A stretch of DNA of 64,000 nt from Candidatus Borrarchaeum weybense (lineage in GTDB: Archaea; Asgardarchaeota; Sifarchaeia; Borrarchaeales; Borrarchaeaceae). The notes below the pieces were generated by a model, which did no database searches, was not told the origin of the DNA, and worked only from the letters and a program-made list of their open reading frames with translations. The stretch spans positions 310,001-374,000 of the forward strand of contig JAHQJS010000006.1 in the NCBI GenBank assembly GCA_019057385.1. Direction: 5' to 3'. This document shows, piece after piece, positions 1 through 64,000 of this stretch (its first letter is position 1; the number at the start of each line of letters is the position of its first letter). The translations under genes and the position numbers were made by a program.

Positions 1-528
1 TTCGCCCATTATTTCATATATGCGCTCATTAAGGTCAGTTTGAATAAATTCATTTTGTTTGTTGAAAGATGCTAGAAAAGTAGAGTTCTCGTTGGGTTTC
101 CATCCTCCTAGACGATCAATTTTATTTGCAGCGATCAAAAAAGGAACTTTTCGAGCACGTAAAAGATTTAAACTCTCCCATGATTGAGGCATAAAGCCAT
201 CCATTACGTCTATTACAAGAATAGCAATATCAGCTACACTCGCTCCACGAGCCCGCAGGTTGATGAACGATTCGTGCCCTGGTGTATCGATTATTAGAAG
301 ACCTGGTAAAGTGAATTTTATCTTGAGAGTATCAAGCAATTTCCCAGTAACTTCTTTAATTGTCTCCATAGGAAAAAAACTTGCACCAATGTGCTGTGTA
401 ATGCCTCCTGCTTCTCTTTTCTGCACTGCAGTACCACGGATTCTGTCTAGCAGTGAGGTCTTGCCGTGATCAATATGTCCCATGATAGTACAAATTGGAG
501 CGCGTAAATCGTCCTCTTTTTCACTCAT
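1..528 (-). CDS. infB: Translation initiation factor aIF5B (IF-2 family), N-terminal part, truncated by window edge
   Basis: Reverse-strand translation [49 protein letters not shown]...[22 protein letters not shown]1 GHIDHGKT and G3 DTPGH motifs. Confidence 0.93.
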
Positions 529-749
529 TTGCTTTAACCTCCACTTTGAAGGTTTGATTATGAAGTTCTTAGACAATTTCTGTCCTTATTTTGAAGGATC
601 ATTCATTCAATTCCTTAAATAACTTTGTAAAGTTTTTGATTTAGCATTTAATGTGTTTTTTGATTGTGCCATCCATTTTTCCTATGGCAAGTATTCGCCA
701 ATAACTTTAAAAGTATCCTCCTGTTTCATTTGAAAAAAGGTGAGAAAAG

Positions 750-3023
750 ATGGGTATAGAACTAACTACATTAGACTTGAATTTTACCTGGATGATTGTT
801 GTTATATCTATAGCTGGATTAATTTATGCGGTATTGCTTGCACGTCAAACTATGAAACACCCCACCACTGGGGGCGATGCAGACAGAATTTCTAACGCCA
901 TAAGAGCAGGGGCAAATTCATATCTAAGAAAGCAACTTATTTCGATCGGAGTGATGGTTGCAATATTAGCTGCCATTCTTATAATGTTACCTGCGCATCA
1001 ACCAGAGGGTTTCCCATCAATTAGGTTTGGAAGGATGTTAGCATTCCTGATGGGTGCTAGTTTCTCAGCATCTGTAGGATACGCGGGTATGAATATTGCC
1101 ACCCGCGCAAATGTCAGAGTAGCTGCTGCAGCGAATAAAAGTTTCGGACAAGCGCTTAAAATAGCATACAGAGGTGGAACAGTAGCTGGTATGCTAACCG
1201 ATGGGCTTGGCCTGCTAGGAGGTATAATTGCATTTATAATCTTCCGTGAATGGGCGTTCGAAGTCTTATTAGGCTTTGGATTTGGCGGAACACTTATAGC
1301 ATTGTTCTATCGAGTTGGTGGTGGAATTTATACGAAGGCTGCAGATGTTGGAGCCGATCTTGTAGGCAAAATTGAGAAAGGTATCCCTGAAGATGATCCA
1401 AGGAATGCTGCTGTGGTAGCTGACTTGGTAGGTGATAATGTTGGTGACTGTGCAGGTATGGCTGCAGATATATTCGAGTCATACGAAGTAACAGAAGTTT
1501 CAGCTATGATATTAGGTCTAGCTGCGTTCCCACCAGCGATTTACGGTTTTAAAGGCGTATTATTCCCACTGATGGTCAGGGCCATCGGAGTGTTAAGTTC
1601 AATAATCGGTACGTACGCCGTGAGACTTCGTGGTGAAAAAGAAGGTGCAATGAAAGCGATAAACCGCGGTTACACCACTTCAGCTACGGCTTCGATAATT
1701 GGATTTTTCGTTCTCAGCTTTTTCTATATGCAAGGCTTAGCTGATATAAACACGGGCTTAGCTGTGGTTTGGTGGAAATTCCCAATTGCAATAATGGCAG
1801 GAATCGGGCTTGCAGTATCAACTAACTTCTTAACAGAGCATTTCACCTCAGTAGAGGCGGGACCTGTTAAAGGTATGTCAAAGGCATGTCAAACTGGTGC
1901 AGCAACCAACCTCCTCGAAGGTATTGCCGTAGGATATGAATCAAGTGTCTGGGCGATAATAAGTATAGCAGTATCAATTTTTGTTTCAGTAATAATCTTT
2001 GGTTCGCTTGGCGTAACAGCTTTCTATGGTGTTGCGCTTTGCGGTATCGGACAACTTACCTTGACTGGAAATAATGTAGCTATGGATACGTTTGGTCCAA
2101 TTGCAGATAATGCACAAGGTCTGGCTGAAATGAGCAAAGATGACTACTTCACTCCTCAAGCACAAAGCGTCTTAGCAGATATGGATTCAGTTGGTAATAC
2201 AACTAAAGCAGTTACAAAAGGAATAGCAATAGCATCAGCAGTAATAGCAGCAGTGTCTCTCTTTAGGTCATATATTGAACTTCCTTTGCTTCTAGGTGGT
2301 GAATTACTAATCTTAGATTTGTCAGTTCCGTTAATCTTTATTGGATTACTTATTGGCGGAGCGGTACCCTTGTTGTTCAGTGCAATTTGCATTAAAGCCG
2401 TAGGCAAAGCCGCAGCGAAGATGATTAGAGAAGTGCGACGGCAATTTGCAGAGATTCCCGGGCTATGGGAGGGGACAGCAGACCCCGACTATGAACGGTG
2501 TGTAGCTATCTCTACCCGCGCCGCGCAAAAAGAACTCCTTCCTCTTGGAATACTCGCAATAGCCACGCCGTTGCTTGTAGGATTCTTACTCAGTGGTGCA
2601 GCACTAGGAGGCTTTCTAGGAGGTGCAATAATAGCTAGTCAATTGTTGGCAGTGTTCATGGCAAATGCTGGAGGTGCTTTCGATAATGCTAAGAAGAGCA
2701 TTGAGGATGGACTCTTTGGAGGAAAAGGATCCGATGCCCATAAGGCAGCCGTTATCGGTGATACTGTAGGAGATCCCTTGAAGGATACCGCGGGACCTGC
2801 ATTGAACCCAATGATGAAAGTAATAAATCTCATCGCACTGCTAGTAGGTCCACTTGTATTACAGGTCTCTCTTATTGGCTATGTAGCAGCAGATCCAGTC
2901 GCTATATTTGTATTCAATCCAACAGCATTAGGAATAGCTATAGTGCTTGCTCTAACTATAGTAATTGCTTTCGCTATGTGGTATAGCAAGAGAGAAACAG
3001 AAGATATAGCTGACCTTGGTTAA
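750..3023 (+). CDS. hppA: Membrane-bound proton-translocating pyrophosphatase, probably K+-independent
   Basis: 757 aa, polytopic; GNNVAMDTFGPIADNAQG, DSVGNTTKAVTKG, GDTVGDPLKDTAGPALNPMMK motifs. Confidence 0.96.
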   Translation: MGIELTTLDLNFTWMIVVISIAGLIYAVLLARQTMKHPTTGGDADRISNAIRAGANSYLRKQLISIGVMVAILAAILIMLPAHQPEGFPSIRFGRMLAFLMGASFSASVGYAGMNIATRANVRVAAAANKSFGQALKIAYRGGTVAGMLTDGLGLLGGIIAFIIFREWAFEVLLGFGFGGTLIALFYRVGGGIYTKAADVGADLVGKIEKGIPEDDPRNAAVVADLVGDNVGDCAGMAADIFESYEVTEVSAMILGLAAFPPAIYGFKGVLFPLMVRAIGVLSSIIGTYAVRLRGEKEGAMKAINRGYTTSATASIIGFFVLSFFYMQGLADINTGLAVVWWKFPIAIMAGIGLAVSTNFLTEHFTSVEAGPVKGMSKACQTGAATNLLEGIAVGYESSVWAIISIAVSIFVSVIIFGSLGVTAFYGVALCGIGQLTLTGNNVAMDTFGPIADNAQGLAEMSKDDYFTPQAQSVLADMDSVGNTTKAVTKGIAIASAVIAAVSLFRSYIELPLLLGGELLILDLSVPLIFIGLLIGGAVPLLFSAICIKAVGKAAAKMIREVRRQFAEIPGLWEGTADPDYERCVAISTRAAQKELLPLGILAIATPLLVGFLLSGAALGGFLGGAIIASQLLAVFMANAGGAFDNAKKSIEDGLFGGKGSDAHKAAVIGDTVGDPLKDTAGPALNPMMKVINLIALLVGPLVLQVSLIGYVAADPVAIFVFNPTALGIAIVLALTIVIAFAMWYSKRETEDIADLG

Positions 3024-3173
3024 AACAAAACTGAAACACATTCTCTTAGAAAAGGGAAAATGAAGGAAAAATAGAAATTTTCTTTCCTTCCCTCTCTACA
3101 TTTTTCTACAATTTTTATTTTTTTGAAAGACTACAAGTATTTCTTCTAAACCTATATCACAATTAATCTTCCT

Positions 3174-3608
3174 TCAACCAATGAAACCATCTTCTGCTAG
3201 GTATGATTTTTGCCTCAAGTAGATAACTGAACTATTGGCGTCCTTAAGTTTCTTTTTTAATTTCGCATCATTCGTAGCAACGACGAATTTAGTTTTCTTG
3301 GCGATTCTAAGAATATATTCGTCTGCAGTTTCATTAGGAAGGAACTGTTCATCTAAAACTTTGATATTTTGTTCTTTGAGAAATCGTAAAGCAAACTCGA
3401 CCTTCTTTCTTTTCTTAGGTTTCGATTTGCTTAATAATTCTTTTAGTTCAGTTATAACTCCGCTTAGAGCAACTAACTCATATTCTCTTTTCACAAGGCG
3501 ATCTAGCTCTGATATTATATTGATTTGAATTTCTGAGAGCATTATAAGAAAATTTGAATCAATAATAATACTTACGATTGCACAATCCCCCAACCAATCA
3601 ACCGCCAT
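3174..3608 (-). CDS. PIN-domain protein (FCF1/VapC9-like) coupled to aIF2-gamma
   Basis: SIIIDSNFLIM ... DEYILRIAKKTKFVVATNDAKLKKKLKD acidic PIN pattern; overlaps the 3' end of the upstream gene; exact start uncertain. Confidence 0.75.
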   Translation of the reverse strand: MAVDWLGDCAIVSIIIDSNFLIMLSEIQINIISELDRLVKREYELVALSGVITELKELLSKSKPKKRKKVEFALRFLKEQNIKVLDEQFLPNETADEYILRIAKKTKFVVATNDAKLKKKLKDANSSVIYLRQKSYLAEDGFIG

Positions 3609-4804
3609 CTTCCACTTATTCTTCGGCTGATTGCGATCCTACTTCCTTCCTCGATGCATACTGGTCTTTGAAGTTCTAATTCAGCGTTCTTACCGGCTTC
3701 TTTAACTCTACCGATAGTAGCAGAGGCGCCAACTGTTAACATTAGAGGTTCATTTTGCTTAATAGGCATTACTTTTTTTTCTTCAGCAAGCCCTACTACG
3801 TGTTCGAGGAGCGAAGCTTGAACTTGTAGTGTTTTATCCCATACTGGTGGAAGATTGTCAGGTTTCCCTACAACATTTCCCACCAAACCGTCTCCCTTTG
3901 TAATAGATGAATCTAATTTGGTTCCTAAAGCAATAAGTCCTCCAGGCTTTGCTTCTTCTAGTTTAATGTTACCGCCTGCTTGTATTGTGGTAACAACCGA
4001 GTATAATCGTTCAAACGGACCGTCTTCCTTTTGCTGAATGCCAGGAGCTATCTCGATTTCATCTTCGGTCTTGAAAGTACCTGCGAGAATCGTGCCCCCA
4101 ATAACTCCTCCAACTAATTCTTTTACTGTGGCACCTGGCTTATTAATATCAAAAGATCGTGCAACATAAAGTTTAGCTGGTTTATCAAGATCTCGTTTTG
4201 GAGTTGGAATAAACTCCTCTAGTGCTGAAGTCACAACGTCAATGTTGGCTTTATGAAGTGCAGAAATAGGAATTATAGGTACATCAATATCAAGTGTTTG
4301 CTTAACAAAGTCTCTGATTTGCTCATAATTAGTCTTTGCATCTTCATCAGAGACTAATTCAACTTTGTTTTGTGCGATGATAATGTGCTTGATGCCTGTT
4401 ATTTGTAACGCTGCAAGGTGTTCTCTTGTTTGTGGTTGGGGGCACTCTTCATTTGCAGCAATGACGAGTACTGCACCGTCCATAATCGCTGCACCTGATA
4501 GCATTCTTGCCATCAGTATCTCGTGTCCTGGTGCGTCAACAAAACTAATTTTCCTAACAAACTCAGTTTTCGAACCACAAGCAGGACATTTTTTTTCTGT
4601 GGTATAATAAGGAGGTTCACAACCTGTACATTTGTAGATTAAACAATCAGCGTAACCTAATTTGATTGAGATTCCACGCCTTAGTTCTTCTGAATGCGTG
4701 TCTGTCCAGATTCCACTCAGAGCTTGGACTAAACTAGTCTTACCATGATCGACATGACCTACCATTCCGATATTAATCTCACTCTGTACCTTCTTTATAG
4801 CCAC
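3572..4804 (-). CDS. eif2g: Translation initiation factor 2 subunit gamma
   Basis: NIGMVGHVDHGKTSLVQALSG, Zn knuckle CTGCEPPYYTTEKKCPACG, DAPGHE, NKVELV. Confidence 0.97.
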   Translation of the reverse strand: MAIKKVQSEINIGMVGHVDHGKTSLVQALSGIWTDTHSEELRRGISIKLGYADCLIYKCTGCEPPYYTTEKKCPACGSKTEFVRKISFVDAPGHEILMARMLSGAAIMDGAVLVIAANEECPQPQTREHLAALQITGIKHIIIAQNKVELVSDEDAKTNYEQIRDFVKQTLDIDVPIIPISALHKANIDVVTSALEEFIPTPKRDLDKPAKLYVARSFDINKPGATVKELVGGVIGGTILAGTFKTEDEIEIAPGIQQKEDGPFERLYSVVTTIQAGGNIKLEEAKPGGLIALGTKLDSSITKGDGLVGNVVGKPDNLPPVWDKTLQVQASLLEHVVGLAEEKKVMPIKQNEPLMLTVGASATIGRVKEAGKNAELELQRPVCIEEGSRIAISRRISGRWRLIGWGIVQS

Positions 4805-5140
4805 ATTGAAACCTCCAACTTCAAATAAGAGACATTGAATCTACTAAAAGTAAGGTGCACTACTTTTTAGTTTTTCTCATTATGATTGCATGCGCGTGGT
4901 TTATTTTTCAATAGTAATGGACATGTATCTTTCAAAGTGAATAAGTAGAACTACACTAACTGGAGTCTTTGAGAGTATTGATATGGGCAAACAACTCTGT
5001 TTGGTTCGATTTTAGTTAAAGAACAATTCGTCTGGGATAATAAGACTTTTAAATATAGCTTATAGAATTGAAGTGTCTTGCTTTTCCTAACTTTTCCTCT
5101 AATCTTTTTATTCTTAGAGCATTTAAGGGGATAAAATATA

Positions 5141-5761
5141 TTGTATAAAAATATCAAAATTCAGGACACGGTGAGAGTCGATCCAAGTCGATTTGGAGAA
5201 TCTTTAGAAGAAGTGGTCCTTGAAATTTGTCGCGAAAATTATGAAGGAATTATCAATTCAGATTTAGGATTAATTATTGCAGTTACTGCTATCGAAGATA
5301 TAGGTGTTGGAAAACTAATCCCTGGTGATGGAGCCGCTTATCATGATGTAACTTTCAATATTTTATCTTACAAACCAGAAGATCACGAAATAGTTGAGGG
5401 CGAAGTGGTTGAAGCCACAGATTTTGGTTTATTTGTTAGATTAGGTTGTATAGATGCACTAATTCATGTTTCACAAGTTTATGATGATTTTTTTTCATAC
5501 GATGGAAAGCACGCGCTACAAGGACGAGAAAGCAATAGGATAATTCGCGTTGGTGACAAAATTAGGGCAAGAGTAATAGCCATCTCATTAACTAAAAACG
5601 CAATTCGAATGGGACTCTCCATGAGGCAACAAGGACTTGGTGCAAAGACATGGATTGAAGAATGGGTTCAAGAGTCTGAAGGAGAGAATGGAGAAGAAAC
5701 TGAAAAAGAAGAAAAACCCAAACCCAAACCAAAGAAAAGAAGGAAAAAGCGTCGCAGCTGA
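5141..5761 (+). CDS. rpo7: DNA-directed RNA polymerase subunit Rpo7 (E')
   Basis: N-terminal RPB7-like domain plus S1 domain (GEVVEATDFGLFVRLGCIDALIHVSQ). Confidence 0.93.
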   Translation: MYKNIKIQDTVRVDPSRFGESLEEVVLEICRENYEGIINSDLGLIIAVTAIEDIGVGKLIPGDGAAYHDVTFNILSYKPEDHEIVEGEVVEATDFGLFVRLGCIDALIHVSQVYDDFFSYDGKHALQGRESNRIIRVGDKIRARVIAISLTKNAIRMGLSMRQQGLGAKTWIEEWVQESEGENGEETEKEEKPKPKPKKRRKKRRS

Positions 5762-5774
5762 TCTTAATTAATTA

Positions 5775-5975
5775 ATGGTGATAAGTATGAAGGAAAAAGC
5801 GTGTCGAGTGTGTCATAGAATCTTCTCTGAAAAACAACAATGTCCTGACTGTAAAACGTACACTTTAAGTGAAGACTTTACAGGCATCGTGTGGATTTTC
5901 TCGTTGGAAGATAATCAAATAGCTAAACAGTTGAATGTTACTAAACCCGGCAAATATGCTCTTAAGGTTAGATGA
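5775..5975 (+). CDS. spt4: Transcription elongation factor Spt4 (RpoE'')
   Basis: CRVCHRIFSEKQQCPDCKTYTLSEDFTGIVWIF; directly downstream of rpo7. Confidence 0.9.
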   Translation: MVISMKEKACRVCHRIFSEKQQCPDCKTYTLSEDFTGIVWIFSLEDNQIAKQLNVTKPGKYALKVR

Positions 5976-6054
5976 GATCTTTGTCAAATCGAAAAATTTA
6001 AAGATACACTTGAATTTACGTAAAAACTCTCAATGGAGGAACTTGAACTTGAGT

Positions 6055-6348
6055 TTGCAGATTGAAATTCTAAAGGAATTCGAAAACCCATTGTTAAAAA
6101 GAAAAGAACTTGAATGTATTGTTAGACATCCCAGAACTGCTACTCCGACGCGCGCAGAAATTAGAGACAAACTTTCTGCTCTTTTAAATTGTGATAAAGA
6201 AGCGCTTTTTGTTGAAAAAATTCTCTCAGAATTTGGAGTTTCAGTAACTAAGATCTATGCGAGAGTATATTCTACACCCTCTGAAGGTGAAAAGATAGAA
6301 CCATCGCACATAATTTTAAGAAACAGAGGAAAAACTGCTGAAGAATAG
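6055..6348 (+). CDS. rps24e: 30S ribosomal protein S24e
   Basis: QIEILKEFENPLLKRKELECIVRHPRTATPTRAEIRDKLSALLNCD; start codon uncertain (TTG at about 6055 or upstream). Confidence 0.88.
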   Translation: MQIEILKEFENPLLKRKELECIVRHPRTATPTRAEIRDKLSALLNCDKEALFVEKILSEFGVSVTKIYARVYSTPSEGEKIEPSHIILRNRGKTAEE

Positions 6349-6442
6349 AGTATTATATAATCATCAGGATTTCGGTATTATATTTCATCAAAAAGTACAT
6401 TAATTAAAGTAAAGCAAAGTAAATTAATGATGAGGTCTTAAA

Positions 6443-6643
6443 ATGGCGTATGAATATTATAACGTTGATAAAGATTACAAAAAAATCACTTTATTAAAGC
6501 GCAAATGTCCTCGCTGCAATTCATTTATGGCGGATCATTATGATCGTTATGCATGTGGGAAATGCGGTTATACAGCGTTTAAAACTCAAGAAGAGAAGAC
6601 TAAAGGTAAAAGTAAAACAAAGAAGGCGGCTAAAAAGAAATAA
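6443..6643 (+). CDS. rps27ae: 30S ribosomal protein S27ae
   Basis: [28 protein letters not shown] zinc ribbon, basic tail. Confidence 0.9.
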
Positions 6644-6707
6644 ATGCTCATTTTCTAGGTATTGTTCATTTAATATTATCTCTTTTTGAAAAGAAGCGTG
6701 ACAGTAT

Positions 6708-7691
6708 ATGCTTTGCATAGGGCTTGAGGGAACTGCCCATACTCTTGGAATCGGAGTAATTGATTCTAATGGAAAGATATATGCTAATGTTCGTAGTGAA
6801 TATGTTCCCAAGAGTGGAGGAATTCATCCAAGAGAAGCGGCACAGCATCATACGAATGTTTTTGCTGCAACACTCCAAGAAACATTAGAACACAGCAATT
6901 TAAATAAAAGGGACATCGGATTAATCGCGTTCTCAAGAGGTCCTGGTTTAGGACCTTGCCTACGTGTTACTGCAACAGCAGCACGAACAATTGCACTTTT
7001 ATTAGATATCCCTTTAGTTGGCGTAAATCATTGCATAGCACATATTGAGCTTGGAAGGCAATTATCAGGTTTTAAAGATCCCCTTGTAGTATATGTTTCA
7101 GGAGGCAACACAATTGTATCTGCCTATGAAGCAAATAAGTATAGGATATTTGGTGAGACTTTAGATATTGCTTTAGGAAACATGCTTGATACTTTTGCAC
7201 GTGAAGCAAATCTTTCTCATCCAGGTGGACCAAAGATAGAGAAAATTGCTAAAAAAAGTTCTAGAAGATTCATTTCGCTACCTTATAGTGTGAAAGGGAT
7301 GGATCTCTCTTTTTCAGGGTTATTAACAGCCGCAGTGAACAAACTAAAAGAAAATGAACCACTTGAAGATCTTTGCTTTAGTTTGCAAGAAGTTTCTTTT
7401 GCGATGCTTACTGAAGTTACTGAAAGAGCTCTCGCGCATACTGAGAGATCAGAAGTATTATTAACAGGAGGGGTTGCTGCAAACAAAAGACTTCAGAATA
7501 TGATTCAAATAATTTCTCAAGAACACAATACTAGTTTTTTTGCTGTATCACCGGATCTTGCAGGAGATAACGGCGTTATGATAGCTTGGACAGGATTAAT
7601 TCAATTTTTGCAAGGTGATATTTTAAATATCAAGAACAGCCAAATTCTCCCTAAATGGAGTTTAGGTGCTGTTGAATTTACGAGAACATAG
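6708..7691 (+). CDS. kae1: tRNA N6-threonylcarbamoyladenosine synthase, Kae1/TsaD
   Basis: CIGLEGTAHTLGIGV, HPREAAQHH, SRGPGLGPCLRV, VNHCIAHIE, YVSGGNT. Confidence 0.96.
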   Translation: MLCIGLEGTAHTLGIGVIDSNGKIYANVRSEYVPKSGGIHPREAAQHHTNVFAATLQETLEHSNLNKRDIGLIAFSRGPGLGPCLRVTATAARTIALLLDIPLVGVNHCIAHIELGRQLSGFKDPLVVYVSGGNTIVSAYEANKYRIFGETLDIALGNMLDTFAREANLSHPGGPKIEKIAKKSSRRFISLPYSVKGMDLSFSGLLTAAVNKLKENEPLEDLCFSLQEVSFAMLTEVTERALAHTERSEVLLTGGVAANKRLQNMIQIISQEHNTSFFAVSPDLAGDNGVMIAWTGLIQFLQGDILNIKNSQILPKWSLGAVEFTRT

Positions 7692-7695
7692 GTGG

Positions 7696-8337
7696 ATGTG
7701 TTTATTGCTTTTTAAAAAAGGTGCAGAAGCATATCTTTACAAAGAAACATGGTATTTAAAACATATTATTCGAAAACAACGAATAAAAAAAGATTACAGA
7801 GTTTCTGAACTTGATTGGACCTTGCGAGTCGCTAGAACTGTTCGTGAGGCAAATCTATTACGAAATGCTAAAATAGCCGGAGTGCCAACACCCACAGTTT
7901 ACGAAATAGACAAACGTGAGACAACTCTTATAATGGAATTCATTGAGGGGCAAAGAATTAAAGAAATTCTGGATGAACTCAACGCTGAAGCCCGAGAAAC
8001 TCTCTCAAGACAAATAGGAATTCTTATAGGTAGACTGCATCAAAATAATATGATACACGGAGACCTTACCACTTCTAACATGATTCTAACAGAAACGGGT
8101 AAAATTTACCTTATTGACTTCGGGTTGGGCTATAACTCGACTTCTATCGAAGATAAGGCAGTCGATCTGCATCTAATGAAAAGGGCACTTGAGAGTACCC
8201 ATTATAGAGTTTCAGAACAAGTATTTAGTAAGATTTTAGAAGGATATTCATCCATCACCGGTCCAGCACCTATGAAAGAAATATATGATCGAATGGAATC
8301 AATTCGGAAAAGAGGCAGATATCTACGAGTTTCATAA
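7696..8337 (+). CDS. bud32: KEOPS kinase Bud32 (stand-alone)
   Basis: FKKGAEAYLYK, MEFIEGQRIKE, MIHGDLTTSNMI, IDFGLG. Confidence 0.94.
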   Translation: MCLLLFKKGAEAYLYKETWYLKHIIRKQRIKKDYRVSELDWTLRVARTVREANLLRNAKIAGVPTPTVYEIDKRETTLIMEFIEGQRIKEILDELNAEARETLSRQIGILIGRLHQNNMIHGDLTTSNMILTETGKIYLIDFGLGYNSTSIEDKAVDLHLMKRALESTHYRVSEQVFSKILEGYSSITGPAPMKEIYDRMESIRKRGRYLRVS

Positions 8338-8353
8338 AAGGGCGAGTTAATAC

Positions 8354-8911
8354 ATGTTATTTCTAGTAACCAGCAATATCGGTAAATTTAAAGAAGCAAG
8401 ACTTGTGATGGAAAGATACGGGATTGTAATTCAACATTTAGCAATTGAAAAACCTGAAATCCAGGCAGATAATATTAGGGAAATTTCAGAAAATGCAGCA
8501 AAAGAAATTTTAAAGCAACATAATAAAGAAATACTTGTTGAAGACGCTGGACTTTTTATTGAGGCGCTAAACGGTTTCCCTGGTCCCTATTCTTCTTATG
8601 TAATGCGAACTATAGGTTGTCAAGGAATTCTAAAATTGTTAAAAAATGAAACAAAAAGAAACGCTAAATTTAAGGCTGTTTTAAGCTACGGGACACCTGA
8701 AGAAAGTGTTATATCTTTTAAGGGAGAAATAAAAGGGATTATTGCGCATTCAAGTCGTGGAAACAGCGGTTTTGGCTTCGATCCTATCTTTATACCAGAA
8801 GGAAGCAATAACACATTTGCGGAAATGAGTATCTCAAAGAAAAATGAATTCTCGCATAGAATGCGTGCTTTAAAACAATTTACAGAATGGTATGTCAAAA
8901 AAATGCATTAA
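8354..8911 (+). CDS. XTP/dITP pyrophosphatase (RdgB/HAM1)
   Basis: FLVTSNIGKFKEA, VEDAGLFIEALNGFPGPYSSYV, GFGFDPIFIPEG. Confidence 0.94.
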   Translation: MLFLVTSNIGKFKEARLVMERYGIVIQHLAIEKPEIQADNIREISENAAKEILKQHNKEILVEDAGLFIEALNGFPGPYSSYVMRTIGCQGILKLLKNETKRNAKFKAVLSYGTPEESVISFKGEIKGIIAHSSRGNSGFGFDPIFIPEGSNNTFAEMSISKKNEFSHRMRALKQFTEWYVKKMH

Positions 8912-8976
8912 ACCTGTAAAAATAAGAGTATTGATAATTGATCCCGCTGGATTTTTCTCAAGTTGAAATAGTCTTG

Positions 8977-9189
8977 TTATGGTGTCTTTAGTTTTCTAGC
9001 TTCTCGTTCCACTTCTCTTAGCATTAAGATGTCTCCCATGCGTACTGGTCCTTTGACATTTCTAGTAAGAATTCGTCCTTGATCGCGTCCTTCTAGTATT
9101 CTGATTTTCACTTGTAGGATTTCTCCTGTAACACCTGTTCGGCCAATCACTTGAATTACTTCAGCTGGATAACCCATCTCTTCGCTCAT
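8977..9189 (-). CDS. rps28e: 30S ribosomal protein S28e
   Basis: [53 protein letters not shown]. Confidence 0.95.
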
Positions 9190-9220
9190 GTGCGTTCCTC
9201 CGTTTTCATGTGTTTTTGCC

Positions 9221-9586
9221 TTACAATGCTTTTATTTTTCCGATAATATTTTTAAGTAGTTTATCAGCATCTCCAGCATCAGTAATGGCAGCTGCAGCAG
9301 AAGGTACTTCTATTCCTGATGCCGTTCCAATCCCCATTTTAGTCGGAACATAGATATATGAGACATTCTTTTCTTCACATAGAAGTGGTAAGTGAGCTAC
9401 TATCTCAGGAGGATCTACATTCTCTGCAATAAGAACGAGTTTCGCTGTTCCACGTTCCACAACTTTGGTTGTCTCATTAGTTCCTTTAGAAATCTTTCCG
9501 GTGTCTCTTGCTGCCGCCAAAACTTCAAGGGCAGAATCTGCTAAATCTTTTGGTACGTCAAACTTTACATAAAATGGCTTAGACAT
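9221..9586 (-). CDS. rpl7ae: 50S ribosomal protein L7Ae
   Basis: [46 protein letters not shown]. Confidence 0.96.
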
Positions 9587-9885
9587 TTTTTCACACCTCG
9601 CTTCATGCATTGCATTACAAGAGGAAATGCAATGCTTTCATCCTTCATAAGTGATCATTTTTGTTTAACTTTACCTGTGATCATAGTTATTGTACTTTTT
9701 AAAAGCTTTTGTTCTAGTGACATAGTCTTCTTGATTAATTGATCTTTTTCAACAGCTGTAGGACTACCTGAACTACTCTACCTTTTTGGAAAGGGCATCT
9801 TTGCTGATTTCTAATAATTATTTTTTGAAATAAAAATTTAAAACTTAAAGAAAACCGAAATAGATTTTAAGAATAATTAAAAAAA

Positions 9886-11001
9886 CTATTTCTTAAATAA
9901 GCGTTTAGCAAACATGGAAATGTCAATTCCTCTTAATGTCAACCAGTTTGCACTGTTACCAGAAATGATAATGGGCACTTTTTTAAGATCTTCAATAGCA
10001 CGTGCTCCAGTGAGAAACATTGCACATTTCAATTCAGCGATAATACTATCTATAACAGATTTTACGGCTTCTACATCTCCACTGAAGGCAGGTTCTAGCA
10101 ATGGTGAGGCTATTCCTATGCCATCTGCACCTAGAGCAATCGCTTTGGCTATATCCATACCATTTCTTATTCCACCTGAAGCTATTATTTCTACTTGTGA
10201 AGTCGAATGTACTACTTCAACCGTGCTTACCACTGTTGGCAAGCCCCAGTCCCAGAATAATGTTCCAAGCCTTTTTAAACGTTCTAATCCTTGTTCCTCA
10301 GCACGATATACTTCAACTGCAGAAAAACTTGTTCCTCCTACTCCTTGGATGTCTATTCCAGCTACACCTGCCTTTTCAAGAAGATTGGCAGTTTCTCTAG
10401 AGATGCCTGCTCCAGTTTCTTTAGCAATTATTGGAACATCTAATTCATCTGCCAGTTTATTGATTGCTTGGATTACACCTAAATAGTTTGAGTCTCCTTC
10501 AGGTTGAATGGCTTCCTGTAATGCATTTAAATGGATTGCTAAAGCATTTCCATCAATCATTTCAATAACTTTTTTTGCCTCTTTTGCTCTGATAGTACCA
10601 TCTACCAATTGTGGTGCACCAATATTTCCAATTAAGAAAGCATCTGGCGCGTATTTTCTGGCTATAGAATATGTTATTTCTAATTGAGGGTTTTCTAGTG
10701 CTGCTCTTTGGCTTCCCAGACCGAGACCAACGCCAATTTCTTGTGCTGCAATTGCTAGGGTTTTGTTGATCTTTTCAGCAACTGGATGTCCACCTGTCAT
10801 TGCGCTAATAAAAATTGGAGCAGCAAATTCGTGTCCGAATAATTTGCTATTGGTTTTAATATTGGCTAAATCTGATTCTGGAAGTGCACTATGTACAAAA
10901 TCAATATCTTCGAATCCAGTAGATTTTTTCGTTTGGACATCCTTATCTAAACATATCTTGATATGATCTAGTTTTCTTGCTACTGTTGCCTGATTTTTCA
11001 A
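9886..11001 (-). CDS. fni: Type 2 isopentenyl-diphosphate delta-isomerase
   Basis: RKLDHIKICL, FISAMTGGH, VGLGLGSQRAAL, NIGAPQL, IAKETGAGISRE, GGTSF, ASGGIRNGMDIAKAIALGAD. Confidence 0.96.
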   Translation of the reverse strand: MKNQATVARKLDHIKICLDKDVQTKKSTGFEDIDFVHSALPESDLANIKTNSKLFGHEFAAPIFISAMTGGHPVAEKINKTLAIAAQEIGVGLGLGSQRAALENPQLEITYSIARKYAPDAFLIGNIGAPQLVDGTIRAKEAKKVIEMIDGNALAIHLNALQEAIQPEGDSNYLGVIQAINKLADELDVPIIAKETGAGISRETANLLEKAGVAGIDIQGVGGTSFSAVEVYRAEEQGLERLKRLGTLFWDWGLPTVVSTVEVVHSTSQVEIIASGGIRNGMDIAKAIALGADGIGIASPLLEPAFSGDVEAVKSVIDSIIAELKCAMFLTGARAIEDLKKVPIIISGNSANWLTLRGIDISMFAKRLFKK

Positions 11002-11028
11002 TGCAAGAACCTCTATCTAATGTTTTTC

Positions 11029-11817
11029 TCATCGCGTGAAATAAGTGCCTACTACCTTTTTACCTTTTAAAACTTCTTCGATAATACCTGGCTTTGTTGC
11101 ATTGATTATTATAGCGTCCACGCCTTCTCTCATCAAAGGCTCAATTTCCTTTAACTTACCAAACATGCCGCCAGTAACGTCTGAGGCAACGGATTCTTTA
11201 GCTAATGAAAGCAAATTTTCAAAAGTATTAAGATTGATTTCAGGGATGAGTTTTTTGTCAGAATCCAACAAACCATCTACATTTGTTGCAAAAATCACTC
11301 TTTTTACGGAGAGTTCTTTTGCTAAGTAATTAACGATTTGATCACCGGATAATATCGCGATTCCTTGTGTAAGATCCATTACTGCATCTCCATAAAAGAC
11401 AGGAATAAAATCAAATTTCAATAAGTTTCTTGTTGGTTCAAGATCCATGTGTGCGATACGTCCACTATCAGTCAGGGTGCATGCGGAAGGCTGTACAGAA
11501 ACTACAGGAATTTCTTCTGCTAAAAATGTATCAACAATGGCCTTATTTAATGTCATCATTGCTCTTCTTGTTTCCGAGAAGCCAATTCTTTGACTTGGCG
11601 ATTGCCACCCCTTATGAATTTGATACTTATTGGCGATTGGATGACCAAAGGACCCCCCACCATGAACCAAAAGCAAATTTATGAAAGAAATTACTGTTAA
11701 AACCTCTTTGGCAATTCTTTGAATAGTTTTCGAATCTATTTGATTTTGTTTTGACTTATCTGTGATCACGCTACCGCCAAGTTTCAATATCGTCAAATTC
11801 TTGAGATATGTACTCAT
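11029..11817 (-). CDS. Isopentenyl phosphate kinase (amino acid kinase family)
   Basis: ILKLGGSVITDKSK, LVHGGGSFGHPIANKY, FYGDAVMD, ILSGDQIVNYLA, TNVDGL, DVTGGMFGKLKE. Confidence 0.93.
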   Translation of the reverse strand: MSTYLKNLTILKLGGSVITDKSKQNQIDSKTIQRIAKEVLTVISFINLLLVHGGGSFGHPIANKYQIHKGWQSPSQRIGFSETRRAMMTLNKAIVDTFLAEEIPVVSVQPSACTLTDSGRIAHMDLEPTRNLLKFDFIPVFYGDAVMDLTQGIAILSGDQIVNYLAKELSVKRVIFATNVDGLLDSDKKLIPEINLNTFENLLSLAKESVASDVTGGMFGKLKEIEPLMREGVDAIIINATKPGIIEEVLKGKKVVGTYFTR

Positions 11818-11986
11818 AACATCCCAGCAGAACTTTTGTTATCTAAATTGATAAACAAACTGTTTAGTAATATAAGCAAGTAGAATCACAAGCTAGACAA
11901 AGTGTATAATAAGATATCTTATGTTCAAATACTTTGACCAAACCTCTTCTAATCAACCCAGTCACTATTGAGTGGTTGCTATAATT

Positions 11987-14848
11987 TTATAATTCTAAGC
12001 TTTGGAAGCGTTCCTGAGTCAAAGCCTTGAATATGGCGACGTCTTTGATGGTTTGTGTTATTGATTCGCTAATGACTTGCGAACGTCCTCCTTGTTTTGT
12101 GATATGAAACACAGCGTCAGCTACACGCTCAAACTCAGAGTCATGAGTTACGACCAAAGTTTGTTTGGTGGGACGCGTCCGTTCGAATACCATGACAAGG
12201 TCTTTTCGGCGCTGTGTGTCAAGCATCGAGGTTGGTTCGTCTAAGATGAGAATATCTTGATTAGCTAACAAACGAGCAATTGCCATCCTGATAGAAATGC
12301 AAGCGATCACTTGTTCCCCTCCGCTCAACATGATTAGCGGTTCCGCTCGTCCTGAACGATGGATGAGCAAGTCGTAATCTTCCGTAATGGTAATTTTTTC
12401 GTACTCATCATTTCCTATTAGGTACGTGAAAATCTCCGTAGCATACTCAGATATTTCGTCCACATATTGCGTTCTAAGTATGGGAACAATTTCACGGCAG
12501 AACTGACGAACAATCGTAGCACTCTCGTATTTTAATTTCTCGGTATCTAATTTCGAGTCGATCCCTTTTAATTCTTTCATTTTCTCTTCGAGATCATGAA
12601 TACGATCCTCTTTTTCTGGAATCGATTTTTTGGCAAGGAAATCGATCTTTGTTTTTAATTCAGTTTGTTTGTGTTTTAAATTGTCTAATTCCTCTTCTAG
12701 TCGCTGGAATTCCGCGGAGTCAAACCTCTTTTGAAGGACATCTAATTGTTCTTTAGTTTTAGTATATTCGTCTTCGCATGCTTTATTCTCGCTACATTGC
12801 TTTTTTAAGTTTGAAATGTCAGATATGAGCAATATCAGTTTTTTGTATTGTTCTTCTTTCTCCTCTAATTGCTTTTTGTCCTCTGTGAGTTTTTTTTCGT
12901 CGAATTCCATTTCTAATTTCTTATATTGCTCCCGAAGGGTGTTGATTTCATTAGTACGGATTTTTATGGTTTCTTTGAGTTCAACTATCTGATGATACTC
13001 TTTCAGCATCTCTTTTTCAGAATTCAATCTCTCATACAACTGTTTAATTTTCTGATTGACCTCTTGAGTATTTATATCGCTCATTGGCAAATTTTCTAAA
13101 TTTTGCTGAGCGGTTTGCAATTCAGTTGTAAATTCTTCGATATTTGATTTTATAGACTCTATTTCTGAAACAATCAGGGAGAGTTTCGAAAACTTGCTTC
13201 TCTTGTTTTGCAAGTCTTCCATCACTTTTTTAGCGCTTTCTAGGGCATCTTCAATTAGTGCTTTCTTTTCTTCGATTTCTTGTTCCTTTATTTTAAGTTG
13301 TTCGATGAGATCATTTGATTCCTGAATAATTTTATTTTTGTGAGTACCTGTAACTTTTTGCTTACACTTTGGACAAGTTACGCCAGTTTTCAATTGTTCT
13401 ATCTCAAGTAATTCTTCATTAATTTCTTCAACTTTCTTTTGGACTTGATGTAGTTGATTACTTTCTTGTTCCCTTGTTGTCAAGAACTGTTCTATTTGCT
13501 GTTCAATCTTCTGTATTTCATTTTCAAAGTCAATTTCGTTAAGATTCTTGAAAATCATTTCCCAATTTTTTGATGATTTCGACGCCGCTTTTTCTTTTTT
13601 AGTGAGTTTTTTATTATTTTTTTGGATTTCCTTTGATAAATTATCTATTGTAGTTTTAAACTCAGTTCTACTGGTCTCGATTTCTTGAATTTCCTTTCTC
13701 AAGCTTTCAAGAGTAGCAATCTCTGATTCAATTGAATTACTCTCCCTTTCTAGAAAGTCTTCAATTTGTTCTTCTGAGATGGATTTTATTTCTGGTTTTT
13801 TTGAAACAAGATTTTCATGAGATTTAATCGATTTTTCAGTCGTTTTGTCAATATTTTTGCTCTCTTTCTCGATCTGTGCTCTCAGGTTTTTCAATTGAGA
13901 TTTTAGATCTTTTTGCTTCTCAATTTCTAACTTGATTTTTTCGGTAATTTCTTCAATAGTTGCTTTTTCAGAGTGAAATTGCGAAATTACATCTGCTAAA
14001 AAGTCGTCTTCAATAATCAGGGTGATATTCGTTAATTTTTCGATTTCTTGCTTGCTGTTTTCAATTTGATCCTTTATTCGGGATATATTCTCAAGTTGAG
14101 CGTCTTCTCTTGCAGTTAGTTCATTGATCAAGTCGTTGTCCTGTTTATACGATGAAAATTCTTCTTTTAAGTTTTTAATGATAGGTTTTATTATTTTTAA
14201 TTCTTCCTTATATGATTTCAATTCTTCTTTTAGATTTTTAAGATCCTCCTGCTCGTCGGGAAGTTTTTCAACATCACTAGCCCATTCATTCCTAATTTTT
14301 TCATACTCTTTGATACTAATTTCTGCCGCTTTTGTGATTTCACGAAGTTTTTCGAACAATTCTTGGAACGTTGCAAATCCTAGAAGTTTATCAAACAACC
14401 ATTTCCTCTTACTTGGCTGCTCCGAAGCAATCTGAGATATTTCCCCTTGAGGTATATATACAATGTTCCCGAATGCGTTAGCACTAACTCCAAGCAACTT
14501 TTCAATTTCTTGTGTGACAGTTTTTGACTTTTCGGCTACGATCTTGTTGGGATGACGATGAAGTGTGGCTTCAGAACCACTTCGCCTAATTTTCCTTCCC
14601 ACTAAATAACGTTTTCCGTCGACTGAGAAGGTTAGAGACAAGTCAGAAGATGTTTCCCCCATTCGGATCAAGAACTCTGCTTTCTTGTTCGGTACACTTC
14701 CAAATAAAGAGTACATGATAGCCTCAAAGATTGAGGTCTTTCCGGCACCGTTATCACCTATGATTATATTATGTCCTTCTAAAAAGTCAAATTCAGCATC
14801 CACATAGGTCTTGAAATTTTTCATAGACAACTTTTCAATCAATAGCAC
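11987..14848 (-). CDS. rad50: DNA double-strand break repair ATPase Rad50
   Basis: IIGDNGAGKTSIFEAI Walker A, long coiled coil with zinc hook CPKCKQKV, LSGGEQVIACISIRMAIARLL, ILDEPTSMLD. Confidence 0.97.
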   Translation of the reverse strand: MLLIEKLSMKNFKTYVDAEFDFLEGHNIIIGDNGAGKTSIFEAIMYSLFGSVPNKKAEFLIRMGETSSDLSLTFSVDGKRYLVGRKIRRSGSEATLHRHPNKIVAEKSKTVTQEIEKLLGVSANAFGNIVYIPQGEISQIASEQPSKRKWLFDKLLGFATFQELFEKLREITKAAEISIKEYEKIRNEWASDVEKLPDEQEDLKNLKEELKSYKEELKIIKPIIKNLKEEFSSYKQDNDLINELTAREDAQLENISRIKDQIENSKQEIEKLTNITLIIEDDFLADVISQFHSEKATIEEITEKIKLEIEKQKDLKSQLKNLRAQIEKESKNIDKTTEKSIKSHENLVSKKPEIKSISEEQIEDFLERESNSIESEIATLESLRKEIQEIETSRTEFKTTIDNLSKEIQKNNKKLTKKEKAASKSSKNWEMIFKNLNEIDFENEIQKIEQQIEQFLTTREQESNQLHQVQKKVEEINEELLEIEQLKTGVTCPKCKQKVTGTHKNKIIQESNDLIEQLKIKEQEIEEKKALIEDALESAKKVMEDLQNKRSKFSKLSLIVSEIESIKSNIEEFTTELQTAQQNLENLPMSDINTQEVNQKIKQLYERLNSEKEMLKEYHQIVELKETIKIRTNEINTLREQYKKLEMEFDEKKLTEDKKQLEEKEEQYKKLILLISDISNLKKQCSENKACEDEYTKTKEQLDVLQKRFDSAEFQRLEEELDNLKHKQTELKTKIDFLAKKSIPEKEDRIHDLEEKMKELKGIDSKLDTEKLKYESATIVRQFCREIVPILRTQYVDEISEYATEIFTYLIGNDEYEKITITEDYDLLIHRSGRAEPLIMLSGGEQVIACISIRMAIARLLANQDILILDEPTSMLDTQRRKDLVMVFERTRPTKQTLVVTHDSEFERVADAVFHITKQGGRSQVISESITQTIKDVAIFKALTQERFQSLEL

Positions 14849-14859
14849 ATCTTTCCCTC

Positions 14860-16098
14860 CTACTCCTGCGATTTTTGGATTTTCTTAACAAATTTGTCGA
14901 ATACATCTTCGTATAAATTGTAGTTCCTGTCTTCTGTAATTTTGATAAGTTTTTCAACAAAGGAAAGATAGGGTGGTATCTCTTTTTCAGGCATCTTGAA
15001 TTGCTCTCTCAGAACATCTTCGTATGCGTCTCTTCTTGATTGAGGTTTCCAGGTAACTGTAGAGATAGACTTAAATTTAGAGATGATATCGGCATGGAAT
15101 GCTTTTGTGATCTTATTGCGGAATCTTTGTAGATTGACGAATGGGTGTTCCATGCCCTCATATGAACCAGAGAAAACAAACTTTAGGATAGCGTTGTGCG
15201 TATCGTTCTCGATCAAAATTCTTTCAGTCTTGTTCCTGATCGATTCAAGTTCCATCTGATCGAATTCTGTACGAACCTGGCGTTTTGGGCGGACTTTATA
15301 TGTGATATATTTTGTATCTAACTTCCATGACATCTGCGATTCATCGCAATAAGAGATAACGGAGTAAAATCCCTTTTCATCAGCGAATTCATTTTCGCTT
15401 GAAGATTGCCATTCTGTCGAACTTACGTGTTCCGTTGAGCCTGGGCAGTAAAGACGAAGTTCTGGATCTTCGTATCGCATATGATAATGTCCAGCAGCAA
15501 CGTAATCGAATAAATGAGGTAATTGGCGTTTTCGAAGGTCAACATTTCCCCTCATTCCTTCGAAATATGCATGGATCATTAATATCTTTGGTACATCAGT
15601 TCTTTCCAACTCCTCGCGATAATTATTAAGTAATTCCATTAATGCCTTACTTGTACGCTTTCCATAATATTGAATTCCCAAGATGAGTGCAATTTCTCTT
15701 CCATTCTTCATAACGGGTATACATTCATCCTGAATATAAGTCAGCAGCTCCATATCCTCAAGAAAGTCGAGGATATCTCCCCCATATTTTTTATCCCTAG
15801 AATAAGTGGTGTCGTGATTTCCCTGAATTATATAAAGTGGTATCCCCTTTGACTTTATTTTAGAAAGTATATGTATGGCTTGTCGGAGCTCGGGAGCGCC
15901 TGGACGCGAAGTTTCAAACATATCTCCAGTAAAAAGAATGAAATCAGGCGATTCATCAAGGGCGATGTCTACTGCCTTGTTGAAGGCGAGCGCAAAATCG
16001 TCAAATCTATCTATTAAATTATATTGGCGATTTCCAAGATGGGCGTCGGATATGTGACACCATTTAATTGGAGACTCGATCACAAGAATCACTCCCAA
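14860..16098 (-). CDS. mre11: DNA double-strand break repair nuclease Mre11
   Basis: ISDAHLGNRQYN, FTGDMFET, IQGNHDTTYS, MIHAYFEG, AAGHYHM; next to rad50. Confidence 0.95.
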   Translation of the reverse strand: MGVILVIESPIKWCHISDAHLGNRQYNLIDRFDDFALAFNKAVDIALDESPDFILFTGDMFETSRPGAPELRQAIHILSKIKSKGIPLYIIQGNHDTTYSRDKKYGGDILDFLEDMELLTYIQDECIPVMKNGREIALILGIQYYGKRTSKALMELLNNYREELERTDVPKILMIHAYFEGMRGNVDLRKRQLPHLFDYVAAGHYHMRYEDPELRLYCPGSTEHVSSTEWQSSSENEFADEKGFYSVISYCDESQMSWKLDTKYITYKVRPKRQVRTEFDQMELESIRNKTERILIENDTHNAILKFVFSGSYEGMEHPFVNLQRFRNKITKAFHADIISKFKSISTVTWKPQSRRDAYEDVLREQFKMPEKEIPPYLSFVEKLIKITEDRNYNLYEDVFDKFVKKIQKSQE

Positions 16099-16188
16099 AG
16101 TTTTTTTTTAAATTTTGCACAAATATTAAATCATTAACATATCAATTTCACATTTCTATAAGATCACTGCTCCTAATAGTGAAAAGAA

Positions 16189-17739
16189 TTATATTTCTAG
16201 CTGTAATTTTCTTTCTTTTTCTTCTTCTACGGCGGAAGCGAAGACAGCCCGAGTTCTTGCCCATTGACGAATACTATCAACCTTTTCTTTCATAGTTTTG
16301 GAAAGAGGAACAGTTTTATCAACACCTTTAAGTACATCTTCTGCTTCAAGTTCTCGTTCTTCGGCAAAAGCATCATACATCGCTGAAATGATCGCTTCTT
16401 CTATTTCTGCACCGCTAAAACCGTTTGTTTTTGTGGCTATCGTTTCAACATCGAATTTAGCAGGATCACGTCTCCGTTTCGCGAGATGTATCCGAATGAT
16501 TTCTTTTCTTTCATCTACAGATGGAAGATCAATGAAGAAGATCTCATCAAATCTGCCTTTTCTTAAGAGCTCTGGGGGCATGATTTCGATATTATTCGCG
16601 GTTGCTATGACAAAAACAGGAGATTCCTTTTCTTGTAACCATGTTATAAAACTACCAAATACCCTAGCTGTAACACCAGAATCTGTTTGACCTGAGCTTT
16701 GAACACCAGACAATCCTTTCTCGATCTCATCAATCCACAATATAGCAGGTGCGATCGATTCTGCCATATTGAGGGCTCTACGGACGTTTGCTTCAGAAGA
16801 ACCTACGACTCCGCTAAAGATTTTGCCAACATCAAGTCGCAATAGGGGAAGTTTCCAAAGGGAAGCTACTGCTTTTGCGGTAAGAGATTTACCGCACCCT
16901 TGAACGCCTATAAGGAGTATACCTTTAGGTTGTGGAAGGCCATAGTTTCGTGCTTTTTCGGTGAATGCTCTAGTCCTTTTTTTGACCCATTCTTTCAAGT
17001 TTTCCAATCCACCGACATTTTCCATTTTTTCAGTGGAATGAAAGTATTCAAGGATTCCCGATTTCCGGATAATTTGTTCTTTTTCACTGATAATTAACTC
17101 GGGGTCAAATGTTTTTTTGACAACAAGAGACTTAGCAAATACATTTTCTGCTTCGTCCATGGTCAATCCCAAGGCTGACTTAAGAATCTGCTCACGAGTA
17201 AGGTCATCCAAATTAACATCAACCTTTGGATTGTCTTTCACCGAATTAATTATCCCTCTGAGTATACGCTCTAGCGTTTTCAAGCTGGGAAGTTGGTAAT
17301 CAATTACAGTAATTAATTTTTCCAATTCAACTGGTATTTCTAGCACTGGAGAGACAACAATTATCGTCTTATTAGATTTTTTCACCTCTTCGGCGCAATC
17401 TCGTAATCTTCGGATGACTTGTGGATCTTTTAAGTAAGGATGAAAATCTTTTAAAACGAAAAGTAAGGGTCTCTGGACACTATACACATAATCAAGCGCA
17501 GTCAGAGGATCTCTCACAGAATTATCGATTTCTTTTCCTGATTGTGTTTTTATACCCTCTGTGATTGACCAGCAGAACATTTCTTTTTCCCTTTCTTGAG
17601 CAACCTCAGAAAGACTTTCTAAGACCCTCCCTTCTTCCCAAGAGACGATATATATCACAGGATACCTCGCTCTGACCAAAATTTCGATTTCATTTTTCGA
17701 ATAAGAGTCGATCTTGTTCATTTTTCGTTTCTCCTTCAT
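16189..17739 (-). CDS. Ycf46-like AAA+ ATPase
   Basis: AAA module GVQGCGKSLTAKAVASLWKLPLLRLDVGKIFSGVVGSSEANVRRAL...ILWIDEIEKGL, with Ycf46-type N-terminal domain; followed upstream by DUF2997 and DUF1257 proteins. Confidence 0.82.
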   Translation of the reverse strand: MKEKRKMNKIDSYSKNEIEILVRARYPVIYIVSWEEGRVLESLSEVAQEREKEMFCWSITEGIKTQSGKEIDNSVRDPLTALDYVYSVQRPLLFVLKDFHPYLKDPQVIRRLRDCAEEVKKSNKTIIVVSPVLEIPVELEKLITVIDYQLPSLKTLERILRGIINSVKDNPKVDVNLDDLTREQILKSALGLTMDEAENVFAKSLVVKKTFDPELIISEKEQIIRKSGILEYFHSTEKMENVGGLENLKEWVKKRTRAFTEKARNYGLPQPKGILLIGVQGCGKSLTAKAVASLWKLPLLRLDVGKIFSGVVGSSEANVRRALNMAESIAPAILWIDEIEKGLSGVQSSGQTDSGVTARVFGSFITWLQEKESPVFVIATANNIEIMPPELLRKGRFDEIFFIDLPSVDERKEIIRIHLAKRRRDPAKFDVETIATKTNGFSGAEIEEAIISAMYDAFAEERELEAEDVLKGVDKTVPLSKTMKEKVDSIRQWARTRAVFASAVEEEKERKLQLEI

Positions 17740-17884
17740 TTTTACAAGTTAATCCAGATAAGGACACGACGAGCGGCACGAGGGATCCTGGCAAATCACA
17801 AATCGTGACCGTTCCGTCTGGATCAATATAGATATCCGTCTTAATAAGAAACTCTAGTTCTGGTATGTGATTCCTCCTCTTCAT
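17690..17884 (-). CDS. Small protein of the Ycf46 cassette (DUF2997-like fragment, IKTDIYIDPDGTVTICDLP)
   Basis: Overlaps its neighbours; local similarity to the adjacent 17841-18044 protein (D/E-IDPDG/NG pattern). Confidence 0.5.
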   Translation of the reverse strand: MKRRNHIPELEFLIKTDIYIDPDGTVTICDLPGSLVPLVVSLSGLTCKNEGETKNEQDRLLFEK

Positions 17885-18044
17885 AATATTCTGATGTATA
17901 TTCTCTCTCTTCGACATCTCCTAACTCATCCTCCAGGAACTTGGTCGCATCAATGCATCCTTTCCCTTTTACTCCCTTAACTTTGATGTTCACATTGCCA
18001 TTCGGGTCTATCATTATTTCAAGTTCGGTTGTTTTTACACCCAT
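17841..18044 (-). CDS. DUF2997-family small protein
   Basis: TTELEIMIDPNGNVNIKVKGVKGKGCIDATKFLEDELGDVEEREYTSEYYEEE. Confidence 0.75.
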   Translation of the reverse strand: MGVKTTELEIMIDPNGNVNIKVKGVKGKGCIDATKFLEDELGDVEEREYTSEYYEEEESHTRTRVSY

Positions 18045-18421
18045 TGTCTTCTCACCACAGTTAACTTAATTTCATTATTTTCTGTTAATGTTTCGTTAGT
18101 GACTGAATATCCTTTTTTCTTTACCTCAGCTATGATTTTGTGGTAACTGTATCGTTGCGTTAGTTTTTGCAGAAACTCATTTCTATTTATCTTAATCCCA
18201 TACCAATCTGCAACGATTTCGATTTCTCCTGTTGCGCTTTTTCTCAATCCGATGTCATAACCTCGCGATGTAGTGATTTTAAGTTCAGCTTGAGTTTTTC
18301 TGCCACCATAACCTCTTGTTAGAACTTCTCCTTCTATAAAATTATAATTAAGATCCTTTAAAGACTTCTTTATTGCATCCATATCGGTTAGTTTTGTTTT
18401 AATGGTAGTAAAATGTGACAT
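18035..18421 (-). CDS. DUF1257 / Ycf35-like protein
   Basis: MSHFTTIKTKLTDMDAIKKSLKDLNYNFIEG...YDIGLRKSATGEIEIVADWYGI...QKLTQRYSYHKIIAEVKKKGYSV. Confidence 0.8.
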   Translation of the reverse strand: MSHFTTIKTKLTDMDAIKKSLKDLNYNFIEGEVLTRGYGGRKTQAELKITTSRGYDIGLRKSATGEIEIVADWYGIKINRNEFLQKLTQRYSYHKIIAEVKKKGYSVTNETLTENNEIKLTVVRRQWV

Positions 18422-18875
18422 TTTTTTCCTACCCCCATAATTATTATTTAAAATAGTTCGTCCACTTAAAGAGTAAAAGGTAGTACCTATCATGATTTGT
18501 TTAGTATTAAAACAATATAGGGTACCTTTACAGAAGATATCTTCCCTTGTAGGTATAAAATGATAGAGAGAGTATGCAAAAAGTAATTCTATCTGAAAGT
18601 GTTTTTCTTCAGAATATTTTGAGGAGGCCTATTATTAACCATATATTCTCAGTTTTAATAATATACGAAAACGAGTAGATATTCTTGTTTATCGTGAAAT
18701 TTACCAACCATAAAAACTGTTCATTCTTTAGCGCGCAATTTTTTGATTAATGAAACATAATAGCATTATCTAATTTTGAAAAAATCATGAAAACACAATC
18801 AATTAACTCAGTACCTTTAGTTAATCATGAATGATCAATGAAGCATTAAAAGAATAATAGTAGAAACAGCAGTCT

Positions 18876-19499
18876 CTATTGCTCACGTCTAACTTTGCTT
18901 TCAAATTCTGAAAGCGGTACTTTGAATTCTTCGTTGCTTGCAATCTCGCCGCGTTCCTTAAGAACTTCTCTTGCAAGAAGCCAGAATATCAATGAAAGTG
19001 AACGACGTCCCTTATTGTTTGCCGGAATGACAATATCTACATTCTTGGTACCATTATCGGTATCACAGAGTGCAAGCACGGGAATACCTACGCGTAATGC
19101 TTCCTTTAAAGCTTGTCTATCAGCACGGGGGTCGGTAATCATAATTACTTCAGGTTCTATATATTCCTCAATATTTGGATTTGTTAAAGTTCCTGGAATA
19201 AAACGTCTTGACATAGCTTTGCATCTTATAGTCTCGCAAAAGGCTTCAATGGGTTTAAAACCATATGCTCTCGCTGAAACTACAAGAACTCTGTCAGTTT
19301 CGTATCGTGATAAGAACTTCGCTGCAGCCTTTATTCTCAGATCTGTAGTCCTTACATCAAGTACATAAAGTCCATCATTACGAACTCGATAAATGAATGG
19401 TTGCATACTTTTTGTGGCAATTTGTGTACCTATATGAATCCCACATGCAAGATATTGATCCAACGGGACTAATAGTTCCTCTCCTTCAGTTGTTTCCAT
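18876..19499 (-). CDS. rps2: 30S ribosomal protein S2
   Basis: LDQYLACGIHIGTQIATKSMQPFIY, MITDPRADRQALKEALRVGIPVLALCDTDN. Confidence 0.96.
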   Translation of the reverse strand: METTEGEELLVPLDQYLACGIHIGTQIATKSMQPFIYRVRNDGLYVLDVRTTDLRIKAAAKFLSRYETDRVLVVSARAYGFKPIEAFCETIRCKAMSRRFIPGTLTNPNIEEYIEPEVIMITDPRADRQALKEALRVGIPVLALCDTDNGTKNVDIVIPANNKGRRSLSLIFWLLAREVLKERGEIASNEEFKVPLSEFESKVRREQ

Positions 19500-19741
19500 T
19501 TCAGAAATTCTCTAGACCTCCTGAATATCTAGATATAGGGCAGATCCATCTATACGAAGGATTTGCTAGACATAACTGTTCATTTTTTCAAAGCTAGAGT
19601 TTTATGTCTTTTGTTTTTGCATATTTGATTCTATATTTTTCACTTTTTGAATGTATTTTTGTAACGATTCTGAATTTGAAGACTCAAAAAACTAATTATT
19701 ACCCTTTTTCATCAGTTTCTTACTCAAAAAAAAGCAGTTCT

Positions 19742-20368
19742 CTATTCAAATAAGATCTTGGCAATTTTAGTTCTAATTTCTTGCCTCATGCGTCTGAGTC
19801 TTGCTTCGAAAGTGTTATCTATCCGTATTGTTTCGTCAGAATTGGTTACAATTGCTCCTCCAACACTTCGTAAATTATCTTCTATAACTGATAGAGTTGT
19901 TGTCGTACCAGTTTGCTGCATCACACGTTGTTGAATTTTGCTAATATCTATATGTTTCCCATGACCTGTTTGAATTTTTATTTTAAGATCTCCACCATTT
20001 AATCCAATTGCGGCTTCTGTTATTAGATTATTTAGAGTTGTTACATATTCCGCTGAACTTACAAAACCTATTAATTTCTTCTGAGCCTGATCGAAAACGT
20101 CATTGATTATTTCTTCCTTATTCTTGAGTGTATCACTCCTTGCGGTAAGTTTAGCTTTTGCAATTTCTCTTTTTAATCTAAGATCTGCTTCCTTTTTTGC
20201 TTGTTCTATAATCTCTTTAGATACTCTTCCTGCTCTCTTTTGTACATCTTCAGAGAGCTCGCTCGCTATTTGATTTGCTTGATTTAGAATTTCTTTTGCT
20301 TTTTCTTCCGCATTTGCTAAGATCTCATCTTTCATCATATCGAAAACGTCAGTATTTGATTCTGTCAT
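19742..20368 (-). CDS. atpE: A-type ATP synthase subunit E
   Basis: Helical N-terminus ILANAEEKAKEILNQANQIASE; C-terminal GGAIVTNSDETIRIDNTFEARLRRMRQEIRTKIAKILF. Confidence 0.9.
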   Translation of the reverse strand: MTESNTDVFDMMKDEILANAEEKAKEILNQANQIASELSEDVQKRAGRVSKEIIEQAKKEADLRLKREIAKAKLTARSDTLKNKEEIINDVFDQAQKKLIGFVSSAEYVTTLNNLITEAAIGLNGGDLKIKIQTGHGKHIDISKIQQRVMQQTGTTTTLSVIEDNLRSVGGAIVTNSDETIRIDNTFEARLRRMRQEIRTKIAKILFE

Positions 20369-20581
20369 AAGAATTCAGCCTCTCTAATTCAGCCTCTCTA
20401 ATTATATAATAAACAATACATCGCCAACAGAGTAGTAATTACATTATAACTTTTTCTGTTATTCACGATTTGCAGTTTGCATCTAGCTGACGAGAAGTTC
20501 TCTTACCAAAACTCTATAAGGTCTACACTCCTTTAAGGAATAAGTTTCTGTTCGTGAAATGTTGTATAATAACAACAGAGA

Positions 20582-21751
20582 CTACGTGGATTTGGGCGAT
20601 AGCACTTCTATTTTCTCCAGTTTGTACTTGCGACTTCCTAGTTCGATTTCTTCTGCTGCGACTAAGAGATTTTGAGGATCAATATCTTTCAGTATACCTC
20701 CTAATTTATCTGCTCCGGGCTCCATGACACCACATTCCTCTGCCATTGATCCTGGTATACCTGGTGCAGCATTGATTAGATCAATGGACGCTTGATCTAT
20801 AGCTAATGGGTCTGATGAAGCAAGGATCCCAAGATCTGGTACAATTGGGATGTCATTCCAACCTTTCTGTAAATGCTCACAATCGCAATTCCAGTCAATT
20901 TCGATTAGAAAATTAAAATTGTAGATGTTTTCTTTGCCAATAGTCTGTACAAAAGCTTTGGTGTGTTCAGCAATTGCTTTTTGTAAGAAGCTTTTTTCTG
21001 TTCTCTCCGTTTCAATGGCTTTTTGAGGGCATTTAACAACACATGCATAGCAAAAAATGCATTTTTCTTCGTCAATTACTGCTTTGTTATTTTCTTTACT
21101 AACAGCGTCAACTGGACAAGCAGTAATGCAAGGAGCGATCGAATACCCAGGCGAACCATCACAAATGCTTGGATTGACTTTTGGTTTATTTCTAAAGTGA
21201 ATTAGCCCTTTGCTTGTCTTACCTGCGCAACCCACACCAATATTTTTAATGGCGCCCGCTGGTCCAGCAAACGCGTGCCCTGTAAAATGTGCTGCACTTA
21301 TAAGAAAATCGACTTTCGTAAGCATTTTTGCTAAAGTGACTTCTTTGAAGAGGTTACCCATAACTTTTACTTTCGTTATATCTGTTCCAAATTGTCCATC
21401 TGCGATTATTATTGGTGCTAAAACTGTTTCCTGAGTAAACCCGTGAGAAGTAGCAACCTCTAAATATTTTTGGGCAGTACCACGAGGATTAGTAAGCCCT
21501 AATCCAGTAGTTTCAGCTACAAATGGCTTGGCACCCCATTTTTTTAGATGTTCTACTAATCTTCTTATGTAAAATGGGCGTAAATATCGTGTGGATAAAG
21601 GTGATCCCATATGAGTCTTTACGGCAACAAGATCGCCTTTAGAGATTTTATCTTTTAGCTCAATTTCAATTATTCGATCAAATTTGGAGATAAGGCTCTC
21701 CGCAGAACTCCTCGCTCTAGCATCTGCGAAATAAACAGTTGGTACTTCCAT
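20582..21751 (-). CDS. DUF362 family protein with ferredoxin-like 4Fe-4S motif
   Basis: VAVKTHMGS, THFTGHAFAGPAGAIKNIGVGCAGKTSK, CIFCYACVVKCPQKAIE. Confidence 0.88.
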   Translation of the reverse strand: MEVPTVYFADARARSSAESLISKFDRIIEIELKDKISKGDLVAVKTHMGSPLSTRYLRPFYIRRLVEHLKKWGAKPFVAETTGLGLTNPRGTAQKYLEVATSHGFTQETVLAPIIIADGQFGTDITKVKVMGNLFKEVTLAKMLTKVDFLISAAHFTGHAFAGPAGAIKNIGVGCAGKTSKGLIHFRNKPKVNPSICDGSPGYSIAPCITACPVDAVSKENNKAVIDEEKCIFCYACVVKCPQKAIETERTEKSFLQKAIAEHTKAFVQTIGKENIYNFNFLIEIDWNCDCEHLQKGWNDIPIVPDLGILASSDPLAIDQASIDLINAAPGIPGSMAEECGVMEPGADKLGGILKDIDPQNLLVAAEEIELGSRKYKLEKIEVLSPKST

Positions 21752-21910
21752 TACATTTCACCATTTGGACTTAAGTCTAATAATTCATTCAACGTTCTAT
21801 TATGGAATACCTATACATTCTAAAATGTTTAAGAGTCTTACTTTATTGCCGTTTTAGTTTTGTTTATGAAGAGCTCCTGTTGTGTATAAATCTTGTAAGG
21901 TGACTAGAAT

Positions 21911-22168
21911 TTGAAGTTAGAAAAAATAGATGAAACTGACTCTACTATTTCTTGCGATGAATGTGGTGCAAGTGCAGAAATGATGTTTTATAACGATAAT
22001 GACGAAATCATTTACTACTGTTTACATTGCTTTTTAAATAGGCACGATCGAGATAGGATTCAATGGTATAGACGTATGTGGCTGTTGAAATCAATGATGG
22101 AGTACGAAGAAAAGAAAAACAAGCCAAAACCCCCTAACTGGGGCATTCGGAGTCTATATGAAAAATAG
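21911..22168 (+). CDS. Small zinc-ribbon-like protein, unknown function
   Basis: CDECGASAEMMFYNDNDEIIYYCLHCFLNRH; TTG start. Confidence 0.6.
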   Translation: MKLEKIDETDSTISCDECGASAEMMFYNDNDEIIYYCLHCFLNRHDRDRIQWYRRMWLLKSMMEYEEKKNKPKPPNWGIRSLYEK

Positions 22169-22250
22169 TCTAATATTACGTTAATTTTAGAATAAGAAAA
22201 TGGGAAAAGAAACAACCCCCAGATATTATTCGAAATAGTTAAAAAACACA

Positions 22251-22517
22251 CTAGTTTACTTCTCGCAGCAGATAGATGTTTTGTCTCATATCACTTAAAT
22301 TGGGCAATCTCCGAATAAGCTCGCCATCTAATAATTTTTTAAGGGCATAACGTACCGTTCTGGGGGCAAGATTGCATTGACGTAAAATATCTTTCGCCGT
22401 TAACGGTCCATTCTTTTTAAGCAAATCATAAACAACTCTTGCACTCGGGGGGATTTTCTTTTCTACGGTAATCGGTCTAAATTCTCTGGATACATCAATT
22501 TCTTCAACGGCTGCCAT
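22251..22517 (-). CDS. Winged-helix transcriptional regulator
   Basis: SARVVYDLLKKNGPLTAKDILRQCNLAPRTVRYALKKLLDGELIRRLPN. Confidence 0.8.
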   Translation of the reverse strand: MAAVEEIDVSREFRPITVEKKIPPSARVVYDLLKKNGPLTAKDILRQCNLAPRTVRYALKKLLDGELIRRLPNLSDMRQNIYLLREVN

Positions 22518-22837
22518 CTATATACCTCCTATTTAAACATTATTATATCTGCATATAACTATATGTCAGAGTCATATATAAACTTTTGGTGTAAAAACCA
22601 CTAGAAAGGTTGCGATTTCAAACTATTAATGATAATCTTCAATTTGATCTAACATTTTGATGAAAAATGATTTATTAACGCCCTTTCAATCTCGTATAGG
22701 CGTCTGCAGCGAGTTTTGACTAGATTCCTATGTGACTTGCTACGCAACTTTTTAATTTTCCTAATCTAAATAATTAGATGATTCCTAATTGATTATCTTA
22801 AGAGGCCAATTTTCAAAGGTCTCACAGGGGATTAGAT

Positions 22838-23632
22838 TTGTTAGCGAAAATATTCACTCACGAAAAGCCGATAATTGGCGTAGTTCATTTACCTGCACTT
22901 CCAGGTTCACCGCATGATTCTAAAGATCTTGAAGAAATATGCGAATTTGCTATAACTGATGCACGGACACTTGAGGAAGGAGGCTGTGATGGAATCCTTA
23001 TTGAAAATTATTTCGACCAGCCTTTTCTCGAAAAAATGGCTGTTGAAACTGTTGCTTCTATGACAAAAATAGCATGTGAAATAAAAAGGAATGTTTCTTT
23101 GCCCATAGGCATAAGTGCATTGCGAAATGATCCCTTTGCTGGATTGGCAATTGCTCATGCAATAGGTGGAGAATTTATTCGTGTTAATGTATTTATAGGT
23201 ACAGCAATGGTCGGCACTGGCGTAATTCCTGGATGCGCTGCAGAGTTGTTAAGATACAGAAGCAAACTTAATTGCGATGTGCAAATTTTTGCAGATATTG
23301 ATGTAAAACATGCTACTCCTCTTGTGAAAGTACCCATTGAGCGCGAAGCAAGGGAAGCAGCCTATCGTGGAAAGGCAGATGGCTTGATTGTGACAAGTCA
23401 TGAAACAGGATCGCCTCCGCAGCTTGAGACTGTACAACGGGTAAAAAATGCAGTATTTGACGTTCCAATCATTATAGGAAGTGGGATTAATCCTGAGAAC
23501 GCAGAAGAATTTCTTGAAGTTGCAGACGGAGCGATTGTTGGGAGTTCTTTAAAAAAGAATTTAGCAAGTCCAATTGATATAAACCTAGTGAGAACATTAG
23601 TTGAAGCGATTGTGTCCCTAAGACGTGATTAA
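22838..23632 (+). CDS. btpA: BtpA family (TIM-barrel) protein
   Basis: IIGVVHLPALPGSP, GGCDGILIENYFDQPF, GISALRNDPFAGLAIAHAIGGEFIRVNVFIGTAM, IFADIDVKHATPL, GSGINPENAEEFLEVADGAIVGSSLKK. Confidence 0.93.
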   Translation: MLAKIFTHEKPIIGVVHLPALPGSPHDSKDLEEICEFAITDARTLEEGGCDGILIENYFDQPFLEKMAVETVASMTKIACEIKRNVSLPIGISALRNDPFAGLAIAHAIGGEFIRVNVFIGTAMVGTGVIPGCAAELLRYRSKLNCDVQIFADIDVKHATPLVKVPIEREAREAAYRGKADGLIVTSHETGSPPQLETVQRVKNAVFDVPIIIGSGINPENAEEFLEVADGAIVGSSLKKNLASPIDINLVRTLVEAIVSLRRD

Positions 23633-23634
23633 CA

Positions 23635-24240
23635 ATGAAATGGGAACAACGACATGAAGTGGCAAAAGAAGCCGCACGTCTGCTATATTATGGGTTAGCT
23701 ACGGAATATATATTTGCAAAAAAACGTGCTGCACGTTCACTTCGAGGTCCTCTCCCCAGCAATAAAGAGGTTGCCCTTGAGCTAGACAACTTAGCTGAAT
23801 CTCTCGAAGGTGATGAACGGAAAAAGCGTCTTGTAAGCATGAGAATGGAGGCACTTACGTATATGGAGTTTTTGAAAGAGTTTCAGCCGGTATTAAAAGG
23901 CAGTGTATGGCGTGGAACGATTATTACGAAAAGAAGTGATATTGATATTGTCATTTATGCAGATACTACTTCTGAACCTTTAGCCGTTCTAAATAAGCAT
24001 CAAATCCATCCAGAAATTAAGTATAACTCACGTCAAATCGGATCTATTAGCAAAACCTATATTCATCTCCTTTTCACATCTCCTTCTGGGACTAATGTGG
24101 AAATTGTTGTGCGCCCTACAGAAGATCAAGGTCTTCGTGAAATTTGTGAAGTTTTCGGTGATATAATCACAGGTTTCACTCTTTCTAAACTGGTGCGTGT
24201 CCTCAAAGAGGATCCAACAATGAAAGTTTTACCGGATTAA
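23635..24240 (+). CDS. Nucleotidyltransferase-fold protein
   Basis: VLKGSVWRGTIITKRSDIDIVIYAD (GS-x-R...SDIDIVI NTase signature). Confidence 0.78.
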   Translation: MKWEQRHEVAKEAARLLYYGLATEYIFAKKRAARSLRGPLPSNKEVALELDNLAESLEGDERKKRLVSMRMEALTYMEFLKEFQPVLKGSVWRGTIITKRSDIDIVIYADTTSEPLAVLNKHQIHPEIKYNSRQIGSISKTYIHLLFTSPSGTNVEIVVRPTEDQGLREICEVFGDIITGFTLSKLVRVLKEDPTMKVLPD

Positions 24241-24409
24241 ATTCTCATCAAGTCACGTGGTATGTCCTTTAGACTTTTCTGCAAATAATATGGAAATCTC
24301 TATAAAGCTACTATTTCAGTTTGTTAAGCGTATCTTTTAGTCAATGTGTCCTAATTGAGTAATAATTACTTATTAGATTAGATAGATCGCTGAATACAAG
24401 ACAGTCAAG

Positions 24410-25789
24410 GTGAATTTAATGAAGAAATACTTTGGATCTTCTGGTGTTAGAGGGCTTGTAGGTAAACAAATCACGACTAATTTAGCAATGAAACTTGGAT
24501 TAGCCCTTGCTACCTATTTAGGTGAGGGGTCCTCAATATTGATCGGACGCGATGTTAGAACCTCCGGAAAGATGCTTGAACATGCATTCGTTTCAGGTTT
24601 ATTAGCTGGAAGTTGTAATGCTGAGTTAATAGGGATATTCCCTACTCCTGGTGTCGCGTATCTTACTAAAAATCTGAAAAAAGACGCTGGTATTATGATA
24701 ACAGCTTCTCATAATCCTCCACCTTATAATGGCTTTAAGTTTTTTAGTAAAAATGGGATTGCGTTCCTTCCAGAAATGGAACAAAAATTAGAAGAGATCC
24801 TTATTTCAGATATGTTCACATTTTCAAATTGGGAAAGAATAGGTACGGTGAGAAGTAGTAACTCAACTTCCCCTTATTTCGCTATGCTAAATGCCTTTTC
24901 ATTTAATAAAAAATGGCGTGTAGTGCTTGATCCAGGTTGTGGTGCAGCTTCAGTTGTTGCGCCATTAGTTTTTCGCAATGTAGGCTGTGATGTAGTATCA
25001 CTAAACGCTCAGGCTGATGGACATTTTCCAGCACGTCAGTCGGAACCAACTCCTGAAAATCTCAATGGGTTAATGGAAGCAGTATCAAGCTTAGGTGCCG
25101 ATATTGGCATCGCATACGATGGCGACGCCGATCGAATGGTTGCTATTGATGAACAAGGCAAGTTCGTACCATCAGACAAACTTTTGGCGCTTTTCGCTCG
25201 TTTCTCACTTACACAAGAGGAGCGTCAAAATAGAGAGAAGATAATTGCACTCCCTATTAACACTTCTGATGCAACAGATGAACATATTCGTGAATCCGGT
25301 GGCAAAGTCATTCGAACAAAAGTAGGTGATGTATATATCTCCCAAGCATTGCTTAAATATAATGGCATCTTCGGGGGAGAACCAATTGGAGCCTGGATTC
25401 ATCCGCAATACCATCTTTGCCCAGATGGAATTCTTTCTTCTCTTTTACTATTGAAATATCTTGATGAATTGGATTCGCCGCTTTCAACGTTGATCAAGCG
25501 AGTACCTGATAGAATCAAGTTGCGCTTAAAAATTGAATGCAGTAATGAACAAAAATCTAGAGTAATGGAATACGTCAAGAAGAAATTACCAGGTCAATTT
25601 GACACAACTGTTGATATTTTGCATCTTGATGGCATTCGTATGGATCTAAAAAATGGATGGATTTTAATAAGACCTTCAGGAACTGAACCTTTTGTACGCG
25701 TTACTGCGGAGGCAAAAGAACAAACAAACGCTAAACACATCTTAGAAATAGGTAAAAAAGTTGTTGAAGAAGCATTAACTATCATTTAA
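24410..25789 (+). CDS. glmM: Phosphoglucosamine mutase / phosphohexomutase
   Basis: KYFGSSGVRG, IGRDVRTSGKML, ITASHNPPPYNGFK, AYDGDADRMVAID, GGEPIGAWIHP, RPSGTEPFVRVTAEA. Confidence 0.94.
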   Translation: MNLMKKYFGSSGVRGLVGKQITTNLAMKLGLALATYLGEGSSILIGRDVRTSGKMLEHAFVSGLLAGSCNAELIGIFPTPGVAYLTKNLKKDAGIMITASHNPPPYNGFKFFSKNGIAFLPEMEQKLEEILISDMFTFSNWERIGTVRSSNSTSPYFAMLNAFSFNKKWRVVLDPGCGAASVVAPLVFRNVGCDVVSLNAQADGHFPARQSEPTPENLNGLMEAVSSLGADIGIAYDGDADRMVAIDEQGKFVPSDKLLALFARFSLTQEERQNREKIIALPINTSDATDEHIRESGGKVIRTKVGDVYISQALLKYNGIFGGEPIGAWIHPQYHLCPDGILSSLLLLKYLDELDSPLSTLIKRVPDRIKLRLKIECSNEQKSRVMEYVKKKLPGQFDTTVDILHLDGIRMDLKNGWILIRPSGTEPFVRVTAEAKEQTNAKHILEIGKKVVEEALTII

Positions 25790-25800
25790 AGTGAATTAAA

Positions 25801-26211
25801 TTATTCTTCCATTAGTAACATCTTTTCAAAGTATCTTCGAATTCTTTCGAAAAACTCATCAAAAAACTCCATTTCAACTTCGAGGGGTGAGGGTTCTTTG
25901 CGGATTTCTTCAACATTAAAGAGATTTTCCATCTCGTTAAATCCTTTTCGTAGTAGTGCCCCCATAAGCTCTTCCATAAGAATCTGAATTTGTTCTTGAG
26001 TTAATACGTCCTTCTCTATTGCTTCAGAGATAACATCTATAGACTCAGTGATCTTTCCCTGACATTTGCGGACTATCCATTGAGCTGTTGATCTATATTT
26101 AACTTCCTCAAATTCTTCTGAGATCTCTTTAAAAGAACGCCCTTCAATAAAGGCTTTTAAAACTTTTAAGTGTGCAGGAAGTTTGTTTTTCTTTTGACTC
26201 ATTGGTATCAC
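25801..26211 (-). CDS. Hypothetical protein with HTH-like N-terminus
   Basis: KAFIEGRSFKEISEEFEEVKYRSTAQWIVRKCQGKI; acidic C-terminal helix. Confidence 0.6.
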   Translation of the reverse strand: MIPMSQKKNKLPAHLKVLKAFIEGRSFKEISEEFEEVKYRSTAQWIVRKCQGKITESIDVISEAIEKDVLTQEQIQILMEELMGALLRKGFNEMENLFNVEEIRKEPSPLEVEMEFFDEFFERIRRYFEKMLLMEE

Positions 26212-26244
26212 CCCGTATTAATGAACTCCGTGAACAATGGGCAC

Positions 26245-26838
26245 TTATTCAACTTTGATTTCTGTACCGCTGGTGTCATCTTCCTTTGGCTTCATTCTTT
26301 TTAGTCTAACCTCAAGAACTCCATTCTTGTAATTTGCTTTCGCTTCTTCTGGGATTACTTCAACAGGGAGGTTCAATTTTTTGTAAAATTTTTCTCCAGC
26401 TTTAATTTCGAGTTCTTTCTCTGTACCGCGCAGTTGAATCTCTTCTTTTTCGATTCCTGGAGTCTCTGCAACTATTATCACTTCATCGTTTGTTTCCATG
26501 ATGTCGACTAACGGCTGTCTCTCTTCTTTAATCTTCGGACCTCTCTTAAAATCAAAACTTGGTTTATTGCCAAATTCGCGGATTATTGGCTTCCCATCGG
26601 GACCCACACCCATTGAAAAACCAAAAATGTAAGGACCCTTCTTCTCGAAACCACTAGGTAACTTGAATTTCGGCAGGAATTTTTCAAAATCAGCCATGTC
26701 AAATGGGCGATCTCCCATTTGTTTCATCATGTCTTCCATCATTTCTCTTAAATTGTCTATCATATCAAAAGGATCCCAATTATCACGCTTTTTCTTTCTC
26801 TTTTTATCCCAATTATCCCAATCGTCTTCATCACTCAT
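26245..26838 (-). CDS. Hsp20/alpha-crystallin family small heat shock protein
   Basis: PLVDIMETNDEVIIVAETPGIEKEEIQLRGTEKELEIKAGEKFYKKLNLPVEVIPEEAKANYKNGVLEVRLKRM. Confidence 0.93.
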   Translation of the reverse strand: MSDEDDWDNWDKKRKKKRDNWDPFDMIDNLREMMEDMMKQMGDRPFDMADFEKFLPKFKLPSGFEKKGPYIFGFSMGVGPDGKPIIREFGNKPSFDFKRGPKIKEERQPLVDIMETNDEVIIVAETPGIEKEEIQLRGTEKELEIKAGEKFYKKLNLPVEVIPEEAKANYKNGVLEVRLKRMKPKEDDTSGTEIKVE

Positions 26839-27069
26839 TTTTTTCCACCGGCTTGTTATTCAATATAAACAGATATTTCTGTACAGTTCAATATTTATAT
26901 CTTAACTAGGCTTAAAGTCTATATAAAGTTTTTTAAACCACTTAATATTATTATTTATTGAATATTCCATAAACACAAGGTTTATAAACTTCGTCGTACA
27001 GACTTTTATGTACCATGACTGAATCGCGCGCATGCGCGAGATTATTATTTAATATGAGGTGAAAATATT

Positions 27070-29301
27070 ATGGAAAATTCTAGTGATTTAACACTACGAG
27101 TCTTAGAGGCTAGACAGAGAGACGTAGGACGAGGAATTGCACGAATAGATCAGAGTGTAATGACTGCAGCGAATCTTAGCTCTGGAGACGTTATTGAGAT
27201 TACTGGTAAGAGAAAAACAGCAGCTCTCGTATGGCCAGGTTATCCAGATGACACTGGTACTGAATCAATACGTGTTGACAAGGCAACAAGAAGCAACGCT
27301 GGAGTAACAATTGATGATAAGGTGACGATAACTAAGGTTCAAGCAAGACCCGCAGAAAAAATAACATTTGCCCCTACTGAACCCTTGAGATTGATGGGAG
27401 GGGAAATATACTTAAGCAGGCTCTTACAAGGACGCCCAATAACGAAGGGCGATCGCATTCGATTTGCGATTATGGGCAGACCTATTGAACTTGTAGTAAC
27501 TGCAATTCAACCCTCAAACGTAGCTATAATAGTCAACTCCGATACACAAATTATTTTGAAAGCTGAACCTGCCAAAGAAATGGAGCGACGAATTCCAGCC
27601 GTTTCGTATGAAGATGTTGGTGGTTTAGGATCTGAAATTCAGAAAGTTCGCGAAATGATTGAATTACCACTTAAACATCCTGAACTTTTTGAGCGACTTG
27701 GAATCGAGCCACCCAAGGGTGTCTTGTTACATGGTCCTCCTGGGACTGGGAAAACTCTTTTGGCTAAGGCGGTTGCTAATGAGACAGATGCATACTTCAT
27801 TAACTTATCTGGTCCTGAAGTTATGAGTAAGTTTTATGGGGAATCGGAAGCCCGTGTTCGCGAAATCTTTAAAGAAGCAGAAGATAACGCACCTAGTATT
27901 ATATTTCTAGACGAATTAGATGCTATCGCGCCAAAACGAGAAGAAGTGACAGGAGAAGTCGAGCGAAGAGTAGTTGCACAACTTTTGGCTTTAATGGATG
28001 GCCTAGAATCACGAGGACAAGTAATTGTTATCGGGGCGACCAATCGAGTGAATTCATTAGATCCCGCATTGAGAAGAGGTGGACGTTTCGATAGGGAAAT
28101 TGAAATTGGCGTACCAGGTAAAAATGGTCGATTAGAGATCTTTCAAATTCATACGCGTGGCATGCCTCTTACAGAGGATGTGGACTTAGAGAAACTAGCT
28201 GAGATTACACATGGATTTGTAGGGGCAGATATATCGACTTTAGCTAAGGAAGCTGCTATGATTTCATTACGAAGAATACTACCACAAATCGACTTAGACG
28301 CAGTAGAACTACCTGTATCGGTGCTTGAGTCAATTGAAGTTACACAAAACGACTTTTTGGAAGCATTAAAAGATATTGAGCCATCAGCTATGCGAGAAGT
28401 CTTTGTTGAGGTCGCCAATGTCCATTGGGAAGATATTGGAGGTCTTGAATTACCTAAGCAAGAATTAAAAGAGGCCGTTGAATGGCCCCTCAAATTTCCA
28501 GAAGTCTTTGAAGCGACAAATACGCAACCACCAAAAGGAATTCTTTTATTTGGCCCCCCAGGTACCGGCAAGACACTTTTAGCAAAAGCCGTCGCCAATG
28601 AATCAGAGGCAAACTTCATCTCAATCAAAGGCCCAGAAGTTTTGTCGAAATGGGTGGGTGAATCAGAACGAGCGGTTCGTGAAACATTCAGAAAAGCAAG
28701 GCAAGCAGCACCAACAATTATTTTCTTCGATGAACTAGATGCAATAACTCCTCACAGAGGCATGGGTTTTGGTGATTCTCATGTCACTGAGCGTGTCATT
28801 AGTCAGATCCTGACTGAACTGGATGGACTCGTGGAACTGGAGAATGTCGTTGTGCTCGGAGCAACTAACCGACCTGATATAATCGACGCTGCTCTATTGC
28901 GACCAGGACGGTTTGACAGACTAATCTATGTGCCTGCACCCGACAAAGACGCCAGAGAAGCAATATTTAAGATCCATCTCAAAGGTAAACCACTTGCAGA
29001 CGACGTTGATATTACAAAGTTGGCAGAATTGACAGAAGATTATGTTGGATCCGATATTGCCTCAGTTTGTCGAGAAGCAGTGATGTTAGCAATCCGCGAA
29101 TTCTTCGAATCTGGTATTTCGAAAGAGCGCGTAAAAGAGGAGGCTAAATATGTCAAAGTGTTCGATAAACACATCCTAGACGCATTAAAGAAAGTGAAAC
29201 CAAGCGGAACAAAAAATCTTAAAATATACGAAGCATTCATCGAACAGGGTGCACTAGATCGAAGAAAATCAGGAGCAGAACCCGTGCCGTTCTATCGCTA
29301 G
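27070..29301 (+). CDS. cdc48: CDC48/VAT AAA+ ATPase
   Basis: Double-psi barrel N domain and two AAA modules, each [20 protein letters not shown] motifs GATNR. Confidence 0.97.
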
Positions 29302-29391
29302 TTAGCCTCTTTTTTATTTTTTTTAATTGACCATGCTTTCTAAATTAGATTATTCTTCGCAACTAAAAAAAATGATCAAAAAAATTTTGTA

Positions 29392-30606
29392 TTATTTAAT
29401 TCCTTTTGCGCTAACTATTTTTATGATATCGCCATCGCTTAATTCGTGGTTTTCGCCAAGTCTTTTTCCAGTACGTGCATCTACTGCATGTATAAAGGTC
29501 TCTGCAAGGTCAGTATGAATCTTTCCTGCAAATTCTTTAGCAGTTGTGCCTCTTTTAACCAGATATACATCAGGTAATACTCTTCCCTCTGAATCTGCAA
29601 ATTTCGTCGTATCATGTACTGGGTATACAGCAATCATATCTAAAAGTTCAAAAACCGCTTTTTCTAGCGCTGCTTGAACACCAGTAGATCCATATTTTGC
29701 TAAAATTTCTGTCTGAATTCGTTCAAGGCTTGCTTTTTCTTTATCAGAAATGGCATCAGATTTCTTGACTTTAAAAGACTTTTCACCGGATTTATACTCA
29801 ATCACATTCTTTTCATCTAATTTCTTTAATGCATACTCACAAAGAGCGCAGGTTGGTACAACTATGTAGCCTTCATTTTCTAACTCTAATAAACTGTTTA
29901 GGTATTTTTCTGAAGTTGGCATATCAATCTTGTTAGCGATAATTATCATAGGCTTCGAAATCTTTCGTAAGACTTCAACAAAATTGAATAATTCCTCATC
30001 AGACCAATTCACCGGCTTTTCTTTACTCACACTCTCTTCTCTGAGTGCCCAACGGATGTGGCTTCGTGTTATTCCCAATCCAGAAAGCTTATCTGCTAAT
30101 GGCTCATCGATTTCTTTCCGAGCCGATTCTGCATGTCTAGTTAATCTATTCCAGTCCTTTTGGATTATTTGGAGAAACCACATATTGATTTCTCTCTCAA
30201 GAAAACTAATATCTTGCTTAGGATCATAACTTCCCGCTTCAATTGGTTGCCCATCTGCATCTATTGAACCGGAGGCATCTAATACATGAATTAACACATC
30301 TGCTTGTCTTAGATCGTCAAGGAATTGATTACCTAGACCTTTTCCTTGCCAGGCGTCAGGAACAAGACCGGCAACGTCAATAAGTTCGACTGGTATATGA
30401 CGTATCCCTTCCATACATAATGAGTTGACTGGTGTATCTTCTACGCCTAAATCTACATGAGGACATGGTTTCCTAACATATGCAATTCCCTGATTAGGTT
30501 CAATTGTAGTGAAAGGGTAACTAGCCACTTTTGCGTCAGTTAGACAGGCGGCGTTCAAAAAGCTCGTTTTTCCGCTACTCGGTTTACCAACAATTCCAAC
30601 GATCAT
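29392..30606 (-). CDS. Obg-family GTPase with TGS domain (YchF-like)
   Basis: MIVGIVGKPSSGKTSFLNA, DVAGLVPDAWQGKGLGNQFLDDLRQADVLIHVLDASG, NKIDMP, C-terminal TGS. Confidence 0.94.
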   Translation of the reverse strand: MIVGIVGKPSSGKTSFLNAACLTDAKVASYPFTTIEPNQGIAYVRKPCPHVDLGVEDTPVNSLCMEGIRHIPVELIDVAGLVPDAWQGKGLGNQFLDDLRQADVLIHVLDASGSIDADGQPIEAGSYDPKQDISFLEREINMWFLQIIQKDWNRLTRHAESARKEIDEPLADKLSGLGITRSHIRWALREESVSKEKPVNWSDEELFNFVEVLRKISKPMIIIANKIDMPTSEKYLNSLLELENEGYIVVPTCALCEYALKKLDEKNVIEYKSGEKSFKVKKSDAISDKEKASLERIQTEILAKYGSTGVQAALEKAVFELLDMIAVYPVHDTTKFADSEGRVLPDVYLVKRGTTAKEFAGKIHTDLAETFIHAVDARTGKRLGENHELSDGDIIKIVSAKGIK

Positions 30607-30715
30607 TTCATCATCTCAAGTTTTTTCGGGTTTGTGAAACTGAGTGTCAAAACAAAATGAAGATCGCAACTAAGATATAATCTTATTGTGCAGATGTATG
30701 ATCATTATGTTGAAG

Positions 30716-31350
30716 TTATATCTCAGTGTGTTCTTCTTTTTCAGATGAGTTCTCCTCATAACGCAAAATAATACGGTCTTCCGTATCTCGAAAGGTTTTG
30801 AGTTGCCCATTATTCATAACTGATGTAACTGAGAATTTGATTTCACCTTTCAATCGTCATTGAGATGATTCATCTTCTCTTTTGGATTTAAAAACTAAAA
30901 GAAAACTAATCTCATGTTCACCAGTCTCAATAGCTCCATCGAAAAAGACAACTTCTCGCTCAGTAAGTGAATCATCGTCGACTGATATCCGGAGTGGTTT
31001 GTCATCGAGTTGTAAGTACGCTCTCCACAATATTAGATCTGTAACTGTGTTAAGGTGAGACAGGAGCAACTTAGAACCGCCTGGCACACGATGTATTTCA
31101 AGATGTTCCCTCAGTTCGACAGCAATATTTTCAGGCATATCATTGATTGGACCGTCGCGAAAAACTCGTCAAAAGTCTGGAAACCACTAAAATACCCTCC
31201 TCCTGCTTGATGTGTCCAATCTGTGCCTATATATCTTAATCAAGAGGACTCAATTTCAAGATCCATCCAATGATCGTCACGCCTATATAGATACCATTTC
31301 CACTTGTGGTTAGGAACTTGTGAATAATCCCAGATTATTTTTTCGCTCAT
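30716..31350 (-). pseudogene. Disrupted ORF: two in-frame UGA stops (31240-31242, 30857-30859) and one frameshift near an A5 run (31160-31164)
   Basis: Concatenated reading MSEKIIWDYSQVPNHKWKWYLYRRDDHWMDLEIESS*LRYIGTDWTHQAGGGYFSGFQTFDE/FFRDGPINDMPENIAVELREHLEIHR...FKSKREDESSQ*RLKGEIKFSVTSVMNNGQLKTFRDTEDRIILRYEENSSEKEEHTEI. Confidence 0.6.
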
Positions 31351-31537
31351 TTAAAACTCCTTATTAGGGTTTGTACTAACTCTCTCATTTTAGTTTTTTG
31401 TAGTACCCTATTTGATGATCTTCTAGATATTGTTAGTTTGAATTATATCTTAGGATGATGGTACTTTAGCTTTATAAATTGAAAAAATTCTGTAAATACG
31501 CGAGGATTTGAGTTATACAGCAGTCTCTTACCTAATA

Positions 31538-32383
31538 CTAAGGATTACGTACATCATCTATAATTTTGAGCTTTTTGCTCTCTCTTGGATGTATAAATAT
31601 AGTTGGACGATCATTTAAGACTGCTTTTTCTTTCAGTGTTTCATCAGCAGTCAATAAAATAGAGTTTGTTAAATTTGCAATTTCTAGAATAATATTATCT
31701 TCTTCTTGTTGAAATTCTTTTTTGGAGGGTGGAATTTCAATTCCCTCTCTACTTGAGAAAATAGTAATTTTTTGTTTGTTTTCTAAACTTCTTAGTTTTT
31801 CTATCTCATTTATAGCACCCTTTTTCTTATTAGACCCTAGAAGGTCTAGAACATTCATAATAAACTCAGGTATAACCACCTCAAAGTCTTCGAAATACCC
31901 TATCTTTATTAACCGCGAAAGATGGTTGCTTATTAGGATATTGATGTCAGGCAAAATTCTGTTATTAAGCATAATGAGAGGAGGTCTCATAGAATTTTTA
32001 TGCCCACATTCTTTCTTGAAAACAATGTCCAAACCTTCAATTTTTGCTTCTATAAGTAAGGAGGGTGTTTTACACTCCATACAGAAAATAGCGTTATGTC
32101 TGCACGGGAAAAGTTTATTATATATCTCAGCATTCTTAGAATCAAATTGTAGTCCTTGTATATTATTAATATCTCTGACTAACCTTAAATTCTTCTCATT
32201 TTCAGTTCCCTGGACAACCAATGTCTTTTCATAACATTTTGTAGTTAATCCGTTGAATTTGAATCGCCATATTTCATATTCATCTGATTGAGTTTTTTTT
32301 CCTCCATAAGATTCTAAAATATGAATGAGTTTAGATTCATCAAGTTCTGAAGAAATTTGCCAAACTAGAGTTAAATTTCTCAT
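31538..32383 (-). CDS. PIN-domain protein with N-terminal TBP/DUF3378-like domain and Cys-rich middle
   Basis: N-terminus YEIWRFKFNGLTTKCYEKTLVVQG resembles the RNase HIII N-domain; C-HNAIFCMEC...ECGH; PIN acidic residues PDINILIS, EEDNIILEIA, LLTADETLKEKA. Confidence 0.65.
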   Translation of the reverse strand: MRNLTLVWQISSELDESKLIHILESYGGKKTQSDEYEIWRFKFNGLTTKCYEKTLVVQGTENEKNLRLVRDINNIQGLQFDSKNAEIYNKLFPCRHNAIFCMECKTPSLLIEAKIEGLDIVFKKECGHKNSMRPPLIMLNNRILPDINILISNHLSRLIKIGYFEDFEVVIPEFIMNVLDLLGSNKKKGAINEIEKLRSLENKQKITIFSSREGIEIPPSKKEFQQEEDNIILEIANLTNSILLTADETLKEKAVLNDRPTIFIHPRESKKLKIIDDVRNP

Positions 32384-32402
32384 AATACATTATTAGAAGG
32401 AT

Positions 32403-33266
32403 ATGAATTATATTTGTTGTGATAATATGCCTACCGTTTCTCTAACAATTGATTTATATGAACTTGAAGAATTAAGGAATTATATTCTTAAAACAGATCT
32501 AAAGAGAGTTTCAACGAAAAATGAATATGAATTGCTACGAGTTAAAGACGGAAATGTTAACATTGTAGTCTATAAATCAGGAAAAATAGTCCATAATGGA
32601 ACTATGGAATCTCAAAAAGTCATTGATACTATTCTTAAGAAGGAACTTACGTATGATTATATTTTAGGATCTGATGAGACTGGTAAAGGCGAATGGTACG
32701 GACCGCTTGTCGTAGAAGGAGTTGCGTTGACTCCAGACTTGATTTTGAAATGCAGAAAGATGGGAGTACGGGATAGCAAAACTATGGCTAAGTCACAGTT
32801 GATGGCAATTGCGCAAAAACTCACAAAAATGAAATTTGTTAGGACATTTAGAATACTTTTACCAGAAGTCTACAATTTAAGATATGAAGAATTCCAAGAT
32901 GAAGGAAAAACTCTTAATGATATGTTAGCATGGGCACATTCTGCAGTTATAAAAGAAATTATTGGACAAATAAAGTTTAGTAACGCTAAAGTTGTAATCG
33001 ACAAATTTGACTTTGAAAAAACTGAATACAGACTTTCAAGTATTGACAGAGCAAATCTGGAAATCATTCAGAAAACAAAAGGTGAATCTGAGATCCCTGT
33101 AGCCGTTGCAAGCATTATTGCGAAATATATTTTCGAGAGCGAAGTAGATTTACTGAATACAGAATACGGTCTAGATCTCAGAAACACAACTCCTGCTGAG
33201 ATAGATCCGAAAATCCTTCCCTTTGTAGCTAAACTTCATTTCAAAAATGTGAAAAAACACCTTTAA
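32403..33266 (+). CDS. rnhC: Ribonuclease HIII with TBP-like N-terminal domain
   Basis: N-domain YELLRVKDGNVNIVVYKSGKIVHNG; GSDETGKGEWYGPLVVEGV, GVRDSKTM, VVIDKF, VASIIAKYIFE. Confidence 0.88.
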   Translation: MNYICCDNMPTVSLTIDLYELEELRNYILKTDLKRVSTKNEYELLRVKDGNVNIVVYKSGKIVHNGTMESQKVIDTILKKELTYDYILGSDETGKGEWYGPLVVEGVALTPDLILKCRKMGVRDSKTMAKSQLMAIAQKLTKMKFVRTFRILLPEVYNLRYEEFQDEGKTLNDMLAWAHSAVIKEIIGQIKFSNAKVVIDKFDFEKTEYRLSSIDRANLEIIQKTKGESEIPVAVASIIAKYIFESEVDLLNTEYGLDLRNTTPAEIDPKILPFVAKLHFKNVKKHL

Positions 33267-33280
33267 TCCCTGTCAATCTT

Positions 33281-33553
33281 TTAAATCTCTTTTTTTTGCT
33301 GAAGGATCATTGCCATTAGTTTTTTTAACCATGGTTTTCCTTCTTCAAAAATACTATCTGCAAGAACTTTCACGATATCCAAAGATGCAACATTTCGCCA
33401 ATCTTCCAGATTTTTTGTAATCCGTTCTGTAATTCCTTGAATAAATTGCGCAAGCACGAACTCCCAATATTTCATGTGAACTTCTAGATCTGATAATTTA
33501 TCCTCAGTCTGTGAAGCTTCATCTTTCTTTCGCTTGAATGCCATTCCAGTCAC
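33281..33553 (-). CDS. Hypothetical small helical protein
   Basis: Open ORF with start just upstream; KYWEFVLAQFIQGITERITKNLEDWRNVASLDIVKVL. Confidence 0.5.
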   Translation of the reverse strand: MTGMAFKRKKDEASQTEDKLSDLEVHMKYWEFVLAQFIQGITERITKNLEDWRNVASLDIVKVLADSIFEEGKPWLKKLMAMILQQKKEI

Positions 33554-33705
33554 TTTATCCCTTTAATAGCACAATTTGCATTCCCCTTTATATTTCCTAA
33601 GGAAGAAAGTGATAGTTCTATAATAAGTAAATAGGATCTCAAAATCATACTTCTAGTTTGAGAAAATGATGTTTATGCTATTCTTTTCTGCATACTCTTT
33701 CGCTT

Positions 33706-33825
33706 CTACTTCATCATTGAATATCTTAAAACATCAAACTCACATAACACTTTCTTTCCATCGACGACAAAATCAGACATTGGTCGTGCAATATTGCCTG
33801 CCTCTAAATACACTCTGATTAACAT
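33706..33825 (-). CDS. Small ORF, overlaps upstream stop; probably truncated by a frameshift at an A4 run (33728-33731)
   Basis: MLIRVYLEAGNIARPMSDFVVDGKKVLCEFDVL...; the alternative frame continues KIFNDEVEAKEYAEKNSINIIFSN. Confidence 0.45.
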   Translation of the reverse strand: MLIRVYLEAGNIARPMSDFVVDGKKVLCEFDVLRYSMMK

Positions 33826-33944
33826 ATTCTTTCTTCTTCTGCAGCTTTTTTACATTCTTCGCATCTCTTAGGTCCTCTTGCGCAGTGAGGGACATATAAT
33901 TTGTCGATTACATCAATATATTCTATTTTAAACCTTGTCATCAT
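33819..33944 (-). CDS. 41-aa Cys-containing small protein overlapping the 3' end of the 545-aa gene
   Basis: MMTRFKIEYIDVIDKLYVPHCARGPKRCEECKKAAEEERIC; second diverged copy at 35599-35668. Confidence 0.5.
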   Translation of the reverse strand: MMTRFKIEYIDVIDKLYVPHCARGPKRCEECKKAAEEERIC

Positions 33945-35565
33945 CTAATAATTCCTTTATTTTGAAGATAGTTCTCAGATATTTTTCCATAACGCCTAAC
34001 AACGTTTCTAGTACATCTAAATCTACTTCCGCTGCTTTAACATGTCCTATATCATTTCTATTTAATCTGTATACATCAAACGCGTGTTTAACAAAAGTAT
34101 CAAATTCAAAAATACTTATTGTCTTATCATCATTAACATTATTCAATATAGCAACAAGTTTTCTATCAAAATATTTCCTTAAGTTTTTTTCTTTAGTCTT
34201 AATACTTTGTACGTGCAAATCTTTTTCAATTTGATTATAATTTGAGATTCTTTTTCGTTTACACCACTTCAAATACGATTCTGTCAATAAATCAATACTT
34301 CTTTCAGAAACGCAACCTAAAAAAAATGTAGACGCTAAAGGAAAGTCAGAATTGTATGTACCAACACATTCTTTAAGATAAGCAAGTAATACATTATCTA
34401 TATCCTCAATATCTCCAATTCTTTTTAGAACTCCTATAAACTTTGATTTTTTCGCAATTTTTGATTTCAAACTCATAATCATATCCTGTGCTAATATTCT
34501 ATCATCAACAATCAAACCTTTATCTGCAATTTCTACCAATCTATCTATTGCTTCGTCGATTTCTATTTGACCTAATAGTTTTATCGCACCTTGTCTGTCT
34601 TGAGCGATCTTGTCTTTGTCTAAGGCAATATTTTTCAATCTTTCAATTCGTGAAACTTGAATTGGTGATGAAAGCCTTGGTAGTTCTTTCTGAAAAACAG
34701 ATTTCTCAGCATCTAATTTTCCTTTAATTATAACACTTTCACTTAGGGTGGTAAAAATATCTCTTACAAGTTTAACTGAGGCATTATTTTCTTCTGCAAA
34801 ATCATACAAATGAATAATATCGTTTTTTTCCGAACTATTTATTATTTCTTCTCGAATTTCTTCTCTAAAACGTTCTGACAAATATAGAAAAAGATTTTTA
34901 ATTAATTGGCGATTTGCATTTTGGAAGATATTACATTCAAAGGTATTACTAAAAAGAGTATAGCTCCCTATTCCAATAACTCTTCCACATCCTCTTTCAT
35001 AGTACATACCTATTATTGGAATATACTGATCTGGTTCAACGTAAAGTTTGATAGCATCTGCTTTGCCAGAAACTCCAACCCTACAACCACTATATGAAAT
35101 CCCGGTCTTCTCTCTATGACCCATTATAATCTCTATTCCTGTTGTTATTGGCGGAACTCGACTTGAAAATGGGGAGACTCCTATTTTATAATAGGTATCG
35201 TCAAAATTAATTCCGAATTTAACTCCTAATTTGCTTAAATTGTTACCATGTTTTTTGTCGCCTCCCTCACCATTGATGATTAGCAAACTTCCACCTGAAT
35301 CTACAAAATCTTTTATATATTGTATATCATTCTCAAGAAGTTCCTTTTGAGGACAACCAATAACTAAAATGTCACAATCATTAATTAGATCGGGATAAAC
35401 ATGACCCCAATTAGTAATCTCAAACTTTAATTCATCTTTTAGTATTGTTTTAAATTCTGAATAATTCTCCTTAGAGTGTATATCTATCAATTCATCATGA
35501 TAAAGAAGAAATTTTACTCGCAATTTCTTTGCAATCGTAAAACTTCCACTCACCATGATATTCAC
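33928..35565 (-). CDS. Hypothetical protein: GATase-like/DUF4350-like N-terminal domain plus helical C-terminal region
   Basis: DCDILVIGCPQKELLENDIQYIKDFVDSGGSLLIINGEGGDKKHGNNLSKLGVKFG; later repeat-like helices IALDKDKIAQDRQGAIKLLGQIEIDEAIDRLVEIADKG. Confidence 0.6.
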   Translation of the reverse strand: MNIMVSGSFTIAKKLRVKFLLYHDELIDIHSKENYSEFKTILKDELKFEITNWGHVYPDLINDCDILVIGCPQKELLENDIQYIKDFVDSGGSLLIINGEGGDKKHGNNLSKLGVKFGINFDDTYYKIGVSPFSSRVPPITTGIEIIMGHREKTGISYSGCRVGVSGKADAIKLYVEPDQYIPIIGMYYERGCGRVIGIGSYTLFSNTFECNIFQNANRQLIKNLFLYLSERFREEIREEIINSSEKNDIIHLYDFAEENNASVKLVRDIFTTLSESVIIKGKLDAEKSVFQKELPRLSSPIQVSRIERLKNIALDKDKIAQDRQGAIKLLGQIEIDEAIDRLVEIADKGLIVDDRILAQDMIMSLKSKIAKKSKFIGVLKRIGDIEDIDNVLLAYLKECVGTYNSDFPLASTFFLGCVSERSIDLLTESYLKWCKRKRISNYNQIEKDLHVQSIKTKEKNLRKYFDRKLVAILNNVNDDKTISIFEFDTFVKHAFDVYRLNRNDIGHVKAAEVDLDVLETLLGVMEKYLRTIFKIKELLDDDKV

Positions 35566-35598
35566 TTATAGTTCTTTATAGTTATATAATTCCTTTAA

Positions 35599-35668
35599 AT
35601 TCTTCACATCTGATAGGTTCTCTTTCGAAGTGAGGGACATATATTCTGTCGGTTATATCAATATAGTC
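35599..35668 (-). repeat. Diverged direct repeat of 33853-33923 (coding fragment YIDITDRIYVPHFEREPIRCEEF)
   Basis: Hand alignment of about 71 columns with about 12 mismatches against 33853-33923; the two copies flank the 545-aa gene. Confidence 0.65.
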
Positions 35669-35742
35669 ATTTGATGACGTTTTGATCTTTTATTTCGGAG
35701 AGTTTTACTCCTCCTAGAAACTGAGATGTTTTCTTGTAATGA

Positions 35743-37029
35743 TTAGTCCAGCGGTATTGCTGATGCAATAATTACTTTTTCTGCCAAGAATTTAACAAGT
35801 GGAATCTCACATTCTATAATTTTCGTGGACTCTGAAAAAGGAATATGTCGGGGATATCTTTCATATCGATCTGATGAATGTACTATGGCATTGCGAATAA
35901 TCTTAATGCGATTGGCGATAGTACCAATGATATGATCTTCGTGTTGTGATACTACAACATTTTTCCCAAATAGTTCACGCTGCGTTGTGTACCATTTTTC
36001 CCCAAAGTGTGTTTCATGCATGTTAATAAACTCTATTACTTCTTCCTTATCTATAAACTTATAAAGAACGTTTTTAAGCATCTCTGTCTCATCAGTAATT
36101 TTATTATGATCGATAACATCTTGAATCAAACGATCGAGAAAGAAGGGTGTCGGTCTAAAATTCGGATCGCTGAGTCGACGAAAAAGTTGATCATATAATT
36201 TTTCATCCGAGACCTTCAGAAAGAAATATTCTAAAACCTGATAGAATGATAAAAATTGAAGGTCTGGAATATCACTGCTTGTCCCTAGTAAATAAAATCG
36301 TACGAGATCCGAATGGTATGTAACAGTAGGTAAAGGTTGTTGTATTGCAGGATAAAGCCCAACAAAATTCTCTATTAAAGAAAATTCTCTTTTTGTAAGA
36401 GAAGGCCATTCATTTACTAAGGCAAAGGAAACATCCTTTGAGTATGCGAGTGTAAAAAGACAAGAATCTATGAGTGCTGATGAATGCTTTATGGCCGACT
36501 CAACATTACCCTCGGACATATTGCATACCCGTATTGTGAATGGACTATATAGGAGGCTTCGGATATCTGTTACCCCACTCCGTGAAATCCCTATGGATGA
36601 ACACATTTTTGTTAGACAATGTTGAAGGTACTTCTTATCAAAACGAAAATAATTTATGAACTGTGTTGATGCATTGCTTATTGAAACGTAAAGTTGTTCC
36701 TCGCTTGAATTGCCAAATACAAACCCTTCGACTCCAAGAGGTAATTTCTGTGTGAGTGGTTGAATTATTTGCTCGCGATAAGTAGGACTGCAAATACTGC
36801 ACTCAACAGGAGCATTTTCTATTGTAGATCTGAATTCTTCAGAATCTATGTATTCGTTAATATCCTCCTCGGTGATTCGAAGTTTTACATCTTTCTTATA
36901 TGAAGTTGCATCATAGGTCTTCAAACATTTACAATTGAACCGGAGTGCTTTAGTTTCTTCATTAAATAACTCTAACCCAGCTTCTAAATAGGATTTTTTG
37001 AATAATTCTTTAGCTTCATGGAAGTTCAT
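35743..37029 (-). CDS. Hypothetical protein with C-terminal HEPN-like RX4H motif
   Basis: IANRIKIIRNAIVHSSDRYERYPRHIPFSES (R-NAIV-H). Confidence 0.6.
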   Translation of the reverse strand: MNFHEAKELFKKSYLEAGLELFNEETKALRFNCKCLKTYDATSYKKDVKLRITEEDINEYIDSEEFRSTIENAPVECSICSPTYREQIIQPLTQKLPLGVEGFVFGNSSEEQLYVSISNASTQFINYFRFDKKYLQHCLTKMCSSIGISRSGVTDIRSLLYSPFTIRVCNMSEGNVESAIKHSSALIDSCLFTLAYSKDVSFALVNEWPSLTKREFSLIENFVGLYPAIQQPLPTVTYHSDLVRFYLLGTSSDIPDLQFLSFYQVLEYFFLKVSDEKLYDQLFRRLSDPNFRPTPFFLDRLIQDVIDHNKITDETEMLKNVLYKFIDKEEVIEFINMHETHFGEKWYTTQRELFGKNVVVSQHEDHIIGTIANRIKIIRNAIVHSSDRYERYPRHIPFSESTKIIECEIPLVKFLAEKVIIASAIPLD

Positions 37030-37183
37030 GTTCTATCAGCCTCTGTAAATGATGAGGCGTATTACTTGATATATATGAGTACTTCATGATTTAATTGTAT
37101 ATAGACGGGATGCGAACTTTTTACTATCTATATAGGTCTTTATTTTCGAATGATGAAAAAAATCCTTGTGATTGCATTATGCT

Positions 37184-37383
37184 ATAATTCTGGTTGAGCT
37201 AGATGTCATAAGCCCTGAATCCATTGAAATTGAAGAATGGATTATGTCCAACATCGATTTTATCACGTTTGAACTCTGACAAGCGCATAGTCCGATAACA
37301 TTAGGGAAGATCTTTCCCTTTCCAAAGGAAAACTTGATGATTATCATAAAACGTGGAATTTTATCAATCATTCCGTAGTTTTA
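37184..37383 (+). pseudogene. Possible remnant of a TrkA-C/RCK-like coding segment with an in-frame stop
   Basis: IILVELDVISPESIEIEEWIMSNIDFITFEL*QAHSPITLGKIFPFPKENLMIIIKRGILSIIP. Confidence 0.3.
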
Positions 37384-37460
37384 TAAATAATTGTAAGGTT
37401 GTAATGACCTCGTGACCGTATCTTTGATTTTAAGAATCCAAAAAGTGTATTGATCAAAAT

Positions 37461-38006
37461 TTAACTAAGATAACCTAACGATTTTGCGGCCTCTATAATT
37501 TTTTGTGCACTTTCCACAACCGTTTCATTATCGGTATCAACTATAAGCTCTGGATTTAGAGGTTCTTGGTATGGGTCATCGATCCCAGTCATCTTTTTTA
37601 TTTCTCCAGCTAATGCTCTTTTATAGAGCCCTTTTGGATCTCTTTGAATACATGTTTCAATTGAACATTTAACAAAAATCTCCATAAATCCACTTCGCTC
37701 GTCCTGACTAAGTTCACTTCTTGCGTAATCACGAACTTCGCGATATGGTGAAATTAGAGAAACAATGACGACCACACCGTTTCGTGCAAGAATTTTACTT
37801 ACCCAGATGACGCGGTGATTGTGTTGATCTCTCTCTTCTTTTGAGAAACCAAGGTCTGGGCTCAAATTTTTTCTAACTACATCCCCGTCAAGTATTTCGA
37901 CGTTTCGATGTGAGTTGTTCACTAGATATGTTTCAAGTTCTCTCGCTATGGTTGTTTTCCCAGAGCCTGAGAGTCCCGTTAGCCATATAACAAAACCTTT
38001 TGTCAT
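37461..38006 (-). CDS. cysC: Adenylylsulfate kinase
   Basis: FVIWLTGLSGSGKTTIARELE, LDGDVVRKNLSPDLGFSKEERDQHNHRVIWVSKILARNGVVVIVSLISPYR. Confidence 0.96.
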   Translation of the reverse strand: MTKGFVIWLTGLSGSGKTTIARELETYLVNNSHRNVEILDGDVVRKNLSPDLGFSKEERDQHNHRVIWVSKILARNGVVVIVSLISPYREVRDYARSELSQDERSGFMEIFVKCSIETCIQRDPKGLYKRALAGEIKKMTGIDDPYQEPLNPELIVDTDNETVVESAQKIIEAAKSLGYLS

Positions 38007-38055
38007 GTTTAATCCATCCTTTCTTCATTTATTTCCTATATATTATGCTATTCTT

Positions 38056-38643
38056 TCATCTCCTCTGTCGATACAACTTGTTATCTACAGGTTGCATCAT
38101 ACTTTTCAGATCTGCCTCTGGAAGATTTAGAAATTCAGGTATTTTTTTAATATGTGTCTTAGGATCTAACAATATCTCATTGTAGTTTAAAAACAAAACA
38201 TCGATATCTTCTCTCTCTATAATTGTTTTTTTCATTATCCTATTCAATTTTATGAACGCTTTTTTTGTTTTATACCGATTTTCATCCTGTATTCCCGTCA
38301 TCTTATCCATAGAATCCAATACTTCCTCGATATTCCTCTCTGAATAGATAATCTTATATCTTCCAAGCGGAAGAAATTTCAGACCATAAGTCGTAATCTT
38401 GATAAATTTGCCTCGGAAGTTCTCCAGTTGAAATGTCCCGTCAATTAGTTTGTTTATGACCTTTCCGCCCTCAAGTTCATAGTATCCTTTCGGATTGTGA
38501 GGATCTGGAGGACGTGAACTATCAGATGCTATTGGCACGCCTCCAGCATGTAATATTTGCATTAGCATAGATGTACCAGACCGTTCTATTCCCGAGACAA
38601 TGTAATTAGTGTTGTTGTCTAATGAAAGCAACTTTTTGGTCAT
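38056..38643 (-). CDS. Sulfotransferase family protein
   Basis: YIVSGIERSGTSMLMQILHAGGVPIASDS 5'-PSB-like loop; IIYSERNIEEVLDS; between cysC and DHH/sat genes. Confidence 0.8.
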   Translation of the reverse strand: MTKKLLSLDNNTNYIVSGIERSGTSMLMQILHAGGVPIASDSSRPPDPHNPKGYYELEGGKVINKLIDGTFQLENFRGKFIKITTYGLKFLPLGRYKIIYSERNIEEVLDSMDKMTGIQDENRYKTKKAFIKLNRIMKKTIIEREDIDVLFLNYNEILLDPKTHIKKIPEFLNLPEADLKSMMQPVDNKLYRQRR

Positions 38644-38644
38644 C

Positions 38645-39685
38645 CTACAGCCAATCCCTGTATTCAGTCAAGATTTTGTTTAAGAACGTCTTTTTTTCCT
38701 CTTTTGGCAAGACAATTCCAAAAACATCACTTTTCCCACCTGCGGAATACCCTATGCTTCGAGCCATTTCAATTAGATTTTTTGAATTCGACAAACCATT
38801 ACTTCGTCGTATGTAAAGTTGGACGTCGTCAGGAAATAGTCCGTTGTTAATCACAATTACAGTTTTTTCCTTATTTTCTTTAGTTTGAAGAGCTAAGTGT
38901 CGCGTAACAGCAGATATGAGATCATATTTTGTATCAATTTCAAAAAGCAAGATATTATTTTCGTCATAAGAGGGTTTTTGTGCAATAAGACGGTTTAATT
39001 CGTTTTCCAACAGCTTTAAATGTTTTTTCCATTTCTCGTATGCAAGAATGCTTTTCGGATCATCTTTAAATTGAAGCAAAGCGAATACAGCATTTTCTAC
39101 TTCTTTCTTATTCTGAATTTTAAAGTTTGAATCGATTAATTCAATCATGTCTAGAAGTTCTGAGAAATTGATATCTATCGAGTCAATATACGTAGAGATC
39201 TCTTGATAAATCACTTTATTCTTTTTTATTTTCGCTCCTAGGTCTCCTATAGCACCTAATATTGGAAATATGTTTATTTCGTTGTTTAATAAATCATTAA
39301 TGAACCAAGCCGCTGCAGGAAAATTATCTCCATTTTGCCCCGAAAGTGTTGGATTGAAATTAAGCACTCCTGGAATGTGATCTTGTAAATGATGATCAAA
39401 AAGGAGTATTTGTGCATTTGTAACCTGTTGGAGTTTCAGGACATCTTCTTTCAGTACTGCAATATCTGCTATTATGATAAACTCAAACTCGTGTGCTTTT
39501 TCATAAATCTCTGGTATCAGCCTGTAATTCCCAATATGTAATGTTGACGTAATAATTTGCGTGTCATTTGCTGAGAGAAATTCGTAAAGCAATGCAGCGG
39601 AGCAAATCCCGTCTGTGTCCCAATGATGAATAAGTAAGCCGCTTTTATTTTGTAGTTTTTTGAGTTCTTCCATTCTTCTATTCAC
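38645..39685 (-). CDS. DHH-family phosphoesterase
   Basis: GLLIHHWDTDGICSAALL, IIIADIA, ILLFDHHLQD. Confidence 0.87.
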   Translation of the reverse strand: MNRRMEELKKLQNKSGLLIHHWDTDGICSAALLYEFLSANDTQIITSTLHIGNYRLIPEIYEKAHEFEFIIIADIAVLKEDVLKLQQVTNAQILLFDHHLQDHIPGVLNFNPTLSGQNGDNFPAAAWFINDLLNNEINIFPILGAIGDLGAKIKKNKVIYQEISTYIDSIDINFSELLDMIELIDSNFKIQNKKEVENAVFALLQFKDDPKSILAYEKWKKHLKLLENELNRLIAQKPSYDENNILLFEIDTKYDLISAVTRHLALQTKENKEKTVIVINNGLFPDDVQLYIRRSNGLSNSKNLIEMARSIGYSAGGKSDVFGIVLPKEEKKTFLNKILTEYRDWL

Positions 39686-40826
39686 TTACAAAAGGGTTTT
39701 CTTCACATATAATCAACTTTGCAACTTCAGGTCGCATTATTTCTTTAGGCGGGAGTTCTTTATCGCAGATCAACTTACGTATTTTTGTTCCAGAGAATGA
39801 AATGTGATCTGATTCGCTATGTGGGCAGGTTTTCTCATTTGCCACTCCACCACAACGTTTACAGTAGAAAAACGACTTAAAGAAAATGGGAAATATTCCT
39901 AAATCTGGAAATTCCTCGAAAATGTCCTGAGCAGCATATGGATCATAGTAGTTTCCAACACCCGCGTGATCTCTTCCAATAATTATATGGGAACAACCGA
40001 AGTTTTTACGGACGATCGCATGGAATATTGCTTCCCTAGGACCAGCGTATCTCATATCAAAGTTGAGAATGCTCATGACTGCCCTTTCTTTAAGATAATA
40101 GTGTTTCATTAACTCCTCATACGATGCAAGTATAATATCGTCTCTAAAATCGCCGATTTTTTTGCGACCCACGACCGGCTGAATTAGAACACCATCCACA
40201 AAGGTTAGCGCTGTTTTCTGAACGTATTCGTGACCAATATGGGGCGGGTTTCGTGTTTGGAACGCTACCACAGTCCTCCATCCCTTTTCCTTGAACAAGA
40301 TCCGCGTTTCGATCGGTTGTAAGTTATACTTTTCATACTGTCGTCTTGTTTCAGTGATTAACTCGATTTTTCCGCCAATGAGAACATCTCCTAGCGTGAA
40401 GGTTTTCGCAACACCGGGGTGGTTTATGTCTGTAGTACCAAATACATGCTGGGCAAGATCGTGTTTGCTATACCCGTATTTTTCATCAATTTTCATCAAT
40501 GCAAGAAATTCATTATTATCATATAAAATGATTTCATCATCCTCTTGAATTTCTTTGGATTTCTCTTCTGAAACATCGAGAATAATAGGTATTGTCCATG
40601 GTATGTCACTAGATATTCTCTTTTCTAGTAAGCATGATTCAAGATCGTTTTGATTAAAAAATCCTTCTAGAGGGCTAAATACACCATTAGCGATGTTTTC
40701 CACATCATTAATCAGATCACTTCTGAGTTCAATCTGAGGTAGTTCTTTAACTTCTTCAAACATCTTTTCTTTTTCGCTTTTCTTTAAGCGACGATTTATC
40801 AACTTTCCACCGTGTGGTCTTGGCAT
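39678..40826 (-). CDS. sat: Sulfate adenylyltransferase
   Basis: VAFQTRNPPHIGHEYVQKTAL, FGCSHIIIGRDHAGVGNYYDPYAAQDIF, FSGTKIRKLI. Confidence 0.96.
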   Translation of the reverse strand: MPRPHGGKLINRRLKKSEKEKMFEEVKELPQIELRSDLINDVENIANGVFSPLEGFFNQNDLESCLLEKRISSDIPWTIPIILDVSEEKSKEIQEDDEIILYDNNEFLALMKIDEKYGYSKHDLAQHVFGTTDINHPGVAKTFTLGDVLIGGKIELITETRRQYEKYNLQPIETRILFKEKGWRTVVAFQTRNPPHIGHEYVQKTALTFVDGVLIQPVVGRKKIGDFRDDIILASYEELMKHYYLKERAVMSILNFDMRYAGPREAIFHAIVRKNFGCSHIIIGRDHAGVGNYYDPYAAQDIFEEFPDLGIFPIFFKSFFYCKRCGGVANEKTCPHSESDHISFSGTKIRKLICDKELPPKEIMRPEVAKLIICEENPFVSE

Positions 40827-40844
40827 TATATCACCTGCTGATAA

Positions 40845-41120
40845 TTATTCGAGATAACCAAGTCTTCTTAATCTATCTTTCACGCGTTCTTCATCTTCAT
40901 CGCTGAAAGGATGTTCTTCCTCTTCTTTTTCACCTTCAGCGACTATTTCTCTTAAAACATAGGTTACATAACTTGAAACAGATGTAAAACCCGTATCTTT
41001 GATTCTTTCTTCAACTTTGCGAAATAAAGGTGTTGGTATTGAAACTGTTGTAAATTTCTTTCTTTTTTTCTCCTCATCTGCTTTCTCAGCCATTTTTTCC
41101 AACTCTTTTTCTTTTTCCAC
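40845..41120 (-). CDS. Ribbon-helix-helix (CopG/MetJ-like) regulator
   Basis: KFTTVSIPTPLFRKVEERIKDTGFTSVSSYVTYVLREIVAE. Confidence 0.75.
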   Translation of the reverse strand: MEKEKELEKMAEKADEEKKRKKFTTVSIPTPLFRKVEERIKDTGFTSVSSYVTYVLREIVAEGEKEEEEHPFSDEDEERVKDRLRRLGYLE

Positions 41121-41123
41121 GCA

Positions 41124-41161
41124 CTAATTATAGTTAATTAGAACTAATTATAGTTAATTAG
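41124..41161. promoter_or_regulatory. Two 18-bp imperfect palindromes in direct repeat, likely RHH operator
   Basis: CTAATTATAGTTAATTAG at 41124-41141 and again at 41144-41161 (20-bp period), directly upstream of the RHH gene. Confidence 0.6.
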
Positions 41162-41384
41162 CCCGTTTAAAAAACTTTCTATATATCTGACTTCTAAGGA
41201 TTCAGGTCTCATCTGCTGTATACGAGTAGTTGATAGCACATCGTATCAAGAAGTCTTGTTATGTTTCCAAGCAAAAAGGTTTATAGTTGAAGTTATGGAA
41301 ATACTAGCTCAGTGTTGATTTGGATTTGAATTGAGCACAAATCATCAACAAGGGAAGTCATAACTTTTTACTGGAGGTGCGGTT

Positions 41385-42317
41385 TTGAAATATAAACGCA
41401 TTCTAATTACCGATCCTGTTCATGATGATGGAATAAAAAAGTTGAAAGCAGCAGGTTTTACAGTTGAAGAACGATATGGAGAATCACCATCGGTGATTAA
41501 GGAATTGATAAGGGATTATGATGTGCTTATTGTTAGAAGTGCTACAAAAGTAACACGAGAAATGTTGGCAGAATCTTCACTTCAAGTAATTTGCCGTGCT
41601 GGTGTCGGTTTAGATAATATCGACTTGGAAGCTGCAAAGGAATACAACATAACTGTATTTAATACTCCTAATGCTCCAAGTGTCTCAGTTGCAGAATTAG
41701 TCATTGGGCTAATTATTGCTCTATTTCGCCATATTTCGATTGGAGATAAAGGTTTAAAAGAAGGAAAATGGCTTAAGAAGGAATTGAAGGGATTAGAATT
41801 AAAGGGAAAAACACTTGGTATTGTGGGGTTTGGAAATATAGGAGTGGAAGTTGCAAAACGAGCGAAATCATTTGAAATGACTGTTATAGCTTATGATGTT
41901 CTTGATAGTGCGTTAGAAAATGCCAAACAAATGAATGTTGAACCTTTCGGTCCTTCTAAAGATGCGCTTGAGGCGATATTAAGGAATGCTGATGTAATAA
42001 CGCTTCATGTTCCTCTCTTGTCCTCCACATATCATATGATTGGTGAACGAGAGTTTTCATTAATGAAGGACGGCGTTTATCTAATCAATGCTTCCCGTGG
42101 AGGAGTTGTCGATGAAAAAGCACTCCTAGAGGCAATTAGATCAGAAAAAGTTGCAGGTGCTGCTTTAGATGTATTTGAGAAAGAACCTCCAGGCAAATCG
42201 GAACTAATAAACGAACTAAATATAATAGCCACGCCCCACATCGGTTCAACTACTAAAGAGACACAAAGAAATGCATCTGTTATCCTAGCAAAAAAAATCA
42301 TTGAGTTTTTTAACTAA
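41385..42317 (+). CDS. serA: D-3-phosphoglycerate dehydrogenase (short form, no ACT domain)
   Basis: VRSATKVTREMLAESSLQVICRAGVGLDNIDLEAAKEYNITVFNTPNAPSVSVAEL, LGIVGFGNIGVEVAKRAK, INASRGGVVDE, ATPHIGSTTKE. Confidence 0.92.
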   Translation: MKYKRILITDPVHDDGIKKLKAAGFTVEERYGESPSVIKELIRDYDVLIVRSATKVTREMLAESSLQVICRAGVGLDNIDLEAAKEYNITVFNTPNAPSVSVAELVIGLIIALFRHISIGDKGLKEGKWLKKELKGLELKGKTLGIVGFGNIGVEVAKRAKSFEMTVIAYDVLDSALENAKQMNVEPFGPSKDALEAILRNADVITLHVPLLSSTYHMIGEREFSLMKDGVYLINASRGGVVDEKALLEAIRSEKVAGAALDVFEKEPPGKSELINELNIIATPHIGSTTKETQRNASVILAKKIIEFFN

Positions 42318-42476
42318 TCGGTGCGATTGCAGTTAATCTGCGGAGGAGTTCACTAGAAAAAATTTAATAGATTGATAGCGGGTTTTTCGTAGTAAGGTGA
42401 TCGTCATAAGAAGTGTGTTTTAAACTTCTTTTAATGCGATATGACAAAGAATGATTTAGACCGCTGAGGAGTCATT

Positions 42477-42920
42477 TTGAGCCATACTAGTAAACGACGT
42501 GCATATGATTTTATTTTTAAAATAGCAGTCGTTGGTCCTAATGACTTTCTGAAAGATCAAGTACTACACCTAGTCTCAGGGGGCAACGTAGGAATCGACG
42601 GTCTACGAATACATGTAGGTGACGCTGATCACACGGACCGAATTAAACTGAGTTATTGGTTGCCGCATCAAGATGCCTACAAAGTATTGGTGTCTCTGGC
42701 GCTTAAGGGTGCTCACGGCGCTCTAATTGTCTTAGGTGAAGACGATATTGAAACCTTGGCTAAATATCGTGCTGAAGTGAATAAGAAATGCGGTGAAATA
42801 CCAACCACACATCTTCTCATTGGAAAAAGTATGAAACCCGAAGAGATAAATAAGATGGCCGATATTAAAATGAATGAACTAGCCGTTAAAATAAGAGACA
42901 GAATCACAAAAGAAGTATAA
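42477..42920 (+). CDS. Ras/Rab-like small GTPase-fold protein lacking P-loop (pseudo-GTPase candidate)
   Basis: YDFIFKIAVVGPNDFLKDQVL...DRIKLSYWLPHQDAYKVLVSLALKGAHGALIVLGEDD...IPTTHLLIG follows the small-GTPase pattern without GxxxxGK[ST] or DxxGQE. Confidence 0.68.
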   Translation: MSHTSKRRAYDFIFKIAVVGPNDFLKDQVLHLVSGGNVGIDGLRIHVGDADHTDRIKLSYWLPHQDAYKVLVSLALKGAHGALIVLGEDDIETLAKYRAEVNKKCGEIPTTHLLIGKSMKPEEINKMADIKMNELAVKIRDRITKEV

Positions 42921-43179
42921 GTCTATCACGCTTTTCAATTTGTACCGAATGAACTGAACTGTTTTTTCGTTGACCTAAGGTTTTCTTTTGATTCAATGTC
43001 GGCTATGATCTGACTATTCTCATTTTGAATCAATTACTGAGAAATAACTTTTTATTTGGACGAAATCCGCTCGATTTTTCTTCCTATACAATGTTTATTA
43101 ATGTCAAGTACTAATATATAGGTATATAAATCATCTTTAAGTAAGACCAATTCTTATTGCTATAGAATGGCGAACTATC

Positions 43180-43626
43180 TTGAGCGTGCAACTAAAGCAG
43201 CGTGATTATAGATTTATTTTCAAAATAGCAGTTACCGGACCCGATGATTACCTAAACGACAAAATTTTGCGTCTAATATCCTATGACAACATTATGGTCG
43301 ACGGAATAGGCGTACATGTTGGACGTGTTGCTTCTGAACAAGTTAAGGTCTCTTATTGGCATCCTCACAAGAGTGCCTTTCAGATACTAGTTCAAAAAAG
43401 TTATCAAGGAGCGAAAGGGGCTCTGATCGTTGCGTCAAAGTCTAAAGAAGATAAAGAAGCAGCGATGCGGTATCGCACGGAGATAAAGAAAAAATGCGGT
43501 AATATACCCACATCACTTCTTATTATTGACAGGAATAAGGCGTCAACAGCAATAAGTAATATGGCCCACCTTATGGTGCGTGAACTAGTCGCTAGGATCA
43601 GAAAGAGGACTTTATACAAAGTGTAA
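43180..43626 (+). CDS. Second Ras/Rab-like P-loop-less protein, paralogue of 42477-42920
   Basis: YRFIFKIAVTGPDDYLNDKILRLI...EQVKVSYWHPHKSAFQILVQKSYQGAKGALIVASKSKEDKEAAMRYRTEIKKKCGNIPTSLLIID. Confidence 0.68.
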   Translation: MSVQLKQRDYRFIFKIAVTGPDDYLNDKILRLISYDNIMVDGIGVHVGRVASEQVKVSYWHPHKSAFQILVQKSYQGAKGALIVASKSKEDKEAAMRYRTEIKKKCGNIPTSLLIIDRNKASTAISNMAHLMVRELVARIRKRTLYKV

Positions 43627-43761
43627 GATTGACACGCTATTTACTTTAACTTTTTTAGAATGAAAAAAGTTAAAAACAATCCTTCTTTTCCACTATTTGT
43701 TTTCTCTCCCTGGATGTAGCGTTATATACGCTGAACGTGAAAGATTTGGGAGGTAGTTTTA

Positions 43762-44346
43762 ATGGGTTTATATTCTTATGTTGAGAAAATGTGGAAAGAC
43801 AAAGACTCGAAAGTTATGAAAAGACTTTCACGGCAAAGGCGCATAAAATGGAGGCGTCAACCCGCAACAGTTCGCATAGACCGACCAACACGTATTGATC
43901 GTGCGAGGAAATTAGGATATAAAGCAAAACAAGGTTTCGTTTTAGCTAGAGTTCGAGTTCGACGTGGGTCACGACAAAAACCTCGCCCAACACGTGGCAG
44001 GCGATCAAAGCGCATGGGTGTTACAAAAATTACATTAGGGAAGTCTAGACAGGTTATGGCCGAAGAAAACGCTGAAAGAAGATTTCCCAATTTACGTGTG
44101 CTTAATAGTTATTGGGTGGAAGCAGATGGTATGTATAAGTGGTTTGAAATAATTCTAGTTGATCCAAACCATCCAGTGATTCAGTCTGATCCTAGAATAA
44201 ATTGGATTTGTGATCCAACTCATAAAGGTAGGGCTGCACGAGGACTAACAAGTGCTGGGAAAAAGTCAAGAGGTCTACGTAAGAAAGGATTAGGCACAGA
44301 GAAAATACGTCCTAGTTTGGCAAGCCACAGGCATCGAGGAAAATAA
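43762..44346 (+). CDS. rpl15e: 50S ribosomal protein L15e
   Basis: [59 protein letters not shown]. Confidence 0.97.
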
Positions 44347-44503
44347 TCTTTTTTCTTACTATACTATAAGTCCTTTCCTTCTATTTTTCTTAGAAGGCTG
44401 TAATAGATGATCTCCACAATGTAATCTGATTACATCTATTTAGTACTTCATTAGTTTCCTCAATATCCACTAATCTTTTTTAACAAATCAAGCCGATAAT
44501 AAC

Positions 44504-44998
44504 TTGAGATTTCTAACCTTTGTGATGCCAATGAGTAAGAAAAATGATTTTACCTTCCAGATTTCTTCTGTTGAGTTTACAACGCACGTTCATGCAACAG
44601 AAGATTTAGATAAAGTTACGCAAGCACTCCTCTTTTTAATACCTGATAATATTCACGATAAACTCAAATTAAAAGTAGATAAAGTTAGAGGACATTGGAA
44701 AAACCCAATATCCCTTTTAAAGACAAAATTTACCGATACCGATGATGTCATGCAAATAATCAAGCATATAACAACTGGTTTAGATGATCAAGATAAATCT
44801 GTAGTTAGGGAAGGGCTGGAAAGAAGAATCGATAAATCACATTTATATCTTCGGTTTGATAAACAATCTGCCTTCAAGGGCTACTTCAAATTAAAGGATG
44901 AAGATGATGTAATACGAATTAAAATAACGTTTACTATTTATCCTTCACCAACACGTGAAAAAGTTAAATCAATTAGCGAAAGCTTGTTAATGGAATAA
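44504..44998 (+). CDS. RNA-binding protein, archaeal exosome-operon type (COG1325/DUF54-like)
   Basis: FQISSVEFTTHVHATEDLDKVTQALLFLIP...KVRGHWKNPISLLKTKF; between rpl15e and rnp3. Confidence 0.82.
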   Translation: MRFLTFVMPMSKKNDFTFQISSVEFTTHVHATEDLDKVTQALLFLIPDNIHDKLKLKVDKVRGHWKNPISLLKTKFTDTDDVMQIIKHITTGLDDQDKSVVREGLERRIDKSHLYLRFDKQSAFKGYFKLKDEDDVIRIKITFTIYPSPTREKVKSISESLLME

Positions 44999-45025
44999 TT
45001 GACTGTCCTATTATGGTGACATGGG

Positions 45026-45739
45026 ATGAAGGGGAGTTACGATGTTCATGTTCATTCAACTCATTCTGGCGGTATATCTACTCTATCAGAAATGATTAAG
45101 ATGGCACATCGTTTGGGACACCAAAGCATTTGTCTATCAGATTTTGGTGCTATAGATCCCTCTCAGGTTGCATCTCTTCTCAAAGAATGTAAAGGTTTGA
45201 CTCCAACTGTATATTCACGAGCAGACATTTCTCCAAAAACACCACGTGAATTATCACACAAACTTAACTATATTAGAAGGAAGATAGATTTAATCGCCGT
45301 TGAGTGTTCTTCAGAAAATGTATGCAGATTCGCGTCGACTAATAGATTTATAGACATTTTAACTCTTGCTCCCACTGCAAAGGCGTCCGTATTCACAGAA
45401 TTGGTTGCTCGTAATTGTTCAAAAAATGGCATCGCATTAGAACTCACTTTGATCCCTTTTATAAGATATTATGGTAAGGTCCGGGCGAAACTCTTACGGA
45501 TGTGGAGAAAAATACTTGCTGTTGCACTTCGAAATAATGTTATGTTCGCAATTGGAACTGGAGCACTCAGTAAATATGAGTTAAGAGGTTCACGAGAAAT
45601 GCTACTATTAGCAAAACTTGTCGGTTTGCCTCATGACTTAGCAAAACAAAGCCTCATAGAGACTCCTTTCAAATTGATAGAACGACGTATCCTTGAGAGA
45701 CGTGGGAAGAGTCTTATGCAAGGGGTTAGAACCTTATAA
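45026..45739 (+). CDS. rnp3: Ribonuclease P protein component 3 (Rpp30)
   Basis: YDVHVHS...SICLSDFG, IDLIAVECSSENVCRFASTNRFIDILTL, position in the rpl15e-rnp operon. Confidence 0.87.
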   Translation: MKGSYDVHVHSTHSGGISTLSEMIKMAHRLGHQSICLSDFGAIDPSQVASLLKECKGLTPTVYSRADISPKTPRELSHKLNYIRRKIDLIAVECSSENVCRFASTNRFIDILTLAPTAKASVFTELVARNCSKNGIALELTLIPFIRYYGKVRAKLLRMWRKILAVALRNNVMFAIGTGALSKYELRGSREMLLLAKLVGLPHDLAKQSLIETPFKLIERRILERRGKSLMQGVRTL

Positions 45740-45743
45740 GTAT

Positions 45744-47270
45744 TTATAAAACTGCGGAATACTTGATATAATTCCACGTTTTATGATAATCATCAATCTT
45801 TCCGTGAGATGAAAGACCAGCCTTAAGGTTATCGGGCTGTGCGCTCGTCACCGAGTTCAAGACATGCTTCATTAATACTGTTTTTGTAAGTATTTCGGCA
45901 GTCTTGAAGGAAGTTATCCCGCTATGCTTAAAAAGGTCACGGATCATCGACCATCTACGGTAAGGACTGCTCTTTTTCACACGGGGCTCGATGAACTCCC
46001 CGACGTGTGAGAGCACCCAATCGTAGACGGCTGGAATTGCTTCCCTGAAACCCAAACCTCTTCGAGCTATTACATAACTTGCTAAGTGATGTACCGTCAA
46101 ATTATGTAATCCTGAATACTTATATTCCCCAATGAGCGAGGTATATCCGGGAAATACTTTTCTGAAGGACACACCGCGCTTTTGGCATTTTCTCTCTAAT
46201 AGTTGCAAGGCAGTAGTCTTCAAATTGCTTAATTTTCGGTTGCGTTTTGTATTATAGGAAAATTCTTGGTCGAAATGTAAATTCTCGACCACAATGCCCT
46301 TGCCTTTGTTGATGCAGTAATTGACGACTTTATCCATTTTATAGGAGATATAATCATTACGTTTATCTGTTCTATAACTATGCAGGTTGTCAAACGAGAT
46401 GCTATGATACGAGAGCAGAGTGCCGTGCTGGTCTACATTGGTTAACGCCACAAAATTATAGTTGAAATCTAAGCCGATGGCACCATGTTCGTAGCCGTAA
46501 CGTGGTGCGGGTTCGGGCAGTTCATAGGACACATGGACGAAGTAGCGCAGTTTCCTTTTGAAGAGCTTCCTTTTTACGGTTACCGTGTATTTATCAGCAT
46601 TAAGAATCTGCTGAAACCACACTTCCTGCACAAGGTTTACGGACATGGGAATGATCAGCCACGTGCGTCCTTTCTGCTTGGAAAAGGTTCGTATCGTGAC
46701 CGTTTTATCAGGCAATACCTTGATGTTCAGGTTTTTCAATCCTTTTTGTTTCTTTCCTACACAACTGAAGGAAGAATCCCGTCGTATCCTGAACTCTTCT
46801 CTAGTTATGTTGCCGCGTATTCTCTGCCTAAATAAGTTCTTAGTGCCGAATACTACAGATTCGAGATGTAAATTGGGTAGTTTCGTCATTATCGAGGATC
46901 TGCGGGCGTATAAGCCCTTCAACCGGCGATCATGTGTGTCTTGCTCCTTTATGGTGTTGATTTTTTTGATAATGACTGTTATCTGCTGTGTCATGTATTT
47001 CCGTCGTTTTTCCAGCCATGTTTTCTGTGCTTCCAGTTTCGCCTTGTTATCAATCAAGATGGTATTAACATATGGGTTATTGTGACACAGGCTCATCAAA
47101 CACTGTTGGATGGTTTTCCCCTCACCGAAGCGTGTTGCCATGTAGTCCTCGCCATGAAACAACAGGTTATAGCCGATGCGTTTCACCCGGTTATAGATGG
47201 TGAAGAGCTCATGGAGTTTGCGTTCTTGTGCCTCATCGGGATAAATCCTGAATTTGACGGTCTGAATCAT
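45744..47270 (-). mobile_element. tnpB-like: IS605 OrfB/TnpB-like protein, atypical (no Zn finger seen)
   Basis: TVKFRIYPDEAQERKLHELF N-terminus; RuvC-like GAIGLDFNYNFVALTNVD and GIVVENLHFDQEF; FPGYTSLIGEYKYSGLHNLTVHHLASYVIARRGLGF. Confidence 0.8.
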
Positions 47271-47546
47271 GGTGATCGCCTTCTCCTTTATACCTTAGAT
47301 TACTGTTAGTTAATAAAGCCCACACTTTTAGGATTACATCGCACCGAATCGCACACTGAGATCACAACTTGTAATAATAGCTTGAAATTAATTAGTAATA
47401 AAATTACAGTAAAGAATTACTCAGCATAGTAATTTGAAAATAATCCGGTAGCAAATTTTAAAATTATCAAATTCATTTTTTGGAGTGTAGGATACAAGGA
47501 AAAAATGTAAATAATCCAAAAACCATGTTTATGTGGAGAGATATGG

Positions 47547-48443
47547 TTGGATATTTCATCGTTCGTTTCAACAATAGTTAATTGGGCAGTTGCATATTAT
47601 ATCGCAATTTTAGTGATAGCTAATATCCTTTTGGTAATCGCTACTTGGATCGCTATAATTCAGACCTACCGTTCTCGGCCTATAAAATTAGAAGTCAGAA
47701 AAAAGCATTCTGATGATTTAAAAGAAATTATACATGAATGGAAGTCTCAGATACCTTCACCCGAGAGGGCAATGAATGTGGTTGTCACTGAACCACTGGT
47801 TATTGAAATCTCTGCAGAAAAGGAATATCTTTTTTCCGATCTAAGAAATCATATGCCTAGTGAATTAAAATTATTTGATGTTTGGGATACATACAAGGAA
47901 GCGCTCCATCAATACAACAATCGGCGTTATACTCTTTTCCAAAATATAAAAAATGAAGCCTTAAATCGTACAGGATTACTTATCAGAGAAGGATCTGAAT
48001 CCGGAGTCCTCCGTATAGATTTTTGTAAACAAATTTACGCCAATGTATTTTATACCGCTGAAGGAAGAAAAAAAGACTATACAGACTCTGATTATAGATC
48101 TAACCCTATTAATAACAATGAAATCATGCTTGCATGTGATAATCAAAGCATAGCGCATATAAATAGCGAATTACTAGATGAAATAAAACGTGTTCATCAG
48201 AACTGGATGGATGAACTTAACCGCGAATCAGAATTTGTTAAAGAAGCAAGAAATTTAAGTTCTTTAAAGAATCAATTGGAAACTTCTAAAATGCAATTAG
48301 AGCGAGAATTAAAGGAATATAAACGGATTCCAATACTCCCTAAAGATTGTAAATATATTGGATGGGCTCTTTCTGGTGTTTTGGACTCGATAAAGGGAAA
48401 GATAAAACAGTTATTGAAAACAATTAGTGAACTGCTAAAGTAG
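47547..48443 (+). CDS. Hypothetical membrane-anchored, coiled-coil protein
   Basis: N-terminal TM segment VAYYIAILVIANILLVIATWIAIIQ, then long helical region. Confidence 0.6.
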   Translation: MDISSFVSTIVNWAVAYYIAILVIANILLVIATWIAIIQTYRSRPIKLEVRKKHSDDLKEIIHEWKSQIPSPERAMNVVVTEPLVIEISAEKEYLFSDLRNHMPSELKLFDVWDTYKEALHQYNNRRYTLFQNIKNEALNRTGLLIREGSESGVLRIDFCKQIYANVFYTAEGRKKDYTDSDYRSNPINNNEIMLACDNQSIAHINSELLDEIKRVHQNWMDELNRESEFVKEARNLSSLKNQLETSKMQLERELKEYKRIPILPKDCKYIGWALSGVLDSIKGKIKQLLKTISELLK

Positions 48444-48529
48444 TTTTCAGCCAAAGTCAATTTCAAAATTTTCAAATTGATATAAATGAAAATTGAAAAG
48501 CATTTTCTAGTTGAAAAAAGTCATTCGAG

Positions 48530-49141
48530 TTGATTAAGTTGTCTGAGTTTGATCAAACACTCTTTCATTTCATAGAATATCCAAACGAAGAACGATATCT
48601 CGAATTTAAAGAGTCTATACCTTGGGATAGAAAAGAAAACTCTGTCAACATAATAAAAGCTATATTAGCCCTTTCGAATTTGAAAGATGGTGGTTGGATC
48701 GTCATAGGGAAGAAGGAACTGCCTGACGGATCATATATTTTAACTGGCATGAAGCTTAGTGACTTTGAGACGTATGATTCTGATCAGATGAAAGACTTTG
48801 TTAATAATAAATATGCAGATCCCTATGTGACCTTCTCTCTCCACAAAGTAGAATATAAAGGCAACAAATTTATGCTCATCAAAGTAGAAGAATTTGAAGA
48901 GGTGCCAGTTATTTGCAAGAGAGATTATCGCGATATTTTATACAAAGGTCGGATTTATTGTAGATCAAGGACGAAACCAGAAAGTATTGCTGTTCCGGGC
49001 CAAGTTGAAATGAGGGAAATTTTAGAAATAGCAACGGATAAGAGAGCCCTACGCTTTTTACAGCGGATTGAACGCTTCGGGATGAAACTAACACCAACAG
49101 ATGAAGAATTATTTAACAAACAATTGGAGGATCTGGAGTAA
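48530..49141 (+). CDS. AlbA_2 / Schlafen-like (divergent AAA_4) domain protein
   Basis: ERYLEFKESIPWDRKENSVNIIKAILALSNLKDGGWIVIGKKE...YKGRIYCRSRTKPE. Confidence 0.78.
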   Translation: MIKLSEFDQTLFHFIEYPNEERYLEFKESIPWDRKENSVNIIKAILALSNLKDGGWIVIGKKELPDGSYILTGMKLSDFETYDSDQMKDFVNNKYADPYVTFSLHKVEYKGNKFMLIKVEEFEEVPVICKRDYRDILYKGRIYCRSRTKPESIAVPGQVEMREILEIATDKRALRFLQRIERFGMKLTPTDEELFNKQLEDLE

Positions 49142-49839
49142 TGCGAGAACTACCTAGCAGTGAGCAAGTCCTAGAAAAAATCAAATCCCGTGGATATTGG
49201 AAAGTAATCATACGACCACTTCAATTTAAAAAAACGCGTATAAACTCCCTGAAGGAGTGCATAAAACTTGTTGAAGAGAACAGCGTTCGTTTTAGAGGAT
49301 GGGATTATCCCATGTTCTCTAGAAAACACGTAAGGATTAAGGAAGACTATGTTGAATCTATAATTGATATGGACGATCATATAGAAGTGTGGCGGATGTA
49401 TCAAAGCGGCCAGTTTGCCCATCTAGTTGGAGTTTATGAAGATTGGTGGAAATATGAAGAAGTAAAACTTAAGTATGGGGGACCAGTACTAAGTACGCTC
49501 TCAACTCTTTATACCGTTACTGTGATCTATGAATTTGCATCACGTTTAGCTCGGAAAAATTTGTTCGAGAATCGTTTTAACCTGTCAATACAATTGAATG
49601 GAATGAAAAACCGTACATTACAAACCCTTGACTTTAGAAGAATCCTTTTTCGTACGTATACATGCGATCTCAAGGAGATTACTGATGCTAGAGAACTTTC
49701 TGCAGAGGAAATTATTACTAAACCTTATGATCTTGCATTGAATCATACAATCCAGATTTTTGCGCGGTTTAACTGGATGGACCCTCCTAAAGAAATCCTT
49801 AAACAGGACCAAAAGAAATTTCTCGAAGGTAGATTGTAG
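49141..49839 (+). CDS. Hypothetical protein, translationally coupled (TAATG) to AlbA_2 gene
   Basis: Start ATG overlaps the preceding TAA; 232-aa ORF. Confidence 0.65.
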   Translation: MRELPSSEQVLEKIKSRGYWKVIIRPLQFKKTRINSLKECIKLVEENSVRFRGWDYPMFSRKHVRIKEDYVESIIDMDDHIEVWRMYQSGQFAHLVGVYEDWWKYEEVKLKYGGPVLSTLSTLYTVTVIYEFASRLARKNLFENRFNLSIQLNGMKNRTLQTLDFRRILFRTYTCDLKEITDARELSAEEIITKPYDLALNHTIQIFARFNWMDPPKEILKQDQKKFLEGRL

Positions 49840-49891
49840 TCCGCAGCAATTACACCATGTTAGAATAATCGATGAAGAGAAGGAGTAAGCA

Positions 49892-50248
49892 ATGGTTAAA
49901 GAAGAGAAAAGCAGATACATAGCTTTTGAAGTAATTATTGAAGAAGATACTCCATTAGAGGTGATTTCTGTTTTTAATTCTATTTCACGATCGATTTTGT
50001 CACTTTACGGTGAGATTGAAGCCAGCCAAAGCGGTATTTGGCTCATTGAATTTGACGCTGAGACGTGCTATGGTATTCTAAGATGCACTTCAAAAAGTTT
50101 AGACAAGGTACAAACCGCTATGGCAATCGTTTCGAGTATTGATAATAGACCCACCATTATACGTTTGCTTAAAACTTCAGGAACAATTCGATCGCTTCGA
50201 TCAGCCCTCGAACAACCAGCATCGACCAGTGAAGATCTGCAAAGTTAA
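49892..50248 (+). CDS. rnp2: Ribonuclease P protein component 2 (Pop5)
   Basis: RYIAFEVIIEEDTPLEVISVFNSISRSILSLYGEIEASQSGIWLIEFDAETCYGILRCTSKSLDKVQTAMAIVSSIDNRPTIIRLLKTSGTIRSL. Confidence 0.82.
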   Translation: MVKEEKSRYIAFEVIIEEDTPLEVISVFNSISRSILSLYGEIEASQSGIWLIEFDAETCYGILRCTSKSLDKVQTAMAIVSSIDNRPTIIRLLKTSGTIRSLRSALEQPASTSEDLQS

Positions 50249-50373
50249 TTTTGGTTCTCACGATCGTGATTCAAGGTCGAAGATTTATCCATGTCAGTCA
50301 CAATAATATTAACTCAAAAATTAGGGACTGCGAAAAAATAAAGAAAAAGGATTGAAAAGGTAGAAATTGTTTC

Positions 50374-51465
50374 TTAAAACATTTTTAGAGTTCGTTGAAT
50401 TGCGTTTAGTGTTGCTGAGACATCGTTTGCATTAATAGCGCCCATATGGCCAATTCGAAAGATTTTACCTTTCAGTTTGCCCAAACCGCCTGCCACGATA
50501 ACGCCTTCTTGTGATAATTGTCCTCTAAAGTCCGCATCTGCAATGCCATTATGATAGACTGCGCTCATTGTATTTGCAGCCCATCCATCCTCAGGAACGA
50601 GTTTAAAGTCCATCTCTGTAAGACCTTTGCGCATCATTTCTGCTAATTTTTCGTGCCGCGCAAACCGTGCCTCCATTCCTTCGCTAACTATTTGATTTAC
50701 ACTTTCATGGAGTGCATAGATTAAATTTACTGCAGGTGTACCGAAATAACTTGGATCACCGCGCTCATATGCTTGCATGATGGGCAACCAGTTGTCAATG
50801 GAAGTATAGAAACACTCAACGGGATGTTTAAGTTTAGCGTGTGCGTCTAAGGCCTTCTGGTTGAAATTCAGTATTGCAAGCCCTGGAGGAACACCCAATG
50901 CCTTCTGTGAACCTGTGAAGCATATATCTACATGATATTTGTCATGATACAATCGTTGTCCTGCAAGAGAACATACTGCGTCTACAATAAATATCGTATC
51001 AAAATCTTTGACAACATTACCAATGGCTTCGATGTCGTTCGCAATACCAGTCGATGTATCAACATGTGTCACTGTAAGGACTTTGTAGTCGTCACTTTCA
51101 AGTTTTTCACGCACCTCTGTAGGATCTGCTGCCTTTCCCCATTCTACTTGAATTTCGTCAACAGCGATTCCGTGTGCTTTGAAAATATCACTGTATCGCG
51201 CGCCGAACACCCCATTATTTACTACTAATGCTTTTTCTCCTCTTTGAATCACATTGGTTGCTGCCATCTCCATAGCTAGCGTCCCAGATCCCGCAATAAC
51301 AAAGGGTTGTCCTTCAGAAATGAAGACCTGTCTTAGTTTTCTTAAAGTATCTCCAAAGATAGAGATAAATTCTGGTGCTACGTGACTCACAGTTACTTTA
51401 CTTAGAGCCCGTATCACTTCTGGATCAAAATTAATCGGTCCAGGGATCATTAAAAGTTTTGCCAA
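50374..51465 (-). CDS. Class V aminotransferase (alanine/serine-glyoxylate type)
   Basis: MIPGPINFDPEVIRALS, GSGTLAMEMAATNVIQRGEKALVVNNGVFG, FIVDAVCSLAG, FTGSQKALGVPPGLAI. Confidence 0.92.
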   Translation of the reverse strand: MAKLLMIPGPINFDPEVIRALSKVTVSHVAPEFISIFGDTLRKLRQVFISEGQPFVIAGSGTLAMEMAATNVIQRGEKALVVNNGVFGARYSDIFKAHGIAVDEIQVEWGKAADPTEVREKLESDDYKVLTVTHVDTSTGIANDIEAIGNVVKDFDTIFIVDAVCSLAGQRLYHDKYHVDICFTGSQKALGVPPGLAILNFNQKALDAHAKLKHPVECFYTSIDNWLPIMQAYERGDPSYFGTPAVNLIYALHESVNQIVSEGMEARFARHEKLAEMMRKGLTEMDFKLVPEDGWAANTMSAVYHNGIADADFRGQLSQEGVIVAGGLGKLKGKIFRIGHMGAINANDVSATLNAIQRTLKMF

Positions 51466-51693
51466 TTTTGTTCACCTCTAATGTTCTTTTGATAGGGAAA
51501 GTCAGCTAGATTAAGCTGAGCTTTTGTCGTTACTGCTGATACAATGGTCTCAGGTATGTTGTCTAGCAAAAGTAGTGAAACAAGGTTCCAAAGTTTATGG
51601 CGTACACTTGCTTTACTCATTTCCTTGAGGTTGTTTTCATATTTCGCCGATACTCGGCTAATCGTTTTGGTATTCAAAAAACTCTCTAAACCT

Positions 51694-51743
51694 ACGGGAC
51701 AAGTTTCTCCCGTTCTGAACATCCGTGGGACAAACTTTGTCCC
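51694..51743. repeat. Two adjacent short inverted repeats
   Basis: ACGGGA(8)TCCCGT at 51694-51713 and GGGACAAA-C-TTTGTCCC at 51727-51743. Confidence 0.6.
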
Positions 51744-51963
51744 TAAACTCCTTGGTACAGCATCCCAACCTCACCTAAAACCAATTGAAATTTATATTGT
51801 GTGCTTTATACTTATATTGTATATAAAGATTTTCCCTCAAACGCAGTTTTCTCAAATTCAAGAAGATTTCAATACCTTAGTATATCTTTGCTTTGTTAGC
51901 GCACGTTTATCATTTGAAAAAACAGTTTTTTCGCGACAAAAAATAAAAAGGAGATTAGAAGGC

Positions 51964-52878
51964 TTAAACTTGTGTCCAAGCCTCTTTTAATGTACGTTTT
52001 ACATTTGCTATAGCCATCTCTGATGTAATACCTTTATGAGGTTTTACTTCGAAACTAACAAATGGGCGTTTACCTTTTTCTAAGTAATCAATTTCAAAAA
52101 GGGCATCTAGGTATTCTGCCAACTCTGTTGCGTCATTTTCTCCTCCTTCAACACCGAAGATCGGATGTTGATCTCCATACAACGGGTTGTTCGGGTCTTT
52201 AACGCAATTTCCGAGGTGCACTAATGTGAGGTAATCCTTCGTGGTCGATAATGCATGGGCAGGTGTCTCATTTAGTAGTGGAAGATGACTTAAATCATGC
52301 ATTAAACCGAAAGTAGGATATCCTGCCTCTCGTACTGCCTTGGCAAACTCCACTGCTGCTTCACTTGGCCCTATCAAAGATTTTTTATCAATATCACGAT
52401 CAAAAATCTCTAAAGTTAACGCTAGATTTCCTTGGCTTTTTGCATATTCGCAGAGTTGTTTTAAAGAATCGATTAATAATGCCATCCCCTTCTCTCTGGC
52501 CGCATCACCTGGATAAGGGCCACTTAGAACGGTAAGATACTCTGCGCCAACTTCGTAGGCTTCGTCAATAGCTGATTTTATTGCCTGTATGGATTTGTTT
52601 CGCAATGCATCGTCTAGTGCGTTCAAATCAAGTTTAGGAAGCAATAAAGCAGGCTGTGCCGAGAAATTAACTGTCAGACGAGAAGCTGTTAAGAGCGCAG
52701 CTACGTCATCTTTAATTGCCGGATCCTTGCATCCACCATAGTCAACAGCTGAGAAAAAGCCGTCTTCGGCTATCTTTGTAAGCGTTTCGAGTATAGGGCC
52801 TTCTCCCGCAAGGCATTCTGGAAAAACCATTCCATGCACTATACCGACTTTCATATAGAGATCCCAATGTTTTTTCAT
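51964..52878 (-). CDS. Xylose-isomerase-like TIM barrel protein, hydroxypyruvate-isomerase-like candidate
   Basis: KVGIVHGMVFPE, LTLEIFDRD, FGLMHDLSHLPLLNE, LVHLGNCV, PFVSFEVKPHKG; adjacent to Gcl-like gene. Confidence 0.78.
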   Translation of the reverse strand: MKKHWDLYMKVGIVHGMVFPECLAGEGPILETLTKIAEDGFFSAVDYGGCKDPAIKDDVAALLTASRLTVNFSAQPALLLPKLDLNALDDALRNKSIQAIKSAIDEAYEVGAEYLTVLSGPYPGDAAREKGMALLIDSLKQLCEYAKSQGNLALTLEIFDRDIDKKSLIGPSEAAVEFAKAVREAGYPTFGLMHDLSHLPLLNETPAHALSTTKDYLTLVHLGNCVKDPNNPLYGDQHPIFGVEGGENDATELAEYLDALFEIDYLEKGKRPFVSFEVKPHKGITSEMAIANVKRTLKEAWTQV

Positions 52879-52899
52879 TTTTTCACCGCCTTTAATTTG

Positions 52900-54612
52900 T
52901 TATCCCCTTTCAGCTATGGCGTCCAGAGCTAAGCCCATACTACAATTGGTTTCTCGTTCGCAGATTATATCTAATATTGCAGGGGCATTATCTAGAGCTC
53001 TCTGGAAGGCAGCCTTAAGGTCTCCAGGTTGTTCCACTCTTTCGGCATATAGTCCGAACGCTTCTGCAAGCTTAACGAAATCTATTCCTATTCCATGCTT
53101 CGCTAACTTATCTGTATCGTACGTTAAATCTACCGCATATTCATAGTCATAAACAATGGATTGGTTCTGTCGGATTAAACTTAAGAAACCGTTGTTGAGC
53201 ACAAGCATAACTATTGGAGTTTGGTAGTGAGCTGCCATCGCTAATTCTTCTACCATGAATCCTAATCCGCCGTCTCCTGTGATGCCTACGACTTTCTTTT
53301 GTGGCATTTCCATTTCCTCGTATCCGACTTTAGCTCCAATTGAAGCTGGTAAATCCCAACCCAACGTTCCCGCGCATCCGCAGACTTTATAATGTCCTGG
53401 TTTCTTTATTTCTTGATATTGACCGCTCCAAATCTGATTAAGTCCGACTGATGTCACAAAAATTGTGTCATCATCAAAGAATTCATTTATTTCTTTGAAA
53501 AGTCTTTGAGGCTTGATTGGCACATCATCAAAGTCTAATCTTCTCGCAAGCTCTTTGCGTCGGGCAGGTATTGACGATACCCATTCATTTGGCATTACTT
53601 TTGCATTTCGCGCTTTGGCTTGATCGATCATCATTTGTAGTGCTTCTTTGGCATCTGATACAATTCCTAACTCTGTAGGGACGATCTTGCCAATTTGTAG
53701 AGGATCAATGTCAATGTGGATGAACTTTCTGTCTTTAGTGTAAACATCTAGTTTACCCGTATGACGATCAACAAATCTGGCACCAACCGCTAAAACAAGA
53801 TCGCTCTCTAAGAATAGCTTGTTGCCAAGTCTTGTTTGCATGATGGTACCAACCAGTCCCGCGTATAATGGATGATTAGTGTCAAGCGCACTCTTTCCCA
53901 TGTAGCTAGCACAGATTGGTAAACTTAAATATTCTGCTAATTCTTGGAGTTCTTTGGAAGCGCCCGAAATAATGACTCCTCCTCCGGCTAAGATGATTGG
54001 ATTCTTAGCTTCCAAGATCATATCAATTGCTTTCTTGATTTGTCTTTCATTTGCTTTGGGTGTCGAAAAGTCTAAACTACGATCTGTTTCTGGATCATAT
54101 TCAATTTCTGTTCTCTGGAGGTCAACGGGGAGATCAATAAGCACTGGTCCGGGTCTTCCTTCTCTAGCGATTCGAAAAGCTTCCCTCATAGTACCTGGGA
54201 GGCGATAAGGCTCCCTAACACAATAACTTTTCTTAGTCACTGGTTTAACTATTTCTGCTATGTCAACCGCTTGAAACGCCTCTTGACCCAATACTGCTCT
54301 CGTCGCTGTCCCAGTAATTGCGACAATTGGGATAGAGTCAACTTGAGCGGTATAGAGACCTGTTACAAAATTTGTCGCTGCAGGTCCGCTCGTGCAGATA
54401 CAGACGCCAACTTTTCCAGTTGCTCGTGCATATCCGTCAGCTGCATGGCATGCTCCTTCTTCATGTCGAGCAATATAGTGCTTTATTTTTGTTGTTTGCC
54501 CAAGGTATTTGTAGACGGGATTTATTGCTGCGCCCGGTATACCAAACATTGCTGTTACTCCTTCATCTTCAAGGATTTTTACTATAACTTCCGCTACTTG
54601 CATTTTAGGCAT
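52900..54612 (-). CDS. ThDP-dependent enzyme, glyoxylate carboligase (Gcl)-like / acetolactate synthase family
   Basis: FGIPGAAINPVYKYL, VCICTSGPAATNFVTGLYTAQVDSIPIVAITG, EAFQAVDIAEIVKPVTKKSYCVRE, VDRHTGKLDVYTKDRKFIHIDIDPLQIGKI, NCSMGLALDAI. Confidence 0.85.
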   Translation of the reverse strand: MPKMQVAEVIVKILEDEGVTAMFGIPGAAINPVYKYLGQTTKIKHYIARHEEGACHAADGYARATGKVGVCICTSGPAATNFVTGLYTAQVDSIPIVAITGTATRAVLGQEAFQAVDIAEIVKPVTKKSYCVREPYRLPGTMREAFRIAREGRPGPVLIDLPVDLQRTEIEYDPETDRSLDFSTPKANERQIKKAIDMILEAKNPIILAGGGVIISGASKELQELAEYLSLPICASYMGKSALDTNHPLYAGLVGTIMQTRLGNKLFLESDLVLAVGARFVDRHTGKLDVYTKDRKFIHIDIDPLQIGKIVPTELGIVSDAKEALQMMIDQAKARNAKVMPNEWVSSIPARRKELARRLDFDDVPIKPQRLFKEINEFFDDDTIFVTSVGLNQIWSGQYQEIKKPGHYKVCGCAGTLGWDLPASIGAKVGYEEMEMPQKKVVGITGDGGLGFMVEELAMAAHYQTPIVMLVLNNGFLSLIRQNQSIVYDYEYAVDLTYDTDKLAKHGIGIDFVKLAEAFGLYAERVEQPGDLKAAFQRALDNAPAILDIICERETNCSMGLALDAIAERG

Positions 54613-54647
54613 AATCTTCTCTCCTATTTTGTTTATTTTTTAGAGGG

Positions 54648-55634
54648 TTATCCATAAATATCTGGATTAACACAATTTGGTGGTTTGAGTCCCTTAACAC
54701 CAGCAATTACATTTTCAGCAGCCATGGTCGCCATTTTAGTACGAGTCTCTATTGATGCGCTTGCGATATGTGGCGCTAACACAACGTTATCCATTTCATA
54801 AAGTTCTGGTTCAGCTTTAGGTTCCATTTCAAAGACATCCAAACCAGCACCAGCAATCTTTTTCTCCTGTAATGCTTTAACGAGTGCTTTTTCGTCTAAT
54901 ACAGGACCTCTTGATGCATTGATCAAATACGCAGTCTCTTTCATCAAGTCTAGTTCTTTTGCGCTAATATAGTGCTTTGTTTCTGGAAGTAACGGGACAT
55001 GCAATGTCACATAGTCGCTCTCTTTGAGAAGCGTCTCTTTATCTACATATTGAATTCCTAATTCCTTTTCTAGATCCTCAAACCGTACGACATCTGTATA
55101 AAGAACTTTCATGTCGAAACCCTGAGCTCTTTTTGCAACCACACGCCCAATTCTTCCAAGTCCGACGACTCCCAGTGTTTTTCCGTAGACATCAGAGCCG
55201 AGGAATTGCATTATACCCCAGCCTTTCCATGTTTTTTGCCGGAAGTATTTATCTGCTTCGACAACACGTCGCGCGACTGCCATTAGAAGTGTCCAAGTGA
55301 AATCTGCGGTTGTGTCATCCAATACGCCCGGTGTATTAGAAACTGCAACGCCGAGTTCGGTGGCGGCTTTCCAATCGATATTGTTGTAGCCTACAGCTAC
55401 ATTGCTGACTACCTTAAAATTAGGATTTGCTTCTTTCACGGTTTTTAGAATCTCGGCGTTAATGTCGTCAGTGAGTAGGCAAACAAGCCCATCAAGGGTT
55501 TTCATTTTTTCAATAAACTCTGCTTGCGTAAGAGGGACATCACTTTCATTGAGTCCCATCTCACATTCCTTGTCGATCATATCTAAAGCTGGCTTTGGGA
55601 TCACGCGTGACACATAGACTTTTGGTTTACTCAA
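54648..55634 (-). CDS. D-2-hydroxyacid dehydrogenase (glyoxylate/hydroxypyruvate reductase type)
   Basis: VYVSRVIPKPALDMI, SNVAVGYNNIDWKAATELGVAVSNTPGVLDDTTADFTWTLLMAVARR, LGVVGLGRIGRVVAKRAQGFDMKVLY, INASRGPVLDEKAL, LAPHIASAS. Confidence 0.92.
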   Translation of the reverse strand: MSKPKVYVSRVIPKPALDMIDKECEMGLNESDVPLTQAEFIEKMKTLDGLVCLLTDDINAEILKTVKEANPNFKVVSNVAVGYNNIDWKAATELGVAVSNTPGVLDDTTADFTWTLLMAVARRVVEADKYFRQKTWKGWGIMQFLGSDVYGKTLGVVGLGRIGRVVAKRAQGFDMKVLYTDVVRFEDLEKELGIQYVDKETLLKESDYVTLHVPLLPETKHYISAKELDLMKETAYLINASRGPVLDEKALVKALQEKKIAGAGLDVFEMEPKAEPELYEMDNVVLAPHIASASIETRTKMATMAAENVIAGVKGLKPPNCVNPDIYG

Positions 55635-55813
55635 AACTAACCCTCACGATCTCGATAAAATTGTAAAAGAGTTTATAGTACTTCGAATTTATAATTCTAA
55701 TCATGCGCGCACACAAACATATTCGTTCAACCTTATCTTTATAACTTTCAGCGTACTAATAATTCGGTATTAATTGGAGGAAAAATAAAACGGAGACCTA
55801 AAAGGCAAATAAT

Positions 55814-57298
55814 TTGAGGGGATCACCAAGAAAAGGAGGCTTGAAAATTACACTTGAGGAGCTTATGGAACATAAACTAGACTGGGAGGGTACAATCATC
55901 CCGGAATTGAAGGAGATTGTTGGAGAGGAAAATGTTCTCAATCATGTAATAGATCTCTATGTGTACAGTCGCGACGCCAGCATAGACACTGGATGGCCAG
56001 CAGCAGTAGCTTTCGCTCATAATACAGAAGAGGTTTCGAAGGTCGTCAAATTAGCGAACAAATATGAATTTTCGATCATTCCACGTGGCGCAGGCAGCAA
56101 TGTTTGTGGTGGAGTTATCCCTGCAAAACCTGATTGTCTTATTCTTGTCGTTGCAAGGATGAATAAAGTTGTAGATCTCGATTTAGAGAATTTTCTAATA
56201 ACTGTTGAGCCAGGAATGGTATGTCTAGATCTAAATAACTACATAGAACCATACGGCTTTTACTTCGTGCCAGATCCCGCAAGCGATAAAACAGCGACCA
56301 TTGGTGGCATGGTTAATAATAATAGCGGCGGAATTCGCGCAGTCAAATACGGTGTCACAGAACAATGGGTGATGGGTCTTGAAGTTGTATTAGCCGATGG
56401 GACAGTCGTTCACATTGGCAATAAAGCTATTAAATACGTTTGTGGTTATGATCTAGTTTCTCTCTTCGTAGGTTCAGAAGGAACTTTAGGTATTATAACA
56501 AAAGCAATGCTAAAAATGCAGCCGCTGCCTGAGGTCCGCCTCGTAGCTAGTGGTTATTTTGATACCGCCTTTGCCGCAGGTAAGTGCGTCAGAGAAATCA
56601 TTCGGAGAGGCTTTGACCCTTCAGGCACCGAAATAATGGATTATAAGACACTTAAAGCTGTAGAAGAGTATTCTGGTAAGGTAAAATTCCCTGAATGCGG
56701 TGCTGTAGTAGTTGTTGAACTTGACGGAAATAGAGAAGATGTAGAAATGCGTCTTGATCGATTAGAATTAGTCTTTAAAGAAATGGGCGCACTTCAAACC
56801 GAGGTCGCAAGAGATGCAGAAACATGCGAACAAGTGTGGGCGGCAAGAAAGGCAGCATTCCCAGCACTAACTTTACGAAGACCTACTGCTCGTATGGAGG
56901 ACGTAAGTGTCCCACTCGAAAACTTACCCGTTATGTTCCAAAAAATTGATGAAGTTAGTAAAAAGAATGGAATTGAAATAGCGACGTTTGGTCACGCAGG
57001 AGATGGCAACTTACACCCGATACTTCTCTGGGACGAAAGAGATCCAGATCAGCATAGACGCGCATTACAAACTTTAATTGATTTATGGCATGCTGCGGTA
57101 AATTTGGAGGGGACTGTAACTGGCGAGCACGGAATCGGAGTTTCTAAACTTATGATGATGCCGGTGGAACATGAAGCGGCAGTACTTGAGTTAACGAAAA
57201 AAATCAAACAAGCCTTTGACCCAAAAAACATACTGTGTCCTGGTCATGTCATACCTATTCCAGGTCAAAAATTCTTTACTGAGGAGGATGTAAGCTAA
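55814..57298 (+). CDS. glcD: FAD-linked 2-hydroxyacid oxidase (GlcD-like)
   Basis: IIPRGAGSNVCGGVIPAKPDCLILVVARMNKVVDLD, ATIGGMVNNNSGGIRAVKYGVTEQWVMGLEVVLADGTVVHIG, FGHAGDGNLHPILL, TGEHGIGVSK; start codon uncertain. Confidence 0.93.
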   Translation: MRGSPRKGGLKITLEELMEHKLDWEGTIIPELKEIVGEENVLNHVIDLYVYSRDASIDTGWPAAVAFAHNTEEVSKVVKLANKYEFSIIPRGAGSNVCGGVIPAKPDCLILVVARMNKVVDLDLENFLITVEPGMVCLDLNNYIEPYGFYFVPDPASDKTATIGGMVNNNSGGIRAVKYGVTEQWVMGLEVVLADGTVVHIGNKAIKYVCGYDLVSLFVGSEGTLGIITKAMLKMQPLPEVRLVASGYFDTAFAAGKCVREIIRRGFDPSGTEIMDYKTLKAVEEYSGKVKFPECGAVVVVELDGNREDVEMRLDRLELVFKEMGALQTEVARDAETCEQVWAARKAAFPALTLRRPTARMEDVSVPLENLPVMFQKIDEVSKKNGIEIATFGHAGDGNLHPILLWDERDPDQHRRALQTLIDLWHAAVNLEGTVTGEHGIGVSKLMMMPVEHEAAVLELTKKIKQAFDPKNILCPGHVIPIPGQKFFTEEDVS

Positions 57299-57299
57299 A

Positions 57300-58484
57300 A
57301 TGACGAAAGAAAACGTAGTTTCAGGCACAATGCTACCACAAAGATTCGAAAAAATGATTATTTCCGAAGATTCCGAAACTGAGACGTACAGATGTGTAAG
57401 ATGTGGCTTCTGTAGGTTTGCATGTCCAATTTTTGACGCGACTAAAGTAGCTACTTTCAATTGCAGAGGTAGAATTATGGTTGAGCGTGCCCTTATCGAA
57501 GGAGGACTTCCTATTGACCAAAGGGTTCTTGATCTTCTTTATACCTGCACGTTGTGCAAACTCTGCGAAACGCATTGCCCTGCTAAGATCAAAGTCACGG
57601 ACGTGATGCATCACGTCAGAGAGTGGCTTGCTGAACAAGAACATGCCCTTGATGAGCATAAGGCAATCGCAAGCAACATATTGGAGATAGGAAATACTCA
57701 CGCTCAGGATCCCGCTATCTTCAAAGAGGTTTTTGGTGAGATAATTGCAGCTCTTCCAAAGGAATCTTCTACTCTTTACTATGCTGGATGTGTTGGAACA
57801 ATTGATTATCCAGAGAATTCACTCGCTGGCATCAAACTGTTGAAAGAAGCAGGAGAAGAATTCATAATGCTTGATTCAGAATATTGCTGTGGAGGTTATC
57901 TCAACTGGCTAGGGTTTACAAAGGACTTCAAAAAAGAAGCTGAGAAAAATATAGAAATCTTCAAATCACGTGGGATTGAGACCATTATTACGGCATGTCC
58001 AATGTGTGCATCGGTTTTCAATAATGATTATAAGGAAGTCTTGGAAGATATGCCAAAGGCTTATCATATTACGGAAGTTCTCGAACGCTTGGTTGATGAA
58101 GGAAAAATAAAACTTACGCGACCACTCGAAGCAAAGGTTACTTTCAAAGATCCTTGTCACCTCGGTAGATATGCACAGGTTTACGACGCTCCACGAAAAC
58201 TGATCGAAAGTATTCCAGGCGTTGAGTTCGTTGAATTACCCGAAACTATGGGCGAAGCAAGATGCTGTGGTGGACCTATTCGTGTTCCTTATACTGCCTT
58301 GAGAAATGATCTAACCGATGAGATCGTAAGAGACGCCGCTAAGTTAGATGCTCAATTTGTTGTGACGTCATGTCCAACATGTCACCATAGTCTAAGTATG
58401 AGAGCCTACAGAGAACGTATTCGCGTTTTAGAATTGCCAAGACTTGTTGCCTATTCAGCAGGTGTAGTTGACAGTTATCGCTAA
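57300..58484 (+). CDS. HdrD/GlcF-like iron-sulfur protein (two 4Fe-4S motifs plus two CCG domains)
   Basis: CVRCGFCRFACPIF, CTLCKLCETHCPAK, YCCGGYLNWLG...ACPMCASVF, RCCGGPIRVP...SCPTCHHSL. Confidence 0.92.
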   Translation: MTKENVVSGTMLPQRFEKMIISEDSETETYRCVRCGFCRFACPIFDATKVATFNCRGRIMVERALIEGGLPIDQRVLDLLYTCTLCKLCETHCPAKIKVTDVMHHVREWLAEQEHALDEHKAIASNILEIGNTHAQDPAIFKEVFGEIIAALPKESSTLYYAGCVGTIDYPENSLAGIKLLKEAGEEFIMLDSEYCCGGYLNWLGFTKDFKKEAEKNIEIFKSRGIETIITACPMCASVFNNDYKEVLEDMPKAYHITEVLERLVDEGKIKLTRPLEAKVTFKDPCHLGRYAQVYDAPRKLIESIPGVEFVELPETMGEARCCGGPIRVPYTALRNDLTDEIVRDAAKLDAQFVVTSCPTCHHSLSMRAYRERIRVLELPRLVAYSAGVVDSYR

Positions 58485-58671
58485 ATGTGACAAGTATCTT
58501 ACCACGCATTACAAGTGTATGGGGATATATGTGTACATCAGTTTCTCCACTTTTTTTAAAAATTTAAATTATGGAGTCACGCTGACATTATCAAAGAAGA
58601 ATTGAATGAAAAACAACCGAACATTAGGTCATAGTAGTTTGGAGGTGTTCACGAAGTAGGAGGCTCGTTAA

Positions 58672-61600
58672 ATGAATGCATTGGAAAATAAAACGGCAGA
58701 AAATATCTTGGTGATTGGCGGCGGAATGGCTGGAATGTATGCCTCGCTAGACATTGCAAATCAAGGCTATACGGCTTTTCTAGTAGAGAAACGAGAAACG
58801 ATTGGAGGAAGATTTTCGCAGGTTTACAAAATCTTTCCGACTGATGAGTGCTCAGCTTGACCACTTACGCCCCTTATGTCAAGTGTTGCCAGAAACGACA
58901 ATGTTCGCTTGTTTACTCTTACCGAAGTCTTAGAGGTAAATGGCGAACCAGGGAATTTTACGGTAAAACTTAAGCAAAATCCTAGATATATCGATCCAGA
59001 CAAATGCACAGGATGTCAAAAATGCATGGAAGAATGCCCTGTTGAAGTGACTTCAGAATATGATATGAATCTTGGTGTCCGAAAAGCAATCTACCTTCCT
59101 TTTCCACAAGCAGTACCTCAGATTCCTCGCTTAGATAAAGAGAACTGCATTGACTGTGGCATGTGTGAGCTGGTATGCCCTGCTGACGCAGTGAATCATG
59201 AAGATTTTGAAAAAATCTTCGAAATCGAAGTTGGTTCGATAATCGTAGCAACGGGTTTTGATGAGTTTAATCCTGAACCATTAAAACAATTTGGATATGG
59301 ATACTACGAAAATGTTGTTACATCACTTCAATTCGAGCGAATGATGCATCCTACAGGTCCAACTCAGGGCAAGATAGTGAGACCTTCTGATGGAAAAGAA
59401 CCACGCAGAGTATTATGGGTTCAATGTGTGGGCTCTAGGAGTGAAAAAGAAGTCGGCAATAAATTCTGTAACCGGGTCTGCTGTATGTTTGCATTAAAAC
59501 AAGCTAGAGCCTATAAACTGCAATCAAAAGGAAAAGGACAGGCAGACCTTTGCTATATAGATATAAGATCCTCAGGAAAACTGTACGAGGAATACTACAG
59601 GGACACACGAAATAATTATATGCCTAATTTAATTCGCGGTAAAGTGGCGGAAATTCAAGAAAACGAAGAAACAAAAGACTTAATCATCTGGGTTGAAGAC
59701 ACTAATACTGGAGAGGTTTCTCAGATCAAAGATGTTGATCTTGTTGTCTTATCTAGCTCATTTGTTCCATCCGAAGGGACAAACGAACTATGCCAAACAT
59801 TAAGCGTTGAAATTAGCGATGATGGATTTCCCTTGGAAGTCAACAGTTATCATCCAATCGAAACAACTCGACCTGGAATCTTTATGGCGGGTGTGGCAAC
59901 AGGCTCAAAAGATGCTGTGGATACAGTTACTCAAGCAAGAGCTGCGGCATCGTCTGCAGTGAACCTTTTATCTGGTTCCCCACCATATATCAAATCATAT
60001 GCATCTAAAACGGAATTAGAAGGTTCTGGCGAGATTCGACTTGGCGTTTTTGTATGTCACTGCGGTGGCAATATCGCAAATTACATCGATATAACAGAAG
60101 TCATGGAATATGCGAAGACATTACCTGGCGTGATCTACGTAGATAATAATGAGTTCTTCTGTAGTGAGCCAGGGCAACAGCAAATCAGCGAGAAAATAAA
60201 GGAACTCAATATTAATCGAGTTTTAGTGGCGGCATGTTCTCCTTTACTCCATGAGGACACATTTAGGACTCTTTTAGAGTCTGCTGGAATAAGTAAGTAC
60301 TATCTTGAATATGTGAACATAAGAGACCAAGCAGCGCAAGTTCATATGCAGACACCAAAAGAAGCCACCGAAAAAGCAAAGGATTTGATCAGGGCTGGCA
60401 TTGCACGAGCACTACATCTTGAGATTGTGCCATATCGGATGGTATCAGTTGTCAACGAGGCTCTTGTTATTGGTGGTGGAATTGCTGGAATGTCAGCTAC
60501 CCTTGATTTATCTAATCAAGGATTCAATGTTCACCTCGTAGAGAAAGAATTGCAACTGGGTGGTCGTCTCAATTCTCTTTACAGAGTATTTCCAGAAAAA
60601 ACTGAAGCTAGCCAAATTGTGGATGAATTAACTGCACAGATAACTAATGCTCCCAATATCTCGGTTTACCTTGAGTCTTCGTTGGAATCCCTTGATGGTC
60701 ACATCGGTGATTTTACAGCTAAAATTAGGAGAAATAATGGAGCAAATACCGATATTAACGTTGGAGCTATTATCGTGGCTGTCGGAACAAATACATATAC
60801 TCCCAAAGATGGCGAATACGGTTACAATACTGTTCCACGTGTTGTAACTTCTCTTGAATTCGAGGAACTGCTCAAAACTCGTAATTTTGATCAAGATCCA
60901 AAGCGCATTGTCTTTATTCAATGCGTTGGGTCACGAGAAGAAGACGGAAACAAATACTGCTCCCGTGTGTGTTGCGGCGTATCACTGAAAAATGCGCAGA
61001 ACGTTAGAGAACTCTTTCCGAACTGTCAAACCTTTGTCCTTTTTAAAGAGGACCTACGACCTGTTGGAAGGTATATGGAAGAGTTTTATCTAACTACAAG
61101 AAAGCAATATCGTACCAATTTTATGCGATGGACAGAAGAAAGACCCCCAATGGTTACGGAAGCCCAAAATGGTAATGCTCTGGTGCAAATATACGATACC
61201 CTTTTACGAACTACATTCGAGATAGACGCCGATTATGTAGTGCTAGCGGTAGGACAAGAACCTCCTGAAGGCTTTGATGAACTGTGTAAGATAATAGGGG
61301 TTACTCGCTCTTCTGATGGTTTTCTTGAGCCTATCCACATAAAATTCAAACCTGTTGAAACACGAAAAGATGGTGTGTACGTAGCAGGGACCATTCTATC
61401 TCCACGAAGCATAAGCGACTCAATAGTGCTAGGTAAAGCCGCAGCGTCGGCAGCAAGTGTGCTTTTACAACAGAAAGAGATTCAACTTGAACTAATCAAG
61501 GCTGTATGTGACGAGAATCTTTGTAGCGGATGTAAGGTGTGCGTAATAGCCTGTCCATATGATGCTATAACTACTAAAGAAACTGAAGCAGGAGAACTCG

Positions 61601-62157
61601 TTTCGGTTACTGATGAAATTGAATGCAAGGGCTGCGGATCCTGTATTGTAGCATGTCCCTCTGGCGCTAGAGAACTTCGATACTGGCGGGATGAGCAATT
61701 CTATCCACAAATTGAATCGCTTTTAGCTGAAAGCAAGCAAAAATCATTACTTCTTGTTTTTGCTTGTGAAAAATGTGGATATGGTGCTGCTGACTTAGCT
61801 GGACTTTCAAAACTTCAATATGACTATCGTACTCGAATTATACGCGTGCCATGTACTGGTCGTGTTGACACACCGTGGTTACTTAAAGCATTTTCACTCG
61901 GCGCAGATGGCGTCGCAGTAGTCGGATGACACAAAGGCGACTGTGCATATATTGACGGCAACCTACAAGCAGAAAAATCCGTTGGATTGGCTGAGAAACT
62001 CCTTGAAACCATGGGCTTTGGTGAAGGCAGAACTGTAATGTACTTCCTTTCATCTGCGGAAGCAGAAAAATTCAGAGAAGCAATGCAAACTTTTGGCGAA
62101 AGTATTTCGAAACTTGGACCCAATCCGTCGCGCATAGCTCAAACTAGAACGGAATGA
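58672..62157 (+). CDS. hdrA: Selenoprotein HdrA-HdrA'-MvhD fusion; UGA at 58858-58860 and 61927-61929 read as Sec
   Basis: All three ORF pieces share one frame; GGGMAGMYASLDIANQGYTAFLVEKRETIGGRFSQVYKIFPTDECSA-U-PLTPLMSSV; CNRVCCMFALKQA and CSRVCCGVSLKNA; VVG-U-HKGDCAYIDGNLQAEKSV; TGA stop at 62155-62157. Confidence 0.9.
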
Positions 62158-62193
62158 TCTCTCTCGGGAAACCCTTTCGGGACTGAGAGAAGG
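62158..62193 (+). promoter_or_regulatory. Archaeal-type SECIS element in hdrA 3' region
   Basis: tc-TCTCTCGG-GAAA-CCC-TTTC-GGG-A-CTGAGAGA: 8-bp stem (62160-62167/62183-62190), internal loop GAA(A)/A, 3-bp CCC/GGG stem, UUUC loop. Confidence 0.82.
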
Positions 62194-62275
62194 ACTGGCT
62201 CCCTACGCAGGGATGCTTCTTATATATAACTTTCATAAGAATATCCTTCAATAAGACAATTAGGAGGACTTATCA

Positions 62276-62728
62276 ATGGGTAAACTTGAAGATTATGAAC
62301 TTCCAGATGACCTATATTATACAACTGAACATTCTTGGGCAAAAGTAGAAGGAGATTCTGTCGTGGTCGGCGTAACCGATTTTGCGCAGGCTATGGCTGA
62401 AAAGATTCAGGCTGTGCAATTACCTTTTGAAGGCGAGTCAGTAGAGTTCATGAAACCTTTTGGAACACTAGAAAGCGGCAAGTGGACAGGCAAGATTTAT
62501 GCCCCAGTCTCAGGTGAAGTTACTGCGTTCAATGAAGGATTGTGGGATGATGCCTCACTTGTCAACAATGATCCCTACGGCGAAGGTTGGATGGTCAAAA
62601 TTACTCCATCCAATTTGGATGAAGATCTTTCAAAACTTATGAAGGGTGGCACGGACGAATTTGTTCAATGGCAACTTGCCGAAATTGAGCGTGTAAAGAA
62701 GGAAGTAGAGGAATCAAAGAAGGAATAG
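62276..62728 (+). CDS. GcvH-like / LbpA-like lipoyl-carrier protein
   Basis: DLYYTTEHSWAKVEGDSVVVGVTDFAQAMAEKIQAVQLP...PFGTLESGKWTGKIYAPVSGEVTAFNEGLWDDASLVNNDPYGEGWMVKI; lipoyl Lys in ES-x-K. Confidence 0.93.
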   Translation: MGKLEDYELPDDLYYTTEHSWAKVEGDSVVVGVTDFAQAMAEKIQAVQLPFEGESVEFMKPFGTLESGKWTGKIYAPVSGEVTAFNEGLWDDASLVNNDPYGEGWMVKITPSNLDEDLSKLMKGGTDEFVQWQLAEIERVKKEVEESKKE

Positions 62729-62731
62729 AAT

Positions 62732-63271
62732 TTGGAAAACGAAAAGGTAGTAAAGATTTCAGATCTAGACTTGAGCCTCGCAGAGGAATTCATCGAGGAC
62801 ATGTCATTTGATCTCTTTGCTTGCTATCAGTGTGGCACATGCACTGGTAGCTGTCCTGTAGCACGGTTCGGTGGCGAAGAATTCAGTCCGAGAAATATCA
62901 TTCGGCTTATCATGTTGGGGGATCGAGAAGCAGTATTGCGCAATCCGCTCATTTGGTTGTGCACAGGCTGTTATGTATGCGAGGAACGTTGCCCTCAAGA
63001 TGTAAAACCTCCAAAGATCATCGTTCATCTCAGGAACATTGCGGCTAAGGAGAACATTATACCAAGCGTATGGTCAGATATCGCAGCCAATATCTTAACA
63101 TTTGGTCTTATGAACGAGATTGGGGAGTTCGAGAACAAAGTCCGTAAAACTCGTTTCAAACTTCCTGAACTACCAACTCCTGACGCTGATACAATGCGAA
63201 AACTCGCTGAAAAGATTAAGTTTGACAGATTAGTCCATTATAAACATCCTGAAGAAGAAACTGGTGAATAA
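62732..63271 (+). CDS. hdrC: Heterodisulfide reductase subunit C-like
   Basis: CYQCGTCTGSCPVARFGGEEFSPRNIIRLIMLGDREAVLRNPLIWLCTGCYVCEERCPQDVKP; TTG start. Confidence 0.94.
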   Translation: MENEKVVKISDLDLSLAEEFIEDMSFDLFACYQCGTCTGSCPVARFGGEEFSPRNIIRLIMLGDREAVLRNPLIWLCTGCYVCEERCPQDVKPPKIIVHLRNIAAKENIIPSVWSDIAANILTFGLMNEIGEFENKVRKTRFKLPELPTPDADTMRKLAEKIKFDRLVHYKHPEEETGE

Positions 63272-63273
63272 AA

Positions 63274-64000
63274 GTGAAGTACGCTCTTTTTCTAGGTTGT
63301 ACAATTCCCGAAAAAATGAACGGCTACGAAGCCTCTTCCCGCGTGGTCGCAAGGGAACTTGGGGTAGAACTGATCGATCTCCCTAATTCAGGATGTTGTG
63401 GTTCTCCTATCGTTCGTTCAATGGACGAACAATATTGGACGTTATTGGCAGCTAGAATTTTAGCTACAGCCGAAGAAATGGGCTTGGATCTTTGCTGTTT
63501 ATGCAACGGCTGCGTAGGCTCAATCATGCATGCAAATGAGTACTTGAAGAAGGATAAAATCGCAAGGGAACGTATTAACGATATTCTGTCAGACTTTGAT
63601 CTAGAATATAAAGGCACACTTGAAGTGAAACATCTTCTCAAAATTCTTTATGAGGATGTTGGACTTTCACGAATAAAGGAACACCTTGAGATACCGTTTA
63701 AAGACGGGCTTAAGATTGGGGCATACTATGGATGTCACATGCTTCGCCCTTCTGAGCTTACGCACCATGGAGACCCCGAGCGACCTACGCATATGGATGA
63801 AATCATAAATCTTACGGGAGCTATTGCATCAGATTATGAGGGGAAAATATCCTGCTGTGGAGCCCCCGTCTTAAGTAATGCCCCGGAGATCGCTTGGCGT
63901 CTGACACATCGTATCATATCTACTGCGCACGACGCAGACCTTAAGGGTCTCATAACAATATGCCCATTTTGCTCTCTTAGCCTCGATTTAAATCAGATCA
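63274..64000 (+). CDS. hdrB: Heterodisulfide reductase subunit B-like, truncated by window end
   Basis: GTG start; YALFLGCTIPEKMNGYEASSRVVARELGVELIDLPNSGCCGSPI...LCCLCNGC...GCHMLRPSEL...SCCGAPVL...ICPFCSLSLDLNQI. Confidence 0.94.
   Translation, partial: MKYALFLGCTIPEKMNGYEASSRVVARELGVELIDLPNSGCCGSPIVRSMDEQYWTLLAARILATAEEMGLDLCCLCNGCVGSIMHANEYLKKDKIARERINDILSDFDLEYKGTLEVKHLLKILYEDVGLSRIKEHLEIPFKDGLKIGAYYGCHMLRPSELTHHGDPERPTHMDEIINLTGAIASDYEGKISCCGAPVLSNAPEIAWRLTHRIISTAHDADLKGLITICPFCSLSLDLNQI

Follow-up and report, generated by a model that had tools for sequence, protein, structure and literature searches.

In bacteria, the SECIS is a stem-loop located in the coding region directly downstream of the Sec UGA, whereas the element described here follows the nearer Sec codon at a distance of 225 nt, in a genome with SepSecS. 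The Lokiarchaeota SECIS elements of Mariotti et al. (2016, Mol Biol Evol 33:2441) are reportedly, going by later papers, of the same general kind as ours. The Asgard eSECIS-like type II elements (Huang et al. 2024, PMC11227280) likewise place an AUGA_GA core over the stop codon and combine it with an upper stem, a GGAAA-type bulge, and a ministem in the 3′ UTR. Such eSECIS-like elements are found in most Asgard selenoprotein genes, while GAA_A-type elements are rare in this group and probably non-functional; in the hdrA/frhD loops of Sifarchaeia/Borrarchaeales, the motif is G[U/G]AAA (PMC11227280). The published model consists of a core, an upper stem, a lower stem, and an apical loop, with a second stem-loop unmentioned in the main text; type I is its major hdrA/frhD form, whereas the hdrA element analyzed here has a three-pair ministem (PMC11227280).

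Compared with the eaSECIS of euryarchaeal methanogens (GAA_A), our element has the same AA purine bulge, three S-S pairs, opposing A, and 3′ UTR position but carries GAAA in place of GAA and a second stem-loop (P3) behind. The eaSECIS of methanogen hdrA/frhD also bear [A/G]UGA_[G/A]A (PMC11227280). Eukaryotic type II SECIS elements resemble it in the AUGA_GA core, the unpaired AA, and the ministem, and differ in that the hdrA stop codon lies inside the core here, the lower helix is unsupported, and P3 is added.

The hdrA-mvhD gene and the selenocysteine machinery

The window (i.e., the whole stretch of 64,000 nt that was analyzed) belongs to contig 6 of a 4.18-Mb Asgard genome and contains an hdrA-mvhD fusion gene with the following features:

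58672..62157 (+): hdrA-mvhD (vhuD) fusion gene, 1161 aa, two in-frame UGA codons (translation with TGA=U; Pfam)
58858..58860 (+): UGA, Sec63 (ECSA-U-PLTPLM), 3294 nt to the SECIS (Cys alignment)
61927..61929 (+): UGA, Sec1086 (VVG-U-HKGDC), 225 nt to the SECIS (Cys alignment)
62154..62157 (+): AUGA, forming the 5′ side of the eukaryote-like SECIS core and containing the stop codon (UGA 62155-62157); GGAAUGA kept in orthologous locus L038
62158..62167 (+): SECIS helix P2, 5′ strand (UCUCUCUCGG)
62168..62182 (+): SECIS apex with GAAA bulge, CCC/GGG ministem, UUUC loop, and opposing A
62183..62192 (+): SECIS helix P2, 3′ strand (CUGAGAGAAG)
62193..62194 (+): GA, the 3′ partner of AUGA in the core, aligned by covariance model R2
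62200..62213 (+): second stem-loop P3 (UCCCU-ACGC-AGGGA), 5 nt behind the core, kept in both orthologues
62220..62229 (+): TATA-like box, probably the promoter of the next gene (sequence kept in all three orthologues; promoter role inferred)
62276-62728: gcvH-like gene 3′ of hdrA-mvhD (GCV_H by Pfam)

Pfam analysis of HdrA-MvhD placed FlpD at residues 1028-1149, in addition to FAD and Fer4 domains, and the stop codon of the gene is TGA 62155-62157. When X was placed at both UGA codons, residue 63 aligned with Cys in 18/18 homologues and residue 1086 with Cys in all 11 homologues covering the site. Judged by this conservation, both in-frame UGAs of hdrA-mvhD are Sec codons. TGA is scarce as a stop codon in the window: in a hand-picked list of 32 other ORFs, TAA was used 20 times, TAG 11 times, and TGA once, versus three uses of UGA within hdrA-mvhD. 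The leader immediately before the gene (58640-58665) has the motif TGGAGGTGT...AAGTA(ATA)GGAGG, which is strongly conserved in 3/3 Borrarchaeum genomes and holds two GGAGG boxes separated by a short frame that ends in a stop.

The genome encodes SepSecS and SelB above cut-off, as well as an above-cut-off SelD that itself has a UGA in HG-U-SCK. A PSTK-like gene, with a score below the curated cut-off, adjoins selB in the same direction (G000:C7:282080-283794; loci L183 and L186). A search for tRNA-Sec with Rfam RF01852 gave no hit above cut-off, the best matches coinciding with Trp, Cys, Lys, and Leu tRNAs, and a tRNA-Sec pattern search returned 28 matches versus 36 in the control. The pattern match near selD was discarded, as no clean tRNA was apparent by eye and ARAGORN detected no tRNA in the loci scanned. 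Sifarchaeia, the class to which Borrarchaeum belongs, have a tRNA-Sec with unusual insertions and deletions (PMC9723677), which may be the reason for the missing match here. The NiFe hydrogenase genes of the genome contained no UGA within the matched stretches.

A separate observation concerns selD of families f13 and f7 (loci L089-L093; f-numbers denote families within the phylum of the window organism), which carries a 30-nt insertion with an in-frame TAA between [ND]VY and A[IK]G. The insertion can form a hairpin, and its sequence in L091 is almost wholly different yet pairs (GTGTAC-AATGTAAATCATCATGATTTACATGCATAA-GCC vs GTGTAC-AGCGCAGCCACGTGCGGGCTGCGTGCATAA-GCA); it resembles a very small intron of the mRNA or, alternatively, an element for translational bypass.

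Structure, conservation, and class of the hairpin

The hairpin proper (62160-62190) consists of UCUCUCGG / GAAA / CCC / UUUC / GGG / A / CUGAGAGA and includes one G-U pair. RNAfold returned an identical structure for this segment, so that sequence and folding together confirm the hairpin exactly as the first-pass annotation had drawn it. P2 as a whole spans 10 positions, one of them a C-A mismatch. The extent originally assigned, 62158-62193, covered the hairpin but missed the AUGA (62154-62157), the GA (62193-62194), and the stem-loop at 62200-62213. Similarly, the placement "directly behind the stop" was right about the 3′-end position but not in the sense of lying simply behind, since the stop codon is inside the element.

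Whether the hairpin is a SECIS was addressed by several searches. In a descriptor scan of both window strands (UGA, stem, AAA, ministem, GA), the element was the top-ranking site overall, with shuffled sequences yielding 0.04 sites of its score per 64-kb strand. Covariance model R2, for which four f7 hdrA elements and two f13 selD elements were used, none of this lineage, scored the element at 26.9 bits (E 5e-5) in the window. Its runner-up (E 0.44), a coding-region candidate near Sec63 at 59198, was not conserved in the orthologues and was rejected. Over 493 kb of loci, R2 produced six matches at E<=0.5, all behind Sec genes (the window element, one orthologue, three behind selD at two sites, and one behind the f13 hdrA), and this SECIS-plus-P3 model had no match in the Cys-homologue loci searched within the 493 kb. 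The Rfam SECIS families gave no match over 58400-62400, even at E<=10, and a model built from three orthologues (R1) proved too specific, its confident matches being those three only. The pattern AUGA-N-GAAACC-N-GG occurred 12 times in the 4.18-Mb genome versus 8 times for the reversed pattern, and only 2 of the 12 matches, at hdrA and selD, completed the SECIS fold; locus L125 was inspected and rejected. The apex motif of the window element recurs behind hdrA in L137 and behind selD in L089 and L093.

Two orthologues were found, with 71-91% protein identity, and both retain the hairpin. The nearest named relatives are Candidatus Borrarchaeum yapensis (91% protein identity) and another Borrarchaeota MAG (70%). 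The orthologue changes include C-G to U-G and, in L038, C-A mismatch to U-A, while loop and spacing differ. In L038, translation ends at a TAA that precedes the UGA by nine bases, and GGAAUGA is nevertheless intact; AUGA is thus conserved as a motif of the RNA, beyond any role as a stop. The SECIS identity proposed at first pass is borne out by the independent covariance model, the Sec/Cys alignment, and the Sec machinery genes: the R2 score (26.9 bits, E 5e-5) stands well above background, and the hairpin is present in both orthologous loci found. We therefore consider it very probable that the hairpin is the SECIS of the hdrA-mvhD mRNA, of the Asgard eSECIS-like type II.

The individual features agree with this class. 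The type II core (NNGA...[G/A]A flanking the upper stem) is found as AUGA 62154-62157 and GA 62193-62194; the upper stem, for which up to 2 mismatches are allowed, has 1 mismatch over the 9 positions counted; and the apex (a 3-6 nt A-rich bulge, a 2-8 bp ministem, and a 2-6 nt loop) is represented by GAAA, CCC/GGG, and UUUC. Moreover, the element sits at the 3′ end of its gene, in which the Sec-UGA aligns with Cys of homologues. The element fits the published PatScan type II pattern (PMC11227280), but this pattern is permissive and has further matches within the window, so the pattern alone is not proof of a SECIS. The lower helix of eukaryotic SECIS elements was not found in hdrA, where the best candidate has 4 bp and is not common to the orthologues.

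With regard to the eaSECIS definition, the run of three G/C pairs that should top the loop is present (CCC/GGG), and the strict GAA_A internal loop is absent from the window element, which has GAAA_A only. The original label, an archaeal GAA/A SECIS, was accordingly apt for the purine bulge with AA, the three G-C pairs, and the opposing A but not for the GAAA bulge and the AUGA_GA base; the rating of Asgard GAA_A elements as rare and probably non-functional (PMC11227280) also argues against it. On sequence grounds, the sub-class of the hairpin is Asgard eSECIS-like type II, an already known kind, and the combination of its apex (AA bulge, three G-C pairs, opposing A) with AUGA_GA looks like a link between both classes, similar to the description of methanogen hdrA/frhD elements in PMC11227280.

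The second stem-loop P3 and the outer helix P1

An equivalent of P3 (stem score >=5.5, start <=10 nt from the core) was detected behind 36 of 41 Asgard SECIS elements, compared with 7.5 expected from shuffled downstream sequence; as the elements share kinship, 36/41 is a descriptive figure and no clean probability. The SECIS-plus-P3 arrangement occurs with frhD and hdrA of f7 and f13 and with selD of f3, f4, f13, and the window genome. Almost all Asgard hdrA and frhD have been described as sharing one element (PMC11227280), whereas in f7 each has its own; separate SECIS-plus-P3 units for hdrA and for frhD were seen in loci L137, L139, L140, and L152 (f7) and L147 (f13).

In selD, a further helix, P1 (5-8 pairs), encloses the SECIS and P3, with P3 mostly abutting the P1 strand. 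A MAFFT alignment across all SECIS types was wrong, and helices were therefore counted within families. Specifically, double changes were observed in 10 of the 19 P1/P2/P3 pairs of selD f3 (n = 9 sequences; 95.9% of cells pair, and pairing is lost on sliding the partners) and in 11 of 19 in selD f4 (n = 7 sequences), counts that 0/500 shuffles reached for f3 or f4. Because P1 was located via a complementarity search, it rests mainly on these within-family compensatory changes, which show P1 closing P2 and P3 of selD into a predicted three-way junction. For the window hdrA, the best outer-helix candidate (4 bp) was not common to the orthologues and was rejected, leaving P2 and P3 as the supported helices. 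RNAfold lengthens P3 downward via AAGGA/UUCUU, so that the core GA is paired with the UUCUU 3′ of P3 and not left for the quartet; such pairing would compete with the AUGA_GA quartet.

In the full texts searched, neither the second stem-loop nor the three-way junction is described, and P3 behind Asgard SECIS elements is, as far as this search shows, new. For P3, we consider a role as a folding or docking module the most likely one. We tentatively propose, as a reading that falls a little short of an even chance, that Asgard Sec signals are composite RNAs of P2 and a position-fixed P3, closed by P1 in selD. Under this proposal, P3 would be functional, as folding support or as a second docking site for a protein or the ribosome, would have been lost in eukaryotes, and would do part of the work of SBP2-type recognition; SBP2 itself has not been found in Asgard archaea (PMC11227280).

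Alternative readings, proposed mechanism, and significance

The hairpin might instead be a canonical euryarchaeal eaSECIS that is read through the GAA/A internal loop alone, and its purine bulge with AA, its three G-C pairs, and the A opposite them fit such a reading, as does the finding that the invariant positions of GAA in M. maripaludis are its two adenines (PMC11881835). We consider this improbable: the bulge is GAAA rather than GAA and the strict model had no match, AUGA_GA is present with its AUGA kept in L038 without a stop role, and related Asgard elements keep the AUGA_GA base while the ministem varies. Moreover, a lokiarchaeal SECIS was inactive in M. maripaludis (PMC11881835).

Still less credible is that the hairpin or P3 is an ordinary 3′-end element, i.e., a terminator, an RNA stabilizer, or a processing site. 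The lack of a U-tract behind it, the lack of matches to the SECIS-plus-P3 model in the Cys-homologue loci searched, the fixed distance of P3 from the SECIS core, and its enclosure by P1 in selD all speak against this reading, despite the site behind a stop codon, the strength of the stems, and the TATA-like box that the downstream gene has for itself; it retains some room for the hdrA P3 taken alone. A chance hairpin without function could be invoked on the grounds that the published type II pattern, being loose, also has matches at other sites of the window, but the rank of 1 in the descriptor scan against 0.04 sites expected per strand, the E-value of 5e-5 from an independent covariance model, and the preservation in orthologues reduce this to a negligible prospect.

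If the hairpin is the SECIS of hdrA-mvhD, as we favor, it would mark the mRNA so that SelB and Sec-tRNA insert Sec at UGA 58858 and 61927, with SelB and its Sec-tRNA presumably recruited via a SECIS-binding factor. We expect the AUGA_GA core to adopt a kink-turn, to which a putative k-turn-binding protein would attach. As a second element was not found, a single one would serve both UGAs, 225 and 3294 nt away. The cited range of archaeal SECIS distances is 70-1500 nt (PMC9499178), and the 3294 nt from UGA 58858 amounts to ~2x its upper end, which counts against our preferred explanation, as do the missing tRNA-Sec match, the sub-cut-off PSTK score, and the RNAfold pairing of the core GA. The third UGA, within the core, would act as the true stop, presumably as the arriving ribosome melts the element. 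An element that contains the UGA stop of its own gene and at the same time serves a Sec codon 3.3 kb away would be notable in itself.

The SECIS binder in archaea is not known (PMC11881835). If P3 is essential in Asgard elements, it would provide a concrete RNA bait for this missing factor, and it could explain the failure of the lokiarchaeal SECIS in a methanogen, provided that the tested fragment lacked P3. An essential P3 would also refine the view of how eukaryotic Sec insertion arose.
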